Assembly: GCA_017405765.1 (NCBI GenBank)
Contig: JAFQZS010000033.1
Coordinates: 1 to 64,000, forward strand
DNA: 64,000 bases
Reading direction: 5' to 3'
DNA from: Clostridia bacterium
GTDB taxonomy: Bacteria > Bacillota > Clostridia > Oscillospirales > RGIG577
In this document: piece after piece, positions 1 through 64,000 of the stretch
Position numbering within the stretch: position 1 is the stretch's first letter
Layout: each line of letters starts with the position of its first letter
Notes under the pieces: model-generated
What the model was told of the DNA's origin: nothing
The model's input: only the letters and a program-made list of their open reading frames with translations
Databases searched by the model: none
Translations under genes and position numbers: made by a program

Positions 1-67
1 GCAGCAATTCACGAATTTTCTCCCTCCGTGCTCGTTCCTCGGAACTGCGTTTTCTTCTGCTGCTCAT
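1..67 (-). CDS. IS256-family transposase, N-terminal fragment (runs off left edge)
   Basis: The first 22 codons are present, beginning MSSRRKRSSEERARRE and ending in IRELL. The start ATG at 67 has a clear Shine-Dalgarno sequence (GGAGG, seven bases upstream). A basic, arginine-rich N-terminus leading into IRELL is typical of clostridial IS256 transposases, which carry a DDE catalytic domain further along. None of that domain is in the window, so the call depends on this short N-terminus and on the adjacent IS-type inverted repeat. It could instead be another short basic protein. Confidence 0.5.
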   Translation of the reverse strand, partial: MSSRRKRSSEERARREKIRELL

Positions 68-140
68 AATTAAACCTCCAATATGGTGCTTCTATTTTAC
101 ACCTTATCGGAGGTTTACACAATTTTCGGGACGGCCTCTC
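1..140 (-). mobile_element. End of an IS256-family insertion sequence, cut by the left edge
   Basis: Reading on the minus strand, bases 140 to 113 run GGCCGTCCCGAAAATTGTG followed by TAAACC. This resembles the terminal inverted repeats of IS256-family elements, in which a CCGT...AATTGTGTAAA core is typical. A short leader and then the start of a basic protein follow inward at position 67, as expected for a transposase. Only one end is visible, so element size and target duplication cannot be read. The element end lies only about five bases beyond the stop codon of the radical SAM gene. The family assignment is from memory of the repeat and the protein N-terminus, not from a search. Confidence 0.6.
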
Positions 141-144
141 TTTT

Positions 145-1164
145 TTATATGCTCTTTATGATCACTTGAAAACCCTTAAGGCTGTCGTCCTCTCTTACTT
201 TGATATGATCGAGTGAAAAGCGCTCTTTAAGCTTTTCTATATTGCTTCGTTTGTATCCCGTCATCTTTGACGACGCGCGCGCCGGAACGCGTATCTCAAT
301 GCGCGTCGGCCTGCCCAAACGCTCTATCTCGCCGCAGGCGGCGTTATAAAACACGCGCGAATAGCAAAGCTCGCCGAGCGACGGGTGGTATGCGCCCAAC
401 ACCTTGCCGGAAGACAAGATCTCGTTTTCCATAAGTCCCACGCGCAGTATCGTTATATTTTCGCGCACGAACATCGGTATAAGCTCGGCGCACAGGCTTA
501 CCGCCTCAGATACGCTCTGCGGCTCGTACTCGCCGCGTTCGGCCATATCCCAAAGCGCCGTGCCGGGGAGCACTACGCAGGGGTATATCCTCACCGTGTC
601 AGGGCGAAGCGCGATAAGCTCGCGCGCCGTGTAAAGGCTCGTTTCACGGTCGTCTCCCACAAGGCCCGTCATCATCTGAAGCCCCAAAGAGAAGCCGGCG
701 TCCTTTATAAGGCGCGCCGCACGGCGCGTATCGTCGGCAGTATGACCGCGGTTCGACAGCGAAAGCACGCGGTCGCTCATCGACTGCGCGTCCAGCTCTA
801 TCGCGGTAACGCCGTAAGCGCGGAGCTCTGAAAGTATTTTTTCGTCTATCGCGTCGGGGCGCGTTGAAAGGCGTATCCCGTTGATCCTTTTCCTGTACTC
901 GTGCGCCGCCGAAAGAAGCTCGCGCCTAAGCGCCTCGTCTATCGCCGTAAAGCTGCCGCCGAAAAAGGCCGCCTCAACGTGAACGCGCCCGGGCAGTTTT
1001 TCTGTATATTCAAGCGTTTTTTCGATAAGCTCGCGCACACGGCCGCCGTTTGGAACGTATGTATTCATCGTTATTTTATGCTGATCGCAGAAAACGCAGT
1101 CGTTCGGGCATCCCAAATGCGGCACGAATATCGGCACGTTTATCGTGCGAATGCGCTCGCTCAC
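145..1164 (-). CDS. Radical SAM protein, Elp3-like (COG1243 type)
   Basis: The protein has 339 residues. It shows the radical SAM cluster motif CxxxCxxC at residues 19-26, which binds a [4Fe-4S] cluster and S-adenosylmethionine. The rest (GGSFTAI, STRPDAI and GLQMMTG segments) fits the Elp3-like group without the acetyltransferase domain of true Elp3. Proteins of this type commonly sit beside rnc in Clostridia, but their substrate is not established. Its start overlaps the rnc stop by four bases (ATGA), so the two are probably translationally coupled. An IS256-type end lies immediately after the stop, where smc or ftsY often follows in relatives. Confidence 0.8.
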   Translation of the reverse strand: MSERIRTINVPIFVPHLGCPNDCVFCDQHKITMNTYVPNGGRVRELIEKTLEYTEKLPGRVHVEAAFFGGSFTAIDEALRRELLSAAHEYRKRINGIRLSTRPDAIDEKILSELRAYGVTAIELDAQSMSDRVLSLSNRGHTADDTRRAARLIKDAGFSLGLQMMTGLVGDDRETSLYTARELIALRPDTVRIYPCVVLPGTALWDMAERGEYEPQSVSEAVSLCAELIPMFVRENITILRVGLMENEILSSGKVLGAYHPSLGELCYSRVFYNAACGEIERLGRPTRIEIRVPARASSKMTGYKRSNIEKLKERFSLDHIKVREDDSLKGFQVIIKSI

Positions 1165-1862
1165 TGCTTTATTTCCCCCATCAGCACGAGCGCAAGACGC
1201 GCCGCGTCCTGCTGCGCCTCTTTTTTGCTTCGTCCCCTTCCGGAAGCGAAAACGTTGTTATTGAGCATTACGTCCACTTCAAACACCTTTAAGTGGTCGG
1301 GACCGCTCTCGCTTTTTAATTCGTAGCTTAAAACTTCTTCTTTATTCTTCTGCACGATCTCCTGAAGCATCGTCTTATAGTCTTTGAGCGACTTTCCGGT
1401 CGCCGCCTTCTTTATCGGCTCAATAAAGCGCGGCATGAAAACATGACGTACGGCCGAAAGCCCACCGTCAAGATATACGGCTCCCATAAGCGCCTCGTAA
1501 GCGTCGGCCAATATGGACGTGCGGCTTCGTCCGTTCGTCGCCTCTTCGCCTCGTCCGAGATATAAAAATGCGCCTAAGTCCAGCTCCTTTGCGCGTTCGT
1601 AAAGCGAACGCTCGCATACTACGTTCGAGCGTATCTTCGTAAGCTCGCCCTCCGGCATATTATAATAATGCTTATAAAGATACTCCGAGACCATTATGCT
1701 TAAAACGCTGTCGCCCAAAAATTCAAGACGCTCGTTCGAATGACCGTGCTTCGCATGATTTTCATTGGCGTATGAGCTGTGCGTCAGCGCGTTTTCAAGT
1801 ATCGATATGTCTTTGAATCCATATCCTATTTTTTCACAAAGCTTCTCTTCTCTTTTGTCCAT
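1161..1862 (-). CDS. rnc: Ribonuclease III
   Basis: RNase III cleaves double-stranded RNA during rRNA maturation and mRNA decay. The 233-residue product has the catalytic signature NERLEFLGDSVLS near residue 40, the second acidic motif around DAYEALMGAVYLDGG, and a C-terminal double-stranded RNA-binding domain starting at DYKTMLQEIVQ. The start at 1862 is preferred over an ATG 15 codons upstream because AAAGGAGG lies five bases before it and the family N-terminus begins here. plsX lies upstream but is separated by about 225 bases. The acpP gene that frequently sits between plsX and rnc in Bacillota is absent. Confidence 0.95.
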   Translation of the reverse strand: MDKREEKLCEKIGYGFKDISILENALTHSSYANENHAKHGHSNERLEFLGDSVLSIMVSEYLYKHYYNMPEGELTKIRSNVVCERSLYERAKELDLGAFLYLGRGEEATNGRSRTSILADAYEALMGAVYLDGGLSAVRHVFMPRFIEPIKKAATGKSLKDYKTMLQEIVQKNKEEVLSYELKSESGPDHLKVFEVDVMLNNNVFASGRGRSKKEAQQDAARLALVLMGEIKQ

Positions 1863-2031
1863 GAGTCCTCCTTTTATTGCTTTAACGAAAAAATAAGACC
1901 ATATCAAAAATCGAGAGATACCCGCGTTCTTTGATACGGCCTGCTTTTTTGCAAAAAGCTCTATTCTTTATTATGTCCGTTCTTCGTCCCCGCTTTCGAT
2001 AAAGACCGCCGTATGCTTTTTAAAACTCCTT

Positions 2032-2060
2032 AAACGTGCGGCACACGCGACCGCACGTTT
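2032..2060 (-). terminator. Hairpin downstream of plsX, possible terminator
   Basis: A perfect ten-base inverted repeat (AAACGTGCGG / CCGCACGTTT) with a nine-base loop lies 28 bases after the plsX stop. On the minus strand it is followed by AAGGAGTTTT, a poor and delayed U-tract, so termination may be weak. The rest of the roughly 225-base plsX-rnc gap shows no gene and no convincing promoter to my eye. Confidence 0.4.
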
Positions 2061-2087
2061 AAATCATACTCCATAAAAGCTCCGCTG

Positions 2088-3104
2088 TCAAATGCTCGGC
2101 TTTTTTCTTTCGCCGTCGGAGGCTTCTATGCCCTTTCTTATCTCATTTGTCACGTCGGCTTTAACATAGTCGCTCACATTGATTATCGTGCTGTAGAATG
2201 TGCGCGCGTCAGACGAACCGTGCGTTTTGAACACCGGCTTTTTAATGCCTAAAAACGCCGTGCCGCCGACTTCTTTATAATCGTACCGCTTTTTTAAATC
2301 GGTAAACGAATCTTTTACCATCATTGCGCCGAGCTTTGCCTTCGTTCCCGACATGAACACGTCTTTAACGCTGCCCATCAGCACCTTTGCAAGTCCCTCA
2401 TACAGCTTTAAGGCCACGTTGCCGGTAAAGCCGTCGGTAACTACTACGTCGGCGCCCGAATACGGCACGTCGCGCCCTTCGATATTTCCTATAAAGTTTA
2501 TATCCGCTTCACTTAAAAGCTTATATGCTTCAAGCTGAAGCTCCGTGCCCTTGGTGTCCTCGGCGCCCACGTTCAAAAGTCCCACTCTCGGATTTTCAAT
2601 GCCCTTTACCATGCGCATATATATGCTGCCCATAACGGCGAACTGCATAAGCATCTGCGGAGTGCACACGATATTTGCGCCTGCGTCTATAAGCATGAAC
2701 GGCCCGTCCTTTGCGGGAAGCAGCGGAGCGAGCGCTCCTCGCTTTACTCCCGCTAAGCGCTTGACTATAAGCGTGCCGCCCGCAAACAGCGCGCCTGTAT
2801 TGCCGGCGCTTATAAAGGCGTCGCCTCTTCCTTCGGAAAGCGCCCGAAGGCCCGTCATCATAGACGAGTCGGGCTTATTTTTAACGACCGAGGTGGGGTC
2901 GTCGTGACCGTCTATGACAAAAGGGGCATGAAGTATTGAAAACCTGCCCTGAGCTCCCGCCGCCGCGATCTCCGCGCCAAGCTTTTCCTCATCGCCCGAA
3001 AGCGTTATCTCTATATCGCTTCTCTCATTCATCGCCATAAGCGCGCCGTCTATCGCTGCGCGCGGGCCCAGATCGCCGCCGTATGCGTCGATAATTATAT
3101 TCAT
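2088..3104 (-). CDS. plsX: Phosphate acyltransferase PlsX
   Basis: PlsX converts acyl-ACP to acyl-phosphate, the acyl donor for PlsY in membrane phospholipid synthesis. The 338-residue length is usual. The N-terminus MNIIIDAYGGDLGP matches the family signature (normally DAMGGD, here DAYGGD), and the conserved segments NKPDSSM, SAGNTGAL, GFTGNVALK and GGTAFLGI are all present. trmFO lies 15 bases upstream and is probably co-transcribed. The gene stands alone here, without fab genes or acpP around it. Confidence 0.95.
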   Translation of the reverse strand: MNIIIDAYGGDLGPRAAIDGALMAMNERSDIEITLSGDEEKLGAEIAAAGAQGRFSILHAPFVIDGHDDPTSVVKNKPDSSMMTGLRALSEGRGDAFISAGNTGALFAGGTLIVKRLAGVKRGALAPLLPAKDGPFMLIDAGANIVCTPQMLMQFAVMGSIYMRMVKGIENPRVGLLNVGAEDTKGTELQLEAYKLLSEADINFIGNIEGRDVPYSGADVVVTDGFTGNVALKLYEGLAKVLMGSVKDVFMSGTKAKLGAMMVKDSFTDLKKRYDYKEVGGTAFLGIKKPVFKTHGSSDARTFYSTIINVSDYVKADVTNEIRKGIEASDGERKKPSI

Positions 3105-3119
3105 ATATATACACCTGCC

Positions 3120-4427
3120 TTAAATATCAAAGCTCTTTTTTAACTCCTCTATTTTTAAAAGCGCGCGTTCGGAGATTTTTAAATTCTTCTCACGCTTCGG
3201 CTTCACCTTATATCCAAGCGGCGACATTATGCCGAAATTCACGTTCATCGGCTGAAAATTCACAACGGTCTCGTCGCTTATATAATGAGAAAGCGCGCCT
3301 ATCGCCGTGTCGCGCGTAAAATCTATGGGGCTTTTGCCCGAAAGTATGCGCGCAAGATTTATACCGCACAAAAGCCCGCTCGACGCAGACTCCACATACC
3401 CCTCGACGCCCGTTATCTGACCGGCGAACCATATATTTTTATCATCCTTCATACGATAGGATTTGTCAAGTATGCGCGGAGAGTCGATGAATGTATTGCG
3501 GTGCATGACGCCGTATCGCGTAAAAGCGGCGTTATTAAGCCCGGGTATCATGGAAAAAACGCGCTTCTGCTCGGGGAATTTTAGGTGCGTTTGAAATCCC
3601 ACCATATTATAAAGCGTACCGTCGGCGTTGTCGCGCCTAAGCTGCACCACGGCATACGGCGTATTGCCCGTATGCGGGTCTCTAAGCCCTACTGGCTTTA
3701 AGGGGCCGAAAAGCAGCGTTTCTCTTCCCCTCGCCGCCATTACCTCAACGGGCATACATCCCTCGAATACGCGGCTGTTCTCAAATTCGTGAAGCTCGGC
3801 GCATTCCGCGCTCACGAGCGCATCGTAAAAAGCGTCGTACTCCTTTCGCGTCATGGGACAGTTTATATAATCGGGCGTGCCCTTGTCGTAGCGCGACGCA
3901 AGATAAGCCTTGTCCATATCTATAGACTCGTATTCTACTATAGGCGCCGCCGCATCGAAAAAGTGAAGGCTCTCGCGTCCCACCTTTTTTCGTATCTGTG
4001 AAAAAAGCTCGTCATCCGTAAGCGGCCCGGTGGCTATTATCGTGGGAACGTCCGCGTTTATTTCGGTCGCTCTTTTTGTAACTACCGTGATATTCGGCTC
4101 GGACTTTATGCGCTCTGTCACGCTTTTTTCAAAACCTTCGCGGTCAACGGCCAGCGCGCCGCCCGCAGGCACGCGGTTCTCGTCGGCGCACTGCATTATA
4201 AGCGACGAAAGCGCGCGCATCTCATGCTTTAAAAGACCTACCGCGTTCTCGAGCGTGTCGGCTCTTAAGGAATTGGAGCATACAAGCTCTGCAAAGCCGC
4301 TGCTTTTATGCGCGGGCGAAAAATATTCGGGCTTTTGTTCAAAAAGCTCCACCTTCACGCCCCGGCGGGCAAGCTGCCACGCGGCCTCACTTCCCGCCAG
4401 TCCCGCTCCTACTACCCTTGCCTGCAC
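3120..4427 (-). CDS. trmFO: tRNA (uracil-5-)-methyltransferase, folate- and FAD-dependent (TrmFO)
   Basis: TrmFO makes ribothymidine at position 54 of the tRNA T-loop, using methylene-tetrahydrofolate and FAD. The 435-residue protein starts with the FAD-binding [13 protein letters not shown] motif and carries the family segments [22 protein letters not shown] and [12 protein letters not shown]. The start is GTG at 4427, preceded by GAGGAG. The gene overlaps the 3' end of topA by 41 bases, an order (topA-trmFO) common in Bacillota. Translation is therefore probably coupled to topA. Confidence 0.95.
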
Positions 4428-6525
4428 CGTCTAAGCTCCTCGCGTAATCGCAATCCTCGTTCATACAGTAGAGCTTTCTGCCCCAGCGCGTCTTTTTAAG
4501 GATCATCCCGCCGCATTTGGGACATACCTCGTTTGTAGGCTCATCCCACTGTATGAACTTGCAGTCCTGATTTTCACATGCGTAAAAGACCTTATTGGTC
4601 TTCGATCTTCTCTTTATTATATCGCCGCCGCATTCGGGGCATTTCACGCCTATCTTCTCGACTATAGACTTTGTATTGCGGCATGCGGGAAAGCCCGGAC
4701 ACGCCAAAAAGCGCCCGTTTCGTCCCATTTTATATACCATTTTTCTTCCGCAAAGCTCGCAAACGACGTCGCTTTCCTCATCAGGTATCTTAAGGCTGAG
4801 ATCTCCGAGCTTATTTTCGGCTTCCTTTAAGGAAGTGTCAAAATCTCCGTAGAACTCGGAAAGCACGCTCGTCCACGAACGGTCTCCCTCTTCTACCTCG
4901 TCGAGCTTTTTCTCCATATTCGCGGTGAACGACACGTCTACTATATCGTCGAAGTTCTCCTTCATTATTTTAGTCGTAAGCTCGCCCAGCTCTGTGGGAA
5001 CAAGCATCTTCTTGTCGCGCACAACATATCCGCGTGCGATTATAGTAGTAACAGTAGGCGCATAAGTGCTTGGACGGCCTATCCCATTCTCCTCCAGCGT
5101 TTTGATAAGCGTAGCTTCATTGTAGCGTGAAGGCGGCTGAGTAAAGAGCTGCTCCGAATGTATGGCTTGAAACTTCAGCTCGTCTCCCTCAAAGATCTCG
5201 GGAAGGCTCTTTTGACGTCTGCCCTTTTGGGCGCTCTGCGCTTCGGTATCCGTAGTATCTACGTATACGGCCGTATATCCGGGAAATATAAGAGTGCTTC
5301 CCGAAGCCTTGAAGATATGGCCGTTAGCCTCTATATCCGCGCTTGTCGCCGAATATACGGCGCTCGACATCTGACTTGCTATAAAACGCTCCCATATAAG
5401 CTTATAAAGCTTGTAATTATCTTTGGAAAGACTGTTCTTAAGCTTCTCGGGCGTAAGATCTGTATATGTCGGGCGTATAGCCTCATGCGCGTCCTGCGCG
5501 CCCGACTTTGCCTTATAGATACGCGGCTGCGGCGGATAATACTCTTCGCCGTACTGCGATATTATAAGATCGCGCGCGGCCTGTCTTGCCTCGTCGGAAA
5601 TGCGCAGCGAGTCGGTCCTCATATAAGTGATAAGACCTACCGAGCCGCGTCCGGGAATGTTTACTCCTTCGTAAAGCTCCTGTGCCACAGACATCGTTTT
5701 GCGCGGCTGAAATCCCAGCTTGTACGACGCCTCCTGTTGAAGCGTGCTCGTTATAAAAGGCGCATACGGCTTTTTTTGCTTCTGTGCCTTCTTTACGCTT
5801 TTTACCGTATACTGCGCGTCCGTTACGGCGGCAAGTATTTCGTCTGCCTGCTCTTTGTTTTTCACCGTTTCCTGCTTTTTTTCGCCCGAGGGAGCGTAAT
5901 ACTTTGCGTTGAACGAACGCTTGTGCTTTGCGCTTAAAAGGTCAACGTCAATATTCCAGTATTCCTTCGGTTCAAAACTGTTTATCTCCGCTTCTCTGTC
6001 GACCACGAGCCGCGTTGCGACAGACTGAACGCGTCCGGCGCTCAGGCCTTTTTTTACGGTGCGCCAGAGCACGGGGCTTATCTTATATCCCACTATCCTG
6101 TCGAGCACACGGCGCGCCTGCTGCGCGTCCACAAGGTTTTTATCTATAACTCGCGGATTTTTTATGCCGTTCTTTACGGCTGTCTTCGTTATCTCGTTGA
6201 ACGTAACGCGGATCGGCTCGTTTTCGTCAAGCCCCAATATCTGCGCAAGATGCCACGATATCGCCTCTCCCTCGCGGTCGGGGTCGGTAGCGAGAAAAAC
6301 CTTATCGGCTTTCTTTGCGTCTTTCTTCAGTTTAGCGATAAGCGAACCTTTGCCGCGTATCGATATATATTTAGGCTCAAAGTTGTTTTGCACGTCAACT
6401 CCGAGCTGGCTTTTAGGCAAATCTCTCAAATGGCCCATCGAGGCCTCTATTGTATAGTTGCTCCCCAGGTATCGACCTATTGTACGCGCCTTTGAAGGAG
6501 ACTCTACAATAACAAGATATGACAT
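4387..6525 (-). CDS. topA: DNA topoisomerase I
   Basis: This type IA topoisomerase relaxes negatively supercoiled DNA. The 712-residue product begins with the TOPRIM domain ([20 protein letters not shown]) and contains the catalytic tyrosine in [12 protein letters not shown] near residue 300. Three C-terminal four-cysteine zinc ribbons follow (starting CELCGRK, CPECGG and CPKCGG). The start at 6525 matches the family N-terminus and is preceded by AAAGGA; the open frame extends 16 codons further but without support. dprA lies upstream and trmFO overlaps its end. Confidence 0.96.
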
Positions 6526-6628
6526 CGGATCATTCCTTTCGTCTGTAACTTTGATCACATGTTTAAGGATCATTCGTTTCCATGAACTGTAAACGGCGTA
6601 TGGCCGCTAATCATTCTACCACAAGATT

Positions 6629-7837
6629 TTAAATAATAGAATACCGTTTGTCTAGTTTTTTTAATATTATTCCTTCCATTTCCAGTTTGATGAGCGCCGC
6701 AGCAAGCTGCGACGATGAGGCTTCTGACCTTGAAAGCATTTCGTCAAGCGTCATATCGCTTTCACAAAGCATGGAAAGCACGTCTCTTTCCGATTCCTCG
6801 TATTTATCCAAATCAATATTGTTTTGTTTTTTACCGTCTTCCAATACGGCCTTTTTTACCTCTTCCTTGGAAACGCGCACCTCCGTTTTCGGCGCGGGCT
6901 TTTCATCGGGATCGCTTTTATATTCCGAAATACGCCTTGTAAGGTTTTCGCGCATCACCGGTATGAAGTATCTGTACTGGCTTACGATATCGTAAGCCTC
7001 CGTAACAAGATACGCGCCCTCCTTTATAAGCGCGTTCGACCCCTCGCAGAATTTGCTAGTTATCCTGCCCGGCACGACGAAAACGTCGCGTCCCTGCTCA
7101 AGCGCATGCCTTGCCGTTATCAGCGCTCCGCTCGTCCGGGGCGCTTCAACTATCAGTACGCCCTGCGACAGTCCGCTTATTATTCTGTTCCTTGTGGGAA
7201 AATTCATTTTCGCAGGCGGCGTGCCCATCGGATACTCGGATATTACGGCGCCGTTTTTTGATATGGCCCCAAAGAACCTTTTGTTCTCGGTCGGATATAC
7301 TATGTCTGCTCCGCAGCCCATAACGGCTATCGTGCGGCCGTACGACTCATATGCTCCCTTCAGCGCGGCGGTATCTATGCCGCGCGCTCCGCCGGAGATC
7401 ACGGTAACGCCCGTTTTTGCCAGTTCACTCCCGAAATATTCGGCGGCGGCAATTCCGTATTCGGAACAGCTCCTTGTACCTACCACGGAAATGCAAAGCT
7501 CCTCGTCTATATTTCCAAGGTCGCCTTTCACATATAATATGTGCGGCGGACAGTAAATATTTAAAAGACGCACGGGAAATTTTTCCGAATAGCTCGGTAT
7601 GACGCCTACTCCCGCTTTATGGCATCTTTCAAGCTCCCTTTTTGCCTCGTCAAGGCTTTTATTGCTTAAAATGCGCTCTATCGTATCCTGTTTAAGACCG
7701 CCCACAGATACGAGCTCGCCCTTTGTTTTGCGGTAGACCTCCTCTGCGCTGCCGAAAGCGTTTATAAGCAGGTCGAGGTCGATGTTTTTAACTCCCAAAA
7801 GAAGAGTAAGCCACAAATGATATATAAGCTTGTCCAT
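6629..7837 (-). CDS. dprA: DNA-processing protein DprA
   Basis: DprA loads RecA on single-stranded DNA during natural transformation. The 402-residue protein has an N-terminal helical domain, then the Rossmann fold with VVGTRSCSEYG, SGGARGIDTAA and VMGCGADIVYP. A charged linker and a C-terminal winged helix (SMLCESDMTLDEMLSRS) follow. ATG at 7837 is chosen because the family N-terminus (MDKLIYHLWLTLL) begins here with GGGGAG upstream; the frame could open 11 codons earlier. The gene is followed by topA, a common order. Its presence alone does not show that the organism is competent. Confidence 0.92.
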   Translation of the reverse strand: MDKLIYHLWLTLLLGVKNIDLDLLINAFGSAEEVYRKTKGELVSVGGLKQDTIERILSNKSLDEAKRELERCHKAGVGVIPSYSEKFPVRLLNIYCPPHILYVKGDLGNIDEELCISVVGTRSCSEYGIAAAEYFGSELAKTGVTVISGGARGIDTAALKGAYESYGRTIAVMGCGADIVYPTENKRFFGAISKNGAVISEYPMGTPPAKMNFPTRNRIISGLSQGVLIVEAPRTSGALITARHALEQGRDVFVVPGRITSKFCEGSNALIKEGAYLVTEAYDIVSQYRYFIPVMRENLTRRISEYKSDPDEKPAPKTEVRVSKEEVKKAVLEDGKKQNNIDLDKYEESERDVLSMLCESDMTLDEMLSRSEASSSQLAAALIKLEMEGIILKKLDKRYSII

Positions 7838-7862
7838 AACCTTCACTCCCCGTTTTTGCCTG

Positions 7863-8639
7863 TTATGCACGGCGCCCTGCCGTTTCCCACATGATAACGC
7901 CTGCCGAAACGGCGGCGTTCAAAGATTCCGTTTCTCCGCTCATCGGTATGATAACGGCGTCGTCGCATTCATTTAAAGCCTCCAAAGATACGCCTCTCGC
8001 CTCGTTTCCGATAACAAAAGCCGAAAGCTTCGAAGGTTCAAATCCTCCCAGCCTTTTTGCGTCTTTTTCAAGCGCGGCCGCGTATACGCGCGCTCCCATG
8101 CTTTTAAGCTTTTTTACGGCGGATACGGCGTTTGGCTCGTAAAATACCGGCTGTCTGAACGCGCTGCCCATAGTGGCGCGAAGCGTCTTGTCGTTATATA
8201 CGTCGGCGCACGCTCCGCAAAGCACTACGCCGCGTACTCCGAAGGCCTCCGCCGTGCGTATCACCGTTCCAACGTTCCCGGGGTCGGACACCTCGTCGAG
8301 CAATATATAAACGCCGTCTTCTTCGCCGGTGCTTCTTATTTCTTTAAAAACTCTTTTCTTAATTAGCGCCGTTATCCCCTGCGGCGCGGACGTTTGTGAA
8401 AGCAGCCCTATTATCGAATCGTTCACCGTTATCGTGCGAACGCCGCTTTCGCCCATATCGGGCATTTTACCGCCGTAAGCGTCGGATATAAGCAGCGCCT
8501 TTATCTCAACGCCGCTCTTTATCGCCTCGGATATCAGCTTATATCCCTCGATAAGACAGAGCTCGCTCTTTTTTCCCGCTTTTTTAACGGCGTAAAGCTC
8601 CTTTATATAAGGGTTTTTTCTGCTTGTTATAATTTCCAT
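7863..8639 (-). CDS. TrmH/SpoU-family RNA 2'-O-methyltransferase
   Basis: The 258-residue protein has an N-terminal substrate-binding domain (ITSRKNPYIKELYAVK) and a SPOUT methyltransferase domain. Three SpoU motifs can be seen: DEVSDPGNVGTVIRTAEAFG, FVIGNEARGVS and IPMSGETESLNAAVSAGV. It probably methylates ribose in 23S rRNA or tRNA, as YsgA/RlmB-like enzymes do, but the target cannot be read. It follows the infC-rpmI-rplT operon after an intrinsic terminator, a position known for ysgA-type genes in Bacillota. dprA begins 25 bases downstream. Confidence 0.88.
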   Translation of the reverse strand: MEIITSRKNPYIKELYAVKKAGKKSELCLIEGYKLISEAIKSGVEIKALLISDAYGGKMPDMGESGVRTITVNDSIIGLLSQTSAPQGITALIKKRVFKEIRSTGEEDGVYILLDEVSDPGNVGTVIRTAEAFGVRGVVLCGACADVYNDKTLRATMGSAFRQPVFYEPNAVSAVKKLKSMGARVYAAALEKDAKRLGGFEPSKLSAFVIGNEARGVSLEALNECDDAVIIPMSGETESLNAAVSAGVIMWETAGRRA

Positions 8640-8717
8640 ACGATGCGCTCCGCTTTTTTCTTTGATTATACTTGCAAACGATATGATATTTCAAGCCGCA
8701 TTTTCTTATCCATAAAT

Positions 8718-8751
8718 AAAACGTCCGCTTATTGTTAAAAACGGACGTTTT
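8718..8751 (-). terminator. Intrinsic terminator of the infC operon
   Basis: A ten-base perfect stem (AAAACGTCCG / CGGACGTTTT) is followed on the minus strand by TTTTATTTATGG. It lies 17 bases past the rplT stop and separates the ribosomal operon from the methyltransferase gene. Confidence 0.8.
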
Positions 8752-8767
8752 ACGATAGTGCTTTTTA

Positions 8768-9121
8768 TTAAAGAGCCGCCTTTGCCTTCTCAACGAGCGC
8801 CGTGAAAGCCGCAGCGTCGGAAATGGCGATCTCGGAAAGCATCTTTCTGTTGATGTCGATGCCCGCCTTCTTAAGGCCGTTCATAAATCTCGAATAATTT
8901 ATGTCGTTCATCTTGCAGGCTGCCGAAATTCTCGTTATCCAAAGACGTCTAAAATCTCTCTTTTTCTGTTTTCTGCCTATATATGCATAAGTAAGCGACT
9001 TCATTACCGCTTCGTTGGCGGTACGATAGAGCTTGCTTTTCGCTCCTCTGTAACCCTTCGCAAGCTTTAATACTCTCTTTCTTCTCTTTTTGGTGCTTAA
9101 GCCACCCTTTACTCTTGCCAT
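8768..9121 (-). CDS. rplT: 50S ribosomal protein L20
   Basis: This is a full-length L20 of 117 residues, beginning [16 protein letters not shown] and ending in a region matching the family ([21 protein letters not shown]). L20 is an early assembly protein that binds 23S rRNA. In Bacillus it also represses its own operon by binding the infC leader. It is the last gene of infC-rpmI-rplT. Confidence 0.97.
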
Positions 9122-9179
9122 TTCTTATATCTCCTTACTGAATTATCGAATTTCGTTTGTATCTCTTACCGCCTAAAGC

Positions 9180-9377
9180 TTATGCATAAGGGATAAGCTT
9201 CTTGATGGTGGGTGCATTAGCGTCGGATGCGTATATGCCCTTTCTTAATGCTCTCTTTCTCTTGGTAGACTTCTTCGTAAGAATATGTCTTCTATATGCC
9301 TGCGAACGCTTTACTTTTCCGCCCTTAGTAAGGGAAAATCTCTTTTTTGCACCGCTGTGCGTCTTTATTTTAGCCAT
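9180..9377 (-). CDS. rpmI: 50S ribosomal protein L35
   Basis: L35 is 65 residues, starting [17 protein letters not shown], with the conserved [12 protein letters not shown] segment. It sits between infC and rplT in the invariant bacterial order. Confidence 0.97.
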
Positions 9378-9415
9378 TCTCTATGTCCCTCCGCAAAAAA
9401 TTGTTTTATGAAAAA

Positions 9416-9925
9416 TTATTTAGCCGTCAAAAACATGACCATACTGCGACCTTCCAGCTTGGGCTTTTTATCGACCGAAGCGACTTCGCTCATAGCCTCT
9501 GCAAAACGGTCTAAAAGCTCGACGCCCTGGCTCTGATGCTGCATCTCACGCCCGCGAAATCTCACGGACACCTTCACCTTGTCGCCGTTCTGAATAAATT
9601 TAAGCGCATGCTTTACCTTTGTATTAAAATCATGCACGTCTATCATGAGCGACAGGCGTATCTCCTTTACCTCCGTCACCTTCTGGTTTTTGCGCTGTTC
9701 CTTTTCCTTTTTGGAAAGCTCAAAACGATACTTGCCGTAATCCATGATACGACAAACAGGCGGATTGGCCTGCGGGGCGATTTTTACAAGGTCAAGATTT
9801 TTTTCTTCAGCGATGTCCATGGCCTTTTTTATGTCCATTATGCCAAGCTGACTTCCGTCAGCGTCGATAAGACGTATCTCCTTATCGGTTATCTCATCGT
9901 TGATCATCAAATCCTTGAAGCTAAT
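9416..9925 (-). CDS. infC: Translation initiation factor IF-3, inferred ATT start
   Basis: IF-3 prevents premature subunit joining and proofreads start codons. The body (INDEITDKEIRLIDADGSQLGI, APQANPPVCRIMDYGKY, RGREM) is unmistakable. The first TTG or ATG in frame lies inside the conserved N-terminus with no Shine-Dalgarno sequence near it. Five codons further upstream are ATT codons at 9925 and 9928, with GAGGTG seven or four bases before them. A start at ATT 9925 gives 169 residues beginning (M)SFKDLMINDEI, matching relatives. Initiation at ATT is the classic self-limiting device of infC, because IF-3 discriminates against such codons. The exact ATT is inferred. Confidence 0.93.
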   Translation of the reverse strand: MSFKDLMINDEITDKEIRLIDADGSQLGIMDIKKAMDIAEEKNLDLVKIAPQANPPVCRIMDYGKYRFELSKKEKEQRKNQKVTEVKEIRLSLMIDVHDFNTKVKHALKFIQNGDKVKVSVRFRGREMQHQSQGVELLDRFAEAMSEVASVDKKPKLEGRSMVMFLTAK

Positions 9926-10074
9926 AATTAAACACCTCTTCTAAAATATTAAACAAAAACGGGCGCACATAATGCACCCGTCAAAATACAAGAAAAAACA
10001 AAAGTTATTTTCCGATCGTATTGACCCGGCAACGAGATCGCCAAGGTGAGACGGGCGCACCGCCTTCTTTGTTC
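9926..10074 (-). ncRNA. infC operon leader with transcription attenuator (L20-leader-like)
   Basis: About 150 bases separate the predicted start site (near 10074) from infC. The leader ends in an intrinsic terminator at 9951-9982. Bases 10050-10059 repeat the terminator's 3' arm and can pair with its 5' arm over ten bases (one G-U), which would form an antiterminator. In Bacillus the same operon is controlled by L20 binding to its leader and favouring termination. Binding here is inferred from position and architecture. With the divergent pncB promoter this accounts for the whole gap of about 307 bases between infC and pncB. Confidence 0.72.
9951..9982 (-). terminator. Leader terminator upstream of infC
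   Basis: On the minus strand the hairpin GACGGGTGCA-TTATG-TGCGCCCGT is followed by TTTTTGTTT. It lies inside the leader, not at a gene end, as expected for an attenuator. Confidence 0.78.
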
Positions 10075-10080
10075 CGATAC

Positions 10081-10109
10081 ATAATATCACAGCCGCTTTT
10101 TAATGTCAA
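10081..10109 (-). promoter_or_regulatory. Promoter of the infC operon
   Basis: TTGACA (10109-10104) and TATTAT (10086-10081) are separated by exactly 17 bases. This is a near-consensus housekeeping sigma factor promoter, about 155 bases upstream of infC. Confidence 0.85.
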
Positions 10110-10171
10110 GCGTTTTATTCATGATTTGTCGGATAATTAAAAAACGCAGACTCATTTTCTTTATTTTTTAA

Positions 10172-10199
10172 TTGATTTATTAAAAAAGCGTGATATACT
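10172..10199 (+). promoter_or_regulatory. Promoter of pncB (extended -10)
   Basis: TTGATT (10172-10177), a 16-base spacer and TATACT (10194-10199) preceded by TG at 10191-10192 form an extended -10 promoter. It is divergent from the infC promoter about 60 bases away. Confidence 0.7.
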
Positions 10200-10231
10200 A
10201 TAGTTTAATATGACCCAAAGAGGTGTTTTAA

Positions 10232-11695
10232 ATGGCAAGATCAAACGGTCTCAGGCTCAATATGTCGATGCTCAGCGACTTTTACGAGTTTACGATGAGC
10301 AACGGCTTTTTCCAGGGGAAAATGCGTGACCGAACTGCATATTTCGACGTTTTTTTCAGAAAAAATCCCGACAACGGCGGTTTTTCGATAATGGCGGGTC
10401 TTGAGCAGGTAATAGAGTATATAAACAATCTCAAATTCACGAAAGAGGACATTGAATATCTGCGCGGCAAAAAGATGTTCAACGAGGAGTTTTTAAAGTA
10501 TCTTGAAAACTTCAAGTTCACCTGCGACGTGTGGGCCGTGCCCGAGGGAACGCCGATATTTCCCGGAGAGCCGATACTTACGGTGCGCGGCAACGTAATA
10601 GAGGCGCAGCTTCTCGAAACGATGATACTGCTTACGCTGAATCACCAGTCGCTTATCGCGACAAAGACGAACCGCATCGTGCGCGCGGCGCAGGGGCGCT
10701 CTGTCATGGAATTCGGCGCGCGGCGCGCTCAGGGCGCCGACGCCGCAAATTACGGCACGCGCGCGGCGTACATAGGCGGCGCAAGCTCAAGCTCGAATAC
10801 GATAGTCGACCGCGAATACGGCGTGCCCGCCTCCGGCACGATGGCCCATTCGTGGGTGCAGCTTTTCGACTCGGAATACGAGGCCTTCTATGAATACGCA
10901 AGGCTTTATCCGTCAAGCTGCGTTCTGCTCGTCGATACGTACAACGTGCTCAAATCCGGCATACCTAACGCGATAAAAGTATTCAACGAAGTGATCGTGC
11001 CCTCCGGCAACAGGCCCGTGGGGATACGCCTTGACTCCGGCGATATCACGTATCTGTCGCGCCGCGCCCGTCAAATGCTCGACGAGGCGGGATTTCCCGA
11101 CTGCAAGATAGTCGCTTCGAATTCTCTCGACGAATACGTTATCCGCGATATGCTATTGCAGGGCGCGCAGATAGACTCGTTCGGCGTGGGCGAGCGTCTT
11201 ATAACGGCAAAGAGCGATCCCGTATTCGGCTGCGTTTACAAGCTCGTTGCCGCTGAGGACGAAAACGGCAATATCATACCTAAGATAAAGATATCGGAGA
11301 ACGTGACGAAAATAACCACGCCTCATTTTAAAAAGCTCTACCGTCTTTTTGAGCGCGGTACCGACAAGGCCATCGCCGACGTTGTGGCCCTTCACGACGA
11401 AGTGATAGACGATACGAAGCCTTACGAGGTGTTCGACCCGGCGTTCACGTGGAAGCGTAAGAAGATAGAAAATTACTACGCAGTCGAGCTTATGACAAGG
11501 ATCTACGACAAGGGCAGGCTCGTCTACGATATGCCCTCGCTTAAAGAGATCCAACAGAAATGCCGCTGCGAAGTCGATAAGCTGTGGGACGAGGTAAAGC
11601 GTTTTGAAAATCCGCACAATTATTACGTCGATCTCTCGCAGAAGCTTTGGGATATAAAGGACGCGCTCATCGCAAAGAACAAATTCGTGCTTTGA
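10232..11695 (+). CDS. pncB: Nicotinate phosphoribosyltransferase
   Basis: PncB joins nicotinate to PRPP, the first step of the Preiss-Handler route to NAD+. The 487-residue protein has the family N-terminus (LSDFYEFTMSNGFF), the FGARRAQGADAA segment, GTMAHSW and VGIRLDSGDITYLS. AGAGGTG precedes the ATG. The gene is monocistronic on the plus strand, with its own extended -10 promoter and a strong terminator, inside a long minus-strand block. Length and motifs fit the clostridial branch of the family. No riboswitch is visible in the short 5' region. Confidence 0.95.
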   Translation: MARSNGLRLNMSMLSDFYEFTMSNGFFQGKMRDRTAYFDVFFRKNPDNGGFSIMAGLEQVIEYINNLKFTKEDIEYLRGKKMFNEEFLKYLENFKFTCDVWAVPEGTPIFPGEPILTVRGNVIEAQLLETMILLTLNHQSLIATKTNRIVRAAQGRSVMEFGARRAQGADAANYGTRAAYIGGASSSSNTIVDREYGVPASGTMAHSWVQLFDSEYEAFYEYARLYPSSCVLLVDTYNVLKSGIPNAIKVFNEVIVPSGNRPVGIRLDSGDITYLSRRARQMLDEAGFPDCKIVASNSLDEYVIRDMLLQGAQIDSFGVGERLITAKSDPVFGCVYKLVAAEDENGNIIPKIKISENVTKITTPHFKKLYRLFERGTDKAIADVVALHDEVIDDTKPYEVFDPAFTWKRKKIENYYAVELMTRIYDKGRLVYDMPSLKEIQQKCRCEVDKLWDEVKRFENPHNYYVDLSQKLWDIKDALIAKNKFVL

Positions 11696-11708
11696 CGAGC
11701 ATAAATTT

Positions 11709-11742
11709 ACGGCCTGCATCGTTTTGATGCGGGCCGTTTTTA
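11709..11742 (+). terminator. Terminator of pncB
   Basis: The stem ACGGCCTGCATC / GATGCGGGCCGT (one G-U) with a GTTTT loop is followed by TTTTTATT on the plus strand, 14 bases after the pncB stop. On the minus strand only AAATTTA follows, so it would serve the convergent pyrG poorly. Confidence 0.85.
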
Positions 11743-11757
11743 TTACTCATGTTTTAA

Positions 11758-13323
11758 TTATTCCGCGCAGACCTTTATGAAGCTCTTAAAGAGCGGATGC
11801 GGTCTGTTCGGGCGCGACTTGAACTCCGGATGGAACTGTGTTGCAACGTACCAGCGCTTATCGGGAAGCTCGGCTATGTCGGCGTACTTGCCGTCGGGGG
11901 CAAGGCCCGAGAATACCATTCCGGCCTTTTCAAGCTTTTCTTTATACACAAAATCAAGCTCATAAAGATGGCGGTGTCTTTCCTGTATGCGGCCGGAGAA
12001 ATACGCCTCGTGCGCCTTAGTGCCGGGGCTGAGCAGGCACGAATAAAGCCCAAGCCTCATGCCCTCGCCCTTTATGTAAAGCGGCGACTTCGTATCGGGG
12101 TCAAATTCTACTGAATTTGCATCGGGTATTCCGGCAACATTTCTTGCGAATTCTATAACGGCAAGCTGCATGCCCTCGCCCAATGCGAAAAGCGGCACGT
12201 CGTTCTCTCTTGCAAACCTAAGCGCCGCAAGCTTTCCTTCGATACCTCCGTCGCCTATCGCTCCGGGAACTACTATACCCTGGCAGCCTGCGAACTTTTC
12301 TTTTGCGTTCTCGTAATTAAGCCCCTCCGAAGGCACCCACTCGATATCGACGCTCACGCCGTTTGCAATGCCTCCGTGGAAAAGCGCCTCGGCAACGCTT
12401 AGGCAGGCGTCGTGAAGCTCGTTATACTTGCCCGCTATCGCCACCTTAACGCACTTTTTCGCCGTTTTTATCTTCTCGACCATGGCGCTCCATTCCGCAA
12501 GGTCCGGCTTTGTTTGGGGGAGGTTTAAACGCTTTAAAACTACTTGGGCAAGTCCCTCCTTCTCCAAAAGGAGCGGCACCTCGTAAAGCGTGTCCGCCGT
12601 GGGGTTAAGTATCACGCAGTCGGGCTCTATATTGCAAAATAGCGCTATCTTCTCCCTTACGTCCTTTGGCATCTCGCTTTCGCAGCGGCATACGATAACG
12701 TCGGGCTGGATGCCGAGGCTTAATAACTTCTTCGCGCTGTGCTGCGTCGGCTTCGTTTTAAGCTCGCCCGAGCCGGAAATATACGGCACGAGCGCAACGT
12801 GGATATACATACAGTTTGAGCGTCCCACGTCCTTCATTATCTGGCGTATCGCCTCTAAAAAGGGCAGGCCCTCGATGTCGCCGACAGTGCCGCCTATCTC
12901 CGTTATTACGAAGTCGGCGTCCGTCTCTCTCGCCACGCGGTGTACGCATTCCTTTATCTCGTTCGTTATATGAGGTATTACCTGAACGGTGCGTCCGCCG
13001 TAGTCGCCGTGGCGCTCCTTCAATATAACGCTCTTATATATCTTTCCCGTAGTTATATCGGAATCGACGTTCAGATTCTCGTCGATAAAGCGCTCGTAGT
13101 GACCTATGTCGAGGTCGCCCTCCGCGCCGTCGTCCGTCACGAATACCTCTCCGTGCTGATACGGGCTCATCGTTGCCGGATCGACATTAAGATACGGGTC
13201 GAACTTCTGATTTCTCACCTTATATCCGCGCGCCTTTAATAGGCGTCCCAAAGACGCGGCCGTTATTCCCTTTCCGAGTCCCGAAACGACTCCTCCCGTT
13301 ACGAATACGTACTTTACAGGCAT
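11758..13323 (-). CDS. pyrG: CTP synthase with a substituted glutaminase nucleophile
   Basis: CTP synthase aminates UTP to CTP. The synthetase domain (residues 1-265) is intact, with [33 protein letters not shown] and [11 protein letters not shown]. The C-terminal glutamine amidotransferase domain is recognisable ([25 protein letters not shown]), and its His498 and Glu500 are present in QFHPEF. The catalytic cysteine, normally in the motif GICLGMQ, is replaced: the protein reads FALGEGMQ with Gly382 (codon GGC, 12178-12180) at that place. The enzyme should therefore be unable to hydrolyse glutamine in the usual way and may use free ammonia. At 521 residues it is slightly short. The flanking reading frame is continuous, so it is not an obvious pseudogene. 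Confidence 0.92.
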
Positions 13324-13395
13324 ATAAAAATCCCCCTAAGAGCATACTTGATTTTACATATATTTTATTAGTTCAAACCGTTTCTTCGGCCGTCT

Positions 13396-14322
13396 CTACT
13401 TCGTCATCTCCCTGTAGGCAGTCAGGGGGATCCAGCTGTTTTTGTTCATCACGAAGATACTGAGCTTCTCCACGCTGCCGTCGTTTTTTATAGTCGCGCC
13501 GGCGTTGTAGATGTTCTCAAGCTCGCTCGGCGTAAGCTTTACCATTTTGATGCCTAAAAACCGGCCGTCCTTTGCAAAGCTTGCCATAAGCACCAATATC
13601 GCATCGCTGTCGGCTGACTCGCCCGTCACCTTTATCCTGACTTCCGTATAAAAGTCGTCTTCAGTATCGGGAAGCTTCGTGGGAGAGACTGTATTATCGG
13701 TGCTTGCGTAGAGTATATCTATATCCCGCTCCACGGCAGGCTTTGTATTAAGTCCGCATACGGCGTCGATGTCCGCGCCCGGCCAATCGCCCGCGGGATT
13801 GTTTCCCGTGTCCGTCAGGCGCACATAGAGGATGCTTGCGCTTGTCGGAACTTCTCCGTCTTTAAAGTCGAGCCCTGCGGTGCGTCCCTCAGCCACTCCG
13901 ATATCGTACCATGTGACCATATCCTCGCTTACCTCTACGCGTGTCTCCTCCACATAGCCGCCGACCTCAAAAATGTAGATGTCGTCGCCTTCGCCGTCGT
14001 AGATCGGCGCGTCAAAGGCAAGCACAAGAACGCCGTTGATCCCGAGACAGAGATCGCCCGTGCTTGAGTTGCTGTCGTCGGCGTCCGGCAGGCCGAGAGC
14101 TATAACGGGATCCGTATTGGCCCCGGTACGCCAGGGAGAGCCGGGAATGAATTCAACGACTCGGCTGGCAAAGGCGCTCACAGGTACGGTAACAAAGTTG
14201 CCCTCACGATCGGTGAATTTGTACTGATCTCCGTCAACGTATCCTTCCTCGGCAGAAGCCGAGACCGCCATTGCAATACATAAAAGGAGCGCAAGTAACA
14301 AAGAAAGAATGCGTTTTTTCAT
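13396..14322 (-). CDS. Secreted protein of unknown function
   Basis: The 308-residue product has a classical signal peptide (residues 1-24, cleavage near SASAEEG). The first half resembles a beta-rich surface module seen in unrelated secreted proteins: VEFIPGSPW, VIALGLPDADD, GDLCLGINGVLVLAFDAPI, IYIFEVGG and VEVSEDMVTWYDIGV. The second half (DIDILYASTDNTVSPTK onward) ends in a small domain with FVMNKNSWIPLT. No catalytic motif is apparent. It has its own strong promoter and sits alone between pyrG and a DUF3795 gene. Its role cannot be assigned; a binding or adhesive surface role is only a guess. Confidence 0.75.
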   Translation of the reverse strand: MKKRILSLLLALLLCIAMAVSASAEEGYVDGDQYKFTDREGNFVTVPVSAFASRVVEFIPGSPWRTGANTDPVIALGLPDADDSNSSTGDLCLGINGVLVLAFDAPIYDGEGDDIYIFEVGGYVEETRVEVSEDMVTWYDIGVAEGRTAGLDFKDGEVPTSASILYVRLTDTGNNPAGDWPGADIDAVCGLNTKPAVERDIDILYASTDNTVSPTKLPDTEDDFYTEVRIKVTGESADSDAILVLMASFAKDGRFLGIKMVKLTPSELENIYNAGATIKNDGSVEKLSIFVMNKNSWIPLTAYREMTK

Positions 14323-14368
14323 TGCCGTTTCCTCCTATAATATTATTAGACAGACAGTTCCTTTAAGT

Positions 14369-14397
14369 ATTTTATACAAAACGGCGAAAAAGGTCAA
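14369..14397 (-). promoter_or_regulatory. Promoter of the secreted-protein gene
   Basis: TTGACC (14397-14392), a 17-base spacer and TAAAAT (14374-14369) lie about 47 bases upstream of the start codon, which is preceded by AGGAGG. Confidence 0.75.
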
Positions 14398-14416
14398 TAA
14401 AATTCGCGTATAAACC

Positions 14417-14446
14417 GAAAAAAGAGACGGCTTCGTCCCTTTTTTC
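14417..14446 (-). terminator. Terminator after the DUF3795 gene
   Basis: On the minus strand AAAAAAGGGACG-AAGC-CGTCTCTTTTTT forms a hairpin with its own T-run, 11 bases past the stop at 14458. The symmetry could give weak activity on the other strand too. Confidence 0.75.
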
Positions 14447-14457
14447 ATCGATGTATT

Positions 14458-14802
14458 TTATTCGCCCTTTATCCTCTTTAAATTCTTAAGAGCGTCGCTG
14501 TTATTTGAAATGACTATTGCGGCCTTTTCGCAATTTTCAAGCTCGGCGCAGTCGCCGCAGGTAACAACGCCTTTTTTAACGGCGCACCGGCGTATCGGGC
14601 AGAGGCTTTGGCAGTACACGGTCTTTTTGCCGTCCCTTCGGCAGCCTTCGCAGTTTATATGCTCCGGCAGAATAGGCGCATTATTGAGTTCTGCCCACAG
14701 CTTCGCCGTTTTTTCGCGCAGCGCCCAGTCGTCGTTTACCGTTGCGATATATGCGTCGCATTTTTCGCAGTCAAGCCCGCAGTATGCGATCATTGTATTC
14801 AT
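14458..14802 (-). CDS. DUF3795-type cysteine-rich protein
   Basis: The 114-residue protein begins IAYCGLDCEKCDAYIAT, the hallmark of DUF3795. It has further paired cysteines (NCEGCRRDG, YCQSLCPIRRC, VTCGDCAELENC), eleven or so in all, which suggests a metal or Fe-S site. Family members are widespread in anaerobes and have no settled function. It is followed by a terminator and preceded by obg 57 bases upstream. Confidence 0.8.
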   Translation of the reverse strand: MNTMIAYCGLDCEKCDAYIATVNDDWALREKTAKLWAELNNAPILPEHINCEGCRRDGKKTVYCQSLCPIRRCAVKKGVVTCGDCAELENCEKAAIVISNNSDALKNLKRIKGE

Positions 14803-14859
14803 AATATTTCCTCCCGCCGCCGCGTCCGTGCGGCGTTATATATGCGATCGATGCGGCGT

Positions 14860-16137
14860 TTACTCCATAAAGTCGAACTCTAAATTGTACATGATGACGG
14901 TGTCGCCGTCCTTAACGCCGGCCTCGGTGAGCTTGTCGATAACTCCCGTGCGTCTCAGCGTGCGCTGGAAATACGCCATGCTCTCGTAGTCGTCCATGTT
15001 GACGGAATTAAGAAGCACGTAAAGCCAGTCGCCCTCGACGACGTAAGCGTCTCCCTCGCGCGTTATCGTAATGTCGTTCGGGTCCTCGGCTATCGGCTTT
15101 TCGGGCTCGAAGTAATCGGGCTCAAAGCGTTCGGGCTTCGGTATTTTCGACAGCCTCTCAGCCGCGGCGTTTATCACCTCGCGCGTGCCGGACGCCGTTG
15201 CCGCCGACATGGTATAAAACTCGTATCCGAGCTTTCGCACATAGCTTTCAAACTTTTTAAGGAGCGCATCGTCTGTGATTATGTCAACCTTGTTGCCTAC
15301 GACGATCTGCGGCCTCTCTGAAAGCTCGGCGCTGTAATTTTTAAGCTCTCTGTTTATCGTTTCAAAGTCCTCTATCGGGTCGCGTCCCTCGCTGCCCGAC
15401 ACGTCCACTATATGGATAAGAAGGCGGCAGCGGTCAACGTGCCTTAAAAAGTCGTGTCCCAGTCCCACGCCTTCGCTTGCGCCCTCGATAAGTCCCGGTA
15501 TGTCCGCCATAACGAACGAAAGCTCGTCCGATATGCGCACTACGCCGAGATTCGGCGTAAGCGTTGTAAAGTGATAATTGGCTATCTCGGGGCGCGCTGC
15601 CGATACCACCGAAAGGAAAGTCGATTTCCCCACGTTGGGAAAGCCCAGTAATCCCACATCGGCAATGAGCTTTAACTCCAATATAACGTCGCGCCTCTGA
15701 CCCGGCAGTCCCGCCTTTGCAAAGCGCGGAGTCTGGCGCGTAGGCGTGGCAAAATGCGTATTGCCCCAGCCGCCGCGTCCGCCCTTGGCCGCGATGAACG
15801 GCTCGTCAGACGACGACATGTCCCATATGAGCTTGCCCGTTTCGGCGTCTTTTATGAGCGTGCCTTCCGGCACCTTGATAACAAGGTCCTTCCCGTTCTT
15901 TCCGAAGCACTTCTTCTGTCCGCCGCCCTGGCCGTCCTCGGCAAAATATTTGCGCTTATATTTAAAGTCCATAAGCGTAGACATATTTCGGTCCACAACG
16001 AATACCACGTTGCCGCCTTGCCCTCCGTCGCCGCCGTCAGGGCCTCCCGCGTTTATATATTTTTCGCGGTGGAACGACACCTTGCCGTGGCCGCCGTCGC
16101 CGCCTTTTATCGTTATTTTTGCGACGTCTATAAACAT
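14860..16137 (-). CDS. obg: GTPase Obg/CgtA
   Basis: Obg is an essential GTPase associated with 50S ribosome assembly and stress control. The 425-residue protein has the glycine-rich Obg fold (residues 1-157, IKGGDGGHGKVSFHREK), then a G domain with GFPNVGKST, DIPGLIEGA and NKVD. A C-terminal OCT domain of the Bacillota type follows (about 350-425). The start at 16137 fits the family N-terminus MFIDVAKI and has AAGGAGG upstream; the open frame begins eight codons earlier. A terminator separates it from rpmA, so expression needs read-through or an unseen promoter. Confidence 0.96.
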   Translation of the reverse strand: MFIDVAKITIKGGDGGHGKVSFHREKYINAGGPDGGDGGQGGNVVFVVDRNMSTLMDFKYKRKYFAEDGQGGGQKKCFGKNGKDLVIKVPEGTLIKDAETGKLIWDMSSSDEPFIAAKGGRGGWGNTHFATPTRQTPRFAKAGLPGQRRDVILELKLIADVGLLGFPNVGKSTFLSVVSAARPEIANYHFTTLTPNLGVVRISDELSFVMADIPGLIEGASEGVGLGHDFLRHVDRCRLLIHIVDVSGSEGRDPIEDFETINRELKNYSAELSERPQIVVGNKVDIITDDALLKKFESYVRKLGYEFYTMSAATASGTREVINAAAERLSKIPKPERFEPDYFEPEKPIAEDPNDITITREGDAYVVEGDWLYVLLNSVNMDDYESMAYFQRTLRRTGVIDKLTEAGVKDGDTVIMYNLEFDFME

Positions 16138-16163
16138 ATGCGTCCTCCTTGCCTGCGCCATAT

Positions 16164-16197
16164 AAAAAAATCTCAGACCGCAGTCCGAGATTTTTTA
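16164..16197 (-). terminator. Terminator between rpmA and obg
   Basis: A stem AAAAAATCTC-GGAC...GTC-GAGATTTTTTT lies 15 bases past the rpmA stop and 27 bases before obg. It probably reduces obg expression relative to the ribosomal protein genes. Confidence 0.75.
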
Positions 16198-16211
16198 AGC
16201 CCTTACTTATA

Positions 16212-16496
16212 TTACTGCTCGATCGCGTAAACGGATACTTTCTTTCTGTCTTTACCCATTCTCTCGAACTTTACCTTGCCGTCTATAAGAGCGAAAAGCG
16301 TATCGTCGCTGCCCTTTCCTACATTGGTTCCGGGATGGATCTTCGTACCTCTCTGACGAACGAGGATGTTGCCTGCAAGCACGAACTGACCGTCTGCACG
16401 CTTTGCGCCGAGACGCTTGGACTCGCTGTCGCGGCCGTTCTTCGTGGAGCCAACGCCCTTTTTATGTGCAAAAAACTGTAAGCTTATCTTTAACAT
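16212..16496 (-). CDS. rpmA: 50S ribosomal protein L27 with Prp-cleaved N-terminus
   Basis: L27 (94 residues) reaches toward the peptidyl transferase centre. Its N-terminus [14 protein letters not shown] carries the extension found in Bacillota. The protease Prp cuts after the two phenylalanines (between residues 9 and 10) before L27 can function. The prp gene lies immediately upstream in the same operon. Confidence 0.97.
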
Positions 16497-16499
16497 TAC

Positions 16500-16820
16500 C
16501 TACACCTCCAAAATACAGAATTTGATATTTTCATTGTAATCTTCGCTTAGTATCTCCATATGAAGCGCGAATGCAGCAAGCAATATCTGAGCGCCGTCAT
16601 TGTCGGGAGACGTTCTGAGCGTGATCTCTGCGGTCTTTTCGTTTACCGATACATCCGCTTCGGCTCCGGCTACTTCCGTTATGCCGTTCGCCGCGAACTG
16701 AACTGCCGACGAAACTGCGGAGCAGACTATATCTTCTCCTTCTTCGTCGTAGCCGCTGTGATCGGCTACCGAAAATCCGCAAAATCTGCCGTTCGTTTTA
16801 AATACTTTAACGGTAGTCAT
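16500..16820 (-). CDS. prp: Ribosomal-processing cysteine protease Prp
   Basis: Prp removes the N-terminal extension of L27. The 106-residue protein has the catalytic pair His21 (SVADHSGYD) and Cys33 (EDIVCSAVSSAVQF), with the typical acidic segments afterward. It lies between rplU and rpmA with gaps of three bases on each side, the standard rplU-prp-rpmA order. Length is normal. Confidence 0.94.
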   Translation of the reverse strand: MTTVKVFKTNGRFCGFSVADHSGYDEEGEDIVCSAVSSAVQFAANGITEVAGAEADVSVNEKTAEITLRTSPDNDGAQILLAAFALHMEILSEDYNENIKFCILEV

Positions 16821-16823
16821 CGG

Positions 16824-17135
16824 TTACGCGTTGATCTTGGTTATCTCAACCTTGGTATAAGGCTGTCTGTGACCCTGCTTGCGTCTGTAACCCTTTTTAG
16901 ACTTGTACTTGAAGATGATAATTTTCTTAGCCTTACCGTTCTTGGCTACATTGGCCTCAACAGTTGCGCCGTCAAGCACGGGAGCGCCGACCTTCAGACC
17001 GTCGTCGGTCCCAACTGCAAGCACCTCGTCAAACGTAACGGTACCGCCTTCCTCAACGGGAAGCTTTTCTACAAAAATCGTGTCGCCTTCCTGCACCTTG
17101 TACTGTTTTCCGCCTGTTTTGATTATAGCGTACAA
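16824..17135 (-). CDS. rplU: 50S ribosomal protein L21
   Basis: L21 is 103 residues long and begins (M)[17 protein letters not shown]. The start is TTG at 17135, with GAGGTG eight bases upstream. The in-frame extension to 17228 would run across the leader and has no family support. The C-terminus [19 protein letters not shown] is characteristic. It is the first gene of the rplU-prp-rpmA operon. Confidence 0.95.
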
Positions 17136-17212
17136 AAAGATGCACCTCGCTTTCTTAAAAACTCGCTGTATACGGCAGGGCGTGACCTTTAAAAACCGTA
17201 GACACGCGGCTA
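17136..17212 (-). ncRNA. rplU leader, L21-leader-like, with possible pseudoknot
   Basis: The roughly 75-base transcript leader contains four short segments on the minus strand in the order GCGTG (17207-17203), TACGG (17200-17196), CACGC (17184-17180) and CCGTA (17175-17171). The first pairs with the third and the second with the fourth, so they form either a pseudoknot or two exclusive helices. L21 leaders are a known Bacillota motif upstream of rplU. The match here is judged by position and the AGCGAG segment before the ribosome-binding site, not by a covariance search. Confidence 0.55.
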
Positions 17213-17218
17213 AAGGAA

Positions 17219-17247
17219 AGTATAACACTAAAAATATTGCTTGTCAA
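17219..17247 (-). promoter_or_regulatory. Promoter of rplU-prp-rpmA
   Basis: TTGACA (17247-17242), exactly 17 bases, then TATACT (17224-17219). It is close to perfect consensus, as expected for a ribosomal operon. Confidence 0.88.
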
Positions 17248-17320
17248 AGGTTTTTTGCGTGAATATATAATAATTATTTATATAACAAAACAGGCTCATG
17301 AGCCGCCTTAGCCGCTTGCT

Positions 17321-17361
17321 AACAAAAACAGAGGGGAGGCCGGACAAATCCGCCTCCCCTG
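17321..17361 (-). terminator. Terminator of yegP
   Basis: On the minus strand a GC-rich stem (AGGGGAGGC / GCCTCCCCT, with internal GGA/TCC pairing) is followed by CTGTTTTTGTT. It lies about 60 bases after the yegP stop. The rest of the rplU-yegP gap (17248-17423) holds no other feature I can see. Confidence 0.8.
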
Positions 17362-17423
17362 CCGTGTCGTGCGCTCGCTTTCGCCGCATCGAACAGTAAG
17401 CGGGAAAAGTAAAACGAGATATT

Positions 17424-17843
17424 TTATTTCTTCTTAGCCTTAGCCGCTTTCTTCGGAGCCGCCTTTTCCTCTTCCTTTGCCGTCTCCACCTTGGCGTCGG
17501 CTGCGTTCTTCTTAACGGAGTCTATGCCGTTTACACAGCTCTTCATCGCCTTGTAGCCCTCGCTTACGGCGATTATCTGGCCGTTGGTAGCCTTTAAACG
17601 GAATCTGAACTCGCCTGCTTTGTCTTTGTATATCTCAAATTTGGGGTGCTTTTCCTTGGCAAAGCCTTCAACGGTCTGATCCTCTACCGCAGCTTTCGGA
17701 GCGTTTTTCTGAACGCTGGCTATGCCCTTTTTGCAGGAATTGAGGCTTTTATATACCTCGGAAGTTGCGATCACTTCTCCGTTTCCCGCCTTAAGGTCGA
17801 ACTTGATGCCGGTTTTAGTTGTTTTAATAACAAATTTGCCCAT
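17424..17843 (-). CDS. yegP: YegP-family (DUF1508) tandem-repeat protein with lysine-rich tail
   Basis: The 139-residue protein holds two DUF1508 repeats: FVIKTTKTGIKFDLKAGNGEVI (residues about 3-50) and FEIYKDKAGEFRFRLKATNGQII (about 65-110). Each ends in a SCxxGIxSVxKNA segment. A highly basic tail rich in lysine and alanine follows (residues 120-139, ending KAAKAKKK). DUF1508 proteins are small beta-rich proteins of unknown function. The tail would suit nucleic-acid or polyanion binding, which is inference. The start at 17843 follows GGGGAGG; an extension of 27 codons is unlikely. It is monocistronic. Confidence 0.85.
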   Translation of the reverse strand: MGKFVIKTTKTGIKFDLKAGNGEVIATSEVYKSLNSCKKGIASVQKNAPKAAVEDQTVEGFAKEKHPKFEIYKDKAGEFRFRLKATNGQIIAVSEGYKAMKSCVNGIDSVKKNAADAKVETAKEEEKAAPKKAAKAKKK

Positions 17844-17883
17844 GAGTATACCTCCCCTGATATTTTTTTGTTTATTTAATATA

Positions 17884-17912
17884 ATAGTACTCTTTAATTC
17901 GACAAAAATCAA
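17884..17912 (-). promoter_or_regulatory. Probable promoter of yegP
   Basis: TTGATT (17912-17907), a 17-base spacer and TACTAT (17889-17884) lie about 40 bases before the start. Each hexamer matches consensus at four of six positions. Confidence 0.5.
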
Positions 17913-17954
17913 TACAATTTGCACATATTATGCAATATTTTTCGCCGTAAAAAA

Positions 17955-17983
17955 TTGAAATGCGCGCACATAGGCAGTATAAT
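17955..17983 (+). promoter_or_regulatory. Promoter of the barnase-barstar operon
   Basis: TTGAAA (17955-17960), a 17-base spacer and TATAAT (17978-17983). Transcription would start near 17990, almost on the AAGGAG ribosome-binding site (17989-17994), giving a leader of about 14 bases. Confidence 0.85.
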
Positions 17984-18003
17984 GAACGAAGGAGTGTGAT
18001 TTT

Positions 18004-18597
18004 ATGAAATTCAAAAGGATCGCAGCGCTGTTTTTGGCGTTTATTATGCTTATCATGTTCGCCGGATGCGGCGCTTCCGACAGCGGCTCGGACGAAAGAG
18101 GAGCGTACGACGACCCATACGAGGAAGAGCAATACGACGACTCGTATGACGACACTTATGATGAGCAGTACGACGACTCGTATGACGAGCCGTATGACGA
18201 ACGATACGACGAACCGTACGCACAGCCCGAGGAGCAAATGGAGCCGCTTATAGACGAAAACGGAAGCTACACCCATGCAGAGGACGTGGCGCTGTATATC
18301 CACACCTACGGCCGTCTGCCCTCGAACTTCATCACGAAAAAAGAAGCGCGCGCTCTCGGCTGGTCCGGAGGCCGACTTGAAAAATATGCCACCGGAATGT
18401 GCATAGGCGGCGACAGGTTCGGAAATTACGAGGGGCTTTTGCCGGATAAGAAAGGGCGGACGTATACGGAATGTGACATTGATACGCTGGGCGCAAAATC
18501 ACGCGGCGCAAAACGCATCGTTTTCTCAAACGACGGCCTTATATATTACACCGAAGACCATTACGAAAGCTTTACGCTGCTTTACGGGGAGGAATAG
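18004..18597 (+). CDS. Barnase-family ribonuclease as a lipoprotein with acidic stalk
   Basis: The 197-residue protein has a lipoprotein signal peptide with lipobox FAGC (Cys22). A stalk of Asp/Tyr/Glu repeats (residues 35-72, units such as YDDSYDD and YDEPYDE) follows. The barnase domain (about 88-197) shows AEDVALYIHTYGRLPSNFITKKEA, GWSGG and GGDRFGNYEG. Residues corresponding to barnase Lys27, Glu73, Arg83, Arg87 and His102 are present as Lys112, Glu156, Arg167, Arg171 and His186. Barnase Arg59 appears replaced by Tyr142. It should cut RNA after guanine outside the cell while anchored to the membrane. The cognate inhibitor gene follows. Confidence 0.9.
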   Translation: MKFKRIAALFLAFIMLIMFAGCGASDSGSDERGAYDDPYEEEQYDDSYDDTYDEQYDDSYDEPYDERYDEPYAQPEEQMEPLIDENGSYTHAEDVALYIHTYGRLPSNFITKKEARALGWSGGRLEKYATGMCIGGDRFGNYEGLLPDKKGRTYTECDIDTLGAKSRGAKRIVFSNDGLIYYTEDHYESFTLLYGEE

Positions 18598-18599
18598 AT

Positions 18600-18908
18600 A
18601 TGACTACTGTAATTATCGACGGAAGCGCGGTTAAAAGCCACGAAGATATACATACTATATTCGAGACCTCGCTTAAACTTCCGCCATGGTACGGGCGAAA
18701 TCTGGACGCGCTTTACGACTGTCTTACCGACATGTCGGAAAGCGTAACGATACAGCTTAAAAATCTGCCTGCGCTTGAAGCGGCGATGGGCGCGCGATAT
18801 CCGGCGCTTCTTCGTATGCTTTACGACGCATCGGAAGAGAACCACAGAATAACCATACGGGAAACAAACGAGGATAAAGACGATCTAAAAGGAGAAAAAT
18901 TTCCGTGA
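18600..18908 (+). CDS. Barstar-family ribonuclease inhibitor
   Basis: Barstar blocks barnase in the cytoplasm by covering its active site. The 102-residue protein matches the family: an N-terminal strand VIIDGSAVKSHEDIHTIF, then LPPWYGRNLDALYDCLTD. Asp36 and Asp40 correspond to the key barstar residues Asp35 and Asp39; the Trp between them is Tyr here. It starts three bases after the nuclease stop, with GGGGAGG inside the nuclease gene. Its own end overlaps the next start (GTGA), so it is tightly coupled to both neighbours. Confidence 0.92.
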   Translation: MTTVIIDGSAVKSHEDIHTIFETSLKLPPWYGRNLDALYDCLTDMSESVTIQLKNLPALEAAMGARYPALLRMLYDASEENHRITIRETNEDKDDLKGEKFP

Positions 18909-19660
18909 AAGCATTGATAACGGGCGCAAGCTCCGGCATAGGGCGCGACTTTGCGCGCGCGCTTGACAAAATGGGATACGATCTTATTTTAGCCGCAAGG
19001 CGCGAAGACCGCATGAAAGAGCTTGCGGCCGATCTTACGCACGGCGCCAAGATAATACCCGTCGACTTATCGATACGCGAAAACTGCTTTAAGCTTTACG
19101 AGCTTACAAAGGACGAAGATATAGACCTTCTTATAAACAACGCAGGCTTCGGCATATTCGGCGCGTTTTCCGAGATAGACCTTGGGCGCGAGCTTGAAAT
19201 GATAGACGTTAATGTATGTGCCGTCGATATCCTGATGAAGCTTTTCCTTAAAGACTTCATAAAGAAGGACTCGGGGCGCATACTGAATGTTGCGTCTGTC
19301 GCCGCCTTTATGCCGGGCCCGCTTTTGTCGTCGTATTACGCCTCCAAGGCTTATGTTCTAAGGCTTACCGAGGCCGTAAGCTACGAGTTGAAAAAACGCG
19401 GCAGCCGCGTTCGCCTTTCCGCTCTTTGCCCCGGCCCGGTAGATACCGAATTCAACGATACGGCAGGCGTAAAATTTGCGGTAAAAGGTCAGAACTCCGC
19501 CGCCGTAGCTGAATATGCGCTAAAGAAAATGTTTGAAGACAAGGTGACGATAGTTCCCGGCGCGGCATTTAAGGTCGGCAGCTTCCTTACGCGCCTTATG
19601 CCTAAGGGCGTACTTTTATCAATAGGCTACAGCTTCCAAAGACGAAAGGGAGAGAGATAA
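18905..19660 (+). CDS. Short-chain dehydrogenase/reductase
   Basis: The 251-residue protein has the NAD(P)-binding motif LITGASSGIGRDFA at the N-terminus, NNAGFGIFGAF near residue 80 and the catalytic SSYYASKAYV (YxxxK) near 145. The start is a GTG overlapping the barstar stop by four bases. The substrate is unknown; similarity is to the YohF/DltE-like branch of classical SDRs. Its link with the ribonuclease pair may be only an operon of convenience. Confidence 0.88.
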   Translation: MKALITGASSGIGRDFARALDKMGYDLILAARREDRMKELAADLTHGAKIIPVDLSIRENCFKLYELTKDEDIDLLINNAGFGIFGAFSEIDLGRELEMIDVNVCAVDILMKLFLKDFIKKDSGRILNVASVAAFMPGPLLSSYYASKAYVLRLTEAVSYELKKRGSRVRLSALCPGPVDTEFNDTAGVKFAVKGQNSAAVAEYALKKMFEDKVTIVPGAAFKVGSFLTRLMPKGVLLSIGYSFQRRKGER

Positions 19661-19999
19661 ATGAACATACAGATATACGGAAAATCAAAGTGCTTCGATA
19701 CGAAAAAGGCAGAACGCTACTTTAAGGAGCGGCGCATAAAGTATCAGTTCATAGATATAATGCGCTATCCCATGAGCCGAGGCGAATACAGAAGCGTTAA
19801 GGCCGCCGTTGGCATGGCGGCGCTTATAGACGAAAAGTCAAAGGATTACGAGCGGCTTTATATAAAGTATCTCTCGCCCGAAAGCGCGATAGAGGAAAAG
19901 CTTTTGGAAAATCCGGGGCTTATGAAAACTCCCGTTGTGCGAAACGGCAAAAAAGCCACCGTGGGCTACGCTCCCGAAGTCTGGAGCGAGTGGGAATAA
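19661..19999 (+). CDS. ArsC/Spx-family thioredoxin-fold protein
   Basis: The 112-residue protein begins MNIQIYGKSKCFDTKKAERYF, with a single conserved N-terminal cysteine (Cys11) as in arsenate reductase-like and Spx-like proteins. The KTPVVRNGKKATVGY segment near the C-terminus holds the cis-proline of the fold. The CxxC pair of Spx is absent (CFDT), so redox regulation of the Spx kind is not indicated. It follows the SDR stop directly and ends the operon at a strong terminator. An arsenate role is unproven. Confidence 0.82.
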   Translation: MNIQIYGKSKCFDTKKAERYFKERRIKYQFIDIMRYPMSRGEYRSVKAAVGMAALIDEKSKDYERLYIKYLSPESAIEEKLLENPGLMKTPVVRNGKKATVGYAPEVWSEWE

Positions 20000-20005
20000 A
20001 ATTTG

Positions 20006-20036
20006 CGGCAGGGCGCGTCACCCTGCCGTGTTTTTT
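20006..20036. terminator. Bidirectional terminator between the ArsC/Spx-like and HAD genes
   Basis: The stem CGGCAGGG / CCCTGCCG with a seven-base loop is followed on plus by TGTTTTTT. On minus it is followed by CAAATTTTATT. The stop codon of the convergent HAD gene (20018-20020) lies in the loop, so the hairpin is partly coding. Confidence 0.82.
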
Positions 20037-20842
20037 ATAATATCTATTACGTCCGCTATCGCGCCGTCAAAGCTTTCGCTCACTATGGCGTCGGCCGCGC
20101 ATTTCACTTCATCGACCGCGTTTTTCGGCGCTGCCGCAAAGTCGGCGGCCGAAAGCAGCTCTAAATCGTTAAAATTGTCTCCTACGGCGTATACCTTTTT
20201 AAATCTGTCCCCGCAGGCTTTTAAAAGCTGTGAAAGCGCGCCGCCCTTCGAAGCGTCGGCGGGCAGTATCTCAAGAAAAATATCCTCCGAAAAAACAAAA
20301 CGATAGTCGGGATATTTTTCCTTTATGCCGCTTTTTTCGATCCTCTTTGAAACGGCGATAAGCTCATTTGGCTCGTCCGTAAGTATGCCCTTATAAAGCG
20401 GCGCGGGCACGTCATGAAGCGGCGAAGCATAATAATCCTTGGAGTCGCGCGCCTTGTGTACCTCCGTCATAGCGTTGCCGCGAACGACGCACATGCCTCT
20501 GCCCGTGAATATTTCCACGCCCACGCTTTCTTCAAGCGCCATTATATCGAAAAGCATCTCCTTTAAGCGTTTTTCGTCGGAATAACGCTCCCAAACAACG
20601 CGCTCTGCCGCCGCGTCGTAGATCATGCAGCCGTTTACAAGAATGCACGGCGCGTTTATTTCGATCTGGCTTGTGACGGATTTTATCGAGTTTTTGTTCC
20701 TGCCCGTAGCAAGACAAAAAGCGCCGCCTTCCCTTATGAACTCGGAAACGGCGCGTCTGTTTCGTTCGCTTACGCGCATATCTTTAGACATAAGCGTTCC
20801 GTCAACGTCGGTTATGAGTAATATACCGTTATATTTCTTCAT
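20018..20842 (-). CDS. Cof-type HAD-superfamily hydrolase
   Basis: The 274-residue protein has the HAD motif LLITDVDGTLMSKD at the N-terminus, FCLATGRNKNS, a type-IIB cap in the middle, and VYAVGDNFNDLELLSAAD near the end. These enzymes dephosphorylate sugar phosphates or similar small molecules, often with broad specificity. The substrate is not readable. The start overlaps the end of the upstream pseudouridine synthase gene by 14 bases. Confidence 0.9.
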   Translation of the reverse strand: MKKYNGILLITDVDGTLMSKDMRVSERNRRAVSEFIREGGAFCLATGRNKNSIKSVTSQIEINAPCILVNGCMIYDAAAERVVWERYSDEKRLKEMLFDIMALEESVGVEIFTGRGMCVVRGNAMTEVHKARDSKDYYASPLHDVPAPLYKGILTDEPNELIAVSKRIEKSGIKEKYPDYRFVFSEDIFLEILPADASKGGALSQLLKACGDRFKKVYAVGDNFNDLELLSAADFAAAPKNAVDEVKCAADAIVSESFDGAIADVIDIIKNTAG

Positions 20843-21755
20843 TCGTCCTTTCCTTTTTCTTTAAGACAAAATCTTTAAAATACTTGGGCGGCTCAACGTC
20901 GAATTCCATGCGCTCGCCCGTTCGCGGATGGGTAAGCTCAAGATGCACGGCGCAAAGAAGCTGCGCATCCTCTCCCGACTTGTCGTTCTTTGCCCCATAG
21001 AGCGGGTCGCCCGCTATAGGATGGCCTATCGAGGCCATATGCACGCGGATCTGATGTGTGCGTCCCGTTTCAAGCTCGCACATAACAAGCGTATATCCGT
21101 TTAAGTATTCAACGACTTTATAATGCGTTACCGCCTCGCGCGAAGCCGCGCCGAAGGCGGCCATCTTTTTTCTGTCGGCCTTATGACGGCCGATGGGCTT
21201 GTTCACCGTGCCGTCTTGCCGCACACGTCCCAGTACTACGGCCATGTATCTGCGCCGTATTTTATGCTCCTTCAAATCGTCGGAAAGCTTTATATGCGAC
21301 TCGTCGTTCTTCGCCGCCACCAAAAGCCCCGAAGTGTCCTTGTCGATGCGATGGACTATCCCCGGGCGAAGCTCTCCGTTGATCCCCGAAAGCGACTCTC
21401 CCGCATGGTACATGAGCGCGTTTACGAGCGTGCCGTCCTCATGGCCGGGCGCGGGGTGCACCACAAGCCCCTTGGGCTTATTTATCACTATGATATCGTC
21501 GTCCTCATACACTACGTCGAGCGGGATATCCTGCGCCGTAAGCGACGTCTGCTTCGGCGGCGAAAGCGTTACGCTTACGGCGTCGCCCTGTCTCAGCTTG
21601 TAATTCTTTGTGCGGTTTTCGCCGCCCGCCGTGACGAGACCTCCGTCTATCATATGCTGGCAGGCGCTTCTCGTTGCGCCGAGCTTCTTGGAAACGAAAA
21701 CGTCGAGCCGCATTCCCGCTTCGGCGTCCGAAACTATAAACTCAGCTTTCTCCAC
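20829..21755 (-). CDS. RluA-family pseudouridine synthase (RluD-like)
   Basis: The protein has an S4 RNA-binding domain (residues about 10-75, RLDVFVSKKLGATRSACQHMIDGGLV) and the RluA catalytic domain with HRIDKDTSGLLV. The aspartate there attacks uridine in 23S rRNA. TGRTHQIRVHMASIGHPIAGDPLYG follows. GTG at 21755 is preferred because GGGGAG lies eight bases before it; ATG at 21773 is possible but would enlarge the lspA overlap. It follows lspA as ylyB does in Bacillus. The exact target uridines cannot be read. Confidence 0.92.
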   Translation of the reverse strand: MEKAEFIVSDAEAGMRLDVFVSKKLGATRSACQHMIDGGLVTAGGENRTKNYKLRQGDAVSVTLSPPKQTSLTAQDIPLDVVYEDDDIIVINKPKGLVVHPAPGHEDGTLVNALMYHAGESLSGINGELRPGIVHRIDKDTSGLLVAAKNDESHIKLSDDLKEHKIRRRYMAVVLGRVRQDGTVNKPIGRHKADRKKMAAFGAASREAVTHYKVVEYLNGYTLVMCELETGRTHQIRVHMASIGHPIAGDPLYGAKNDKSGEDAQLLCAVHLELTHPRTGERMEFDVEPPKYFKDFVLKKKERTNEEI

Positions 21756-22215
21756 GTCGTTTTCTCCCCGCATGCGTAAGATCCTTAAGAGCGTATATCA
21801 CTAAGATCACCGCGCCTATGCTTATAAAAGAATCGGCCACATTGAATATCGGAAAATTGATTATCCTGAAATCTATCATATCCACCACGTAAGAAAGGCG
21901 GACTCTGTCTATAAGATTGCCTATTGCTCCTCCGATTATGAACAGGAGGCTCCATCGAAGCAGCGCACTTGATCTGTAATACTTTATCAAAAGAATGAGC
22001 GCGACGACAACGAACACCGCCGAGATTACTATAAGCAGATCCGTATGCGACGTAAATGACGAAAACGCCGCCCCCTTGTTTTCGGCATAAGTGAACTGTA
22101 TCGCGTTCCCGACGACAGGTATGGAACCTGTGAATCTCAGCGAGTATGACGCCCACCATTTTACTATCTGGTCAAACGCGATTATGAGAATAATGACGAT
22201 TATATTAAGTGGCAT
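21742..22215 (-). CDS. lspA: Lipoprotein signal peptidase II
   Basis: LspA removes signal peptides from diacylglyceryl-modified prolipoproteins. The 157-residue protein has four hydrophobic segments and both catalytic aspartate motifs, GAIGNLIDRVR and FNVADSFI. The start at 22215 follows CGGAGA; the open frame extends ten codons upstream. Several candidate substrates lie in the window (the barnase, nagZ, VanW and small lipoprotein genes). Its partner lgt is at 46.5 kb. Confidence 0.95.
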   Translation of the reverse strand: MPLNIIVIILIIAFDQIVKWWASYSLRFTGSIPVVGNAIQFTYAENKGAAFSSFTSHTDLLIVISAVFVVVALILLIKYYRSSALLRWSLLFIIGGAIGNLIDRVRLSYVVDMIDFRIINFPIFNVADSFISIGAVILVIYALKDLTHAGRKRRGES

Positions 22216-22230
22216 GTTTATCTCCGTTCG

Positions 22231-22258
22231 GAAAGAAAGCGGCACAAACGTGCCGCTT
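22231..22258 (-). terminator. Hairpin between ileS and lspA
   Basis: A nine-base stem (AAGCGGCAC / GTGCCGCTT) with a tetraloop is followed on the minus strand by TTCTTTCC. It lies 20 bases after the ileS stop and probably attenuates read-through into lspA. Confidence 0.55.
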
Positions 22259-22278
22259 ACATATTTACTTTACATCTT

Positions 22279-25071
22279 TTATCCCACAATGCCTGCGCAG
22301 CGCTTGCAAAGCGTAGGATGATTTGAATCATCAGAAAGCTCGTCGACATACATCCAGCAGCGTTCGCACTTATGACCGTCGGCCTTTTTAACAAGCACGG
22401 ATATGCCTGCGAATTTTTCGCCGGGCAGCGCGTCCGCGCTCTCGCCCTTTTCTACGTGAACGTGAGACGCTATGAATATCGTCGGAAGGTCTTCCTTTAT
22501 GGAATCTACAAATTCGTATGATTCGTCATTGCAGAATATCGTGACCTCGGATTCAAGCGAAGCGCCTATGATCTTTGCGGCGCGCGCGCTTTCAAGCGCT
22601 TTCTTCGCGTCCTCTCTTAAAAGAAGTATCTTCTCCCACTTTTCCTCTAAGGCCGCGTCCTCGTACTGTCCGCTGTAAGACGGCATTTCGTTAAAGCTTA
22701 CGCTGCCTGTGTCATGCTCCTTCGTGTGCGGCATATACTGCCATATCTCCTCCGCCGTAAAGCAGATCGCCGGAGAGAGTAAAAGCACGAGCGACTCGAG
22801 TATCTTATACATTGCCGACTGAGCCGAACGGCGCGCAAGTCCGTGTGTCTCTTCAATATACAGCCTGTCTTTGATTATGTCAAGATAAAAATTCGACATG
22901 TCTACGACACAGAAGCCGTGTACGGCGTGGAAAACGCCGTGATACTCCGATGCGTCGTATGCCTCGCGCACGCGCTTAACAAGCTTTTCAAGCCTCATAA
23001 GCGCCCACCGGTCTATCTCATACATATCCTTAAAATCTACCATATCGGTATTGGGGTCGAAGTGCGTAAGGTTGCCTAATATAAACCTTGCCGTGTTTCT
23101 TATCTTTCTGTACGACTCCGAAAGCTGCTTTAAGATATCCTTTGAAAGTCTTACGTCAACGCGGTAGTCGGAGGACATTACCCAAAGTCTTAAAATATCT
23201 GCGCCGTATTCCTTTATTATATTGAGCGGGCTTATTACGTTGCCGAGCGATTTTGACATCTTCTTGCCCTCGCCGTCAACAACGAAGCCGTGCGTGAGCA
23301 CCGTTTTATACGGGGCCACTCCGCGCGTTGCCACAGAAGTGAGCAGCGACGACTGGAACCAGCCTCTATACTGATCCTGACCCTCAAGATACATGTCGCT
23401 CGGATAGCGAAGGTCGTCTCTTACCTCCAAAACGCCGCGGTGCGACGAGCCGGAGTCGAACCATACGTCCATGATGTCGCTTTCTTTTCTGAAATGATCA
23501 TGGCCGCACTTTTCGCACTTGGAGCCCTTCGGCAGTATCTCCTCTGCCGAATACTTGTACCATGCGTTCGAGCCCTCTTTTTTGAACAGAGCCGCAACCG
23601 CAGCTATCGTATCGTCGTTTATAAGCTCGTGGCCGCATTCCTCACAATAGAATATCGGTATCGGAACGCCCCATACCCTCTGGCGCGAAATGCACCAGTC
23701 GTAGCGGTCGCGCACCATGCCGGTTATTCTTTCCTCGCCCCATGCGGGTATCCACGTTACCTTCTTTACTTCCTCTACAGCCTTGTCGCGGAATTTATCT
23801 ATCGACGCGAACCACTGCTCAGTCGCGCGGAAGATTATCGGCTTTTTGCATCTCCAGCAGTGCGGATACTGGTGCTCTATGTCGAAATGCGCCAAAAGAA
23901 GTCCTCTGCTCTCTAATTCCTCGATTATGAGCGCATTTGATTTTTCGTAATATATGCCGGCAAACTTGCCTGCCTCCTCGGTAAGATAGCCCTTTTCGTC
24001 AACGGGTACCGCAACGGGTATGTTGTACTTCTTGCCCACGGTAAAGTCGTCGGCACCGTGGCCGGGAGCCGTGTGAACGCAGCCCGTGCCGGCTTCAAGC
24101 GTTACGTGGTCGCCCAAAATAACGGTGGAATCTATATCGGGAAGATACGGATGCTCGGCTACCATATATTCAAACTCGGAGCCCGTCATTTTTGCTATGA
24201 TCTTATATTCCTCTATGCCCGCCGTCTTCATAACGCCGTCGGTAAGCTCCGACGACATGATATAATACTCGCCGTTTGCCGAAACTACGGCATATTCAAA
24301 GTCGGGATTGAGCGCTATCGCACGGTTCGCGGGTATGGTCCACGTCGTAGTCGTCCAGATAACGAAATACGTCTTTTTAAGGTCGCCCGTTATGCCCGAA
24401 AGCTTTCCCTTGTCGTCCTTAACTCTGAATTTTACGAATATCGAAGTGCAGGGGTCGTTATCGTATTCTATCTCGGCCTCGGCCAGAGCCGTCTGGCAGT
24501 CGGGACACCAGTAAACGGGCTTTAAGCCCTTGTAGATGTAGCCCTTCTTCGCCATTTCGCCGAATACCTCTATCTGCTTTGACTCAAATTCCGGACGAAG
24601 CGTGAGGTAAGGAGTTTCGTAGTCGCCGATGCTGCCCAAACGGACGAACTGCTCCTTCTGATTGTTTACATAACCTAGAGCAAACTCTTCACATGCCTTG
24701 CGGAAGGTTATCGGGTCTACCTCCTCACGGTTGAGCTTAAGCTTTTTAACGGCCTGAAGCTCTATCGGCAGTCCGTGCGTATCCCATCCGGGAACGTAAG
24801 GCGCCTTAAAGCCCGACATGTTTTTATATCTTATGATAACGTCCTTTAATATCTTATTCAGGGCGTGACCGAGATGTATGTCGCCGTTTGCATAGGGCGG
24901 CCCGTCGTGGAGTATAAACAGGGGCTTGCCCTCGTTTTTCGCCATTATCTGCTCGTATAATTTTTCATCCTGCCACTTTTTTAATATTTCGGGCTCTCTC
25001 TTCGGAAGATTTGCCCTCATCGGAAAATCGGTCTTCGGCAGGTTCACCGTGGCATTGTAGTCGTTTGCCAT
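22279..25071 (-). CDS. ileS: Isoleucyl-tRNA synthetase
   Basis: IleS charges tRNA-Ile. The 930-residue class I synthetase has the HIGH motif as HLGHALNK, the editing domain in the middle, and KMSKSLGN. It ends in a C-terminal zinc-binding domain with CERCWMY and CKRCAG. The architecture is the standard bacterial type. Only about 100 bases separate it from divIVA, and I see no T-box antiterminator sequence there. Only a small GGCGGAC/GTCCGCC hairpin (25126-25146) and a CCCCGCATCGGGG palindrome are present. Confidence 0.97.
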   Translation of the reverse strand: MANDYNATVNLPKTDFPMRANLPKREPEILKKWQDEKLYEQIMAKNEGKPLFILHDGPPYANGDIHLGHALNKILKDVIIRYKNMSGFKAPYVPGWDTHGLPIELQAVKKLKLNREEVDPITFRKACEEFALGYVNNQKEQFVRLGSIGDYETPYLTLRPEFESKQIEVFGEMAKKGYIYKGLKPVYWCPDCQTALAEAEIEYDNDPCTSIFVKFRVKDDKGKLSGITGDLKKTYFVIWTTTTWTIPANRAIALNPDFEYAVVSANGEYYIMSSELTDGVMKTAGIEEYKIIAKMTGSEFEYMVAEHPYLPDIDSTVILGDHVTLEAGTGCVHTAPGHGADDFTVGKKYNIPVAVPVDEKGYLTEEAGKFAGIYYEKSNALIIEELESRGLLLAHFDIEHQYPHCWRCKKPIIFRATEQWFASIDKFRDKAVEEVKKVTWIPAWGEERITGMVRDRYDWCISRQRVWGVPIPIFYCEECGHELINDDTIAAVAALFKKEGSNAWYKYSAEEILPKGSKCEKCGHDHFRKESDIMDVWFDSGSSHRGVLEVRDDLRYPSDMYLEGQDQYRGWFQSSLLTSVATRGVAPYKTVLTHGFVVDGEGKKMSKSLGNVISPLNIIKEYGADILRLWVMSSDYRVDVRLSKDILKQLSESYRKIRNTARFILGNLTHFDPNTDMVDFKDMYEIDRWALMRLEKLVKRVREAYDASEYHGVFHAVHGFCVVDMSNFYLDIIKDRLYIEETHGLARRSAQSAMYKILESLVLLLSPAICFTAEEIWQYMPHTKEHDTGSVSFNEMPSYSGQYEDAALEEKWEKILLLREDAKKALESARAAKIIGASLESEVTIFCNDESYEFVDSIKEDLPTIFIASHVHVEKGESADALPGEKFAGISVLVKKADGHKCERCWMYVDELSDDSNHPTLCKRCAGIVG

Positions 25072-25169
25072 ATCTCTAATTCTCTCCTTTTATCCCCCGC
25101 ATCGGGGCCTCTGTAATGAAATATAGGCGGACTTTTTATGTCCGCCGTAATTTTGATAATTATTATAAC

Positions 25170-25643
25170 TTACTGCCCGTCCTCTTGTTCGCCGCTTTGG
25201 TCGATCCCCGGGATCGTTTCGAGCATCGTTATCTGTGATTTATACAGCGACAGCAGACGTCCTTTGAATATCTGCGTCTCTCTTTTTACCTCTTCAAGCT
25301 TTCGCTTCTCCGTAAGTATCTGAAGGTTTACGTTGTTCATGGCGCGCTCGGCTTTTTCTCTTGCATCTGCAATTATAGCCTCGCCCTGACGGCGGGCGTC
25401 CATGGTAACGGAATCTCCCATGCGCTGCGCCGATACAAGCGCCGCCTTAAGTGACTCTTCCGCTTCGCGGTATTCCTGTATCTTATCGGCAAGTATGGTC
25501 ATTTTATGCTTTAAGTCGCTGTTCTCCTGCAAGATCCGCTCATACTCTGACGCGACCTCAGAGACAAAAGCATCTACATCGTCTATCTTGTACCCGTGAA
25601 GAGCTTTATCAAATTTGCGGTCGGTTATATCCTGCAAAGTCAT
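25170..25643 (-). CDS. divIVA: Cell-division protein DivIVA
   Basis: DivIVA senses membrane curvature at poles and septa. The 157-residue protein has the N-terminal lipid-binding domain with DITDRKFDKALHGYKIDDVDAFVSEV, then a long heptad-type coiled coil through residue 140. The length is typical of clostridial DivIVA. It stands between yggT and ileS, the conserved order of the ylm cluster, although the S4-domain gene ylmH usually found between yggT and divIVA is absent. Confidence 0.95.
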   Translation of the reverse strand: MTLQDITDRKFDKALHGYKIDDVDAFVSEVASEYERILQENSDLKHKMTILADKIQEYREAEESLKAALVSAQRMGDSVTMDARRQGEAIIADAREKAERAMNNVNLQILTEKRKLEEVKRETQIFKGRLLSLYKSQITMLETIPGIDQSGEQEDGQ

Positions 25644-25682
25644 AACATCACACCTTTCACCAATAAAATAACAAGCCGCCCC

Positions 25683-25961
25683 TTAAAAAAGGCTGTAATA
25701 ATACAAACGTCTGATCATTCTTGAAACCAACGCTAAAATAAAATATGCTGCCACCGGAGAAAAATCGACCGGAAACTGACGCAAAAAAGATGAGCGCATC
25801 ATCAGCTTTCTTATCGGCGCAAGTATCGGTTCCGTTATGCGTACTATCCAATATGTAACCTTATTTGGATTTATACGTATCCACGAAATGACCGCGCGTA
25901 TTATGATAAGCATCTGAAGGATCCATAATATGCCCGTTATAAGGCTTACAAACGCTCCTAT
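25683..25961 (-). CDS. yggT: YggT-family membrane protein, inferred ATA start
   Basis: The protein has two membrane segments and the family signature RQFPVDFSPVAAYFIL. The first ATG (25913) cuts the first membrane helix in half and has no ribosome-binding site. Sixteen codons upstream the frame continues to a stop at 25967-25965. A perfect AGGAGG (25975-25970) sits eight bases before an ATA codon at 25961. Starting there gives (M)GAFVSLITGILWILQMLIII, a full first helix and normal family N-terminus, 92 residues in all. No ATG, GTG or TTG lies in that interval in frame. Homologues in the ylm cluster affect septum placement. Confidence 0.75.
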   Translation of the reverse strand: MGAFVSLITGILWILQMLIIIRAVISWIRINPNKVTYWIVRITEPILAPIRKLMMRSSFLRQFPVDFSPVAAYFILALVSRMIRRLYYYSLF

Positions 25962-25985
25962 ACGTCACTCCTCCTTTTCGTCTCC

Positions 25986-26312
25986 TTAGAACGAAATGTT
26001 GTCGAAGGATGCGCCGCCCAACGAACCGCGCATCTCGTTAAGCGTCTCAACAAAATACGGCGTAACTACAAAGGTGCTGGCCGCGATCTTTGAAAGAGTA
26101 GCGCTGTTTGCATAAGCCACTCCCGAAAGAAAATCCACTACGCGTCTTTCTATATCCTGCGGCGCGTTCTCAAGATTCACTACCACGAGCTTCTTCTCGT
26201 TTATACTGTCCGCAACGTCTCTTGACTCGGCAAATTTGCTTACCTTTGAAAAAACAGCCTCCAGCTGCGCCCCTTCTATAGCCTGGCGGGTGTTATCTGC
26301 ATCTTCATACAT
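25986..26312 (-). CDS. SepF-like protein, short paralogue
   Basis: The 108-residue protein contains the SepF core: VFSKVSKFAESRDVADSINEKKLVVVNLENAP, RRVVDFLSGVAYANSATLSKIAASTFVVTP. It lacks the N-terminal amphipathic helix that anchors SepF to the membrane. It follows a complete sepF gene on the same strand after about 70 bases, which makes a tandem pair. SepF polymerises and tethers FtsZ; a protein without the anchor could co-polymerise or modulate, which is inference. Confidence 0.85.
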   Translation of the reverse strand: MYEDADNTRQAIEGAQLEAVFSKVSKFAESRDVADSINEKKLVVVNLENAPQDIERRVVDFLSGVAYANSATLSKIAASTFVVTPYFVETLNEMRGSLGGASFDNISF

Positions 26313-26383
26313 GGAAGTATCATTCCTTTCCTAATCTATCTCTTTGAAAGCAAAATCTTTTAAACTCGTGAAATCAAATCGCA

Positions 26384-26857
26384 TCAAAAGAATATTCCGC
26401 TGTTTTCGATCTCGTCAAGTATCTCGCCCCTCATTTCCACGTTATAGGGGATTATTATAAAGGTGCTTGAGGCAACCTTCTGAAGTCTGCCGCTGTTTGC
26501 ATATGCAACTCCCGACAAAAAGTCGATAAGTCTTCTTGAAGTTTCGTTGTTGGCAGATTCAAGGTTTAAAACAACGGTTTTCTTCGTATTCAGATGATCG
26601 GCGATCTCCCGCGCATTCTCGAACTGCTCCGGCTTTACCAAAACGACCTGAAGGTTTGATGCATTAGGCACCGAGGAAGACACAGATGTGCTGAAAGAGG
26701 GTCTGCTCCTCTTAGGAGGCTCCGGCGTGGGGTCGGGAGTATAGACAGGCGCCTCATCCACCGCTTCATCGTCTTCGGGGTCGTATATGCCCTCGCCCTC
26801 GAGTTCATCGGGATCGTCCATACCTACCATATCCTTGAATTTCTTTAAGATACTCAT
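26384..26857 (-). CDS. sepF: Cell-division protein SepF
   Basis: SepF links FtsZ to the membrane. The 157-residue protein has an N-terminal amphipathic anchor (MSILKKFKDMVGM), an acidic proline-rich linker (residues 15-65), and the SepF core ending with RRLIDFLSGVAYANSGRLQKVASSTFIIIP. It starts 12 bases after the yggS stop and precedes the second sepF-like gene. The core shares clear blocks (RR.VDFLSGVAYANS) with its neighbour. Confidence 0.95.
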   Translation of the reverse strand: MSILKKFKDMVGMDDPDELEGEGIYDPEDDEAVDEAPVYTPDPTPEPPKRSRPSFSTSVSSSVPNASNLQVVLVKPEQFENAREIADHLNTKKTVVLNLESANNETSRRLIDFLSGVAYANSGRLQKVASSTFIIIPYNVEMRGEILDEIENSGIFF

Positions 26858-26869
26858 AGCTAATCTCCT

Positions 26870-27574
26870 TTATCCGTTGTTTATATTTTCAAAAAATGCT
26901 GTTCCGACTCGTATCATATTTGAGCCGCATTCTATTGCCAGCTCAAAATCTGAGCTCATTCCCAGAGAGAGTACTTCCATTTTTATATTATCTTTTATAT
27001 TATCATATTTTTTTGCGCGCGTGTCAATAAATAATTTATACATATCCGAAAAGCATTGGCGTATTTTTTCTTTATCGCCGTGAAGAGGGCCTATTGACAT
27101 AAGCCCCCTTACCCTTATGTTGGGAATTTTAGCTATTTCCGCTAAAAAGTCGTCGAGCTCCTCTTTTTTTATGCCGTATTTATTTTCGTCTCCGCTTATG
27201 TTTATCTCTACAAGCGTGTCGACAGTGACGCCGCGGTTTACGGCGATACGCGATATCTCTTTTGCAAGCCTTATGCTGTCTAGCGACTGGATAAGGTCTG
27301 CGCGTCCCACTATCTTAGCCGCCTTGTTCGTCTGCAAATGTCCGATAAAGTGGCATTTCGCCTCATCATGGAGCGCTTCATATTTTTTTAAGAAATCGGG
27401 CGCCCGGTTTTCTCCTATTATCCTCACTCCCGCTCTTAGGGCTTCTCTCGCCGTTTCGGCGTCAACAGATTTTGAAACGCATACTATCTCTATTTCATCG
27501 GGGCTGCGTCCGCACCTTTCGGCTGCCAAGCGCACACGCTCCTTTATTTTTTCATAATTCTCTTTTACTGTCAC
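26870..27574 (-). CDS. yggS: YggS-family pyridoxal phosphate homeostasis protein
   Basis: YggS (YlmE, PLPBP) binds PLP and keeps its cellular level in balance; it has no known catalytic activity. The 234-residue single-domain TIM barrel shows the PLP lysine in IVCVSKSVDAETAREAL, IGENRAPDFLKKYE, CHFIGHLQTNKAAKI and LSLGMSSDFELAIECGSNMIRVGTAFF. The start is GTG with AGGTG upstream. It opens the sepF-yggT-divIVA cluster. Confidence 0.94.
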   Translation of the reverse strand: MTVKENYEKIKERVRLAAERCGRSPDEIEIVCVSKSVDAETAREALRAGVRIIGENRAPDFLKKYEALHDEAKCHFIGHLQTNKAAKIVGRADLIQSLDSIRLAKEISRIAVNRGVTVDTLVEINISGDENKYGIKKEELDDFLAEIAKIPNIRVRGLMSIGPLHGDKEKIRQCFSDMYKLFIDTRAKKYDNIKDNIKMEVLSLGMSSDFELAIECGSNMIRVGTAFFENINNG

Positions 27575-27585
27575 GGCTCTTTCAC

Positions 27586-28830
27586 CTACCTCATAACCTT
27601 GCCTTCATATATATCCGTACCCTGCACTATTATCTGGTCTCCCAAAAGCAGAGCGTTGTTTGATGTGTTATCTTCCCTGACGATATAATAATCGCCCTCA
27701 AGATACTGCGTCTGTATCTCCCTGAATCGCGCTATTGAGCCGACAAGCACAAAAACGCCCTCCTTGCCGTCTATCATTCTTACTGCGCTCTTCGGCACTC
27801 TTATGCCTGAATACTGCGCCGTTATTATCTCCGCCTCGGGCATACGCTCAAGGTTCATCGCGTTCGAGGTATAATTCGACTTGAACCTCACAACGTACGT
27901 ATTGTCATACGGTCCGATCATTTCGGACACCGTGGCGGGATACAGCATATCCTCCGAGCCCTTGAACCTTATCTGTACGCTCTGGCCCTTTTGGAAATTG
28001 TCGGCGATCGATTTGTCCGCAAGCGCCACGTAATAAAACTCAAAGCTTGCGACCACCTTTCCTATGCCGTACATCGTAAGGTCGTCCGGCTGCGAAGCCA
28101 TCAGATCCTTTATCGCCGGCACGTCGTAATATTCCATCGTATAAGTATTCAATCGCTCCTCATATCCGTCGAACGTCCTCGAAAAATATCCGCCTATCGG
28201 CGCGTATATCTCGCTTAAAACGCGGCTTTCCGACACGCCTATCTCACTTAGCTTCGCTGCTATTTCGTCTATCTCGCTGTCAAAGCTCAGCGCCTCGCCG
28301 GCAATGTATCGCTTTCTGTTTATGAGCATTCTTATCTCGTTCTTCATGGAGCTTGAGCTTCTGTAGTCGCCCTTTTTATTATAGTTCATTATAAGCTGTA
28401 TATTTCTGTCCAGCGAAAGGTCGTTCATCCTCGCGTCGGTGCTGCCCACCTGGGCGCTCGCCAAAACGTCGGTATAGCTTGCAAGCTCAGCCTCAAGCGC
28501 GGCCGCCTTCTGGCGGTTGTCTATATCCTCCTGAGACGGATAATACTGCGCCACAGTAGCGCCTCTCGCAAGCTTTTCGCCGTTGTCAACGATATAATCT
28601 ATCATGCCCTCCCTGCCGTAGCCGTAAAGCATCTCCTCGTCTCTAAACACAACTCCCGTGACGTTATACGACTCCGTAGCGACTCCGCGCGACGCGCTCT
28701 CCGTGGGAACGCTCCTAAAAACGGCGTTGTATCCCTGAACGCACAAGAACAGCACGAAAGCTGCCGCCACAAAATATATTATGAACGAGCCCATGCTCGT
28801 AGTGCTTTGCTTATTCTCATCTCTGTTCAT
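27586..28830 (-). CDS. HlyD/membrane-fusion-type adaptor protein
   Basis: The 414-residue protein has a short cytoplasmic N-terminus and one membrane helix (residues about 13-35). An outside region follows, with a split barrel-sandwich hybrid domain around GREGMIDYIVDNGEKLARGATVAQYYP and EIYAPIGGYFSRTFDGYE. In between are helical hairpin segments, and a C-terminal beta domain follows (SEMIGPYDNTYVVRF, GIRVPKSAVRMIDGKEGVFVLV). This is the plan of HlyD-type adaptors, but no transporter gene is beside it. It sits upstream of yggS-sepF, an arrangement I believe recurs in Clostridia, so a role in envelope or division is possible. Confidence 0.8.
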   Translation of the reverse strand: MNRDENKQSTTSMGSFIIYFVAAAFVLFLCVQGYNAVFRSVPTESASRGVATESYNVTGVVFRDEEMLYGYGREGMIDYIVDNGEKLARGATVAQYYPSQEDIDNRQKAAALEAELASYTDVLASAQVGSTDARMNDLSLDRNIQLIMNYNKKGDYRSSSSMKNEIRMLINRKRYIAGEALSFDSEIDEIAAKLSEIGVSESRVLSEIYAPIGGYFSRTFDGYEERLNTYTMEYYDVPAIKDLMASQPDDLTMYGIGKVVASFEFYYVALADKSIADNFQKGQSVQIRFKGSEDMLYPATVSEMIGPYDNTYVVRFKSNYTSNAMNLERMPEAEIITAQYSGIRVPKSAVRMIDGKEGVFVLVGSIARFREIQTQYLEGDYYIVREDNTSNNALLLGDQIIVQGTDIYEGKVMR

Positions 28831-28840
28831 ATTTCACCTT

Positions 28841-29785
28841 TTATTTCAAAAACTCGCCGACAAGCTTTTCAGCGTCGCGCCGCATCGCCTCAAAGCCTCC
28901 GTCTCCGTCCGCATAAAGCCAATTTATATCATTATTTCTGCGAAACCACGTAAGCTGACGCTTTGCATAGCGCGTAGAAGCTCTTTTTATGCTTTCAATA
29001 GTATTTTCCAGCGTTTCCTCTCCGCGAAGAAAGGGGAAAACCTCCTTGTATCCTATGCCTCTTGACGCCGTGGATGATAAAAACCCGTCTATGCGCGATA
29101 AAGTATTTACTTCTTCCAATAGCCCCGCGCGCATCATTTCGTCTACACGCGCGCGTATACGTTCATACATAAGCGCGCGGTCATGGTAATTAAGACCTAT
29201 ATAAAGCGGAGCGTATCTGCTTTCCTGCAATTTCGAGCATTCTGAAAAATATGATTTCGTCTTGCCCGTGACATGGTATATCTCAAGAGCGCGGATTATG
29301 CGCTTTTCGTCGTTTATGTTTATCTTCTCAGCCGAGCTCGGATCGATTTTTAAAAGCTCAGTATAAAGCGGCGCCGTGCCCTCGTTTTTTATGCGCAAGC
29401 TTAAAGCCGCTCTATACTCATAGTCGTTTTCTATGGGAGAGAAGTCTACGCCTCCGATAAGAGAATCGATATAAAGGCCCGTGCCTCCCACCAAAAAGGG
29501 CAGCTTTCCTCTTTTGTTTATATCGGCTATACATTCGCCGGCCATTTTACAATAATCCGACACGTTGAAGCTTTGGGCCGGATCCACAACGTCCATCATA
29601 TGATGCGGTATGCCGCCGCGCTCGCGTTCGCCGGGCTTGGCCGAGCCTATATCAAGCATTCTATAGACCTGCATGGAATCGGCATTTACGACTTCGCCCG
29701 AAAACTTTCGGCACAGCTCTACCGAAAGCTTTGTTTTTCCCGTAGCGGTAGGGCCGCATATAACAACTACACGTATCTTTTCCAT
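28841..29785 (-). CDS. miaA: tRNA dimethylallyltransferase
   Basis: MiaA adds the dimethylallyl group to A37 of tRNAs reading UNN codons. The 314-residue protein has the P-loop VICGPTATGKTKLSVEL, NADSMQVYRMLDIGSAKP, the GGTGLYIDSLI segment and the C-terminal RYAKRQLTWFRR. It follows mutL, and its product is the substrate of MiaB, encoded 5 kb upstream, so both modification steps are encoded in one region. Confidence 0.96.
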   Translation of the reverse strand: MEKIRVVVICGPTATGKTKLSVELCRKFSGEVVNADSMQVYRMLDIGSAKPGERERGGIPHHMMDVVDPAQSFNVSDYCKMAGECIADINKRGKLPFLVGGTGLYIDSLIGGVDFSPIENDYEYRAALSLRIKNEGTAPLYTELLKIDPSSAEKININDEKRIIRALEIYHVTGKTKSYFSECSKLQESRYAPLYIGLNYHDRALMYERIRARVDEMMRAGLLEEVNTLSRIDGFLSSTASRGIGYKEVFPFLRGEETLENTIESIKRASTRYAKRQLTWFRRNNDINWLYADGDGGFEAMRRDAEKLVGEFLK

Positions 29786-29821
29786 AATTATACCAAAAAC
29801 TATATAAAAAACATACTGCGC

Positions 29822-31753
29822 CTATGTGCGCGAAAACTGTTTTTTCAAATCGTCATTTGTAAGCTTCAGATAAGTCGGTCTGCCGTGCGGACAGTATTTA
29901 TATCTTGAGTCTGATAAAACGAGCTTAGAAAGCTCCTCCATCTCTCTTTTCGACGTCACATACCCCGCCTTTATCGCCGCCTTGCAGGCAACGGTTTTAA
30001 GCATTTCTTCCGTTGCAGACGCGCTTTTCCTATCATGCGCGCGTTCGATATCGGCTATAAGCTCATATATGAGCTGCTCTGTATCGGCCTCTGCCGCATC
30101 AAACGGAACGGCGCGTACAAGCACGGTATTCGTGCCGAAGTCCTCTATATCAAATCCCATATTCGAAAGCGCTTCTTTTCCCGACATGACGATCTCAAAA
30201 TCCTTGGGCGACAGCGTTATGCTTTCCGGCGAAAGAAGGATCTGTGAAGCAGCCTCGCTTCGACCGCGTATCCGTTCAAAAATTATGCGCTCATGGGCGG
30301 CGTGCTTATCGATAATATACGTTATATCGCCGCTTTGAGCTATGATATATGTTGAATAGAGCTCTCCCACGACAAAAACATCCGGCGTTATTTCTTCGCC
30401 TGTGTTTATGATCGGATGATCGGGATACGTCTCATTTTTAAGAGTGTTCCCAAACTTGGGCGTTTTGTTTTCTTTTCTTATATTCGCTCTTATGTCCGCA
30501 CTGTCCGGATCATATACATAAACGCGGTCTGTCATGATGCCGTCCGGCGTGTCGTCGGGCTTTTTCGGCGCATCTTTGGAAAGATCGGGCAAGGTCAGCG
30601 CGCCGCCCTGTTTTACGGCGTTTTTTAATACGCTGTCCTGCCTTAACGAAAAAGCGTTTTGCGCTTTTTCATCCTCTGCTCGCGGCGATATGAACGCCGT
30701 CTGAATCGGTGCGGATCCAAAGTCGGCCGCCGTATACTTCGGGCCTATGCGCGCAGGCTTTACGCCGCTTTCGGAAAGCGCGCTCTTTACGGCAAAATAT
30801 ACCGTATCAAAAAGGTCTCTCTCATTTGAAAACTTCACTGTAAGCTTTTCGGGATCGACGTTAACGTCTACCGCGGAAGGCGCGATCTCGATATGAAGCA
30901 CGGCCACGGGGAACCTGCCTGTAAAAAGATTGGGCGAATATGCTTCCGAAAGCGCCGCCGACAAAAGCTTCGAGCGCACAAATCTTCCGTTTATATAAAA
31001 ATTCTGAAACGACCTGTTGTTTTTTGCGGCATACGGCGCGCACACAAGTCCGCTTACCTTTATGCCCGATTTTTCATAATCGACGTCTGTCATGCCGTCT
31101 AAAATTCTTTTGCCCCATACGGCGTAAACGGCGTTTTTAAGCTCTCCGTCACCATAAGTCTGCATTACCGTATTGCCGTCGCGTATGAGCTTAAATGCTA
31201 TAGAGGGATTTCCCAGCGCGATGCGCGACATTATATCCGAAATATGCGCCGCTTCCGCCGAATCGCGCTTTAGGAATTTAAGCCTTGCGGGCGTATTGTA
31301 AAAAAGGTCGCGCACGATCACCGTAGTGCCCGTGGGACATCCCGCCTTTGAGATAGAAAAGATCTCGCCGCCCTCGGCTCTTAAAAGTATTCCCGCCTCG
31401 TCGTCTTTTGTTTTCGTAAGTATCTCCATGCGCGAAACGGCGCAGATCGAGGAGAGCGCCTCGCCGCGAAAGCCGAGGCTCGTTATCGCCTCCAGCCCAG
31501 CCTCGTCTGAAAGCTTGCTCGTCGCATGACGAAGCAGGCAAAGTCCTGCGTCCTCCTTGGTCATGCCGCAGCCGTTGTCGGAAACGCGCATGAAAGCGCT
31601 GCCTCCGGCCTTTATCTCCACGCTTATACTGTCCGCTCCCGCATCTATTGAGTTTTCAACAAGCTCCTTTATAACGGAGCCGCTTCTTCCCACTACCTCT
31701 CCGGCAGCGATAAGCGAAGCTACATGTTTGTCGAGGACCTTTATCTTACCCAT
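29822..31753 (-). CDS. mutL: DNA mismatch repair protein MutL
   Basis: MutL couples mismatch recognition to strand incision. The 643-residue protein has the GHKL ATPase domain (KELVENSIDAGA, DNGCGM, TSLGFRGEALSSI) and a C-terminal endonuclease domain with IDKHAAHERIIFE and CPHGRPTYLKL. This is the form found in bacteria without MutH. The usual GEVVERPASV segment reads GEVVGRSGSV here. It lies directly downstream of mutS with two bases between. Confidence 0.95.
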   Translation of the reverse strand: MGKIKVLDKHVASLIAAGEVVGRSGSVIKELVENSIDAGADSISVEIKAGGSAFMRVSDNGCGMTKEDAGLCLLRHATSKLSDEAGLEAITSLGFRGEALSSICAVSRMEILTKTKDDEAGILLRAEGGEIFSISKAGCPTGTTVIVRDLFYNTPARLKFLKRDSAEAAHISDIMSRIALGNPSIAFKLIRDGNTVMQTYGDGELKNAVYAVWGKRILDGMTDVDYEKSGIKVSGLVCAPYAAKNNRSFQNFYINGRFVRSKLLSAALSEAYSPNLFTGRFPVAVLHIEIAPSAVDVNVDPEKLTVKFSNERDLFDTVYFAVKSALSESGVKPARIGPKYTAADFGSAPIQTAFISPRAEDEKAQNAFSLRQDSVLKNAVKQGGALTLPDLSKDAPKKPDDTPDGIMTDRVYVYDPDSADIRANIRKENKTPKFGNTLKNETYPDHPIINTGEEITPDVFVVGELYSTYIIAQSGDITYIIDKHAAHERIIFERIRGRSEAASQILLSPESITLSPKDFEIVMSGKEALSNMGFDIEDFGTNTVLVRAVPFDAAEADTEQLIYELIADIERAHDRKSASATEEMLKTVACKAAIKAGYVTSKREMEELSKLVLSDSRYKYCPHGRPTYLKLTNDDLKKQFSRT

Positions 31754-31755
31754 GA

Positions 31756-34359
31756 CTATTTCCTCTTTAAACGTTTTTTAAGCTCATAAAGCCTGCCCAG
31801 CGCGTCCATCGGCGTAAGCTCGTCGGGGTTTATCGCTATAATCTCTGCGCATATCTGCCTGTACTGTTCATACTCGGGAGGCACACAGGCGGGAGCAGGC
31901 ACCTTTCCCGCGTTTGCGGCGTTTTCTTCCTCCAGCGAGCAAAGCACCTCTCTTGCGCGCCGTACAACGCGCGAAGGCACGCCGGCCAGCGCCGCTACCT
32001 CTACGCCGAAGCTACCGTCAGCCGCTCCGGGGCGTACTTTTCGCAAAAACTCCACCGTGCCGTGTTCTCTTACGGCCGATACGTTGTAATTCTTGATCCC
32101 GTCAAAATCGCGCTCCATTTCGGAAAGCTCGTGATAATGCGTGGCGAACATCGCGCGCGCGCCCAGTCTCTCCTTTGAATTTACCTCCTCAACAACGGCG
32201 CGCGCGATAGCCATGCCGTCGTAGGTGCTCGTGCCGCGTCCTATCTCGTCAAAAACGAGGAGCGAACGCGAAGTTGCGTTCTTTAAAATATTCGCCACCT
32301 CGCTCATTTCAAGCATAAAGGTGGACTGTCCGGCCGAGAGGTCGTCCGAGGCTCCAGCCCTCACAAAGACCTTGTCTGCGACGCCTATTTTTGCGTACTT
32401 CGCCGGCACGAAGGAGCCCATCTGCGCCATTATCGTGATTATTGCGCATTGTCTCATGTACGTAGACTTGCCCGCCATATTAGGGCCCGTTATTATCATC
32501 GTCCTGTTTTCCGCGCAGTCGAGATATACGTCGTTGGGGACGAACACCTCCGATGGATTCATCTTTTCCACCGAAGGGTGGCGTCCCTCTTTTATTATAA
32601 GCTCGTCTCCCGTATGGATAACGGGGCGCGTGTAATCATACTTTAACGCCGCCTCCGAAAGCGCGCAGGCCGCGTCAAGCCTCGACAGCGCAGAGGCTAT
32701 GTCCTGTATGCGCCGCATCTCGGCCTTTACTTCGTCTCTTAATGAACAAAATATCTCATATTCAAGCTCTATGGCCCTGTCGTGCGCGCCGAGCACCGTG
32801 TTCTCGAATTCCTGAAGCTGCTTTGTCGTATACCGCTCGCTGTTTGCCAGCGTCTGCTTTCTTATGTATCCGTCCGGCACGAGGTCGTAATAAGATCGCG
32901 TGACCTCGATGTAATAGCCGAACACGCGGTTATGCGCTATCTTCAGATTTTTTATGCCCGTTTTTTCGCGTTCGTCGGCTTCAAGCTTCGCTATGTATTT
33001 TTTGCCGTTCTCGCCTATATCTCTCAGTCTGTCGAGCGTCTCGTCAAAGCCGCTTCTTATTATGCCGCCCTCCTTTATCTGAACGGAGGGCTCATCCGTT
33101 ATCGCGGCGGATATTTTCGTATAGAGTTTTTTCAGATCGTAAAGCTCGGAATTTATCTTTTTTATATATCCGCATGAAAGCGAAGAAATAGTCTCCTTTA
33201 TATTCGGAATGCACGCAAGCGAGCGCGCGAGCGCGTTTAAGTCGCGCGCGTTCGCTCTTTGATATGCTACCTTCGACATGAGCCTTTCGATATCGTATAC
33301 CTCGTCGAGGGCATCACAGACCTCGCCCAAGATATACGGATTTTTATGAAGCTCGTCAACGGCGTCGAGACGCGCGTTTATGCGCGCGGGATCGAGCAGC
33401 GGCATCTCTATGCGCTTTTTTATGAGCCTTCGTCCCATCGGCGTGCGCGAAAGATCGAGCACCCATAAAAGCGAGCCGCGCTTGTCTCCGCGCATCGCCC
33501 CGGTAAGCTCAAGATTTCTCATTGTGGACATATCTATGTCCATGTATTCGTCTATCTCAAAAAACGATATATTCGTAAGGTTTGAAAGCGCGCCTCTTTG
33601 CGTATCCGTAAGATACATGATAAGTATATGTGCGGCGCTTGCAGCCCCGCGCGCATCGGCGCTCATAAGCTCATCGGGCAGCACGTCTCCAAACTGCTCT
33701 TTAAGCGCAGCCGCGGATAAAAGCGCATCGGGAGTGTAGCTTATCTCCTCGCCCGAAACGCCGAGCCGCGTTTTCACAAACTGCATAAGGCTTTTGTTTA
33801 AAGCAGATCCCCTGTTTAATAACACCTCTTTCGGCAGGAATTTATAAAGCGTATCGCATATGCTCTGCTCGTTTTCGCCCTCGATGCGGCACACATGCAT
33901 CTCACCAGTTGAAATGTCGCAGAATGCCGCGCCGCACGACGTCGGCGACGTAAACACGGCCGCGATAAAATTATTGTCGGATGCGGCGACGAGCGGATCC
34001 TCGATAAGAGTTCCCGGCGTTACCACTCGTATCACTTCTCGCTCCACAAGTCCCTTCGACTGCTTCGGGTCGGTAGTTTGTTCGCATACGGCTACCTTGT
34101 ATCCTTTTTCAATGAGCCGTTTTATATAGCTCTCGGCGCTGTGATACGGCACTCCGCACATGGGCGCACGAACGCCCTGTCCCCACTTTCGCCCCGTAAG
34201 CGTAAGCTTAAGCTCACGCGCCGCAATGTCGGCGTCGTCAAAGAACATCTCATAGAAATCGCCCAATCTGAAAAAGAGCAGATGATCCTTATGCTCTGCC
34301 TTAAGTCTGTAATATTGCTCCATTATAGGAGTCATCTTAGGTGACTTGTCACCGCTCAC
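31756..34359 (-). CDS. mutS: DNA mismatch repair protein MutS
   Basis: MutS recognises mismatches. The 867-residue protein has the mismatch-binding FxE motif in LGDFYEMFFDDA, the connector, lever and clamp regions, and the ATPase with TGPNMAGKSTYMRQ and LVFDEIGRGTSTYDG. A C-terminal dimerisation tail follows. The start is GTG at 34359 with GGGAGG ten bases upstream. A terminator lies between it and the upstream ricA-like gene, so it may rely on read-through or a promoter I could not see. Confidence 0.96.
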   Translation of the reverse strand: MSGDKSPKMTPIMEQYYRLKAEHKDHLLFFRLGDFYEMFFDDADIAARELKLTLTGRKWGQGVRAPMCGVPYHSAESYIKRLIEKGYKVAVCEQTTDPKQSKGLVEREVIRVVTPGTLIEDPLVAASDNNFIAAVFTSPTSCGAAFCDISTGEMHVCRIEGENEQSICDTLYKFLPKEVLLNRGSALNKSLMQFVKTRLGVSGEEISYTPDALLSAAALKEQFGDVLPDELMSADARGAASAAHILIMYLTDTQRGALSNLTNISFFEIDEYMDIDMSTMRNLELTGAMRGDKRGSLLWVLDLSRTPMGRRLIKKRIEMPLLDPARINARLDAVDELHKNPYILGEVCDALDEVYDIERLMSKVAYQRANARDLNALARSLACIPNIKETISSLSCGYIKKINSELYDLKKLYTKISAAITDEPSVQIKEGGIIRSGFDETLDRLRDIGENGKKYIAKLEADEREKTGIKNLKIAHNRVFGYYIEVTRSYYDLVPDGYIRKQTLANSERYTTKQLQEFENTVLGAHDRAIELEYEIFCSLRDEVKAEMRRIQDIASALSRLDAACALSEAALKYDYTRPVIHTGDELIIKEGRHPSVEKMNPSEVFVPNDVYLDCAENRTMIITGPNMAGKSTYMRQCAIITIMAQMGSFVPAKYAKIGVADKVFVRAGASDDLSAGQSTFMLEMSEVANILKNATSRSLLVFDEIGRGTSTYDGMAIARAVVEEVNSKERLGARAMFATHYHELSEMERDFDGIKNYNVSAVREHGTVEFLRKVRPGAADGSFGVEVAALAGVPSRVVRRAREVLCSLEEENAANAGKVPAPACVPPEYEQYRQICAEIIAINPDELTPMDALGRLYELKKRLKRK

Positions 34360-34390
34360 TGAAATTCCTCCCGAAAAAGGTGTGATTTAA

Positions 34391-34420
34391 GAAAAAGCGG
34401 GCGGACAAGCCGCCCGCTTA
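34391..34420 (-). terminator. Terminator after the miaB-ricA unit
   Basis: The stem AAGCGGGCGG / CCGCCCGCTT with a short loop is followed on minus by TTTCTTAAAT. It lies between the YlbF/RicA-like gene and mutS. Confidence 0.78.
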
Positions 34421-34444
34421 TCATTATTATCAGAGACGTTTATT

Positions 34445-34834
34445 TTAGTGGCATCCTGCGCAGCCGGAGCAGTCTCCGCCGCACTCGTCGCTCGAACCTG
34501 CAAAGCAGGAGCTTATCGTGCGAATGATATAGTTCATTATCTGCTGAACCTCGTTGTTGGCATCGGTCATATCCGACATAATGGGGCTTGCCATGATCTC
34601 CTCATATATGCTCATTATCTGAGAATTCTGCGTCTCCATCTCTTCGTTCGACGCGCCGTCATTCTGCATCTGAACGAGCTTCTGACGCTGCATCTCAAAG
34701 TTGCCCACCTTGTCTCTGAGCGCTTCATCTGCCTCAAACGCCTCGTTTGCGGCCAGAAGTCTTTTGACCTGCTCGGTCTCTCTCATAAGCTCGCCTATTT
34801 CCACTGCTTTAGATAAAATAAGATCCATCGACAT
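34445..34834 (-). CDS. YlbF/RicA-family protein with cysteine-rich tail
   Basis: The 129-residue helical protein matches the YlbF/YmcA (RicF/RicA) family: AVEIGELMRETEQVKRLLAANEAFEADEAL, then a second helix pair. The last 20 residues contain five cysteines (pattern C-x8-C-x3-C-x2-C-x2-C) and a terminal His. In Bacillus the RicA-RicF-RicT complex carries Fe-S clusters and guides RNase Y processing, and ricA follows miaB as here. A Fe-S or metal role for the tail is inferred. No ricF or ricT is in the window. Confidence 0.82.
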   Translation of the reverse strand: MSMDLILSKAVEIGELMRETEQVKRLLAANEAFEADEALRDKVGNFEMQRQKLVQMQNDGASNEEMETQNSQIMSIYEEIMASPIMSDMTDANNEVQQIMNYIIRTISSCFAGSSDECGGDCSGCAGCH

Positions 34835-34867
34835 TTTAAAATTTTCCTTTCGTTATATAAATATTTT

Positions 34868-36274
34868 TTATAATTTTCCGTATAGCGACCATGTGTTGGC
34901 CTTTATTATCTCAAGGTCGCAGAACTTCCCCTTAAGGTCCTTCGTCCCCTCGAAATTCACTGTTTTTCCGCCGTCAGTGCGTCCCGTCATCATATTCGCA
35001 TCGGTACGGCTCTCCCCCTCTACCAAAACTCGCACGCGGCGATGAAGCAAAGCCTTGTTTTTCTCAAGAGAGATACCGTTCTGAAGCGCCGTAAGCTCGT
35101 CGAAGCGGCGTTTTTTTACGTCTCGCGGCACCTGCTCATCCATAGCGGCGGCGGGAGTTCCGGGCCGCCTTGAATAGAGAAAAGTAAAGAGCATATCGAA
35201 CTGCCCCTCGCGAACGAGAGCAAGCGTATTTAAAAACTCGTCCTCCGTCTCGGACGGAAATCCCACGATAACGTCGCTCGTGACCGTAAGGTCGGGCATA
35301 TAAGAACGCGCAAGCGCAAGCTTGTCAAGATACTGCTTTTTCGTATATCCGCGGTTCATCGCACGAAGCACCCTGTCGTCTCCCGCCTGGAACGGAAGAT
35401 GCAGATGGCGCGCCGCCTTTTGGCATTCTGCCATAGTGCGAAAGAGCTTCCCCGTCGCGTCCTTCGGATGCGACGTCATGAACTTTATGCGAAAGTCGCC
35501 CCGAATATCGTTTATGCTTCGCAGCAGATCGGAAAAGTCTATATCTTCACTAAGGTCGCGCCCGTAGGAGTTTACGTTCTGCCCCAAAAGCATGATCTCC
35601 TTAACGCCCGACTCAAGCGCCGCAGTGACTTCATCAAGTATCTTTTGCGGCTCGCGCGAGCGTTCGCGTCCGCGCACATAAGGCACGATGCAGTACGAGC
35701 AGAAGTTGTTGCAGCCGTACATTATGGATATATTGGCCGAAAACCCGTTGTCGCGCAGTATCGGCAGCCCCTCGTATATGCGTCCGTCGGTATTTAGAAC
35801 GTCGAACGTGCGGCCGCCGTCTTTAAGCGTATTTAAAAGTATTTCGGGAAAACGCGCCAGCGTGTGCGTGCCGAATACGGCGTCAACGTGGGGATAGCGC
35901 ATTTTTATGCGGCGGGCGTTTTCTTCTATCTGCATCATGCAGCCGCATACGGCTATCTTCATATCGGGATTCTTTCTCTTTTCGTGCACAAGCGCGCCCA
36001 CGTTTCCGAACAATCGCATCTCGGCCCCCTCGCGCACGGCGCAGGTGTTGAACACGACCAGATCGGCGCCGCGTCTTTCCGAAACGAGCCTGTATCCCAT
36101 CTCAAGGAGCATTCCGCGCAGCCGCTCCGAATCGTTCTCGTTCTGCTGGCAGCCGTACGTCACCACGCAGGCAGTATGATCCCTGCCGCGAAGCGCGCCC
36201 TTTTTAGATATTATTTCACGCACCGCCAAAGCATACTCTCTTTGCCGCATCATGTCAATTATTTCGTTTGGCAA
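34868..36274 (-). CDS. miaB: tRNA-2-methylthio-N6-dimethylallyladenosine synthase
   Basis: MiaB adds a methylthio group to i6A37 of tRNA. The protein has the UPF0004 domain with three cluster-binding cysteines (TYGCQQNENDSE, FNTCAVRE, VCGCMMQ), the radical SAM motif MYGCNNFCSYCIVPYVRGRE and a C-terminal TRAM domain. TTG at 36274 is chosen because GGAGAG lies seven bases upstream and the extended -10 promoter (36314-36322) would start transcription around 36307, downstream of the first in-frame ATG at 36325. This gives 468 residues. Confidence 0.93.
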   Translation of the reverse strand: MPNEIIDMMRQREYALAVREIISKKGALRGRDHTACVVTYGCQQNENDSERLRGMLLEMGYRLVSERRGADLVVFNTCAVREGAEMRLFGNVGALVHEKRKNPDMKIAVCGCMMQIEENARRIKMRYPHVDAVFGTHTLARFPEILLNTLKDGGRTFDVLNTDGRIYEGLPILRDNGFSANISIMYGCNNFCSYCIVPYVRGRERSREPQKILDEVTAALESGVKEIMLLGQNVNSYGRDLSEDIDFSDLLRSINDIRGDFRIKFMTSHPKDATGKLFRTMAECQKAARHLHLPFQAGDDRVLRAMNRGYTKKQYLDKLALARSYMPDLTVTSDVIVGFPSETEDEFLNTLALVREGQFDMLFTFLYSRRPGTPAAAMDEQVPRDVKKRRFDELTALQNGISLEKNKALLHRRVRVLVEGESRTDANMMTGRTDGGKTVNFEGTKDLKGKFCDLEIIKANTWSLYGKL

Positions 36275-36313
36275 TGGTCCACTCTCCGATTTTCCTAAAA
36301 TACCTTGTTTTTT

Positions 36314-36322
36314 ATCATAACA
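36314..36322 (-). promoter_or_regulatory. Extended -10 promoter of miaB
   Basis: TGTTATGAT fits the TGnTATAAT extended -10. No good -35 is visible, since that region is occupied by the T-run of the preceding terminator. Confidence 0.55.
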
Positions 36323-36335
36323 CATAAACGCAATT

Positions 36336-36364
36336 AAAAAAAGACTCTTTATGAGTCTTTTTTT
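36336..36364. terminator. Symmetric terminator between the P-loop gene and miaB
   Basis: AAAAAGACTC-TTTAT-GAGTCTTTTT is a hairpin with A- and T-runs on both sides, so it can act on either strand. On minus it ends the P-loop gene. Confidence 0.8.
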
Positions 36365-36397
36365 AATTTTAAATAAATATTAACATTTGGGCCGCCG

Positions 36398-36811
36398 TCA
36401 GCTTATTATGTACTTTTTGGAATCACCCATATTTGCGGGGTCCATACTTGCGGAAATGAAGAACTCTATTCCCGTTCTGTCGGAAAACTCCGCCATCTCT
36501 TTTATAAACACTTCAAACAACTCGTCGGTATTGTTTTTAACGATCTTAAAAAGGCCGTCAATATAAATATTCGTTATATCGTAATTTCCTGCATGAAGTC
36601 CCTTCACAAAACCTGTGAATCTGTCGTAATTCTGTAAGTCGTACTCAGATGCGTCCACAAGTCTTATATCGCGGTCGAGATCATACATGAGCTGATTCGA
36701 TTTTTCGATAAATACTACATTTCCTTTTGCCGTCTTAACGGTATTGTTGGCGTCGCTTATTATTTTCTTCGTTTTACCCGAGCCTTTAAGTCCTGCAACA
36801 ATCTTTATCAT
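36398..36811 (-). CDS. Small P-loop protein of unknown function
   Basis: The 137-residue protein starts MIKIVAGLKGSGKTKKII, a Walker A motif. NVVFIEKSNQLMYDLD and a Walker-B-like NIYIDGLFKIV follow. It looks like a minimal single-domain ATP-binding protein without a recognisable partner domain. The start at 36811 has AGGAG nine bases upstream and a consensus promoter; the frame opens 21 codons earlier without support. I do not recognise the family beyond the fold. It is monocistronic between pgi and miaB. Confidence 0.72.
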   Translation of the reverse strand: MIKIVAGLKGSGKTKKIISDANNTVKTAKGNVVFIEKSNQLMYDLDRDIRLVDASEYDLQNYDRFTGFVKGLHAGNYDITNIYIDGLFKIVKNNTDELFEVFIKEMAEFSDRTGIEFFISASMDPANMGDSKKYIIS

Positions 36812-36845
36812 GGCATTCACTCCTATAATGTTTTTGGGTAATAAT

Positions 36846-36874
36846 ATAATACTACATCTTATCGGCTTTTTCAA
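36846..36874 (-). promoter_or_regulatory. Promoter of the small P-loop gene
   Basis: TTGAAA (36874-36869), 17 bases, TATTAT (36851-36846), about 35 bases upstream of the start codon. Confidence 0.78.
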
Positions 36875-36929
36875 TCAAATACGCATATTTTTTTAAAGTA
36901 ATGTATATTTGACCTCTTTATTCGCCCGA

Positions 36930-38228
36930 TCACTTCATTGGCTTATTCAAAAATTTTCTCATATAACGTTTGTAAGCCTCTACTCCCGGCTGATTGAACG
37001 GATCCACGCCCAAAATATATCCCGACAGCGCGCACGCCTTTTCAAAGAAATACGTAAGGTATCCGTATGAATATGCGTCGGCGCGCGGGAATGTGACGGT
37101 AAGATTAGGTACGCCTCCGTCGCGATGCGCCGCAGCCGACGATATCATCGCATAACGGTTTATTTCCGACAGCTTCATGCCTGAAAGATACGAAAGAGCG
37201 CCGTCCTTCGCGCTGTCCGAAAGCGTTATATCGGAAAGCGGGGAGTCGGGCCATAAAAGCGTTTCGAACTGGTTCTTCGTGCCGTCCTGTATATACTGGC
37301 CAATCGAATGAAGGTCGGTCGAGAACGTGGAGAACACGGGGAATATGCCGCCGCCGCTCTTTCCCTCGCTTTCGGCAAAAAGCTGCTTTAACCATTCGCC
37401 GAAGGCATGAAGATTTGGCTCGAACGAGGCGAAAACTTCAACGCATTTGCCTTTACTGTAAAGATAGTTTCTAACGGCAGCGTATTGAAGACATAGATTG
37501 TCTTCAAACTCAGGCTCCATAAAATCGCGGTAAGCGTCGCGCGCGCCGCGCATTACCTCGTCTATATCTACGCCGCATACGGCCATAGGAAGAAGCCCTA
37601 CCGGCGTGAGCACCGAATAACGTCCTCCCACGCCTGGGGGAATGTCGAACGATTCATATCCGCGCTCGTCTGAAAGCTCTCTTAAAAGTCCCTTTGTCGG
37701 GTCGGTCGTAACGTATATCCTTTGCGCCGCCTCGCTTTCGCCGTAACGTTCTTTTATAAGCTCCAAAAATATCTTGAACGCCAGATCCGGCTCAAGCGTC
37801 GTGCCTGATTTTGATACCACGTTTATGGAAAAATCACGTTCTCTCAGCATATCCATCACAGAGTTTATGCTGTCCGGCGACAAATCGCATCCGCTGTAAA
37901 AGATCATCGGCGTATCCTTCGCCGTAAGGTTGTAATTTCGCCCCTTTATGAACTCTATGGCTCCCCGCGCGCCCGCGTATGAGCCGCCTATCCCTATGAG
38001 CACAAAGGCGTCAGAGCTTTGTTTTATCCTCTCCGCGCATTCTTTTATTCTATTAAGAGACTCATCGCTCGTGCTTTCGGGCAGGTCGTGCCAAATCGTC
38101 ATGTTCGCTCCTGCGCCGTTTTTTGATATAAGCGCGTAATACGCGTCAAGCGAGCGTATTTTATACGCTTCAAATTCCGCCAAAGAAAAAATATCGCCGC
38201 AATTTTTAAAATCAATATTAAAGGACAT
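36930..38228 (-). CDS. pgi: Glucose-6-phosphate isomerase
   Basis: Pgi interconverts glucose 6-phosphate and fructose 6-phosphate in glycolysis. The 432-residue protein shows the phosphate-binding IGIGGSYAGARGAIEF, VVSKSGTTLEPDLAF and GGRYSVLTPVGLLP. The C-terminal FNQPGVEAYK carries the conserved catalytic lysine of the family. It is slightly shorter than the usual 445-450 residues of bacterial enzymes. It is a single-gene unit with a strong promoter. Confidence 0.95.
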   Translation of the reverse strand: MSFNIDFKNCGDIFSLAEFEAYKIRSLDAYYALISKNGAGANMTIWHDLPESTSDESLNRIKECAERIKQSSDAFVLIGIGGSYAGARGAIEFIKGRNYNLTAKDTPMIFYSGCDLSPDSINSVMDMLRERDFSINVVSKSGTTLEPDLAFKIFLELIKERYGESEAAQRIYVTTDPTKGLLRELSDERGYESFDIPPGVGGRYSVLTPVGLLPMAVCGVDIDEVMRGARDAYRDFMEPEFEDNLCLQYAAVRNYLYSKGKCVEVFASFEPNLHAFGEWLKQLFAESEGKSGGGIFPVFSTFSTDLHSIGQYIQDGTKNQFETLLWPDSPLSDITLSDSAKDGALSYLSGMKLSEINRYAMISSAAAHRDGGVPNLTVTFPRADAYSYGYLTYFFEKACALSGYILGVDPFNQPGVEAYKRYMRKFLNKPMK

Positions 38229-38276
38229 TATTTCACCTCATTAAAAGTCTTTCGTCTGTTAATTGTTCTAATTAAG

Positions 38277-38305
38277 ATTATACTCTTAAAAGCGCATGTT
38301 ATCAA
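38277..38305 (-). promoter_or_regulatory. Promoter of pgi
   Basis: TTGATA (38305-38300), 17 bases, TATAAT (38282-38277), about 50 bases upstream of pgi. Confidence 0.85.
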
Positions 38306-38343
38306 GATTATTATGTCGTATTGCGCGAAACGAAAGAATTAAA

Positions 38344-38366
38344 GGGGGCGCCAAGATCACGCCCCC
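38344..38366 (-). terminator. Terminator overlapping the end of the VanW gene
   Basis: GGGGGCG / CGCCCCC with a nine-base loop, followed on minus by TTTAATTCTTT. The VanW stop codon (38359-38357) lies in the loop. Confidence 0.6.
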
Positions 38367-38962
38367 AGGCTTGTCAGCGTTACCGTAAGCTCGTCGCTTC
38401 CCAAATAAAAATCCATTCTTATCGGCTTGTCTGTCGAATTTAAAAACTTAAGATCAAGCTCGCCGTAATATACCGTGGCGTCTTCGCCTTTCGGCACATA
38501 GTCAACTAAAAGTCCGTGCTCGTGGCGCTCCGTTACGGTAAGTCCGGCGTCCTTCGCCGCTTTATAAAGCGCGGAGCTTACCTGGCATATACCTCCGCCG
38601 ACTTCTTTTTCCTTTTCATTGTCCTTAAAAACAACTGCCTTCTTAAAACCGCGCTCCATTGTACGCCGCCCGACGCTCTCGTTGAATGAAAACTCTTCTT
38701 TGGGACCAAGCACCTTTCCCTGAAGCGTCTCCACGGTAAGGCGTATATTCTCTATGCGCCCCTCGCGCTTGTCCAAAAGCGGCGTAACGACACTTATAAG
38801 CTCGGTTTCGTAAGTTACGGCTTCGTCCAAAGCTTCGCTCTCCTTCGTCTGCTGCGCCGCGGCGTATATATTTTGCGTTATTCTTTCTCCTGCCTGAGTT
38901 TGCGCGCAGGATGCGCAAAGCGCCGCTAAAAGCAAAAAAGCAAATGCCGACACTTTTCTCAT
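38357..38962 (-). CDS. VanW-family lipoprotein
   Basis: The 201-residue protein has a lipoprotein signal peptide ending in the lipobox-like CASC (Cys19) and a VanW domain. Its signature is seen in LGPKEEFSFNESVGRRT, the conserved VGGGICQVSSALYKAAKDAGL, and HEHGLLVDYVPKGEDATVYYG. VanW occurs in some vancomycin-resistance clusters but is widespread elsewhere, with unknown function. No van genes are near. It starts three bases after another lipoprotein gene, so the pair is co-translated. Confidence 0.88.
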   Translation of the reverse strand: MRKVSAFAFLLLAALCASCAQTQAGERITQNIYAAAQQTKESEALDEAVTYETELISVVTPLLDKREGRIENIRLTVETLQGKVLGPKEEFSFNESVGRRTMERGFKKAVVFKDNEKEKEVGGGICQVSSALYKAAKDAGLTVTERHEHGLLVDYVPKGEDATVYYGELDLKFLNSTDKPIRMDFYLGSDELTVTLTSLGA

Positions 38963-38965
38963 ACG

Positions 38966-39289
38966 CTAAAACGACTGAAAATCCGTCAGTATCCTGTATT
39001 TCCCGTACCAATCAAGCGGCATGGGTCCGAGCGGCGTATAGAATCTTATATAAGAAGGCTCTCCCGCAACGCCGCCTTTATCATCAGCCGCACGGCTTCT
39101 TTGTGTGCGCGTCCCCAAAAAAAGCGCGCCGTCCATAACGTCCGCCGAGCCGGTCGTCTCCGTTATGAGCGCGCCGCTTTGGCTTCGGCCGACGCCTTCA
39201 TAAGAGGTCACGCCGTTTCGAGCGCTCTGACACCCAAAAAGAGAAATCGCGATAAGGCATACGACGGCTGCAGCTGCAAATTTTTTCAT
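38966..39289 (-). CDS. Small putative lipoprotein
   Basis: The 107-residue protein begins MKKFAAAAVVCLIAISLFGC, a lipoprotein signal peptide with lipobox LFGC. It continues as a small extracellular domain containing GALFLGTRTQR, YIRFYTPLGPMPLDWYGKYRIL. I do not recognise the family. The start at 39289 has AAGGAGAG upstream; the frame opens nine codons earlier. It forms a pair with the VanW-family lipoprotein that follows. Confidence 0.7.
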   Translation of the reverse strand: MKKFAAAAVVCLIAISLFGCQSARNGVTSYEGVGRSQSGALITETTGSADVMDGALFLGTRTQRSRAADDKGGVAGEPSYIRFYTPLGPMPLDWYGKYRILTDFQSF

Positions 39290-39373
39290 ATCATCTCTCC
39301 TTTTTACGAAGCACACGTCTTCGCAAGCGTATTATTTGCCGCCAAACGAGAGATTAAACTTGAAAAAATATAT

Positions 39374-39401
39374 AAAAAAACCTCGATCGCTCACATCGAG
39401 G
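39374..39401 (-). terminator. Terminator downstream of tadA
   Basis: CCTCGAT / ATCGAGG with a seven-base loop is followed on minus by TTTTTTTATATA. It lies about 145 bases past the tadA stop, an unusually long gap. Confidence 0.75.
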
Positions 39402-39403
39402 TC

Positions 39404-39544
39404 TTTTGTGGGGAGTTAGGGGGAATCTTTATTAAAAGTTTGAGGTTTCTTTTTACACTTATATAATAAACCTTCCCTTTCCCCATTTCATGTATAATAT
39501 TTGTTTAAAATGTGAACTTTGTGTAAAGGCATGTAAACAAATTA
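39404..39544. other. AT-rich gap after tadA with purine- and pyrimidine-rich blocks
   Basis: No reading frame of note is present. On the minus strand the segment carries a GGGG-AAA-GGGAAGGTTT block (39484-39467) and later AAACC, TTCCCCC and CTCCCC blocks that could pair with it, just before the terminator. On the plus strand there is a possible promoter, TTGAGG, 16 bases, TATAAT (39441-39468). It could be a long 3' untranslated region or a small RNA. The remainder, 39290-39373, shows only the ribosome-binding site of the small lipoprotein. Confidence 0.3.
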
Positions 39545-40012
39545 TTAAATGTCCGCACTTTTTCGCATTTTTTCAAAAAAGCGCGATATTATACGCGCGC
39601 AGTCGTCTTTTAAAACGCCGTACTCTATTTTCGGCTTCGGCGCCATATCCCAATCGAACAGATTGAATTTTGAGCCGCACGCTCCCGTTGTAAAATCGAG
39701 CGCGCCAATGTATATTTCATCTATCCGCGCAAGCATTATCGCTCCGGCGCACATGGGACACGGCTCCAGCGTTACAAAGATCGACGCGCCCTTTAAATTC
39801 CGCCTTCCGAGCCTTGCGCATGCGTCCTCAATGGCCACGATCTCAGCATGCGACGTGGCGGACGCGCGCGCCTCTCTTAAGTTTCGGCCCCTTCCTACGA
39901 TACGGCCGTTTTCAACAACGACGCATCCTACCGGCACATCGCCTGCGGCGGCGCACTTTTCGGCCTCCGTGAGCGCTTCTTTCATATATGACTGTTTTTC
40001 TTCTCTTGTCAT
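39545..40012 (-). CDS. tadA: tRNA-specific adenosine deaminase
   Basis: TadA converts A34 to inosine in the tRNA-Arg anticodon. The 155-residue protein has the zinc and catalytic motifs TSHAEIVAIEDA and LEPCPMCAGAIMLARI. ATG at 40012 is chosen because GGGAG lies upstream and it overlaps the preceding stop as ATGA; an extra eight codons are possible. It is probably co-translated with the DHHW gene upstream, a purely positional link. Confidence 0.93.
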   Translation of the reverse strand: MTREEKQSYMKEALTEAEKCAAAGDVPVGCVVVENGRIVGRGRNLREARASATSHAEIVAIEDACARLGRRNLKGASIFVTLEPCPMCAGAIMLARIDEIYIGALDFTTGACGSKFNLFDWDMAPKPKIEYGVLKDDCARIISRFFEKMRKSADI

Positions 40013-41238
40013 GGCCGTTCTCCCTGACTTACGCATAATCCGTCAAAGTGTGCGTCGTCAAATACTTCTGTATTGTACATAACTATAACGGCGTCGAAAT
40101 CGTGCTCGCGCATGACGTTTTCGGCAATGGGCGCGCCCGTGTCGCGCGGGTCCAAAAGCCACAGCTCGGAGATGCACGTTGAAAGATATGCGGCAAGCGG
40201 CAGCGCGAACGAATCCTTTATTATTAGGAGCTTTATGTCGTTTTCGGCGCTGTTGTTTTTTATTTTCATAAGGCCGTAATCATATCCGAAATACGCGGCG
40301 TATCTGTTGGCCGTTATGTCTTCGTCCGAAAGTATGCTCTCCCTTGCTACCGCGTCGCCGAAACCGCCCTCCGCGAGCGGCCAGTCGGGACGGCGCACCA
40401 TATCGCTTACCACATAATCAAAGCTGTCCTTCGGCGCAATGAATGTATAATCGTCTACTCCGGCTATAAACTTACCTACGCGCCTCCCCTGGGAACCTAA
40501 AAAGCACTTTTTATAATACGTTATATCATAGTTTTCAATATTTCTGTGATATCCCGAAGGGTCGCAGTTTATTTTGAAGCGCGAATAAAGCTCAGCCGCG
40601 ACCTCTCCAAACGCCCAGAAGGCCGTTTCATTTGTCCAGTGATGATCTGTCGCATAAAACATATCGGCATAAGGGATGCCGCTGCCCGAAAGACGTTCTC
40701 TCAGATCCAGCGTTTCAACTCCCGCTTCGCCGAGAAATGATATAAGCTCGTCTGCATCCTCATTGGAATCGTTCCTTGCTCCCGGCGGGAATACGGTGTA
40801 TCCGCGTATGCGTTTATTCGGCGCCTGGATATAGATAAACGGTATGCCCGCCGCCTTTGCTTTGCCGGCCAAAGTCAAAAGCTTTTCGCCGTATTCGTCT
40901 TTATATGCGCGCTTCTCGGAAAAATGGAGCTTGCCCTGCATATCCTTTATGAGATAGCCGTAAGCCGCATCCTCGAATATATGCGAGCCGGAAAAGACCT
41001 CGAATGCGGAGTATAGGTTTAAAAAACCGTCAAACATAAAAAGCCTGTCTTCAAAGATGTTGCCTTCCGAGCTTTCTTCCGTCTTTATATCTTCCGCTTC
41101 AACGCTGACATCTGCGTCGTCGCCGCTTTCTTTGGCAAAGGAGGTTATGAGCGTCATAATACCTACAAAAAACACAAGGAATGTAAGTATTAAAGCCGTT
41201 ACGCGCTGTTTAACTTTTTTTCGTATATCGTTATTCAT
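40009..41238 (-). CDS. DHHW-family (AlgX/AlgJ-like) protein
   Basis: The 409-residue protein has one N-terminal membrane helix (residues about 13-34) and an outside domain with FMFDGFLNLY, GIPFIYIQAPNKRI and the signature DMFYATDHHWTNETAFWAFGEV. LLIIKDSFALPLAAYLS carries the probable nucleophilic serine of the SGNH-like fold. Such proteins work with MBOAT acyltransferases to O-acetylate cell-surface or secreted polysaccharides. The MBOAT gene is nine bases upstream. The polymer modified is unknown. Confidence 0.85.
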   Translation of the reverse strand: MNNDIRKKVKQRVTALILTFLVFFVGIMTLITSFAKESGDDADVSVEAEDIKTEESSEGNIFEDRLFMFDGFLNLYSAFEVFSGSHIFEDAAYGYLIKDMQGKLHFSEKRAYKDEYGEKLLTLAGKAKAAGIPFIYIQAPNKRIRGYTVFPPGARNDSNEDADELISFLGEAGVETLDLRERLSGSGIPYADMFYATDHHWTNETAFWAFGEVAAELYSRFKINCDPSGYHRNIENYDITYYKKCFLGSQGRRVGKFIAGVDDYTFIAPKDSFDYVVSDMVRRPDWPLAEGGFGDAVARESILSDEDITANRYAAYFGYDYGLMKIKNNSAENDIKLLIIKDSFALPLAAYLSTCISELWLLDPRDTGAPIAENVMREHDFDAVIVMYNTEVFDDAHFDGLCVSQGERP

Positions 41239-41247
41239 ATCGTCCGC

Positions 41248-42714
41248 CTAAAAATTAAAATAAATAAACGGGTTATAAGTGTTCTTTAAAAGGAATGCGG
41301 TACACAGAAGCAAAAGCGCTGCATAGGCCGCAGGATATATTATATCCGCCGCAAGCGACAGAGCGCGCCGAGGCGCAGTCTGCTCTTTGAAGGCGTTAAG
41401 CTTTTCGGATATATACGGCGCAAGCGGGCACGATAAAACAGCCCCCAAAATAAGATACCAGCCTTTTCCCGTTGCAAACATAAGAAAATCATCGGAAACG
41501 AACGGCACTCCCGCGCCGCCGAACATGGCTCCCATATACGAAAGCGCGCCAGCAAGCGTATCGGCACGGAAAATGACCCAGCCGAACACCACGACAGCCA
41601 TTGTATAAAGATGCCACAGCGCGCGCGTTTTAGGAGGCGAGTCCGAAGCATTTTTCAGCGCGTCGGGGTAGAGCATTTTTTCCATTACAAGAAATACAAG
41701 ATAATAAAGGCCCCATACTATGAAATTCCACGAAGCACCGTGCCATACGCCCGTTAAGAGCCATACGACGAAGAGATTTATTATAAGCCTTATGCGGCTC
41801 TCCACTCTCGAGCCGCCCATAGGTATGTAAACATAATCTCGGAACCATGTTCCCAGCGACATGTGCCATCTGCGCCAGAACTCTGTTATGCTCTTTGAAA
41901 TATAAGGATAGTTGAAGTTCTCAAGAAATTTGAAGCCGAACATCTGCCCCAGGCCTATCGCCATGTCGGAATATCCCGAAAAGTCGAAATATATCTGCAG
42001 CGTATACGCCAAAGCGCCGAGCCACGCCGTCATGACAGACTCCGGCCCGCCGCCCGAAAAAGCCGCGTCGGCTACCGGCGCCATCTGATTTGCTATAAGC
42101 ACCTTTTTTGCAAGACCCGCAACAAAGCGGCAAAAGCCGTAGGAAAAACCGGCAAGAGTCTCTTTCCTGTTCATTATCTGAGCGGCAACCGTTTGATATC
42201 GTACTATCGGTCCCGCTATAAGCTGAGGGAAAAAGGCTATATAAAGCCCGACGTTCAATATGTTTTTCTGCGCGCGTCCTTTTTTTCTGTATACGTCGAC
42301 AACGTAGGATATAGACTGGAAGGTAAAAAACGATATGCCTATCGGCAGATCTATCACCGGCACTTTAAGCCCCGCGCCGAACATCACGTTTATGTTCTCG
42401 CAGAAAAACATAAGGTACTTAAAGATAAAAATAATGCCCAAATTGAAAACAAGCGTAAAAATCAGAACGAGTCTTGCGCGCGGCGTTTCTCTGTACTTTG
42501 TTATCATAAGCGCAAAATACCAGTTCGCCGCTATTGACAGAAGCATTACAAAAACGAAGCGTGGCTCGCCCCAAGCATAGAAAAATATACTTGCCGCAAA
42601 CAAGAGCACGTTTCTGTAAGTCATTTTTTTTAAGAACGGCTTAAACACGGCATAGTACAATAAAAGTACCGCCGGAAGAAAGCCGTAAATAAATAATGTG
42701 CTTGAAAAAAGCAT
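41248..42714 (-). CDS. MBOAT-family O-acyltransferase (AlgI/DltB-like)
   Basis: The 488-residue polytopic protein begins MLFSSTLFIYGFLPAVLLLYY and contains QLIAGPIVRY and FWRRWHMSLGTWFRDYVYIPMGG. The catalytic histidine of the family lies in VVWLLTGVWHGASWNFIVWG. It moves acyl groups across the membrane for polysaccharide acetylation. No dlt genes are present, and the partner is the DHHW protein, so AlgI-like acetylation is more likely than teichoic acid D-alanylation. Confidence 0.93.
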   Translation of the reverse strand: MLFSSTLFIYGFLPAVLLLYYAVFKPFLKKMTYRNVLLFAASIFFYAWGEPRFVFVMLLSIAANWYFALMITKYRETPRARLVLIFTLVFNLGIIFIFKYLMFFCENINVMFGAGLKVPVIDLPIGISFFTFQSISYVVDVYRKKGRAQKNILNVGLYIAFFPQLIAGPIVRYQTVAAQIMNRKETLAGFSYGFCRFVAGLAKKVLIANQMAPVADAAFSGGGPESVMTAWLGALAYTLQIYFDFSGYSDMAIGLGQMFGFKFLENFNYPYISKSITEFWRRWHMSLGTWFRDYVYIPMGGSRVESRIRLIINLFVVWLLTGVWHGASWNFIVWGLYYLVFLVMEKMLYPDALKNASDSPPKTRALWHLYTMAVVVFGWVIFRADTLAGALSYMGAMFGGAGVPFVSDDFLMFATGKGWYLILGAVLSCPLAPYISEKLNAFKEQTAPRRALSLAADIIYPAAYAALLLLCTAFLLKNTYNPFIYFNF

Positions 42715-42723
42715 ATCTCTATC

Positions 42724-43914
42724 CTACTTTATTATACCTGATTTAAGCTTGGCTGTTACTACGTGAAGCGCCGCGTCGTACAGCCTCTCCTCGCTTATCG
42801 TTCCGTTCTCGACCGCCTTCAGAACGGCGTTATACTGCGTTGTAAAATCCGAGGATATCAGCATATCGTTGCCTGCGTTCACGGCAAGCACCGCCGCCTC
42901 GGCCGTGTCTGCAAACTGTCCTATCGCATCCATAACAAGGTCGTCTGTTATGATAACGCCGTCAAACGAAAGCTCGTTTCTTAAAATATCGTGTACGTTT
43001 CTTGAAAGTGAAGCGGGGTACTGCCCGTCCATGCAAAGGACGCTGTTGTGGGAAACGAGCACAAACGGAGCCCCGGCTTCTATGCCTGCACGAAACGGCA
43101 GAAAGTCTTCATTTATAAACTGCTCATAGGGCCTTTCGTCAACGCTTATGCCCGTGTGCGTGTCAACATTGCCGCCGTATCCCGGAAAATGCTTTAAAAC
43201 GCTCATTATCCCTTCGTTCTTCATTTCGGTACACACCAAAGACACATACTCCGCCGTTTCGCGGGCGCCCTGTCCGAAGGCGCGGTCGTACATAAAGTCG
43301 TCAGGGTCTGTAGATATATCGCATACGGGCGCAAGGTTCATGTTTATGCCCAGTCCGAGTAAAAGCTGCGACTTTTCCCGTGCGTCGGAGGCGATAAGCT
43401 CAAGTCCCCCTTCTTTATACAGTCTCTTTGGAGACTTGAATCTTTCCGCTCTGAACGCCTCATACATGCTTACACGCACGACAGAGCCGCCCTCCTCGTC
43501 AACGCCGAAAATAAGCGGAATCTTTGCGTCGGCCTGAAGCGACGACGTAAGAGCTCTTATCGTGTCCGGCGTCTCTTCTTTAAAGTCCTTGCCGAACATT
43601 ATAAAGCCGCCGGGGCAGTATTCCGCAGTAAGCTCTTGCGCCGTTTCCCCGTAAAAGCGTACTAAGAATATCTGCGCCGCGCGCTCGGGAACGCTCATTT
43701 CATCGACGATCTGACGCGCGCGAAGAAGCGTAAGCTCGTCGGGCGAAAGCTCCGGCTCGGGCTCGGCTTCTATATCTTGCACGCTTTCTTCTTTTACGGC
43801 ATCCTTATCCGCTTCGCTTTTATCGCCGTCCAAAGTGGAGGCCTTCCCGCAGGCGGATAATGTGAGCAAAAACGCCAAAACTATCAAAATGAGCGAATAA
43901 AGCCTATGTTTCAT
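42724..43914 (-). CDS. nagZ: GH3-family beta-N-acetylhexosaminidase-like lipoprotein
   Basis: The 396-residue protein has a lipoprotein signal peptide with lipobox LSAC (Cys22), an acidic linker (residues 27-60), and a GH3 domain with IFLVRFYGE, FGVDEEGGSVVR and LKHFPGYGGNVDTHTGISVDE. The nucleophile aspartate lies in FDGVIITDDLVMDAI. It should release N-acetylglucosamine from muropeptides or glycans outside the cell, as NagZ of Bacillus does. It has its own promoter inside the rho terminator region. Confidence 0.9.
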   Translation of the reverse strand: MKHRLYSLILIVLAFLLTLSACGKASTLDGDKSEADKDAVKEESVQDIEAEPEPELSPDELTLLRARQIVDEMSVPERAAQIFLVRFYGETAQELTAEYCPGGFIMFGKDFKEETPDTIRALTSSLQADAKIPLIFGVDEEGGSVVRVSMYEAFRAERFKSPKRLYKEGGLELIASDAREKSQLLLGLGINMNLAPVCDISTDPDDFMYDRAFGQGARETAEYVSLVCTEMKNEGIMSVLKHFPGYGGNVDTHTGISVDERPYEQFINEDFLPFRAGIEAGAPFVLVSHNSVLCMDGQYPASLSRNVHDILRNELSFDGVIITDDLVMDAIGQFADTAEAAVLAVNAGNDMLISSDFTTQYNAVLKAVENGTISEERLYDAALHVVTAKLKSGIIK

Positions 43915-43955
43915 AAAATCACCTTTAAGATACGGTTTGATATTTATAATTTTTT

Positions 43956-43984
43956 ATTATATCACAAAAAGTGTTGAAATGCAA
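43956..43984 (-). promoter_or_regulatory. nagZ promoter embedded in the rho terminator
   Basis: TTGCAT (43984-43979), 17 bases, TATAAT (43961-43956) preceded by TG: an extended -10 promoter. The -35 lies in the 3' arm of the rho terminator hairpin. Confidence 0.7.
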
Positions 43985-44016
43985 AAACACTTGATACTGT
44001 CTTTTGCATTTCAACA
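43966..44016 (-). terminator. Terminator of rho
   Basis: A perfect 15-base stem (TGTTGAAATGCAAAA / TTTTGCATTTCAACA) is followed on minus by CTTTTTG. It lies 32 bases after the rho stop. Confidence 0.8.
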
Positions 44017-44048
44017 TCGGCAGTTGTCCGTTTTCTTTGAAAACAGAG

Positions 44049-45599
44049 TTATATTCTGCTTTTTAAGAGCACATCAACAAGTTCGGCATTTGAATTTGTC
44101 GCTATGATCTTGGAAACAAGCTTTTCGTATATATCCGTTCCGCTGCCGCCCAAGGAACGCCTGAGCGACCAGAGAAAATCAAGCTCGCGTTTACTAAGGA
44201 GCAGTTCTTCCCGTCTTGTGCCCGAACGGTTTATGTCGATAGCCGGAAATATGCGTCGTTCGCTCATCTTTCTGTCAAGATAAAGCTCCATATTACCCGT
44301 TCCTTTAAATTCCTCGAAAATAATATCGTCCATACGGCTGCCCGTTTCGACCAGGGCGGTCGCAAGTATCGTAAGCGATCCTCCGCCGTCTATATTTCTC
44401 GCCGCGCCGAAGAACTTCTTCGGGAACATGAGCGCGCCCGCGTCAAGTCCTCCCGAAAGAGTGCGTCCCGTAGGCGGCGTAACAAGATTATAAGCCCTTG
44501 CAAGCCTCGTTATGGAGTCTAAAAGTATCACTATGTCCTTTTTATGTTCTACCTGTCTCATCGCGTAGGCAAGCGCCATTTCCGCGACCTTTATGTGATG
44601 AACGGGCTCCGAGTCGAATGTGGAATAGAGCACCTGGGCGTTCGTGCTGCGGCGCATATCCGTGACCTCCTCGGGACGTTCGTCGATAAGCAGCACGATA
44701 AGCTCGCATTCGGGATTGTTGCGGCTTATGCTGTTGGCTATCTGCTTTAAAAGCGTAGTCTTGCCCGTTTTGGGCGGCGCAACTATCATTCCGCGCTGCC
44801 CCTTGCCGATGGGAGCGACAAGGTCAGTAAGTCTCATGGAATAATTCGTCCTGTCGGTCTCAAGACGCATACGCTCGTCGGGGAATATGGCTTCCAGCCG
44901 TTCAAACAAAACTCGGCGTATTGCAGCGTCGGGCTTGTCGCCGTTTATCGTCTTTACGAAGATCATCGATTCGAATTTGTCTTCCTGCGGCTTTCTTACT
45001 ACGCCCCAGAGCTTGTCGCCCTGGCGAAGACGAAAACGTCTTATCTGGGTAGGTGAAACATATATATCCTCCGGCCCCGGAAGTAAATTCTGGCCGCGCA
45101 AAAAGCCGAAGCCCTCAGAGAGCATGTCAAGCACGCCTCCCGCTTCGCGGCGGCTGTCTGTGGTCTGCAGTTTTTCCTGCTGCGGCGAAAGCATGCCCAC
45201 GCCGTACGCTTTAGACTCGCCGCTCTCGCCCGCAACATCGTACCCTTCATATTCAGATAAACTGCCGTTATCTTCTTTGGCGTCGACTGATGCGTCGGCT
45301 GCCGAGTCTGCGTAATTCTCGGCGCGCCCGCTTTCCCCCGCATCGGAAATCGGCTGAGTCTTTACGGGGATCCTCGGCAGTTTTGCAGGCTCTTCCCCCG
45401 TTTCGGCGCCTTCGCGCGCTTTAAGCTTTAGGCCTGCTTTCAGTGCATTCTCGTTTTGGAGCATAAGCTCGTAGATCTTTTCTACAAGCTCGGCCTTTCT
45501 GTATGCCGTTACGCTTCTTATGCCAAGAGCACGCGCAGTTTCTTTTAGCTCTGCAAGCGTTTTATCGGATAATTCCCTGCGCACATCTTTGCTCGGCAC
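44049..45599 (-). CDS. rho: Transcription termination factor Rho
   Basis: Rho is the hexameric RNA helicase that ends transcription. The 516-residue protein has an N-terminal Rho_N/SAP-like domain ([33 protein letters not shown]), then an acidic low-complexity insertion (about residues 55-140). The cold-shock-like RNA-binding domain follows ([15 protein letters not shown]) and then the ATPase with [14 protein letters not shown] and [12 protein letters not shown]. The insertion makes it about 90 residues longer than the E. coli protein. The start is GTG with AAGGTG upstream. Confidence 0.95.
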
Positions 45600-45637
45600 C
45601 TAAACACCTTCTTTCATATATTCAGCTTACGCGGTCT

Positions 45638-46498
45638 CTACGCATTTTTCTTTGCTTTAAGCTCGGCCGCTTTTATCGTATTTTTAAGAAGCATGGTTAT
45701 CGTAAGAGGACCAACGCCTCCCGGAACGGGAGTTATAACGGAGGCGACCTCCTTCACGTTCTCAAAATCCACGTCGCCGCAAAGCTTGCCGTTCTCATCG
45801 CGGTTCATGCCCACGTCTATTACAACGGCTCCTGGGCGCACCATATCGGCGGTTATCATCTTTGCCTTGCCCACGGCCGCTACGAGTATCTCGGCGCGGC
45901 GCGTTACCTCCTTTAAGTCCTTCGTACGCGAATGGCACAGCGTTACGGTGCCGTGTCTGTGAAGAAGCAGCATTGCCTGCGGCTTGCCGACTATGTTGCT
46001 TCGTCCCACTACTACGCACTCTTTACCCTTTACGTCAACGCCGGCTTCGTCTATTATCTCCATGACTCCTGCGGGAGTGCAGGGCAGAAAATCAAAATCG
46101 CCTATCATTATGCGTCCTACATTCTGCGGATGGAAAGCGTCAACGTCCTTGTCGATGCGGATATTCTCGATAACTACCTTTTCGTCAAGCTGCCCCGGCA
46201 GCGGAAGCTGCACGAGTATTCCGTGTACGCTGTCGTCGTCGTTGAGCTTGTTTACCAAAGAAAGAAGCTCTTTAGAAGTGGTGCTTTCGGGCAATTCGTA
46301 TACGTCCGATCTTATGCCCACCTCTTCGCAGGCCAACCGCTTGTTCTTCACATACGTTTTCGACGCCGGGTCCTCGCCCACTATTATTACAGACAGCGAC
46401 GGGCATACGCCCTTTTCTTTAAGCGCCTGTGCGTCTTTTTTTATCTGTTCTCTCAGTTTTTTGGAAAGTGCTTTTCCGTCAATTACTTTTGCCGACAT
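45638..46498 (-). CDS. folD: Methylenetetrahydrofolate dehydrogenase/cyclohydrolase
   Basis: FolD interconverts methylene-, methenyl- and formyl-tetrahydrofolate. The 286-residue protein shows ASKTYVKNKRLACEEVGI, HGILVQLPLP, the NADP-binding VVVGRSNIVGKPQAMLL and TPVPGGVGPLTITML. The start at 46498 fits the family and follows the lgt stop by two bases; the long upstream extension of the frame lies over lgt and is not real. TrmFO in this window uses methylene-tetrahydrofolate. Confidence 0.96.
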   Translation of the reverse strand: MSAKVIDGKALSKKLREQIKKDAQALKEKGVCPSLSVIIVGEDPASKTYVKNKRLACEEVGIRSDVYELPESTTSKELLSLVNKLNDDDSVHGILVQLPLPGQLDEKVVIENIRIDKDVDAFHPQNVGRIMIGDFDFLPCTPAGVMEIIDEAGVDVKGKECVVVGRSNIVGKPQAMLLLHRHGTVTLCHSRTKDLKEVTRRAEILVAAVGKAKMITADMVRPGAVVIDVGMNRDENGKLCGDVDFENVKEVASVITPVPGGVGPLTITMLLKNTIKAAELKAKKNA

Positions 46499-46500
46499 GA

Positions 46501-47331
46501 TCAACCTATCTCCCTGTGCTTTGTTTTTATTCTTGCTATGATTATGATAACGACCGCGCAAACGAACGAGACCGCCGCAAGCGCCTGAGAGACCCTGACG
46601 CCCGTATCGAACAGATACAGGCTGTCGGTCCTTATGCCCTCGATGAACATACGACCGAGTCCGTACCATGCGATATACATGCAAAGGATCTCGCCGTTGA
46701 ATTTCTTGCGCTTATAATAGATATGTAAAATGAGAGCCCCCAAAAGATTCCATATGGATTCATACAGAAACGTGGGATGTACGCAGATGCGAGCATGAGC
46801 CGCCAGATCGTAGATCTCCATGCGCCACGGCAGCGTCGTTATCTCGCCGTAGGCCTCTCTGTTGAAAAAGTTGCCCCAGCGTCCGACGCCCTGTCCTATA
46901 AGAAAGCTTACCGCAACGCAGTCGCTCACCTTCAGAAAGCTTATCTTCTTTATCCGACATATTATGAACGCGCACAAAAACGCACCTATGACCCCGCCGT
47001 ATATGGCAAGTCCTCCGTCGCGTATGGACACGGCGCGTATAAAATCAAATTTTCCGTCTGTAAAATATAGGGAGCTATAAAAAATCACATAATAAGCTCT
47101 GGCGCAAATTATTGAAACGGGAAGAGATATTATGAGTACTATAAGAAAATCGTCCTCTTTTATCTTCTCATATCGCACTCTTGAAAGAGCATACAAAAGC
47201 CCTAAAACAAAACCTATCCCTATAATAACGCCATACCAATATACAGAAAAACCAAAGATCTCAAAAGCCGTTCTGGACGGGTCGACACTTATACCCAGTC
47301 CGGGAAATGATATAGAATTATCTGCCGTCAA
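46501..47331 (-). CDS. lgt: Prolipoprotein diacylglyceryl transferase
   Basis: Lgt attaches diacylglycerol to the lipobox cysteine, the first step of lipoprotein maturation. The 276-residue protein has about seven membrane segments, the signature GQGVGRWGNFFNREAYG and HPTFLYESIWNL. It precedes folD and follows the M16 pair. It provides the modification that LspA in this window acts upon. Confidence 0.95.
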   Translation of the reverse strand: MTADNSISFPGLGISVDPSRTAFEIFGFSVYWYGVIIGIGFVLGLLYALSRVRYEKIKEDDFLIVLIISLPVSIICARAYYVIFYSSLYFTDGKFDFIRAVSIRDGGLAIYGGVIGAFLCAFIICRIKKISFLKVSDCVAVSFLIGQGVGRWGNFFNREAYGEITTLPWRMEIYDLAAHARICVHPTFLYESIWNLLGALILHIYYKRKKFNGEILCMYIAWYGLGRMFIEGIRTDSLYLFDTGVRVSQALAAVSFVCAVVIIIIARIKTKHREIG

Positions 47332-47347
47332 TGTATCTTACCTCCGC

Positions 47348-48652
47348 TCAACTTTGTTTGCCGTTTGCGGGACATATCACCGACAGCGCTGCAAGCTCTT
47401 TTCTGAAATGAGTCACGAGACGTTCCTTCGCCTCTTCTTTCGATATGGATCTTATCAGCTCTGCGCCTTCGAACATATCGATATCATTAAAATAACATGA
47501 AATCAGGCTGTTTGCAATATTGTCCGTAGAATTAAACTGAAAAATCATTCGTGAGTATACGTTCTTTTTTGCGATATTGAAAGCATCCTCGTCAAAATCG
47601 GCGCAAAGCTCCTCTATCCTCTCAAAAATCGCATCTCTTACCGATTTCGGGTCCTCGCTTTCGCCCTCGAATATGCTCAAGGCAAAGCTTCGCTCTCTGT
47701 AATACTCAGATCCGAAGCTTCTGTTTATAAGGCCGCGTCCGAACAAGTCGCTGTAAAGGCCGGTGTCTTCGCCCGCTATCATTTCAAGGAGTATCTCCGT
47801 AATATGATCGTTCTTCTGAGCCTCTCTGCCCGTAAACACGCCGCATATGTCTTTAAAACCGAGCTGGAATTTCGGTATCGCAACTTCAAGCGGCTGCTCG
47901 GTATAGTCGCCGGCTATGCCTTCGGGCTCCGAAACTTTCTTTCTCTCTATGTTTAACGCCCTCTTCGGTATTAGCTTTTCATCCATCGCCGATATGACGT
48001 CGTCTATGCTCACATCGCCTGCAATACACAGCACCATATTTGAAAGATCGTAAAACGTATCATAACACGTATTAAGTATCTCGGGCGTTATATGGGAGAT
48101 GCTTTCCACCGTGCCCGCTATATCGACGCGCACGGGATGCTCGACGTAAAGAAGGTTCAAAAGATTGTAAAGCACTCTGAAATCGGGATGATCGTCGTAC
48201 ATGCGTATCTCCTGACCTATGATGCCCTGTTCCTTTTGTACGTTTTCGTCTGTAAAATACGGCGACTGCACAAAATCGAGAAGTATATTTAAGTTTTCTT
48301 TAAATCTGTCGGTGCAGGAAAACAGATATGCCGTCTTGTCAAAGCTCGTATAAGCGTTCGCCTGCGCGCCCGTAACGGCGTATTTCTCAAAGGCGTTGCC
48401 GTCCTTTCCTTCGAAAAGTTTATGCTCCAAAAAATGCGCGATACCGTCTGGGACCGTTATCATGCCGTTCGTATGCTCCGACCCAAACTCGCGGTCTATC
48501 GAGCCGTAATTTGTCGCAAATACGGCGTACTTCTTTGAAAAGCCGCGCTTTGGAACTACAAGCGCAGTAAGCCCGCTTTTATGGTCTATGCGTATAAGTT
48601 CCTCTCCTAAAGCCTCGTATTTCTTTTTTGTTATTTTCGTTTCGTTATTCAT
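47348..48652 (-). CDS. M16-family zinc peptidase (YmfH-like)
   Basis: The 434-residue protein has the inverted zinc motif HFLEH in GIAHFLEHKLFEGKDGNAFEKYA and the distal glutamate region in FVQSPYFTDENVQKEQGIIGQEIRM. It is therefore the catalytic half of an M16B pair. It overlaps the start of the non-catalytic partner's end by eight bases. In Bacillus the ymfF-ymfH pair is similar and its substrate is not settled. Confidence 0.9.
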   Translation of the reverse strand: MNNETKITKKKYEALGEELIRIDHKSGLTALVVPKRGFSKKYAVFATNYGSIDREFGSEHTNGMITVPDGIAHFLEHKLFEGKDGNAFEKYAVTGAQANAYTSFDKTAYLFSCTDRFKENLNILLDFVQSPYFTDENVQKEQGIIGQEIRMYDDHPDFRVLYNLLNLLYVEHPVRVDIAGTVESISHITPEILNTCYDTFYDLSNMVLCIAGDVSIDDVISAMDEKLIPKRALNIERKKVSEPEGIAGDYTEQPLEVAIPKFQLGFKDICGVFTGREAQKNDHITEILLEMIAGEDTGLYSDLFGRGLINRSFGSEYYRERSFALSIFEGESEDPKSVRDAIFERIEELCADFDEDAFNIAKKNVYSRMIFQFNSTDNIANSLISCYFNDIDMFEGAELIRSISKEEAKERLVTHFRKELAALSVICPANGKQS

Positions 48653-49931
48653 TGCCCTCTGCCTCCGCCGTTCCTTTCAGGAAGTATATCGTATCATATT
48701 TTATCGCGTTCGCCGCCGCGATTATCTCATCGAGCGTCACGCGCTCAAGCTTTTTAAGAAGCTCGAGCGGAGACGACGCGCCTCCGCTTATCGCTCCGGT
48801 GATATAATAATCCTCTGTCTGATATCCCGAATCGAGCGTTGAATTTATCATAGTCGCCAGCGCGGCGCGTGCGGCCGTAAGCTCGCCCTCGCTTATTTCT
48901 CCGCGCTTTAAGGCCGAAAGCTGCACCTCTATCTCTTTAAGCGTTACCCCAAGGTTTTCGTTCTCAATGCCTGCGGCTATTATCATAACGCCCTTTAGCT
49001 TATCTATATTTGAGCGGACATAATAGCACAGCGAAAGCTTTTCTCTTACGTTCATAAACAGCTTTGACACGGGCGTGCTGCCGAAAAGCGCATTAGCAAG
49101 TACCAAAGCGGGATAAAGCTCGTCGCCCTCGACTATCCCTGTGCGGCAGCCTATGGCAAGCTTGCCCTGAGCTACCCGAAGCTCCTCGGTCACTCGGCGC
49201 GTCTCTTTTACTTCGCCCGTGACCTTTACGGCCGGCAGCGCGCCGATCATTCGCACAGGCAGTTTTTTTACATATTCAAACGCGCTCTCAACTTCCTTCT
49301 CTTTTTCGCTTCCCACGTAAAATATCTCAAGCTTAGCCTCGTTTATAATATCAATATAATGACGATAAAGCTCGTCGGGCGTTATTTTTTCAACGTCGTC
49401 TGCTTCGCCGTATGCAGAAAGAGCGTACGGCTCGCCTTTGCACATTTCCTCGGTGGCGCGTTTTATCGAATATGATATCTTATCGTTTATCTGCGCCGCT
49501 ATATAATTCTTTAAGTTGCGCTTCTCGCTTTCTACGTACTCCTCTAAAAAAGCGCCGTCTTTAACAAGCGGCTCAAAGATCATCTTTTCCATAAGATTTA
49601 CGGCGTTTCTTAATATATCCTCGCCCTCGAACGCAAACGAATTGTTTATCATCGTGCAGTAAAAGCCGAATATCTGACATTCGCCGCGTTTTCTTACGAG
49701 CGGTTCAAGACGCATGCCGTAATTCTTGGAAAGCTTTAAGTTTATCTCGCGCTGCGTTTTAAACTCGCTGCACCCGCGTCTGAGCACCTGCACGAGCAGC
49801 GCGTTTTTTGCGTTTTCCCCGCGAGAGAGCGGGCGAATGAAATTTATGCTCAAAAAGCCCGTCTTAAATTTATCCGTGGCTATTATATTAAGCCCCGCGT
49901 TATTTTTAAACGCAATACGTTTATGATCCAT
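48645..49931 (-). CDS. M16-family non-catalytic partner (YmfF-like)
   Basis: The 428-residue protein has the M16 fold (FLSINFIRPLSRGENAKNALLVQVLRRG, NDKISYSIKRATEEMCKGEPY) but the HxxEH motif is missing; the corresponding stretch reads VQVLRRGCSEF. Such inactive subunits pair with the catalytic protein encoded next. It has an extended -10 promoter just upstream whose -35 overlaps the stop of the large gene before it. Confidence 0.88.
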   Translation of the reverse strand: MDHKRIAFKNNAGLNIIATDKFKTGFLSINFIRPLSRGENAKNALLVQVLRRGCSEFKTQREINLKLSKNYGMRLEPLVRKRGECQIFGFYCTMINNSFAFEGEDILRNAVNLMEKMIFEPLVKDGAFLEEYVESEKRNLKNYIAAQINDKISYSIKRATEEMCKGEPYALSAYGEADDVEKITPDELYRHYIDIINEAKLEIFYVGSEKEKEVESAFEYVKKLPVRMIGALPAVKVTGEVKETRRVTEELRVAQGKLAIGCRTGIVEGDELYPALVLANALFGSTPVSKLFMNVREKLSLCYYVRSNIDKLKGVMIIAAGIENENLGVTLKEIEVQLSALKRGEISEGELTAARAALATMINSTLDSGYQTEDYYITGAISGGASSPLELLKKLERVTLDEIIAAANAIKYDTIYFLKGTAEAEGNE

Positions 49932-49999
49932 TTATGTCACTCCCAAGTTGTTTTTTATCGTTTATGCACAGATATGCACATTTTTTCGCTCTAAGACTC

Positions 50000-50028
50000 A
50001 GTATAGCATCATTTGAGCTTTTTTTAAA
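50000..50028 (-). promoter_or_regulatory. Promoter of the M16-lgt-folD unit
   Basis: TTTAAA (50028-50023), 17 bases, TATACT (50005-50000) preceded by TGC: an extended -10. The -35 overlaps the stop codon of the cyclic-glucan-synthase-like gene. Confidence 0.6.
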
Positions 50029-53000
50029 CCTCAACGAGCACCTTGTGAAATTTTTTATCCCCCGAAAGAGGTATTTCATTGCCGCTCATTATTTCGCCGT
50101 CAAAAGTAACGCGCACGGCCGCGTTCTTTTTTTGGATATTTCTGTATTCTATCGAATATTTTGCTTCACGGTATTCGAGCGTAAGCTTTGCCGCGTCCCA
50201 TTTTGAGGGAAGATGCGGCAGAAAGCTAAGCGTGCCGCCTTTTATTCTTATGCCGAACAAGTCCTCTATCGTCACTATATAATACCATGACGCCGCACCG
50301 GTATACCAGCTCCAGCCGCCTCTGCCTGCATTTTCGCCCGCAGAACACACATCTGCAGCTATAACATAAGGCTCCGCGCCGTAATGAAGGGCCTTCTCTT
50401 TTGTGTCTGTATGGTTAAGCGGATTCTGCATGGACAAAAGCTCGTATGCCGTGTCGTTTTCTCCCGCCCAAAACAGTGCGCGGCATAACCATACCGACGC
50501 ATGCGTATACTGACCGCCGTTTTCTCTTACTCCCGGCGCATATCCTTTTACGTATCCCGGGTTTTTGGGGCTGTCGTCAAACGGCGGCCAAAAAAGTCTT
50601 ACTATCCCGTGCTCCCTGTCGCACAGCTCTCTTACGGCTGTACTAAGCGCAGTAAGCTTACGTTTTCCGATGCTCTCGGGTTGCGAGATCACGCTAAAGC
50701 TCTGAGAAAGCGAATCTATTTGACACTCCGAGCATCCACGCGCGCCCAAAGGCTCGCCGTCGTCGTAAAATGCGCGTATATATCTGTCGGAGTCCCACGC
50801 CTCGCGTTCGATGCTTTCCGAAAGGCGGTGCGAAATATCTCTGTACTTTATCGAAAGCTCGCAGCGTCCCATTCTTTCGCATACGTCCGAAAAGTCTGAA
50901 AGAATGCCCGAAAGGAACCACGACAGCCATACGCTTTCGCCTTTTCCTTCCTCTCCGACCTTATTGAAGCCGTCGTTCCAGTCGCCTCCGCCTATCCTGC
51001 AAAGCCCGTGCGCGCCGAACGAAAGCGACGCCTCCACTGCGCGAACGCAATGCTCGAACACGCTTGCGCTCTCGCCCGACATTTTCGGAGTAGCGTAGCT
51101 TTCGCTCTCGCTTTTATCCAAAGGCGGCTGGGTGATAAAAGGCGCATACTGAGAGAATATATCGTGATCTTTTGTAAATTCCGCGTAGCGCATAACCGTA
51201 TATACGAGCCACAGCCTGTCGTCGCTGTAACGGCTGCGCACGCCTCTGTGCGATTCGTTCTCTTCTTTAGGCTGTATCGGATGCCACCAATGCTGCACGT
51301 CGCCCTCGACAAACTGGTGCGCGCAGGCATAAATTATATGCTCTCTTACAAGATCCGGATCTATATACATTACGGATAGACAGTCCTGAAGCTGATCTCT
51401 GAATCCCCATGCGCCTCCGCACTGATAAAACGAAGTGCGCGCCATTATGCGGCATATATACGTTTGATATAAAAGGGGCCCGTTAAAAAGCATGTCGAGC
51501 TTTTCATCGGGAGAGCTTATTTTTATTTTTCCGAAAAGGCTGCCGAAGGTCTTTTTTACGTTCAAAAGCTCGCTTCTCATGTTTCTTACGTCGGCGCGTT
51601 CTATTGCCTTTAAAAGGTCGCTCTCTTTTGAAAATGCGCCGAGCATTATCACAAACGAAGCGCTTTCGTTTGGCGCAAGCTCTTTGTCGCAGCACACCGA
51701 AAAGCAGGCGCGGCGCGTGTATCCCGTCTTTTTGGTATCATATCGTCCTTTCAGCACATCCTCATATTCACAAGTAAAGGCGCTGAGCGTATCGCAGTAA
51801 ATATATGCCCTGCTTTCGGGAAAATCCGAATTTGCGGCATTTTTGGCCGTAACGGCCTTTGTTTTTTCATCGTATGACGTGACGATATGACGAAACGAAT
51901 CGTTTTCAACGGCGCCGAGCAAAAGAGGAGCCGTAAACGCCGTGCGTATACTTATGGGCTTATCCGTATCGTTATATATATCTATGATGCGGCACACCGC
52001 GTCCGTCTCAAAAGGTATGAACACGGTCTCACGCGCGCGCACGCCTTGGCCCGAAAAAGAGTATTCCGCCGCGCCGGCAGTATATTTTACATGCCGCTTG
52101 CCCCGGCCTTCGGGCCTTTCCAAAAGGCGCTCTTCGCCCGAAAATATAAGTCTTGTCGTCTCGGTCGGAGGTTCGCAGATCGCGTCGAACGTCATAGGCG
52201 TAAGCTTGTTTTCGCGCGCATTGTCTATAAACGAATATCCTCCTCCCGCCGAGGTAAGAAGCGCGCCCGCGCGCCCGTTTGACAATATATGCGAGTACGG
52301 CGCCGCAGGGACCGAAGCGACAACATATCCGTTCTCGGAAAAACCGCCTATCCCGTTTTGCAGTTTAAGCTGCGAAAGATCCCAACCGGGCGCGCATCTT
52401 TCAATATGCGCTTTCGGCGCGCTGCGGCTCGATCTGGATATCTTGTCCTCGCCGAAAACATATGCGGCGCACGACATTATAAGCGTCTCGTCCTCATGCG
52501 GTATGGCAAGCGTGTTTATGATATGCACGCCGCCGTGCGCATCTAAAAGCGAAAAAAGCGCGCAATCGTGAGCCGTTTCCCTTATAAAAGTCTCCAAAGG
52601 CCTCAAATACCCGCCCTGTTCTTTATACGGAACAATGAGATCGGCTTCAACTCCCCGCATGTAAAAAAGCAAAAGCATTTTAAACGCCTCTCTAAGCCCA
52701 TCGCCGTCCTCTTCGCCTTTAAGCACATATATAAGTATCGGCAGATCGCCCGATACGCAGTACTTCCACAGCGCACATTTGGGCTGCACGTTATTTACGA
52801 TATATTTTGACAGCGCATCTCTTTGCGGCATATTTAAATAAAGACACGGCAGTATATCCAAAGCGCGTCTGCGTATTTCGGCGCCAAGCCTGCCAATATC
52901 GTTCTCTGCCGCCGCGCGGGCAAGCGCCTCGTTACAGAGCGCCTCCTGCTCACCTTTATTTCTGTGCGACCTCGCAAGCGTTAAAAGCTCTGAAAGATCC

Positions 53001-56000
53001 TTTCCGGACGCTATCACAGCGCCAAGCGTAAGGCTTTCGTCGTTTTTAAGCGTTTTTTCGGCGCGCGAAAATACGCAGGGGTCTATCACGCCGCCGAACG
53101 TCTGCTTGTTAACTCGCAAAGCCTCGTGCAAAAGCTCGGCTGCATTCGAAAGCCTTTCTCGCACGTCTCTTCTGTCTGTCGTTATCAAAAGCTCGTCGGT
53201 ATCTCCGAAGAACGCCGCGACAAGATAACTTTCCGCGTTCTTTTCGCCGCGGGAGCGCCGTTTCACAATAAGCAGTCTGTCGCTTTCATTATAGCTTGTT
53301 TCTATAAAAAGGTTTGAAAACGTGCGGTGCTCCTCATCCTGTGAAAACGATGCGATGACCGGCTCAAAATACATCGAAAGACAGACGTTGCGCGTTCTCT
53401 TCAGCGCATTCTTTACCGTGGCCGTTCGTATCTCAAGAGGCTTTCCCGCACCTGATAAAACGTCCAGCTTTGTTATAAAGCCGTGCCCTTCGGCCGAAAA
53501 TTCGGCGCTGTGCGTCAAAAAGCGCACGCTGTAAAAAACGCTTTTATCGTATGCGGGCGAAAACGTTAGCCCCATGGCGCTTTTTGTATCTTTTTCCCCC
53601 GCAAAAAAGAAGATCCCCTTAGGATCCTCCGCGTGAAATCCTCTGCGTGAAACTAAAACTCCTTCAGACCTTGTAAAACCGGCGCCCGCATCTGTTATGA
53701 CGCTTGAAAAACGCAAGGACCCCAATACATGCGCGCGCGGCGCGAAAGCGTCTATATCCTCGGCTTCAAGCTCAAAGCGCGCGCTTTCGGCCTTGCTTAC
53801 CCCCGTCTTTTTTAAATACGGGTATTTTCTTTTTTCCGCCTTTATATTAAGTTCAGCCCTTTCCTTTAAAAAAGGTGAGAACGCGCTCATCCTTTTGTCC
53901 GACATAAAGCGCCTCTGCATTATATTCCCAAAAACGGCGTTTGCGCATGATACAAGGCTCATGCCCAGATGGTGCGCCATATAAGTCTTTACGGGAGCAT
54001 AATGCTCACCGCTCGCCCTGTTCTCAAAATCAAGCGCTTCATAAAAGCCGTATCTGCCCGAAGGACTTATGTTCGCCATAAGCCTTAAATTATCAAAAGC
54101 CGCCCTCTTGTCCGTTAAAAGCGCAAGATATGACGAATAAGGCGAAATAACGAGCGATCCGTCGGCGTCGCGTCTTTTGGCGATGTCGGGTATACCGAAC
54201 GCCTTGTACTGATATGCAAGACTGCCGTCAAATGCGCAGTAAGCGCTTTCCGATATGCCGAAAATATTATTTCTGCCCACACGCGCTCTCTGGCAGAACA
54301 CAGAGAATCTTAAGCTCTCGTAGATGAGCGAATTATAATACGGCGGCATGAACAGCGCGGGCATGAAATATTCAAACATCGTCCCCGTCCATGAATAAAG
54401 CCCTCCGAAGCGCCCCACCTTTGCGCAGTCGCGCGAGAGCGCTTTCCAGTGTTCGGGCGGCACATGGCCTAGCGCGCAGGCGATAAAACTCGTCTGGCGC
54501 GCTTCCGACGCGAGCAGATCGTAATACGCCTCGTCCGCTTTTCCCTCGCTTATGTTACAGCCCACATGAAAAAGGCGCCTCTCTTTTGAATACAATACGG
54601 AAAAATCCGCCTCTTTGATGAGTTTCCCTATGCTTATTATAAGCTCGTTCGGCGCGCCTAAGTCCTTTAAGCCCTCTTTGAGCGTTATAAGGCAGGCTGC
54701 GAAGTTTCCGCTGTCTACAGTTGACACGTAGTTCGGCGAAAGCACAGAAAGCGAGCGCGTATCGTACCAATTATAATGGTGACCGTGGTATTTTTTCAGC
54801 TTCAATACGGTTTTTATCGTGTTTTCGACATAAGAAAAAAGCTCGGTTTTATCAATGAAAGCAAAATCATACGCCGCAAGCATGCTTACAAGCGACAGCC
54901 CTATATTTGTGGGCGACGTTCTGTGCGCCGCTCCTATATAAGGCTCGACCTGAAAATTGTCGGGAATGAGATAATTGTCAAACGGCGTAATAAGATCTTT
55001 AAAGTATCCCCACATGGCTTTTGCCTGCGCCCTAAGCTCATCTTTTTGCCCGCTTGAGAGCGCGTCTTTTGGGCGCACGTCACGGCTCATCGCATAAGCC
55101 GCCGCGGGAGCAGCCGCAAAAATGATCGCCACTGTTAGCGACAGTATGGTGTGCGGGAAAAAAAGAAGCGCTGCCGAAGAAAGCGGACATACGAACATGT
55201 ATCGTATATATGCGCCTAAAGTGTCTCCCTTCGACGAAGCAAACTGTGTGCTCGACCACTCAAGCATATTCTTTTTCGTGACCATAAGCCGCCACACGCT
55301 TATAAGAGCGCAGCTTATATTTTGCACCGCTTCAAACGGCAGTATCGCAAACGATGTTAAAGCTCTTAGCGCACTTCTTTGTATTCCGCTCAAATGACGC
55401 GAAAACGGTCTTGTAATCTGCTTGGCTCTTATTCGTGCGATCATGCTGCCTAAAACGGGGAGAAACAGATTTATTATCATCATGGCAAACGGAATATATC
55501 CGAACGAAGGGGCCGCGGCCACAGTTGCCGCCGTAGTAAACATCATGCCGGCCGGCATGAGCGAACGCAGCATCGTTTCGGCTATCTTTACTCTCCCCAA
55601 AACGCCTATGGGATTTTTAACCTTTTTCCCTTCTTTGTTTCTCACTCTGAAAAACAGCCACGGCAAAAGCTGAAAATCGCCGCGCGTCCAACGCGCCTGG
55701 CGCACAAAAAACGATTTGAAGTCTTTAGGCTCTTCGTCGCTCCATTCCACATCGGAGACAAAACCCACACGGACATAGGCGCCTTCAAGCAGATCATGGC
55801 TTAAAACCGCGTTGTCGGCTATAGCACAAAACAGCACGCGCGAAAAAACACGCGGAGAAAAAAGCCCCTTTCCTATATATGTGCCGTCTCCGAAACGGTC
55901 CTGATACTTATCTCCTCTCAGATCGGAATAAGACGAAACTCCGCCCGCGCCCGATATCATCCTTAAAAACAGCGAAGCATCTTCACCGCACAGGTTTGGA

Positions 56001-57538
56001 ACGATCCGCGGCTGAAGTATGCCGTATCCCGCCGAAACGCGCGCATTGTCGGCCGAGATCTGCGGCGCGTTCATCGGGTGTGCCGCCGCTTCTATAAGAC
56101 GTATCAGAGAATGCGGAGTAGGGCGCGTGTCAAAGTCGAATGTCACAACGTGCTCAAACGAAGATATATCCCGCTTACATATTATTTTTGAAAAAGTGCC
56201 GCGCTCTTTTTTGTCGATAAGGCGCGAAAGCTCTAACAGAGCTCCGCGCTTTCGCTCGTAAGACATATATTTTTTATCTTTTTCATTGTAAATGCGGCTG
56301 CGGACAAAAAGACAGAACGGTTCGCTTTCATATTTTTCGTTTAGCCGCTCTATAACATTGCATGCATAAGCGACGAGCTTTTCGTCCTTCTCGCAGTATT
56401 GGGTCTCGCTGTCTTTCAGATCTCCCAGAATGCCGAAAGATATATTGTCGTCTCTGTTTGAAAGATAGTATTCCTCTAAAAGAACGCCGAAGCGGTCGAT
56501 CGACGCGCACGAATCTATAAGCAAAGATATCACCGCAAGCGTGCGATGGGAGTCAGGTATTCCGTCGGAAAAATCCATGCGCAGCACCTCCGCAGGCGGG
56601 CTTTGAGAAAGGCCGATGCGCGCTGCAAGCTTTTTTACGATATCAAGAATAAAAACAGAAGCGAAGACCGTACCAAGCGCGCTGCCTGTAAAAAGAGCCG
56701 TAAAAAACGCGCCTATCGCGGTGAGCGCCGTAATATAAAATATATGCGCCGACGCCGCGTCACGCCGCTCTTTGTTAAGCTCTGATATCCCCTCGGTAAG
56801 CAAAAATCCCACGTGCCGTTTTCTTTCGTCCGTTTCGATTTTTGCCGCATGAACTACGATCCTTGCCGCCTCCGTCTCGCTTATCTTTTCAAGACGGGCA
56901 AGCTTTTCTATGCGGCTGTGATAGTAAAGGCGCGTTTTTTTATCCATACGCGGATATACGTAAGAAGGGTCGCGCGAAAGCGCGCTTTCAACAGGGCTTG
57001 CCTCAAAAAACACGTCGGAAAAATCCATGGAAGAAAGTTTAGAAAGCGACGTTACGCCGTTTTTAAAGAGCGCCGCATTCTCCTCGTTTTCCCCTGCCAG
57101 CCTTACCGCAAGCGCAAGCTTCAGCATAATATCAAAGCAGCCCAGCTCGCTGTTTTTAAGCTCATATTCACAGGCCGCGTTTTTTAGATATCTTGAAAGC
57201 TCCTCTTTTTTTACAAGGTTCTCATGCTCGGAAGCGTACCTGTATGCCAGCATAAACGAAATGGGGTACTTTACGCCGGATACCTTTACCGAGCGCATTT
57301 TTCCTAGTTTTCCGGCTTCGCGCAGCGCCTCCCCGACCGTCTGCGATATCATATCCTCGTTATCGTAAAGCCATGCCATGCTCTCGGTGCGCGGGCGTCT
57401 TTTAAAGGCGTTTGCCTTATTGCGAATGACCGCAAGAGACAGACGCGCAAGGCTGCACGCCGTCCGCGCCGACGTTGTGCGCTTTCTGATATCGATACAG
57501 CTTAAATCATCTTCCGAAACAAAACCTCTTGCAAACAT
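50024..57538 (-). CDS. ndvB: Giant GT84/GH94 protein, cyclic beta-1,2-glucan synthase-like
   Basis: The 2504-residue protein follows the NdvB plan. An N-terminal helical region is followed by membrane helices (about 268-300) and a GT84 transferase with DFD near 467 and RQARWTRGDFQ near 614. More helices follow near 650 and 790. A glycoamylase-like domain comes next (about 870-1200, MFEYFMPALFMPPYYNS, HHLGMSL), then carbohydrate-binding regions and a C-terminal GH94 phosphorylase domain (GFRDQLQDCLSVMY near 2046, GGGDWNDGFNKVG near 2187). NdvB makes cyclic glucans from UDP-glucose, with GH94 trimming chain length. The product here is inferred. It starts after GGAG. Confidence 0.9.
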   Translation of the reverse strand: MFARGFVSEDDLSCIDIRKRTTSARTACSLARLSLAVIRNKANAFKRRPRTESMAWLYDNEDMISQTVGEALREAGKLGKMRSVKVSGVKYPISFMLAYRYASEHENLVKKEELSRYLKNAACEYELKNSELGCFDIMLKLALAVRLAGENEENAALFKNGVTSLSKLSSMDFSDVFFEASPVESALSRDPSYVYPRMDKKTRLYYHSRIEKLARLEKISETEAARIVVHAAKIETDERKRHVGFLLTEGISELNKERRDAASAHIFYITALTAIGAFFTALFTGSALGTVFASVFILDIVKKLAARIGLSQSPPAEVLRMDFSDGIPDSHRTLAVISLLIDSCASIDRFGVLLEEYYLSNRDDNISFGILGDLKDSETQYCEKDEKLVAYACNVIERLNEKYESEPFCLFVRSRIYNEKDKKYMSYERKRGALLELSRLIDKKERGTFSKIICKRDISSFEHVVTFDFDTRPTPHSLIRLIEAAAHPMNAPQISADNARVSAGYGILQPRIVPNLCGEDASLFLRMISGAGGVSSYSDLRGDKYQDRFGDGTYIGKGLFSPRVFSRVLFCAIADNAVLSHDLLEGAYVRVGFVSDVEWSDEEPKDFKSFFVRQARWTRGDFQLLPWLFFRVRNKEGKKVKNPIGVLGRVKIAETMLRSLMPAGMMFTTAATVAAAPSFGYIPFAMMIINLFLPVLGSMIARIRAKQITRPFSRHLSGIQRSALRALTSFAILPFEAVQNISCALISVWRLMVTKKNMLEWSSTQFASSKGDTLGAYIRYMFVCPLSSAALLFFPHTILSLTVAIIFAAAPAAAYAMSRDVRPKDALSSGQKDELRAQAKAMWGYFKDLITPFDNYLIPDNFQVEPYIGAAHRTSPTNIGLSLVSMLAAYDFAFIDKTELFSYVENTIKTVLKLKKYHGHHYNWYDTRSLSVLSPNYVSTVDSGNFAACLITLKEGLKDLGAPNELIISIGKLIKEADFSVLYSKERRLFHVGCNISEGKADEAYYDLLASEARQTSFIACALGHVPPEHWKALSRDCAKVGRFGGLYSWTGTMFEYFMPALFMPPYYNSLIYESLRFSVFCQRARVGRNNIFGISESAYCAFDGSLAYQYKAFGIPDIAKRRDADGSLVISPYSSYLALLTDKRAAFDNLRLMANISPSGRYGFYEALDFENRASGEHYAPVKTYMAHHLGMSLVSCANAVFGNIMQRRFMSDKRMSAFSPFLKERAELNIKAEKRKYPYLKKTGVSKAESARFELEAEDIDAFAPRAHVLGSLRFSSVITDAGAGFTRSEGVLVSRRGFHAEDPKGIFFFAGEKDTKSAMGLTFSPAYDKSVFYSVRFLTHSAEFSAEGHGFITKLDVLSGAGKPLEIRTATVKNALKRTRNVCLSMYFEPVIASFSQDEEHRTFSNLFIETSYNESDRLLIVKRRSRGEKNAESYLVAAFFGDTDELLITTDRRDVRERLSNAAELLHEALRVNKQTFGGVIDPCVFSRAEKTLKNDESLTLGAVIASGKDLSELLTLARSHRNKGEQEALCNEALARAAAENDIGRLGAEIRRRALDILPCLYLNMPQRDALSKYIVNNVQPKCALWKYCVSGDLPILIYVLKGEEDGDGLREAFKMLLLFYMRGVEADLIVPYKEQGGYLRPLETFIRETAHDCALFSLLDAHGGVHIINTLAIPHEDETLIMSCAAYVFGEDKISRSSRSAPKAHIERCAPGWDLSQLKLQNGIGGFSENGYVVASVPAAPYSHILSNGRAGALLTSAGGGYSFIDNARENKLTPMTFDAICEPPTETTRLIFSGEERLLERPEGRGKRHVKYTAGAAEYSFSGQGVRARETVFIPFETDAVCRIIDIYNDTDKPISIRTAFTAPLLLGAVENDSFRHIVTSYDEKTKAVTAKNAANSDFPESRAYIYCDTLSAFTCEYEDVLKGRYDTKKTGYTRRACFSVCCDKELAPNESASFVIMLGAFSKESDLLKAIERADVRNMRSELLNVKKTFGSLFGKIKISSPDEKLDMLFNGPLLYQTYICRIMARTSFYQCGGAWGFRDQLQDCLSVMYIDPDLVREHIIYACAHQFVEGDVQHWWHPIQPKEENESHRGVRSRYSDDRLWLVYTVMRYAEFTKDHDIFSQYAPFITQPPLDKSESESYATPKMSGESASVFEHCVRAVEASLSFGAHGLCRIGGGDWNDGFNKVGEEGKGESVWLSWFLSGILSDFSDVCERMGRCELSIKYRDISHRLSESIEREAWDSDRYIRAFYDDGEPLGARGCSECQIDSLSQSFSVISQPESIGKRKLTALSTAVRELCDREHGIVRLFWPPFDDSPKNPGYVKGYAPGVRENGGQYTHASVWLCRALFWAGENDTAYELLSMQNPLNHTDTKEKALHYGAEPYVIAADVCSAGENAGRGGWSWYTGAASWYYIVTIEDLFGIRIKGGTLSFLPHLPSKWDAAKLTLEYREAKYSIEYRNIQKKNAAVRVTFDGEIMSGNEIPLSGDKKFHKVLVEV

Positions 57539-57621
57539 ATTCTTTCTCCGTTTAAGACCGATAAGTTTTTTGAATTATTCTGACCCTAAAGAAGAAAAAT
57601 ATGCGTCTTTAAGCTCCAAAG

Positions 57622-57650
57622 AAAAACGGCGGTGCTTTTTCGCACCGCCG
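57622..57650 (-). terminator. Terminator of the rnf operon
   Basis: CGGCGGTGC / GCACCGCCG with a six-base loop is followed on minus by TTTTTC, about 18 bases after the rnfB stop. The gap from here to the large gene has no clear promoter. Confidence 0.85.
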
Positions 57651-57668
57651 CCACAGCCGTTATTTTAT

Positions 57669-58535
57669 TTACTGCTTCGGGGTCACCGAAACGGGCTCGT
57701 TTGCCTTGTCGAAGAATATCGCCTTGTTCTTGTCTATCTTTATTATCTTCTTCGGGCACTTCTCAACGCACTTGCCGCACTCTATGCATTTTGAATAATC
57801 GATCTTTGCAAGGTTGTCGGTAACGGTTATTGCACCCGTTTCACATACCTTCGTGCACATACGGCAGCCTATGCAGCCGGCCGTGCACTTTTCCTTCATG
57901 GCCGCGCCCTTGTCGTGCGAATGGCACATTACGAAGATATTGCTGTCGTAAGGCACCATCTCTATTATCTTCTTGGGGCAGGCGTCGCGGCACATACCGC
58001 AGGCCACGCATTTTTCCTTGTCAACTACGGCTACGCCGTCTTCGATGCTTATAGCGCCGAATTTGCACACCTTTACGCAGGTGCCCAGACCTATGCAGCC
58101 GAATTCGCAATACTTTGTGCCGTTGCCGAATCTCATTGCCGATACGCAGTCGGTCACGCCGTCGTATTCATACTTAAGGCGGGCAGCTATATTATTCTTT
58201 CCGGAGCAAACTACGCGCGCGCCGTAACGAACGGCGTCGGCAGCCGGAGACATGCCCATTATGCTTGCTATACGGTCGGCAGTCTCTTTCGACGATACGG
58301 GACAGGAGTTGGGCTTCGCCTTTCCCTCAACAATGGCCGTAGCCAGCGCGTTGCAGCCTGCAAATCCGCAGCCGCCGCAGTTCGCGCCGGGGAGAGTCTC
58401 CGCTATTTCGCCAATACGCTCGTCTGTATCAACGGCAAACACCTTGGACGCTATGCCTAAAATTATGCCGAATATAAGTCCGAGTATTGCGAGCGTTCCT
58501 ACGGCGTATACTATGTTCATTACATCTATATTCAT
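57669..58535 (-). CDS. rnfB: Rnf complex subunit B (Fe-S protein)
   Basis: RnfB is the ferredoxin-facing subunit of the ferredoxin:NAD+ oxidoreductase. The 288-residue protein has an N-terminal membrane helix and a cluster domain with LPGANCGGCGFAGCNALA. Several ferredoxin-type CxxCxxCxxxC(P) motifs follow (FGCIGLGTCVKVC, CVACGMCRDACP, CIGCRMCTKVC, CIECGKCVEKCP). It is the last gene of the operon. Confidence 0.96.
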   Translation of the reverse strand: MNIDVMNIVYAVGTLAILGLIFGIILGIASKVFAVDTDERIGEIAETLPGANCGGCGFAGCNALATAIVEGKAKPNSCPVSSKETADRIASIMGMSPAADAVRYGARVVCSGKNNIAARLKYEYDGVTDCVSAMRFGNGTKYCEFGCIGLGTCVKVCKFGAISIEDGVAVVDKEKCVACGMCRDACPKKIIEMVPYDSNIFVMCHSHDKGAAMKEKCTAGCIGCRMCTKVCETGAITVTDNLAKIDYSKCIECGKCVEKCPKKIIKIDKNKAIFFDKANEPVSVTPKQ

Positions 58536-58547
58536 TATACACGCCTC

Positions 58548-59132
58548 CTACATAACCTTGAGACCCGAGAATCCCATGAAAGCGATAGCCATGAGCGAAG
58601 CGCTTACAAGCGCTATCGGCAGACCTTCAAAGCTCTTGGGGATATCGGAATACTCAAGTCTTTCACGAACCGACGCAAACAATACGATTGCCAAAGTGAA
58701 GCCTATCGCAGCCGTAAAGCCGTATACTACGGATTCGATAAAGTTGTAATCGTTCTGGATATTGAGAAGCGCAACGCCCAGCACGGCGCAGTTCGTCGTA
58801 ATGAGCGGCAGATAAATGCCGAGCGACGAATAGAGCGCCGGCATCATCTTCTGAAGCGCCATCTCTATAAACTGCACCAAAGATGCGATTACGAGAATGA
58901 ATACGACTGTCTGCATAAATCCAAGTCCGAAACGGTCAAGGATAAAGTGCTGTATAAGCCACGTTATAGCAGAAGCTATGGTCATTGTGAACGTTACCGC
59001 CATGCCCATGCCGCTTGCTGTCTCAACTTTTTTGGAAACGCCCAAGAACGGGCAGATACCTAAGAATTTGTTGAAAATAAAGTTTTCAACGAGTACTGCG
59101 CCGAGGGCAATAGAGAATAATGACGTCAGCAT
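58548..59132 (-). CDS. rnfA: Rnf complex subunit A
   Basis: RnfA is a six-helix membrane subunit. The 194-residue protein begins [31 protein letters not shown], with the conserved cysteine in GICPF, and has the matching [13 protein letters not shown] half-site. The paired cysteines hold a membrane [2Fe-2S] cluster with RnfE. Its start shares one base with the rnfE stop. Confidence 0.96.
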
Positions 59133-59758
59133 TATGCATTACCCTCCTTCTTCTCTTTTTTCTTTCTCTGGATCACCTGGATCACCGCAACGATTATCGC
59201 AAGTACCAAGAATCCGCCGGGAGCCATGCCTATTATCGAAGCGGGCTCGAACGCGGGGCCGAATACCTCGTGGCCCAAGAACGTGCCGGAACCGAATATC
59301 TCGCGCACCGTCGCTATAATAAACAGCGCGAACGTAAAGCCGAGTCCCATCGTAAGTCCGTCAAAGAAGGACGCGCCTACGGTCCTCTTGGAAGCGTACG
59401 CTTCCGCACGGCCGAGTATTATGCAGTTTACGACTATAAGCGGTATGAAAAGACCGAGCGACTTTGAAAGCGACGGAACGTAAGCCTTCAAAAGCAGGTC
59501 AATCATCGTAACGAATCCCGCGATTATTACGATATATGCCGCTATTCTTATCTTTTTCGGTATCACCTTTCTCAGAAGCGATATAACCACATTCGAGGCA
59601 ATGAGTACGACCATTGCCGAAACGCCCATGCCTAGTCCGTTCTCAACGCTGGAGGTAGTTGCCAGCGTGGGACACATGCCGAGCGTCTGTACGAGCACCG
59701 GGTTGTTCGTAAGTATGCCCGATTTAAACATTTCGCCTACTTTAAAGTTTTTAGCCAT
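59132..59758 (-). CDS. rnfE: Rnf complex subunit E
   Basis: RnfE is the inverted partner of RnfA. The 208-residue protein has [20 protein letters not shown] and [14 protein letters not shown] with the conserved cysteines. Start 59758 is chosen because GGGAGGAGG precedes it; the frame opens 18 codons earlier inside rnfG. It is coupled to rnfA. Confidence 0.95.
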
Positions 59759-59774
59759 ATCCTTCGCCTCCTCC

Positions 59775-60377
59775 CTAATTTGCCTGTGCCGCAACTTCTG
59801 CGGCAACGTCAATTGCTAAGTTTACGCCCGTAGTTACCGCCGTGGACGAGATCGTAGCGCCCGAAATGGCGCGTATCTCCGACGGGCCGGGTTCACTGTT
59901 CTTTATTACCGCAATAGGCCCTGTGATGCCGTCATACTGCGTAATAAATTCTTCTTCCGTCACGCGCGTGCCGAGTCCGGGAGTCTCCGAGTTCGTCGAA
60001 AGAACGCGCACGCTCTTTACAGAGCCGTCGGGAAGCACGCCTACCATGAGGTCGATAGCGCCTCCGAAGCCGTTCGGCGAAGAAGCGACGGCGTATCCCA
60101 TTATCTCGCCGTCTGCGCCGTATGCGGCGTAAACGGAGGAGATGCGCTTTTTGTCAACGTCGGCGGGGACCGCAAGCTGTTCTGTACTCGAAGCGTCGGG
60201 ATAAATGCTTGCGATAGCGTTATCTATCTCAAGCTGAGCCTGATATGCTATCTGATCCTTTGTTATCGAATTTACAAATCCCAATACGAGCGCGACACAG
60301 AAGGTTATGATGAACAGTATTATGCCGAGCTTTGCAATGCCGGCTTCTTTCTTTTTAGGTTTAACTGCCTGCGTCAT
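59775..60377 (-). CDS. rnfG: Rnf complex subunit G (covalent FMN)
   Basis: RnfG carries FMN bound to a threonine outside the membrane. The 200-residue protein has a membrane helix (about 18-38) and the flavinylation site in RAISGATISSTAVTTGV. Its start overlaps the rnfD stop by four bases. No apbE flavin transferase gene is in the window, although the enzyme is needed. Confidence 0.95.
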   Translation of the reverse strand: MTQAVKPKKKEAGIAKLGIILFIITFCVALVLGFVNSITKDQIAYQAQLEIDNAIASIYPDASSTEQLAVPADVDKKRISSVYAAYGADGEIMGYAVASSPNGFGGAIDLMVGVLPDGSVKSVRVLSTNSETPGLGTRVTEEEFITQYDGITGPIAVIKNSEPGPSEIRAISGATISSTAVTTGVNLAIDVAAEVAAQAN

Positions 60378-61348
60378 TTTTTATCCCCCTCTCCGAATGC
60401 CTTCGGCTTCGTATGGGTATCTATGAGCCATACGCAGGCATTCATAAGAAGAATCGAATAAGACACGCCTTCGGGATATGAGCCGAAATATCTGATAAAT
60501 ACCGTAAGCAGACCGCAGCCTACTCCGAATATGATCTGTCCTTTTTTAGTTACGGGAGAAGTAGCATAGTCCGTCGCCATGAATATAGCGCCCAGCATAA
60601 GGCCGCCGCTTAAAACATGCGAAAGCATGAACTCAAGGTTGTTGTTGCCCTTTGCAAATATGAACGTAAGAACAGCGACCGTAAGTATGTAAGCAAGCGG
60701 GATACGCACGGATATCACCTTGCGTATAACGAGATACGCGCCGCCTATAAGAAGGCAGAGAGCGCTCGTTTCGCCTATACATCCTCCCACGTCACCTATA
60801 AACAGGTTAAACAGGCCCGCGTCCGGGATATTGCCCGCCTTTAACGCAACGAGCGGAGTTGCCGTTGCTATCGCGTCCGTCGCCGGAGTAGCGAAAAGCG
60901 GCAGCACCGTATGCGGAGCCGTCCATGTAGTCATAATTACCGCCCATGAGAATAAAAACGCACGTGCAGCCAGCGCGGGGTTCATAAAGTTCTGACCCAG
61001 ACCGCCGAAGAACTGCTTTACAACGATTATTGCAAACGCGCCGCCCACTATACCTATCCACAGCGGCGCGGCCACAGGCAGATTATATGCAAGGAGGATA
61101 CCCGTGACTACCGCGGATAAGTCTCCTATGGTATTGTAGCCTTTTTTTGTTATCTTGTTATATGCCCATTCCGACACAAGGCAGGCCGCTACCGTTATGA
61201 TAATGTGCATGAGGGCTCTGGGTCCGAAGAAATATACTCCGACTACGCCGGCAGGCACGAGCGCGATTATAACGTCGCGCATTATCTTTGTTACGGTCTC
61301 ATCCGACCTCATATGCGGCGATGATGACATGACATAGCTTGTATTCAA
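60374..61348 (-). CDS. rnfD: Rnf complex subunit D
   Basis: RnfD is a large membrane subunit with ten or so helices and a covalent FMN. The 324-residue protein shows the flavin site in TDAIATATPLVALK and FGGLGQNFMNPALAARAFLFSW. It lies 84 bases after rnfC with no terminator visible between. Confidence 0.95.
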   Translation of the reverse strand: MNTSYVMSSSPHMRSDETVTKIMRDVIIALVPAGVVGVYFFGPRALMHIIITVAACLVSEWAYNKITKKGYNTIGDLSAVVTGILLAYNLPVAAPLWIGIVGGAFAIIVVKQFFGGLGQNFMNPALAARAFLFSWAVIMTTWTAPHTVLPLFATPATDAIATATPLVALKAGNIPDAGLFNLFIGDVGGCIGETSALCLLIGGAYLVIRKVISVRIPLAYILTVAVLTFIFAKGNNNLEFMLSHVLSGGLMLGAIFMATDYATSPVTKKGQIIFGVGCGLLTVFIRYFGSYPEGVSYSILLMNACVWLIDTHTKPKAFGEGDKK

Positions 61349-61432
61349 ATACTCACGCCTCCTACTGATTATTTTATACGACGGACAAACGCCCCTTCGT
61401 ATATATCGGCAATTTAAAATAATGTAAAGAAA

Positions 61433-62794
61433 TTATGAAGCTTGTTTTTCCGCTTCTTTCTTCGCTTTTTCTTCCTCGGCGCGCCGACGTCGTATTTCCC
61501 CAACCTTGGCCTTCGCGTCGCGGATGTTCTGAACGAGATACTTTTTGCCCGGACATGTAAAGCTGCATGTGCCGCATTCTATGCATGACATAACGTCATA
61601 CTTTTCAAGCTTTTCGTAATCCTTCTTTTCGGCATACATTGAAAGCATCACGGGAAGCAGGTTCATCGGGCACGCGGATATACATTTGCCGCATCTTATG
61701 CAATACGTGCGATCGGGCTTCGGGGCGCTCTTTTTCGTAAGACAGAGTATGCCGGAGGTAGTCTTTACGACCGGTATGTCCGTGCGGTACTGAGCCATTC
61801 CCATCATGGGACCGCCCATTATCACCTTCGCGGGCTCTTCCTTGAAGCCGCCGCACTTTTCAAGGACATAATCGAAGGTCGTGCCTATTCTTACTCTGAC
61901 GTTGGCCGTTGAGAATACGGCGTCGCCCGTTACTGTCACTATACGCTCGTAAAGCGGCTTTCTTTTCTGGATCATCTCATAAACCGCAAATACCGTACCT
62001 GCATTCATGATTATCGCGCCCACCTCGCTGGGAAGCTTTCCGGTAGGGATAACGCGCCCCGATACGGCATAAACGAGCTGCTTTTCGCCGCCTTGGGGAT
62101 ACTTTGTCTTAAGCGGTACGATCTCGATATCGCTGCGGTTTTTAACCATATCCTGATATCTGTCGATAACATCCTGCTTGTTATCCTCTACGGCGAAGTA
62201 TATTTTTGAGTTGAATATCTTCGTTATCGCCGTAAGACCGTCGATTATCTCATTCGGATACTCCATCATAAGACGGTAGTCGTTCGTAAGATACGGCTCG
62301 CATTCCGCGGCGTTTATGATCACGTAATCGATATTCATCTCCGCGCAGGATATTATTTTCGACGACGTGGGAAAGCCCGCGCCGCCCATGCCGACTATTC
62401 CGGCCTCGCGTATGAGCGAGATAAGCGTTTCACGGTCAAGATCCGCAAGACGGTCATTGAAAGAATAATCCTCGAACGGCTCGTCCTGATGATCGTTCTC
62501 GATTATAACGGACATGACCTCCACGCCTCTCGGATTGGGACAGGGCTTTATCTCAAGCACCTTACCCGAAACGCTTGAATGTACGGGAGCTGAAATAAAG
62601 GCTTTGGAATCGCCTATTTTCTGCCCCATTTTAACATGGTCTCCCACTGCCACCAGCGGCTCGCACGGCGCCCCGATATGCTGTGACAGAGGGATGATCA
62701 CCTTATCAGGCGCGTCGATAGTCACGATGGCTTTGTCTTTTGAAAGCTCTTTAAAATCGTGAGGATGTGCGCCACCCTTAAAGGTTCTTTTCAA
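61433..62794 (-). CDS. rnfC: Rnf complex subunit C (NADH-binding)
   Basis: RnfC holds the NAD and FMN site and two [4Fe-4S] clusters. The 453-residue protein starts (M)KRTFKGGAHPHDFKELSKDK and has GMGGAGFPTSSKI for nucleotide binding. CIRCGKCISACPMNLLP and CIECGTCSFTCPGKKYL follow. The start is TTG with AGAGGTG seven bases upstream. The order C-D-G-E-A-B is the clostridial rnf order. Confidence 0.95.
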   Translation of the reverse strand: MKRTFKGGAHPHDFKELSKDKAIVTIDAPDKVIIPLSQHIGAPCEPLVAVGDHVKMGQKIGDSKAFISAPVHSSVSGKVLEIKPCPNPRGVEVMSVIIENDHQDEPFEDYSFNDRLADLDRETLISLIREAGIVGMGGAGFPTSSKIISCAEMNIDYVIINAAECEPYLTNDYRLMMEYPNEIIDGLTAITKIFNSKIYFAVEDNKQDVIDRYQDMVKNRSDIEIVPLKTKYPQGGEKQLVYAVSGRVIPTGKLPSEVGAIIMNAGTVFAVYEMIQKRKPLYERIVTVTGDAVFSTANVRVRIGTTFDYVLEKCGGFKEEPAKVIMGGPMMGMAQYRTDIPVVKTTSGILCLTKKSAPKPDRTYCIRCGKCISACPMNLLPVMLSMYAEKKDYEKLEKYDVMSCIECGTCSFTCPGKKYLVQNIRDAKAKVGEIRRRRAEEEKAKKEAEKQAS

Positions 62795-62861
62795 TTCAAA
62801 TCACCTCTTATCCTAAACTTTTACATCATAATACATGTTGTATCATAGTATAACCTTTAAA

Positions 62862-62890
62862 ATTGTATCACCCTTGAAGCGTAAATGCAA
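62862..62890 (-). promoter_or_regulatory. Promoter of rnfCDGEAB
   Basis: TTGCAT (62890-62885), 17 bases, TACAAT (62867-62862) preceded by TGA, an extended -10. It lies about 70 bases before rnfC. The upstream part of the 209-base gap is AT-rich without another feature. Confidence 0.65.
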
Positions 62891-62970
62891 TTAGTAATAC
62901 TAAAGTATTTTTTAAATTTTGCGCAATTACTATATGTAACTTTAAAAAAACCTTTTTGTGCTTGGATAAT

Positions 62971-62991
62971 AAAAAGAGGGCTTTCGCCCTC
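62971..62991 (-). terminator. Terminator of the HtrA-type protease gene
   Basis: GAGGGC-GAAA-GCCCTC followed on minus by TTTTTATTA, about 12 bases past the stop at 63003. Confidence 0.88.
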
Positions 62992-63002
62992 TTTATATAT
63001 TC

Positions 63003-64000
63003 TTACTGATCTTTCTCAAGCGCAAGCCTTAAGTCTATTTTCAGCGCGGCCCCGTCGCGCCATATGTCCAGCGTTATTTCATCTCCCGCCTTAAAGCGCT
63101 CCTTTTCAAAATTAAGCTCCGACATGCCCGTAATGCTCTTGCCGTTTATTCCCGTTATAACGTCGCCCTCTTTAAGCCCCGCGTCCTTTGCAAATCCGCC
63201 CGGACTTACAAAGTCAACGTAAACGCCCCTGGGCATACCGTAAAAATCCGATGCGCTTTTTGATATATCGTGCCCCGATATGCCTATGACCGGTCTGCTT
63301 CTTACGTGTCCCGCTTCTATCAGGTCTTCTATTATCGGTTTTGCCGCATTTATGGGTATGGCAAAGCCCAGTCCTTCCGCGTCCGACGAAGCTATCTTTA
63401 CGGAGTTTATTCCTATCACTTTTCCTTGGCTGTTTATAAGCGGGCCGCCCGAATTTCCCAAATTTATCGAAGCGTCCGTCTGTATCAGCGTCATTATCCT
63501 GTCGTTTATCGTAAGATCTCGGTTCACGGCGGAGATTATGCCTGCCGTTACCGTTCCCGAAAGCTCCATCCCCATGGGATTTCCTATCGCCACGGCCAAA
63601 TCGCCCTCCTCCACCTCGTCCGAATCTCCGAACTCGGCGCATATAAGCCCGTCCGCCTCGATTTTAAGCACGGCAAGGTCGCTTTTTATATCGCGTCCCG
63701 CAACGCTTGCCGTAAACTCGCGTCCGTCGTAAAGCACGACAGCGGGGTCGTAGGAATCCTCCACGACGTGAGCGTTCGTCACGATATATCCGTCCTGCGT
63801 CATTATTATACCGGTTCCCGTGTTCTTTCCTACAAGCGTAGTGCCTCTGTAAAGGCTTGACACCACGCCGACTACGGCAGGCTTGTTCTGCTTTATTATC
63901 TCTTTTATCGAAAGCAGATCATTGTACGGTGTGTCCGCCTCAGAAGATACAGATGTTTGCGTCTTCACTATGCTTCCGTCTTTCGCGGCATATGCCTCCT
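63003..64000 (-). CDS. HtrA/DegP-type serine protease with PDZ domain, 5' end outside window
   Basis: The frame is open to the right edge (residues AYAAKDGSIVKTQTSV lie before the first internal GTG), so the signal or membrane anchor is outside. The trypsin-like domain has the catalytic triad in TNAHVVED (His), KSDLAVLKI (Asp) and GNSGGPLI (Ser). A PDZ domain follows (GVYVDFVSPGGFAKDAGLKEGDVITGINGKSI). These enzymes degrade or guard misfolded exported proteins. It is followed by a good terminator before rnfC. Confidence 0.93.
   Translation of the reverse strand, partial: EAYAAKDGSIVKTQTSVSSEADTPYNDLLSIKEIIKQNKPAVVGVVSSLYRGTTLVGKNTGTGIIMTQDGYIVTNAHVVEDSYDPAVVLYDGREFTASVAGRDIKSDLAVLKIEADGLICAEFGDSDEVEEGDLAVAIGNPMGMELSGTVTAGIISAVNRDLTINDRIMTLIQTDASINLGNSGGPLINSQGKVIGINSVKIASSDAEGLGFAIPINAAKPIIEDLIEAGHVRSRPVIGISGHDISKSASDFYGMPRGVYVDFVSPGGFAKDAGLKEGDVITGINGKSITGMSELNFEKERFKAGDEITLDIWRDGAALKIDLRLALEKDQ

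Follow-up and report, generated by a model that had tools for sequence, protein, structure and literature searches.

The yggT (ylmG) gene of the Clostridia bacterium examined here raises the question of where its translation begins. The window (contig JAFQZS010000033.1, a stretch of 64,000 nucleotides) contains an intact yggT reading frame in which the first ATG, GTG or TTG is only met at codon 17, as counted from an ATA preceded by a strong Shine-Dalgarno (SD) sequence. AUA serves only very rarely as a natural start codon, and the gene callers in common use accept ATG, GTG and TTG as starts, AUA not being among them, so that annotations made with them probably omit or shorten yggT; similar AUA-started genes may be hidden elsewhere. 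Comparison with related genomes, homologous start positions and a structural model indicate that yggT is, with high probability, translated from the ATA at position 25961.

The start region and its operon

The gene is located on the minus strand, as a single copy in its genome, within a sepF operon in which sepF, a second sepF, divIVA and ylmE lie next to it. The gene order on this strand is ylmE, sepF, a second short sepF (sepF2), yggT, divIVA, ileS and lspA, the names being assigned by homology to the known Bacillota cluster. Both sepF (26384–26857, minus strand) and the divIVA-like gene downstream of yggT (25170–25643, minus strand) appear in the list of open reading frames; SepF homologues occur at nearly all of the yggT loci checked, and homologues of the divIVA-like gene adjoin yggT in relatives. 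Directly upstream of yggT lies sepF2 (25986–26312, minus strand), a genus-specific tandem copy that encodes a protein of 108 amino acids with 50% identity to the core of SepF1 and without the roughly 65-residue N-terminal part of the latter. All three genus members have this short gene between sepF and yggT, while sepF is single at nearly all of the loci examined in the order, class and phylum and none was found at loci L010 and L154.

Read directly from the minus strand, the start region of yggT is TGA-CGT-ATA-GGA, and the whole sepF2-yggT intergenic sequence runs TAA GGAGACGAAAAGGAGGAGTGACGT ATA GGA GCG TTT. From the ATA (25959–25961, minus strand) the coding sequence extends over 25683–25961 to a TAA stop (25685-25683) and specifies 92 amino acids. 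An AGGAGG (25970–25975, minus strand) precedes this codon with an 8-nt spacer (25969-25962), and an in-frame TGA (25965–25967, minus strand), conserved in the three species and separated from the ATA by the single codon CGT, bars any in-frame start further upstream. The first in-frame ATG, codon 17, is found at 25911–25913 (minus strand); a GGAGG-like site was looked for upstream of it and none was found. The direct reading thus agrees with the preliminary description of this DNA, which had reported an AGGAGG eight bases before the ATA at 25961, a stop in frame just upstream, no ATG, GTG or TTG in frame between this ATA and the ATG at 25913, and no ribosome-binding site for the latter. The product expected from the ATA would begin with formyl-Met-Gly-Ala and yield the N-terminal tryptic peptide (f)MGAFVSLITGILWILQMLIIIR; it matches the YggT family (PF02325) at 56 bits, the curated cut-off being 27. 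Readthrough from sepF2 into yggT was considered and rejected, as two stops (TAA and TGA) intervene in this genome and the spacer is 1 nt shorter in one of the congeners (G002).

The combination of an AGGAGG and an ATA at a distance of 5–9 nt is, taken alone, not beyond chance: the genome has 132 such sites, the reversed control 202. What raises the yggT codon above chance is its gene context together with the conservation of the ATA, of the SD spacing and of the lack of a conserved canonical start in three species.

Conservation within the genus

Three species, all of one genus and at least two represented by MAGs, were compared: the genome under study (G000) and two congeners, referred to as G001 and G002. 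The congener contigs are JAFOLN010000267.1 (dairy cattle duodenum) and JAFWDJ010000012.1 (sheep duodenum). A search for further congeners returned the same two among genome contigs and none among viral contigs. The YggT proteins of the congeners are 87 and 78% identical to that of G000, and their sepF2-yggT DNA shows no more than 86 and 80% identity, which excludes a shared assembly error. Alignment of the start codon in relatives, as the preliminary description had suggested, gives ATA in both congeners and hence in all three species, behind AGGAGG, AGGAGG and GGGAGG, each with an 8-nt spacer; GGAGG is kept throughout, and the remainder of the intergenic spacer mostly diverges. The identity of the codon is weak evidence by itself: of 11 conserved Ile columns, 8 keep one codon in the three species.

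More telling is the distribution of canonical codons. The ATG at codon 17 is replaced by CTT in G002 and by ATA in G001, and in the latter the first canonical in-frame codon occurs at about codon 59 (59 or 60) of 92, so that this species requires a non-canonical start (or a frameshift) and no ordinary in-frame start could yield the conserved N-terminal half of YggT. A frameshift that joins the frame to another start, the finding in relatives that would have spoken against the ATA, is not seen in the two congeners. The loss of every canonical start might also signal that yggT is decaying or untranslated in the genus, but the frame is intact in the three species, GGAGG is retained, and dN/dS amounts to 0.14-0.20 over codons 2-92 (0.31-0.44 in the short stretch 2-17), the substitutions fitting the ATA frame in being mostly third-position changes. 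Judged from these ratios the ATA frame is under purifying constraint, and the probability of decay is practically negligible.

Several points count against the ATA reading: the sample is limited to three genomes, G002 has, as its only early canonical in-frame codon, a GTG at codon 5 that could serve as its start, and an out-of-frame ATG or GTG occurs 7 nt upstream of the ATA in all three species. The GTG of G002 could belong to a set of species-specific weak in-frame starts, with later ATA or ATC codons serving in G000 and G001 (ATA is also found at codons 8 and 11); only the first ATA, though, stands at optimal SD spacing in all three species, which leaves this arrangement a very slim chance. 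The out-of-frame codon (GTG at 25966–25968, minus strand; ATG in both congeners) would require an early one-base skip, a +1 shift, into the yggT frame. Such a route, for which the presence of RTG-ACG in the three species and a frame open for at least 35 codons could be cited, is nonetheless quite unlikely: the SD spacer would be just 1 nt, the junction offers no stop codon or re-pairing slip site, the encoded peptide is not protein-like, and the conservation of TGACG is equally explained by that of the in-frame TGA.

Homologous start positions and predicted fold

Within a window of -14 to +8 codons relative to the ATA column, SD energy was used to call the starts of 87 outgroup yggT genes belonging to the order, class and phylum; where the SD is weak, the call is uncertain. 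In the alignment the ATA residue falls on the common Met column; all 87 genes have their best canonical start between -6 and +3 codons from that residue, and in 28 of them the two coincide exactly. A model of the 92-residue ATA-started protein, obtained with AlphaFold2 (AF2) from a 60-row alignment, has a mean pLDDT of 92.4 (94 for residues 1-10), and its first helix is predicted to span residues 2-27 with pLDDT above 90.

These results bear on the proposal that the true start is the ATG at 25913, the preceding 16 codons being untranslated. It is the first canonical codon in frame, and the Pfam domain still scores 52.6 bits when translation is taken from it. On the other hand, this codon is neither conserved nor preceded by a ribosome-binding site, a protein begun there would lack more than half of predicted helix 2-27, and where outgroup genes have a strong SD their starts gather around the ATA column, in a window that does not reach codon 17. 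The ATG is accordingly given hardly any weight. Initiation at the ATA is well supported against it by the congeners, by where the outgroup genes start, by the predicted fold and by the SD, all of which agree with the central claim of the preliminary description; its further statements, that the ATA provides a family-like N-terminus and a complete first membrane helix which the ATG would halve, are matched by the outgroup alignment and by the model, where the cut removes more than half.

Weak starts of yggT in other lineages

Among 27 order-level outgroups, TTG accounts for 11 of the 20 yggT starts that have a good SD, versus 0/72 in the neighbouring sepF, divIVA, ylmE and ileS; Fisher's test gives p = 3e-9, without a correction for shared ancestry. 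An excess was also found in the phylum sample (14/30 for yggT, 5/61 for its neighbours, p = 5e-5), the two sets corresponding to loci L118-L177 and L004-L030; it is absent from the class sample (3/24 vs 8/77), and the weak-start habit is therefore not uniform. As yggT of the order favours TTG and its neighbours do not, the gene looks like one that in several lineages tends to pair a strong SD with a weak start, the ATA being the extreme case. This gives a hint that weak initiation may characterise yggT across several lineages of Bacillota.

Start codons elsewhere in the genome

In 28 syntenic gene pairs of the contig and G001, the canonical start is shared by 27, yggT being the sole exception. 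A scan for SD-preceded ATA, ATT, ATC and CTG starts in ~430 kb (stretches of two genomes) returned, besides yggT, only chance-like frames, and a liberal use of ATA starts across the genus was rejected since no other convincing case was found there. An altered initiator tRNA was likewise rejected: in the 30 of 40 tRNA loci examined the initiator is ordinary, with a CAU anticodon, the C1-A72 mismatch and three G-C pairs.

The gene for IF-3, infC (9416–9928, minus strand; IF3_C match), has an apparent start at ATT 9928 or ATT 9925, which reads ATT ATT AGC after AGAGGTG or GTGAGGTG in the three species, and in two outgroups an ATC is the apparent start at the matching place. A near-cognate start codon is frequent in infC, and its occurrence here suggests that start-codon discrimination by IF-3 is probably intact. 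It is also the one point, an indirect one, in favour of a possible tie between YggT and the IF-3 level, as raised in the preliminary description. The ribosome-binding site of yggT folds no better than shuffled sequences in any of the three species, so that no structural switch is proposed.

Possible mechanism and relation to known systems

Initiation at the AUA could proceed as follows. The strong AGGAGG would hold the 30S subunit before the codon, and the ordinary initiator tRNA (CAU) would pair with its A and U, the third base being mismatched. The SD, perhaps together with ribosomes that come in from sepF2, some 25 nt upstream, may partly offset rejection by IF-3. The outcome would be a full-length, three-helix YggT made at a low rate, a fraction of that of AUG. 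The ATA would already have been established when the three species of the genus diverged, in a gene for which the weak TTG is a frequent start in this order.

In Escherichia coli, infC and pcnB start at AUU; a near-cognate start lowers translation, and that of infC is the basis of IF-3 autoregulation, as cited in PMC13009471. The yggT start is near-cognate as in these genes but differs in being AUA. Closer examples are those of Staphylococcus aureus, where AUA starts have been reported for ccpN, infC and citZ and an AUU start for cvfC1, with extended SD sequences, and where reporters with non-canonical starts reached ~10% of the AUG level, up to 30% for the ccpN AUA in rich medium (PMC13009471). 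As in those genes, the AUA of yggT stands behind a strong SD and, as in ccpN, it is conserved among related species (PMC13009471); in contrast, yggT encodes a divisome-associated membrane protein and belongs to another bacterial class. The gene is thus a well-supported candidate for a genus-conserved natural AUA start, of the very rare kind already reported in S. aureus. Low YggT expression is likely, by analogy with the published AUA reporters and with the tendency of yggT towards weak starts.

When YlmG is overproduced in cyanobacteria and chloroplasts, FtsZ rings, division and nucleoids are disturbed (PMC2923531), and YlmG of Clostridioides difficile localises to midcell (PMC12548448), which makes a limitation of YggT dosage, and selection for a weak start, plausible. 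A broader proposal, which is rather doubtful, is that the dosage of YggT/YlmG in Bacillota may be held down by selected weak starts (TTG widely, AUA here) behind strong SDs, the amount following start-codon discrimination and hence IF-3 activity and growth state. The locus resembles those of the YggT/YlmG family in sepF operons in its domain, in its ylmE-sepF-yggT-divIVA-ileS neighbourhood and in the position of the start; it is unlike the others in its ATA and in the second short sepF between sepF and yggT. As a separate observation, in the class-level relative L141 a CTG preceded by TGGAGGG has a better position than the ATG that lies five codons before it, and may be another non-canonical yggT start.
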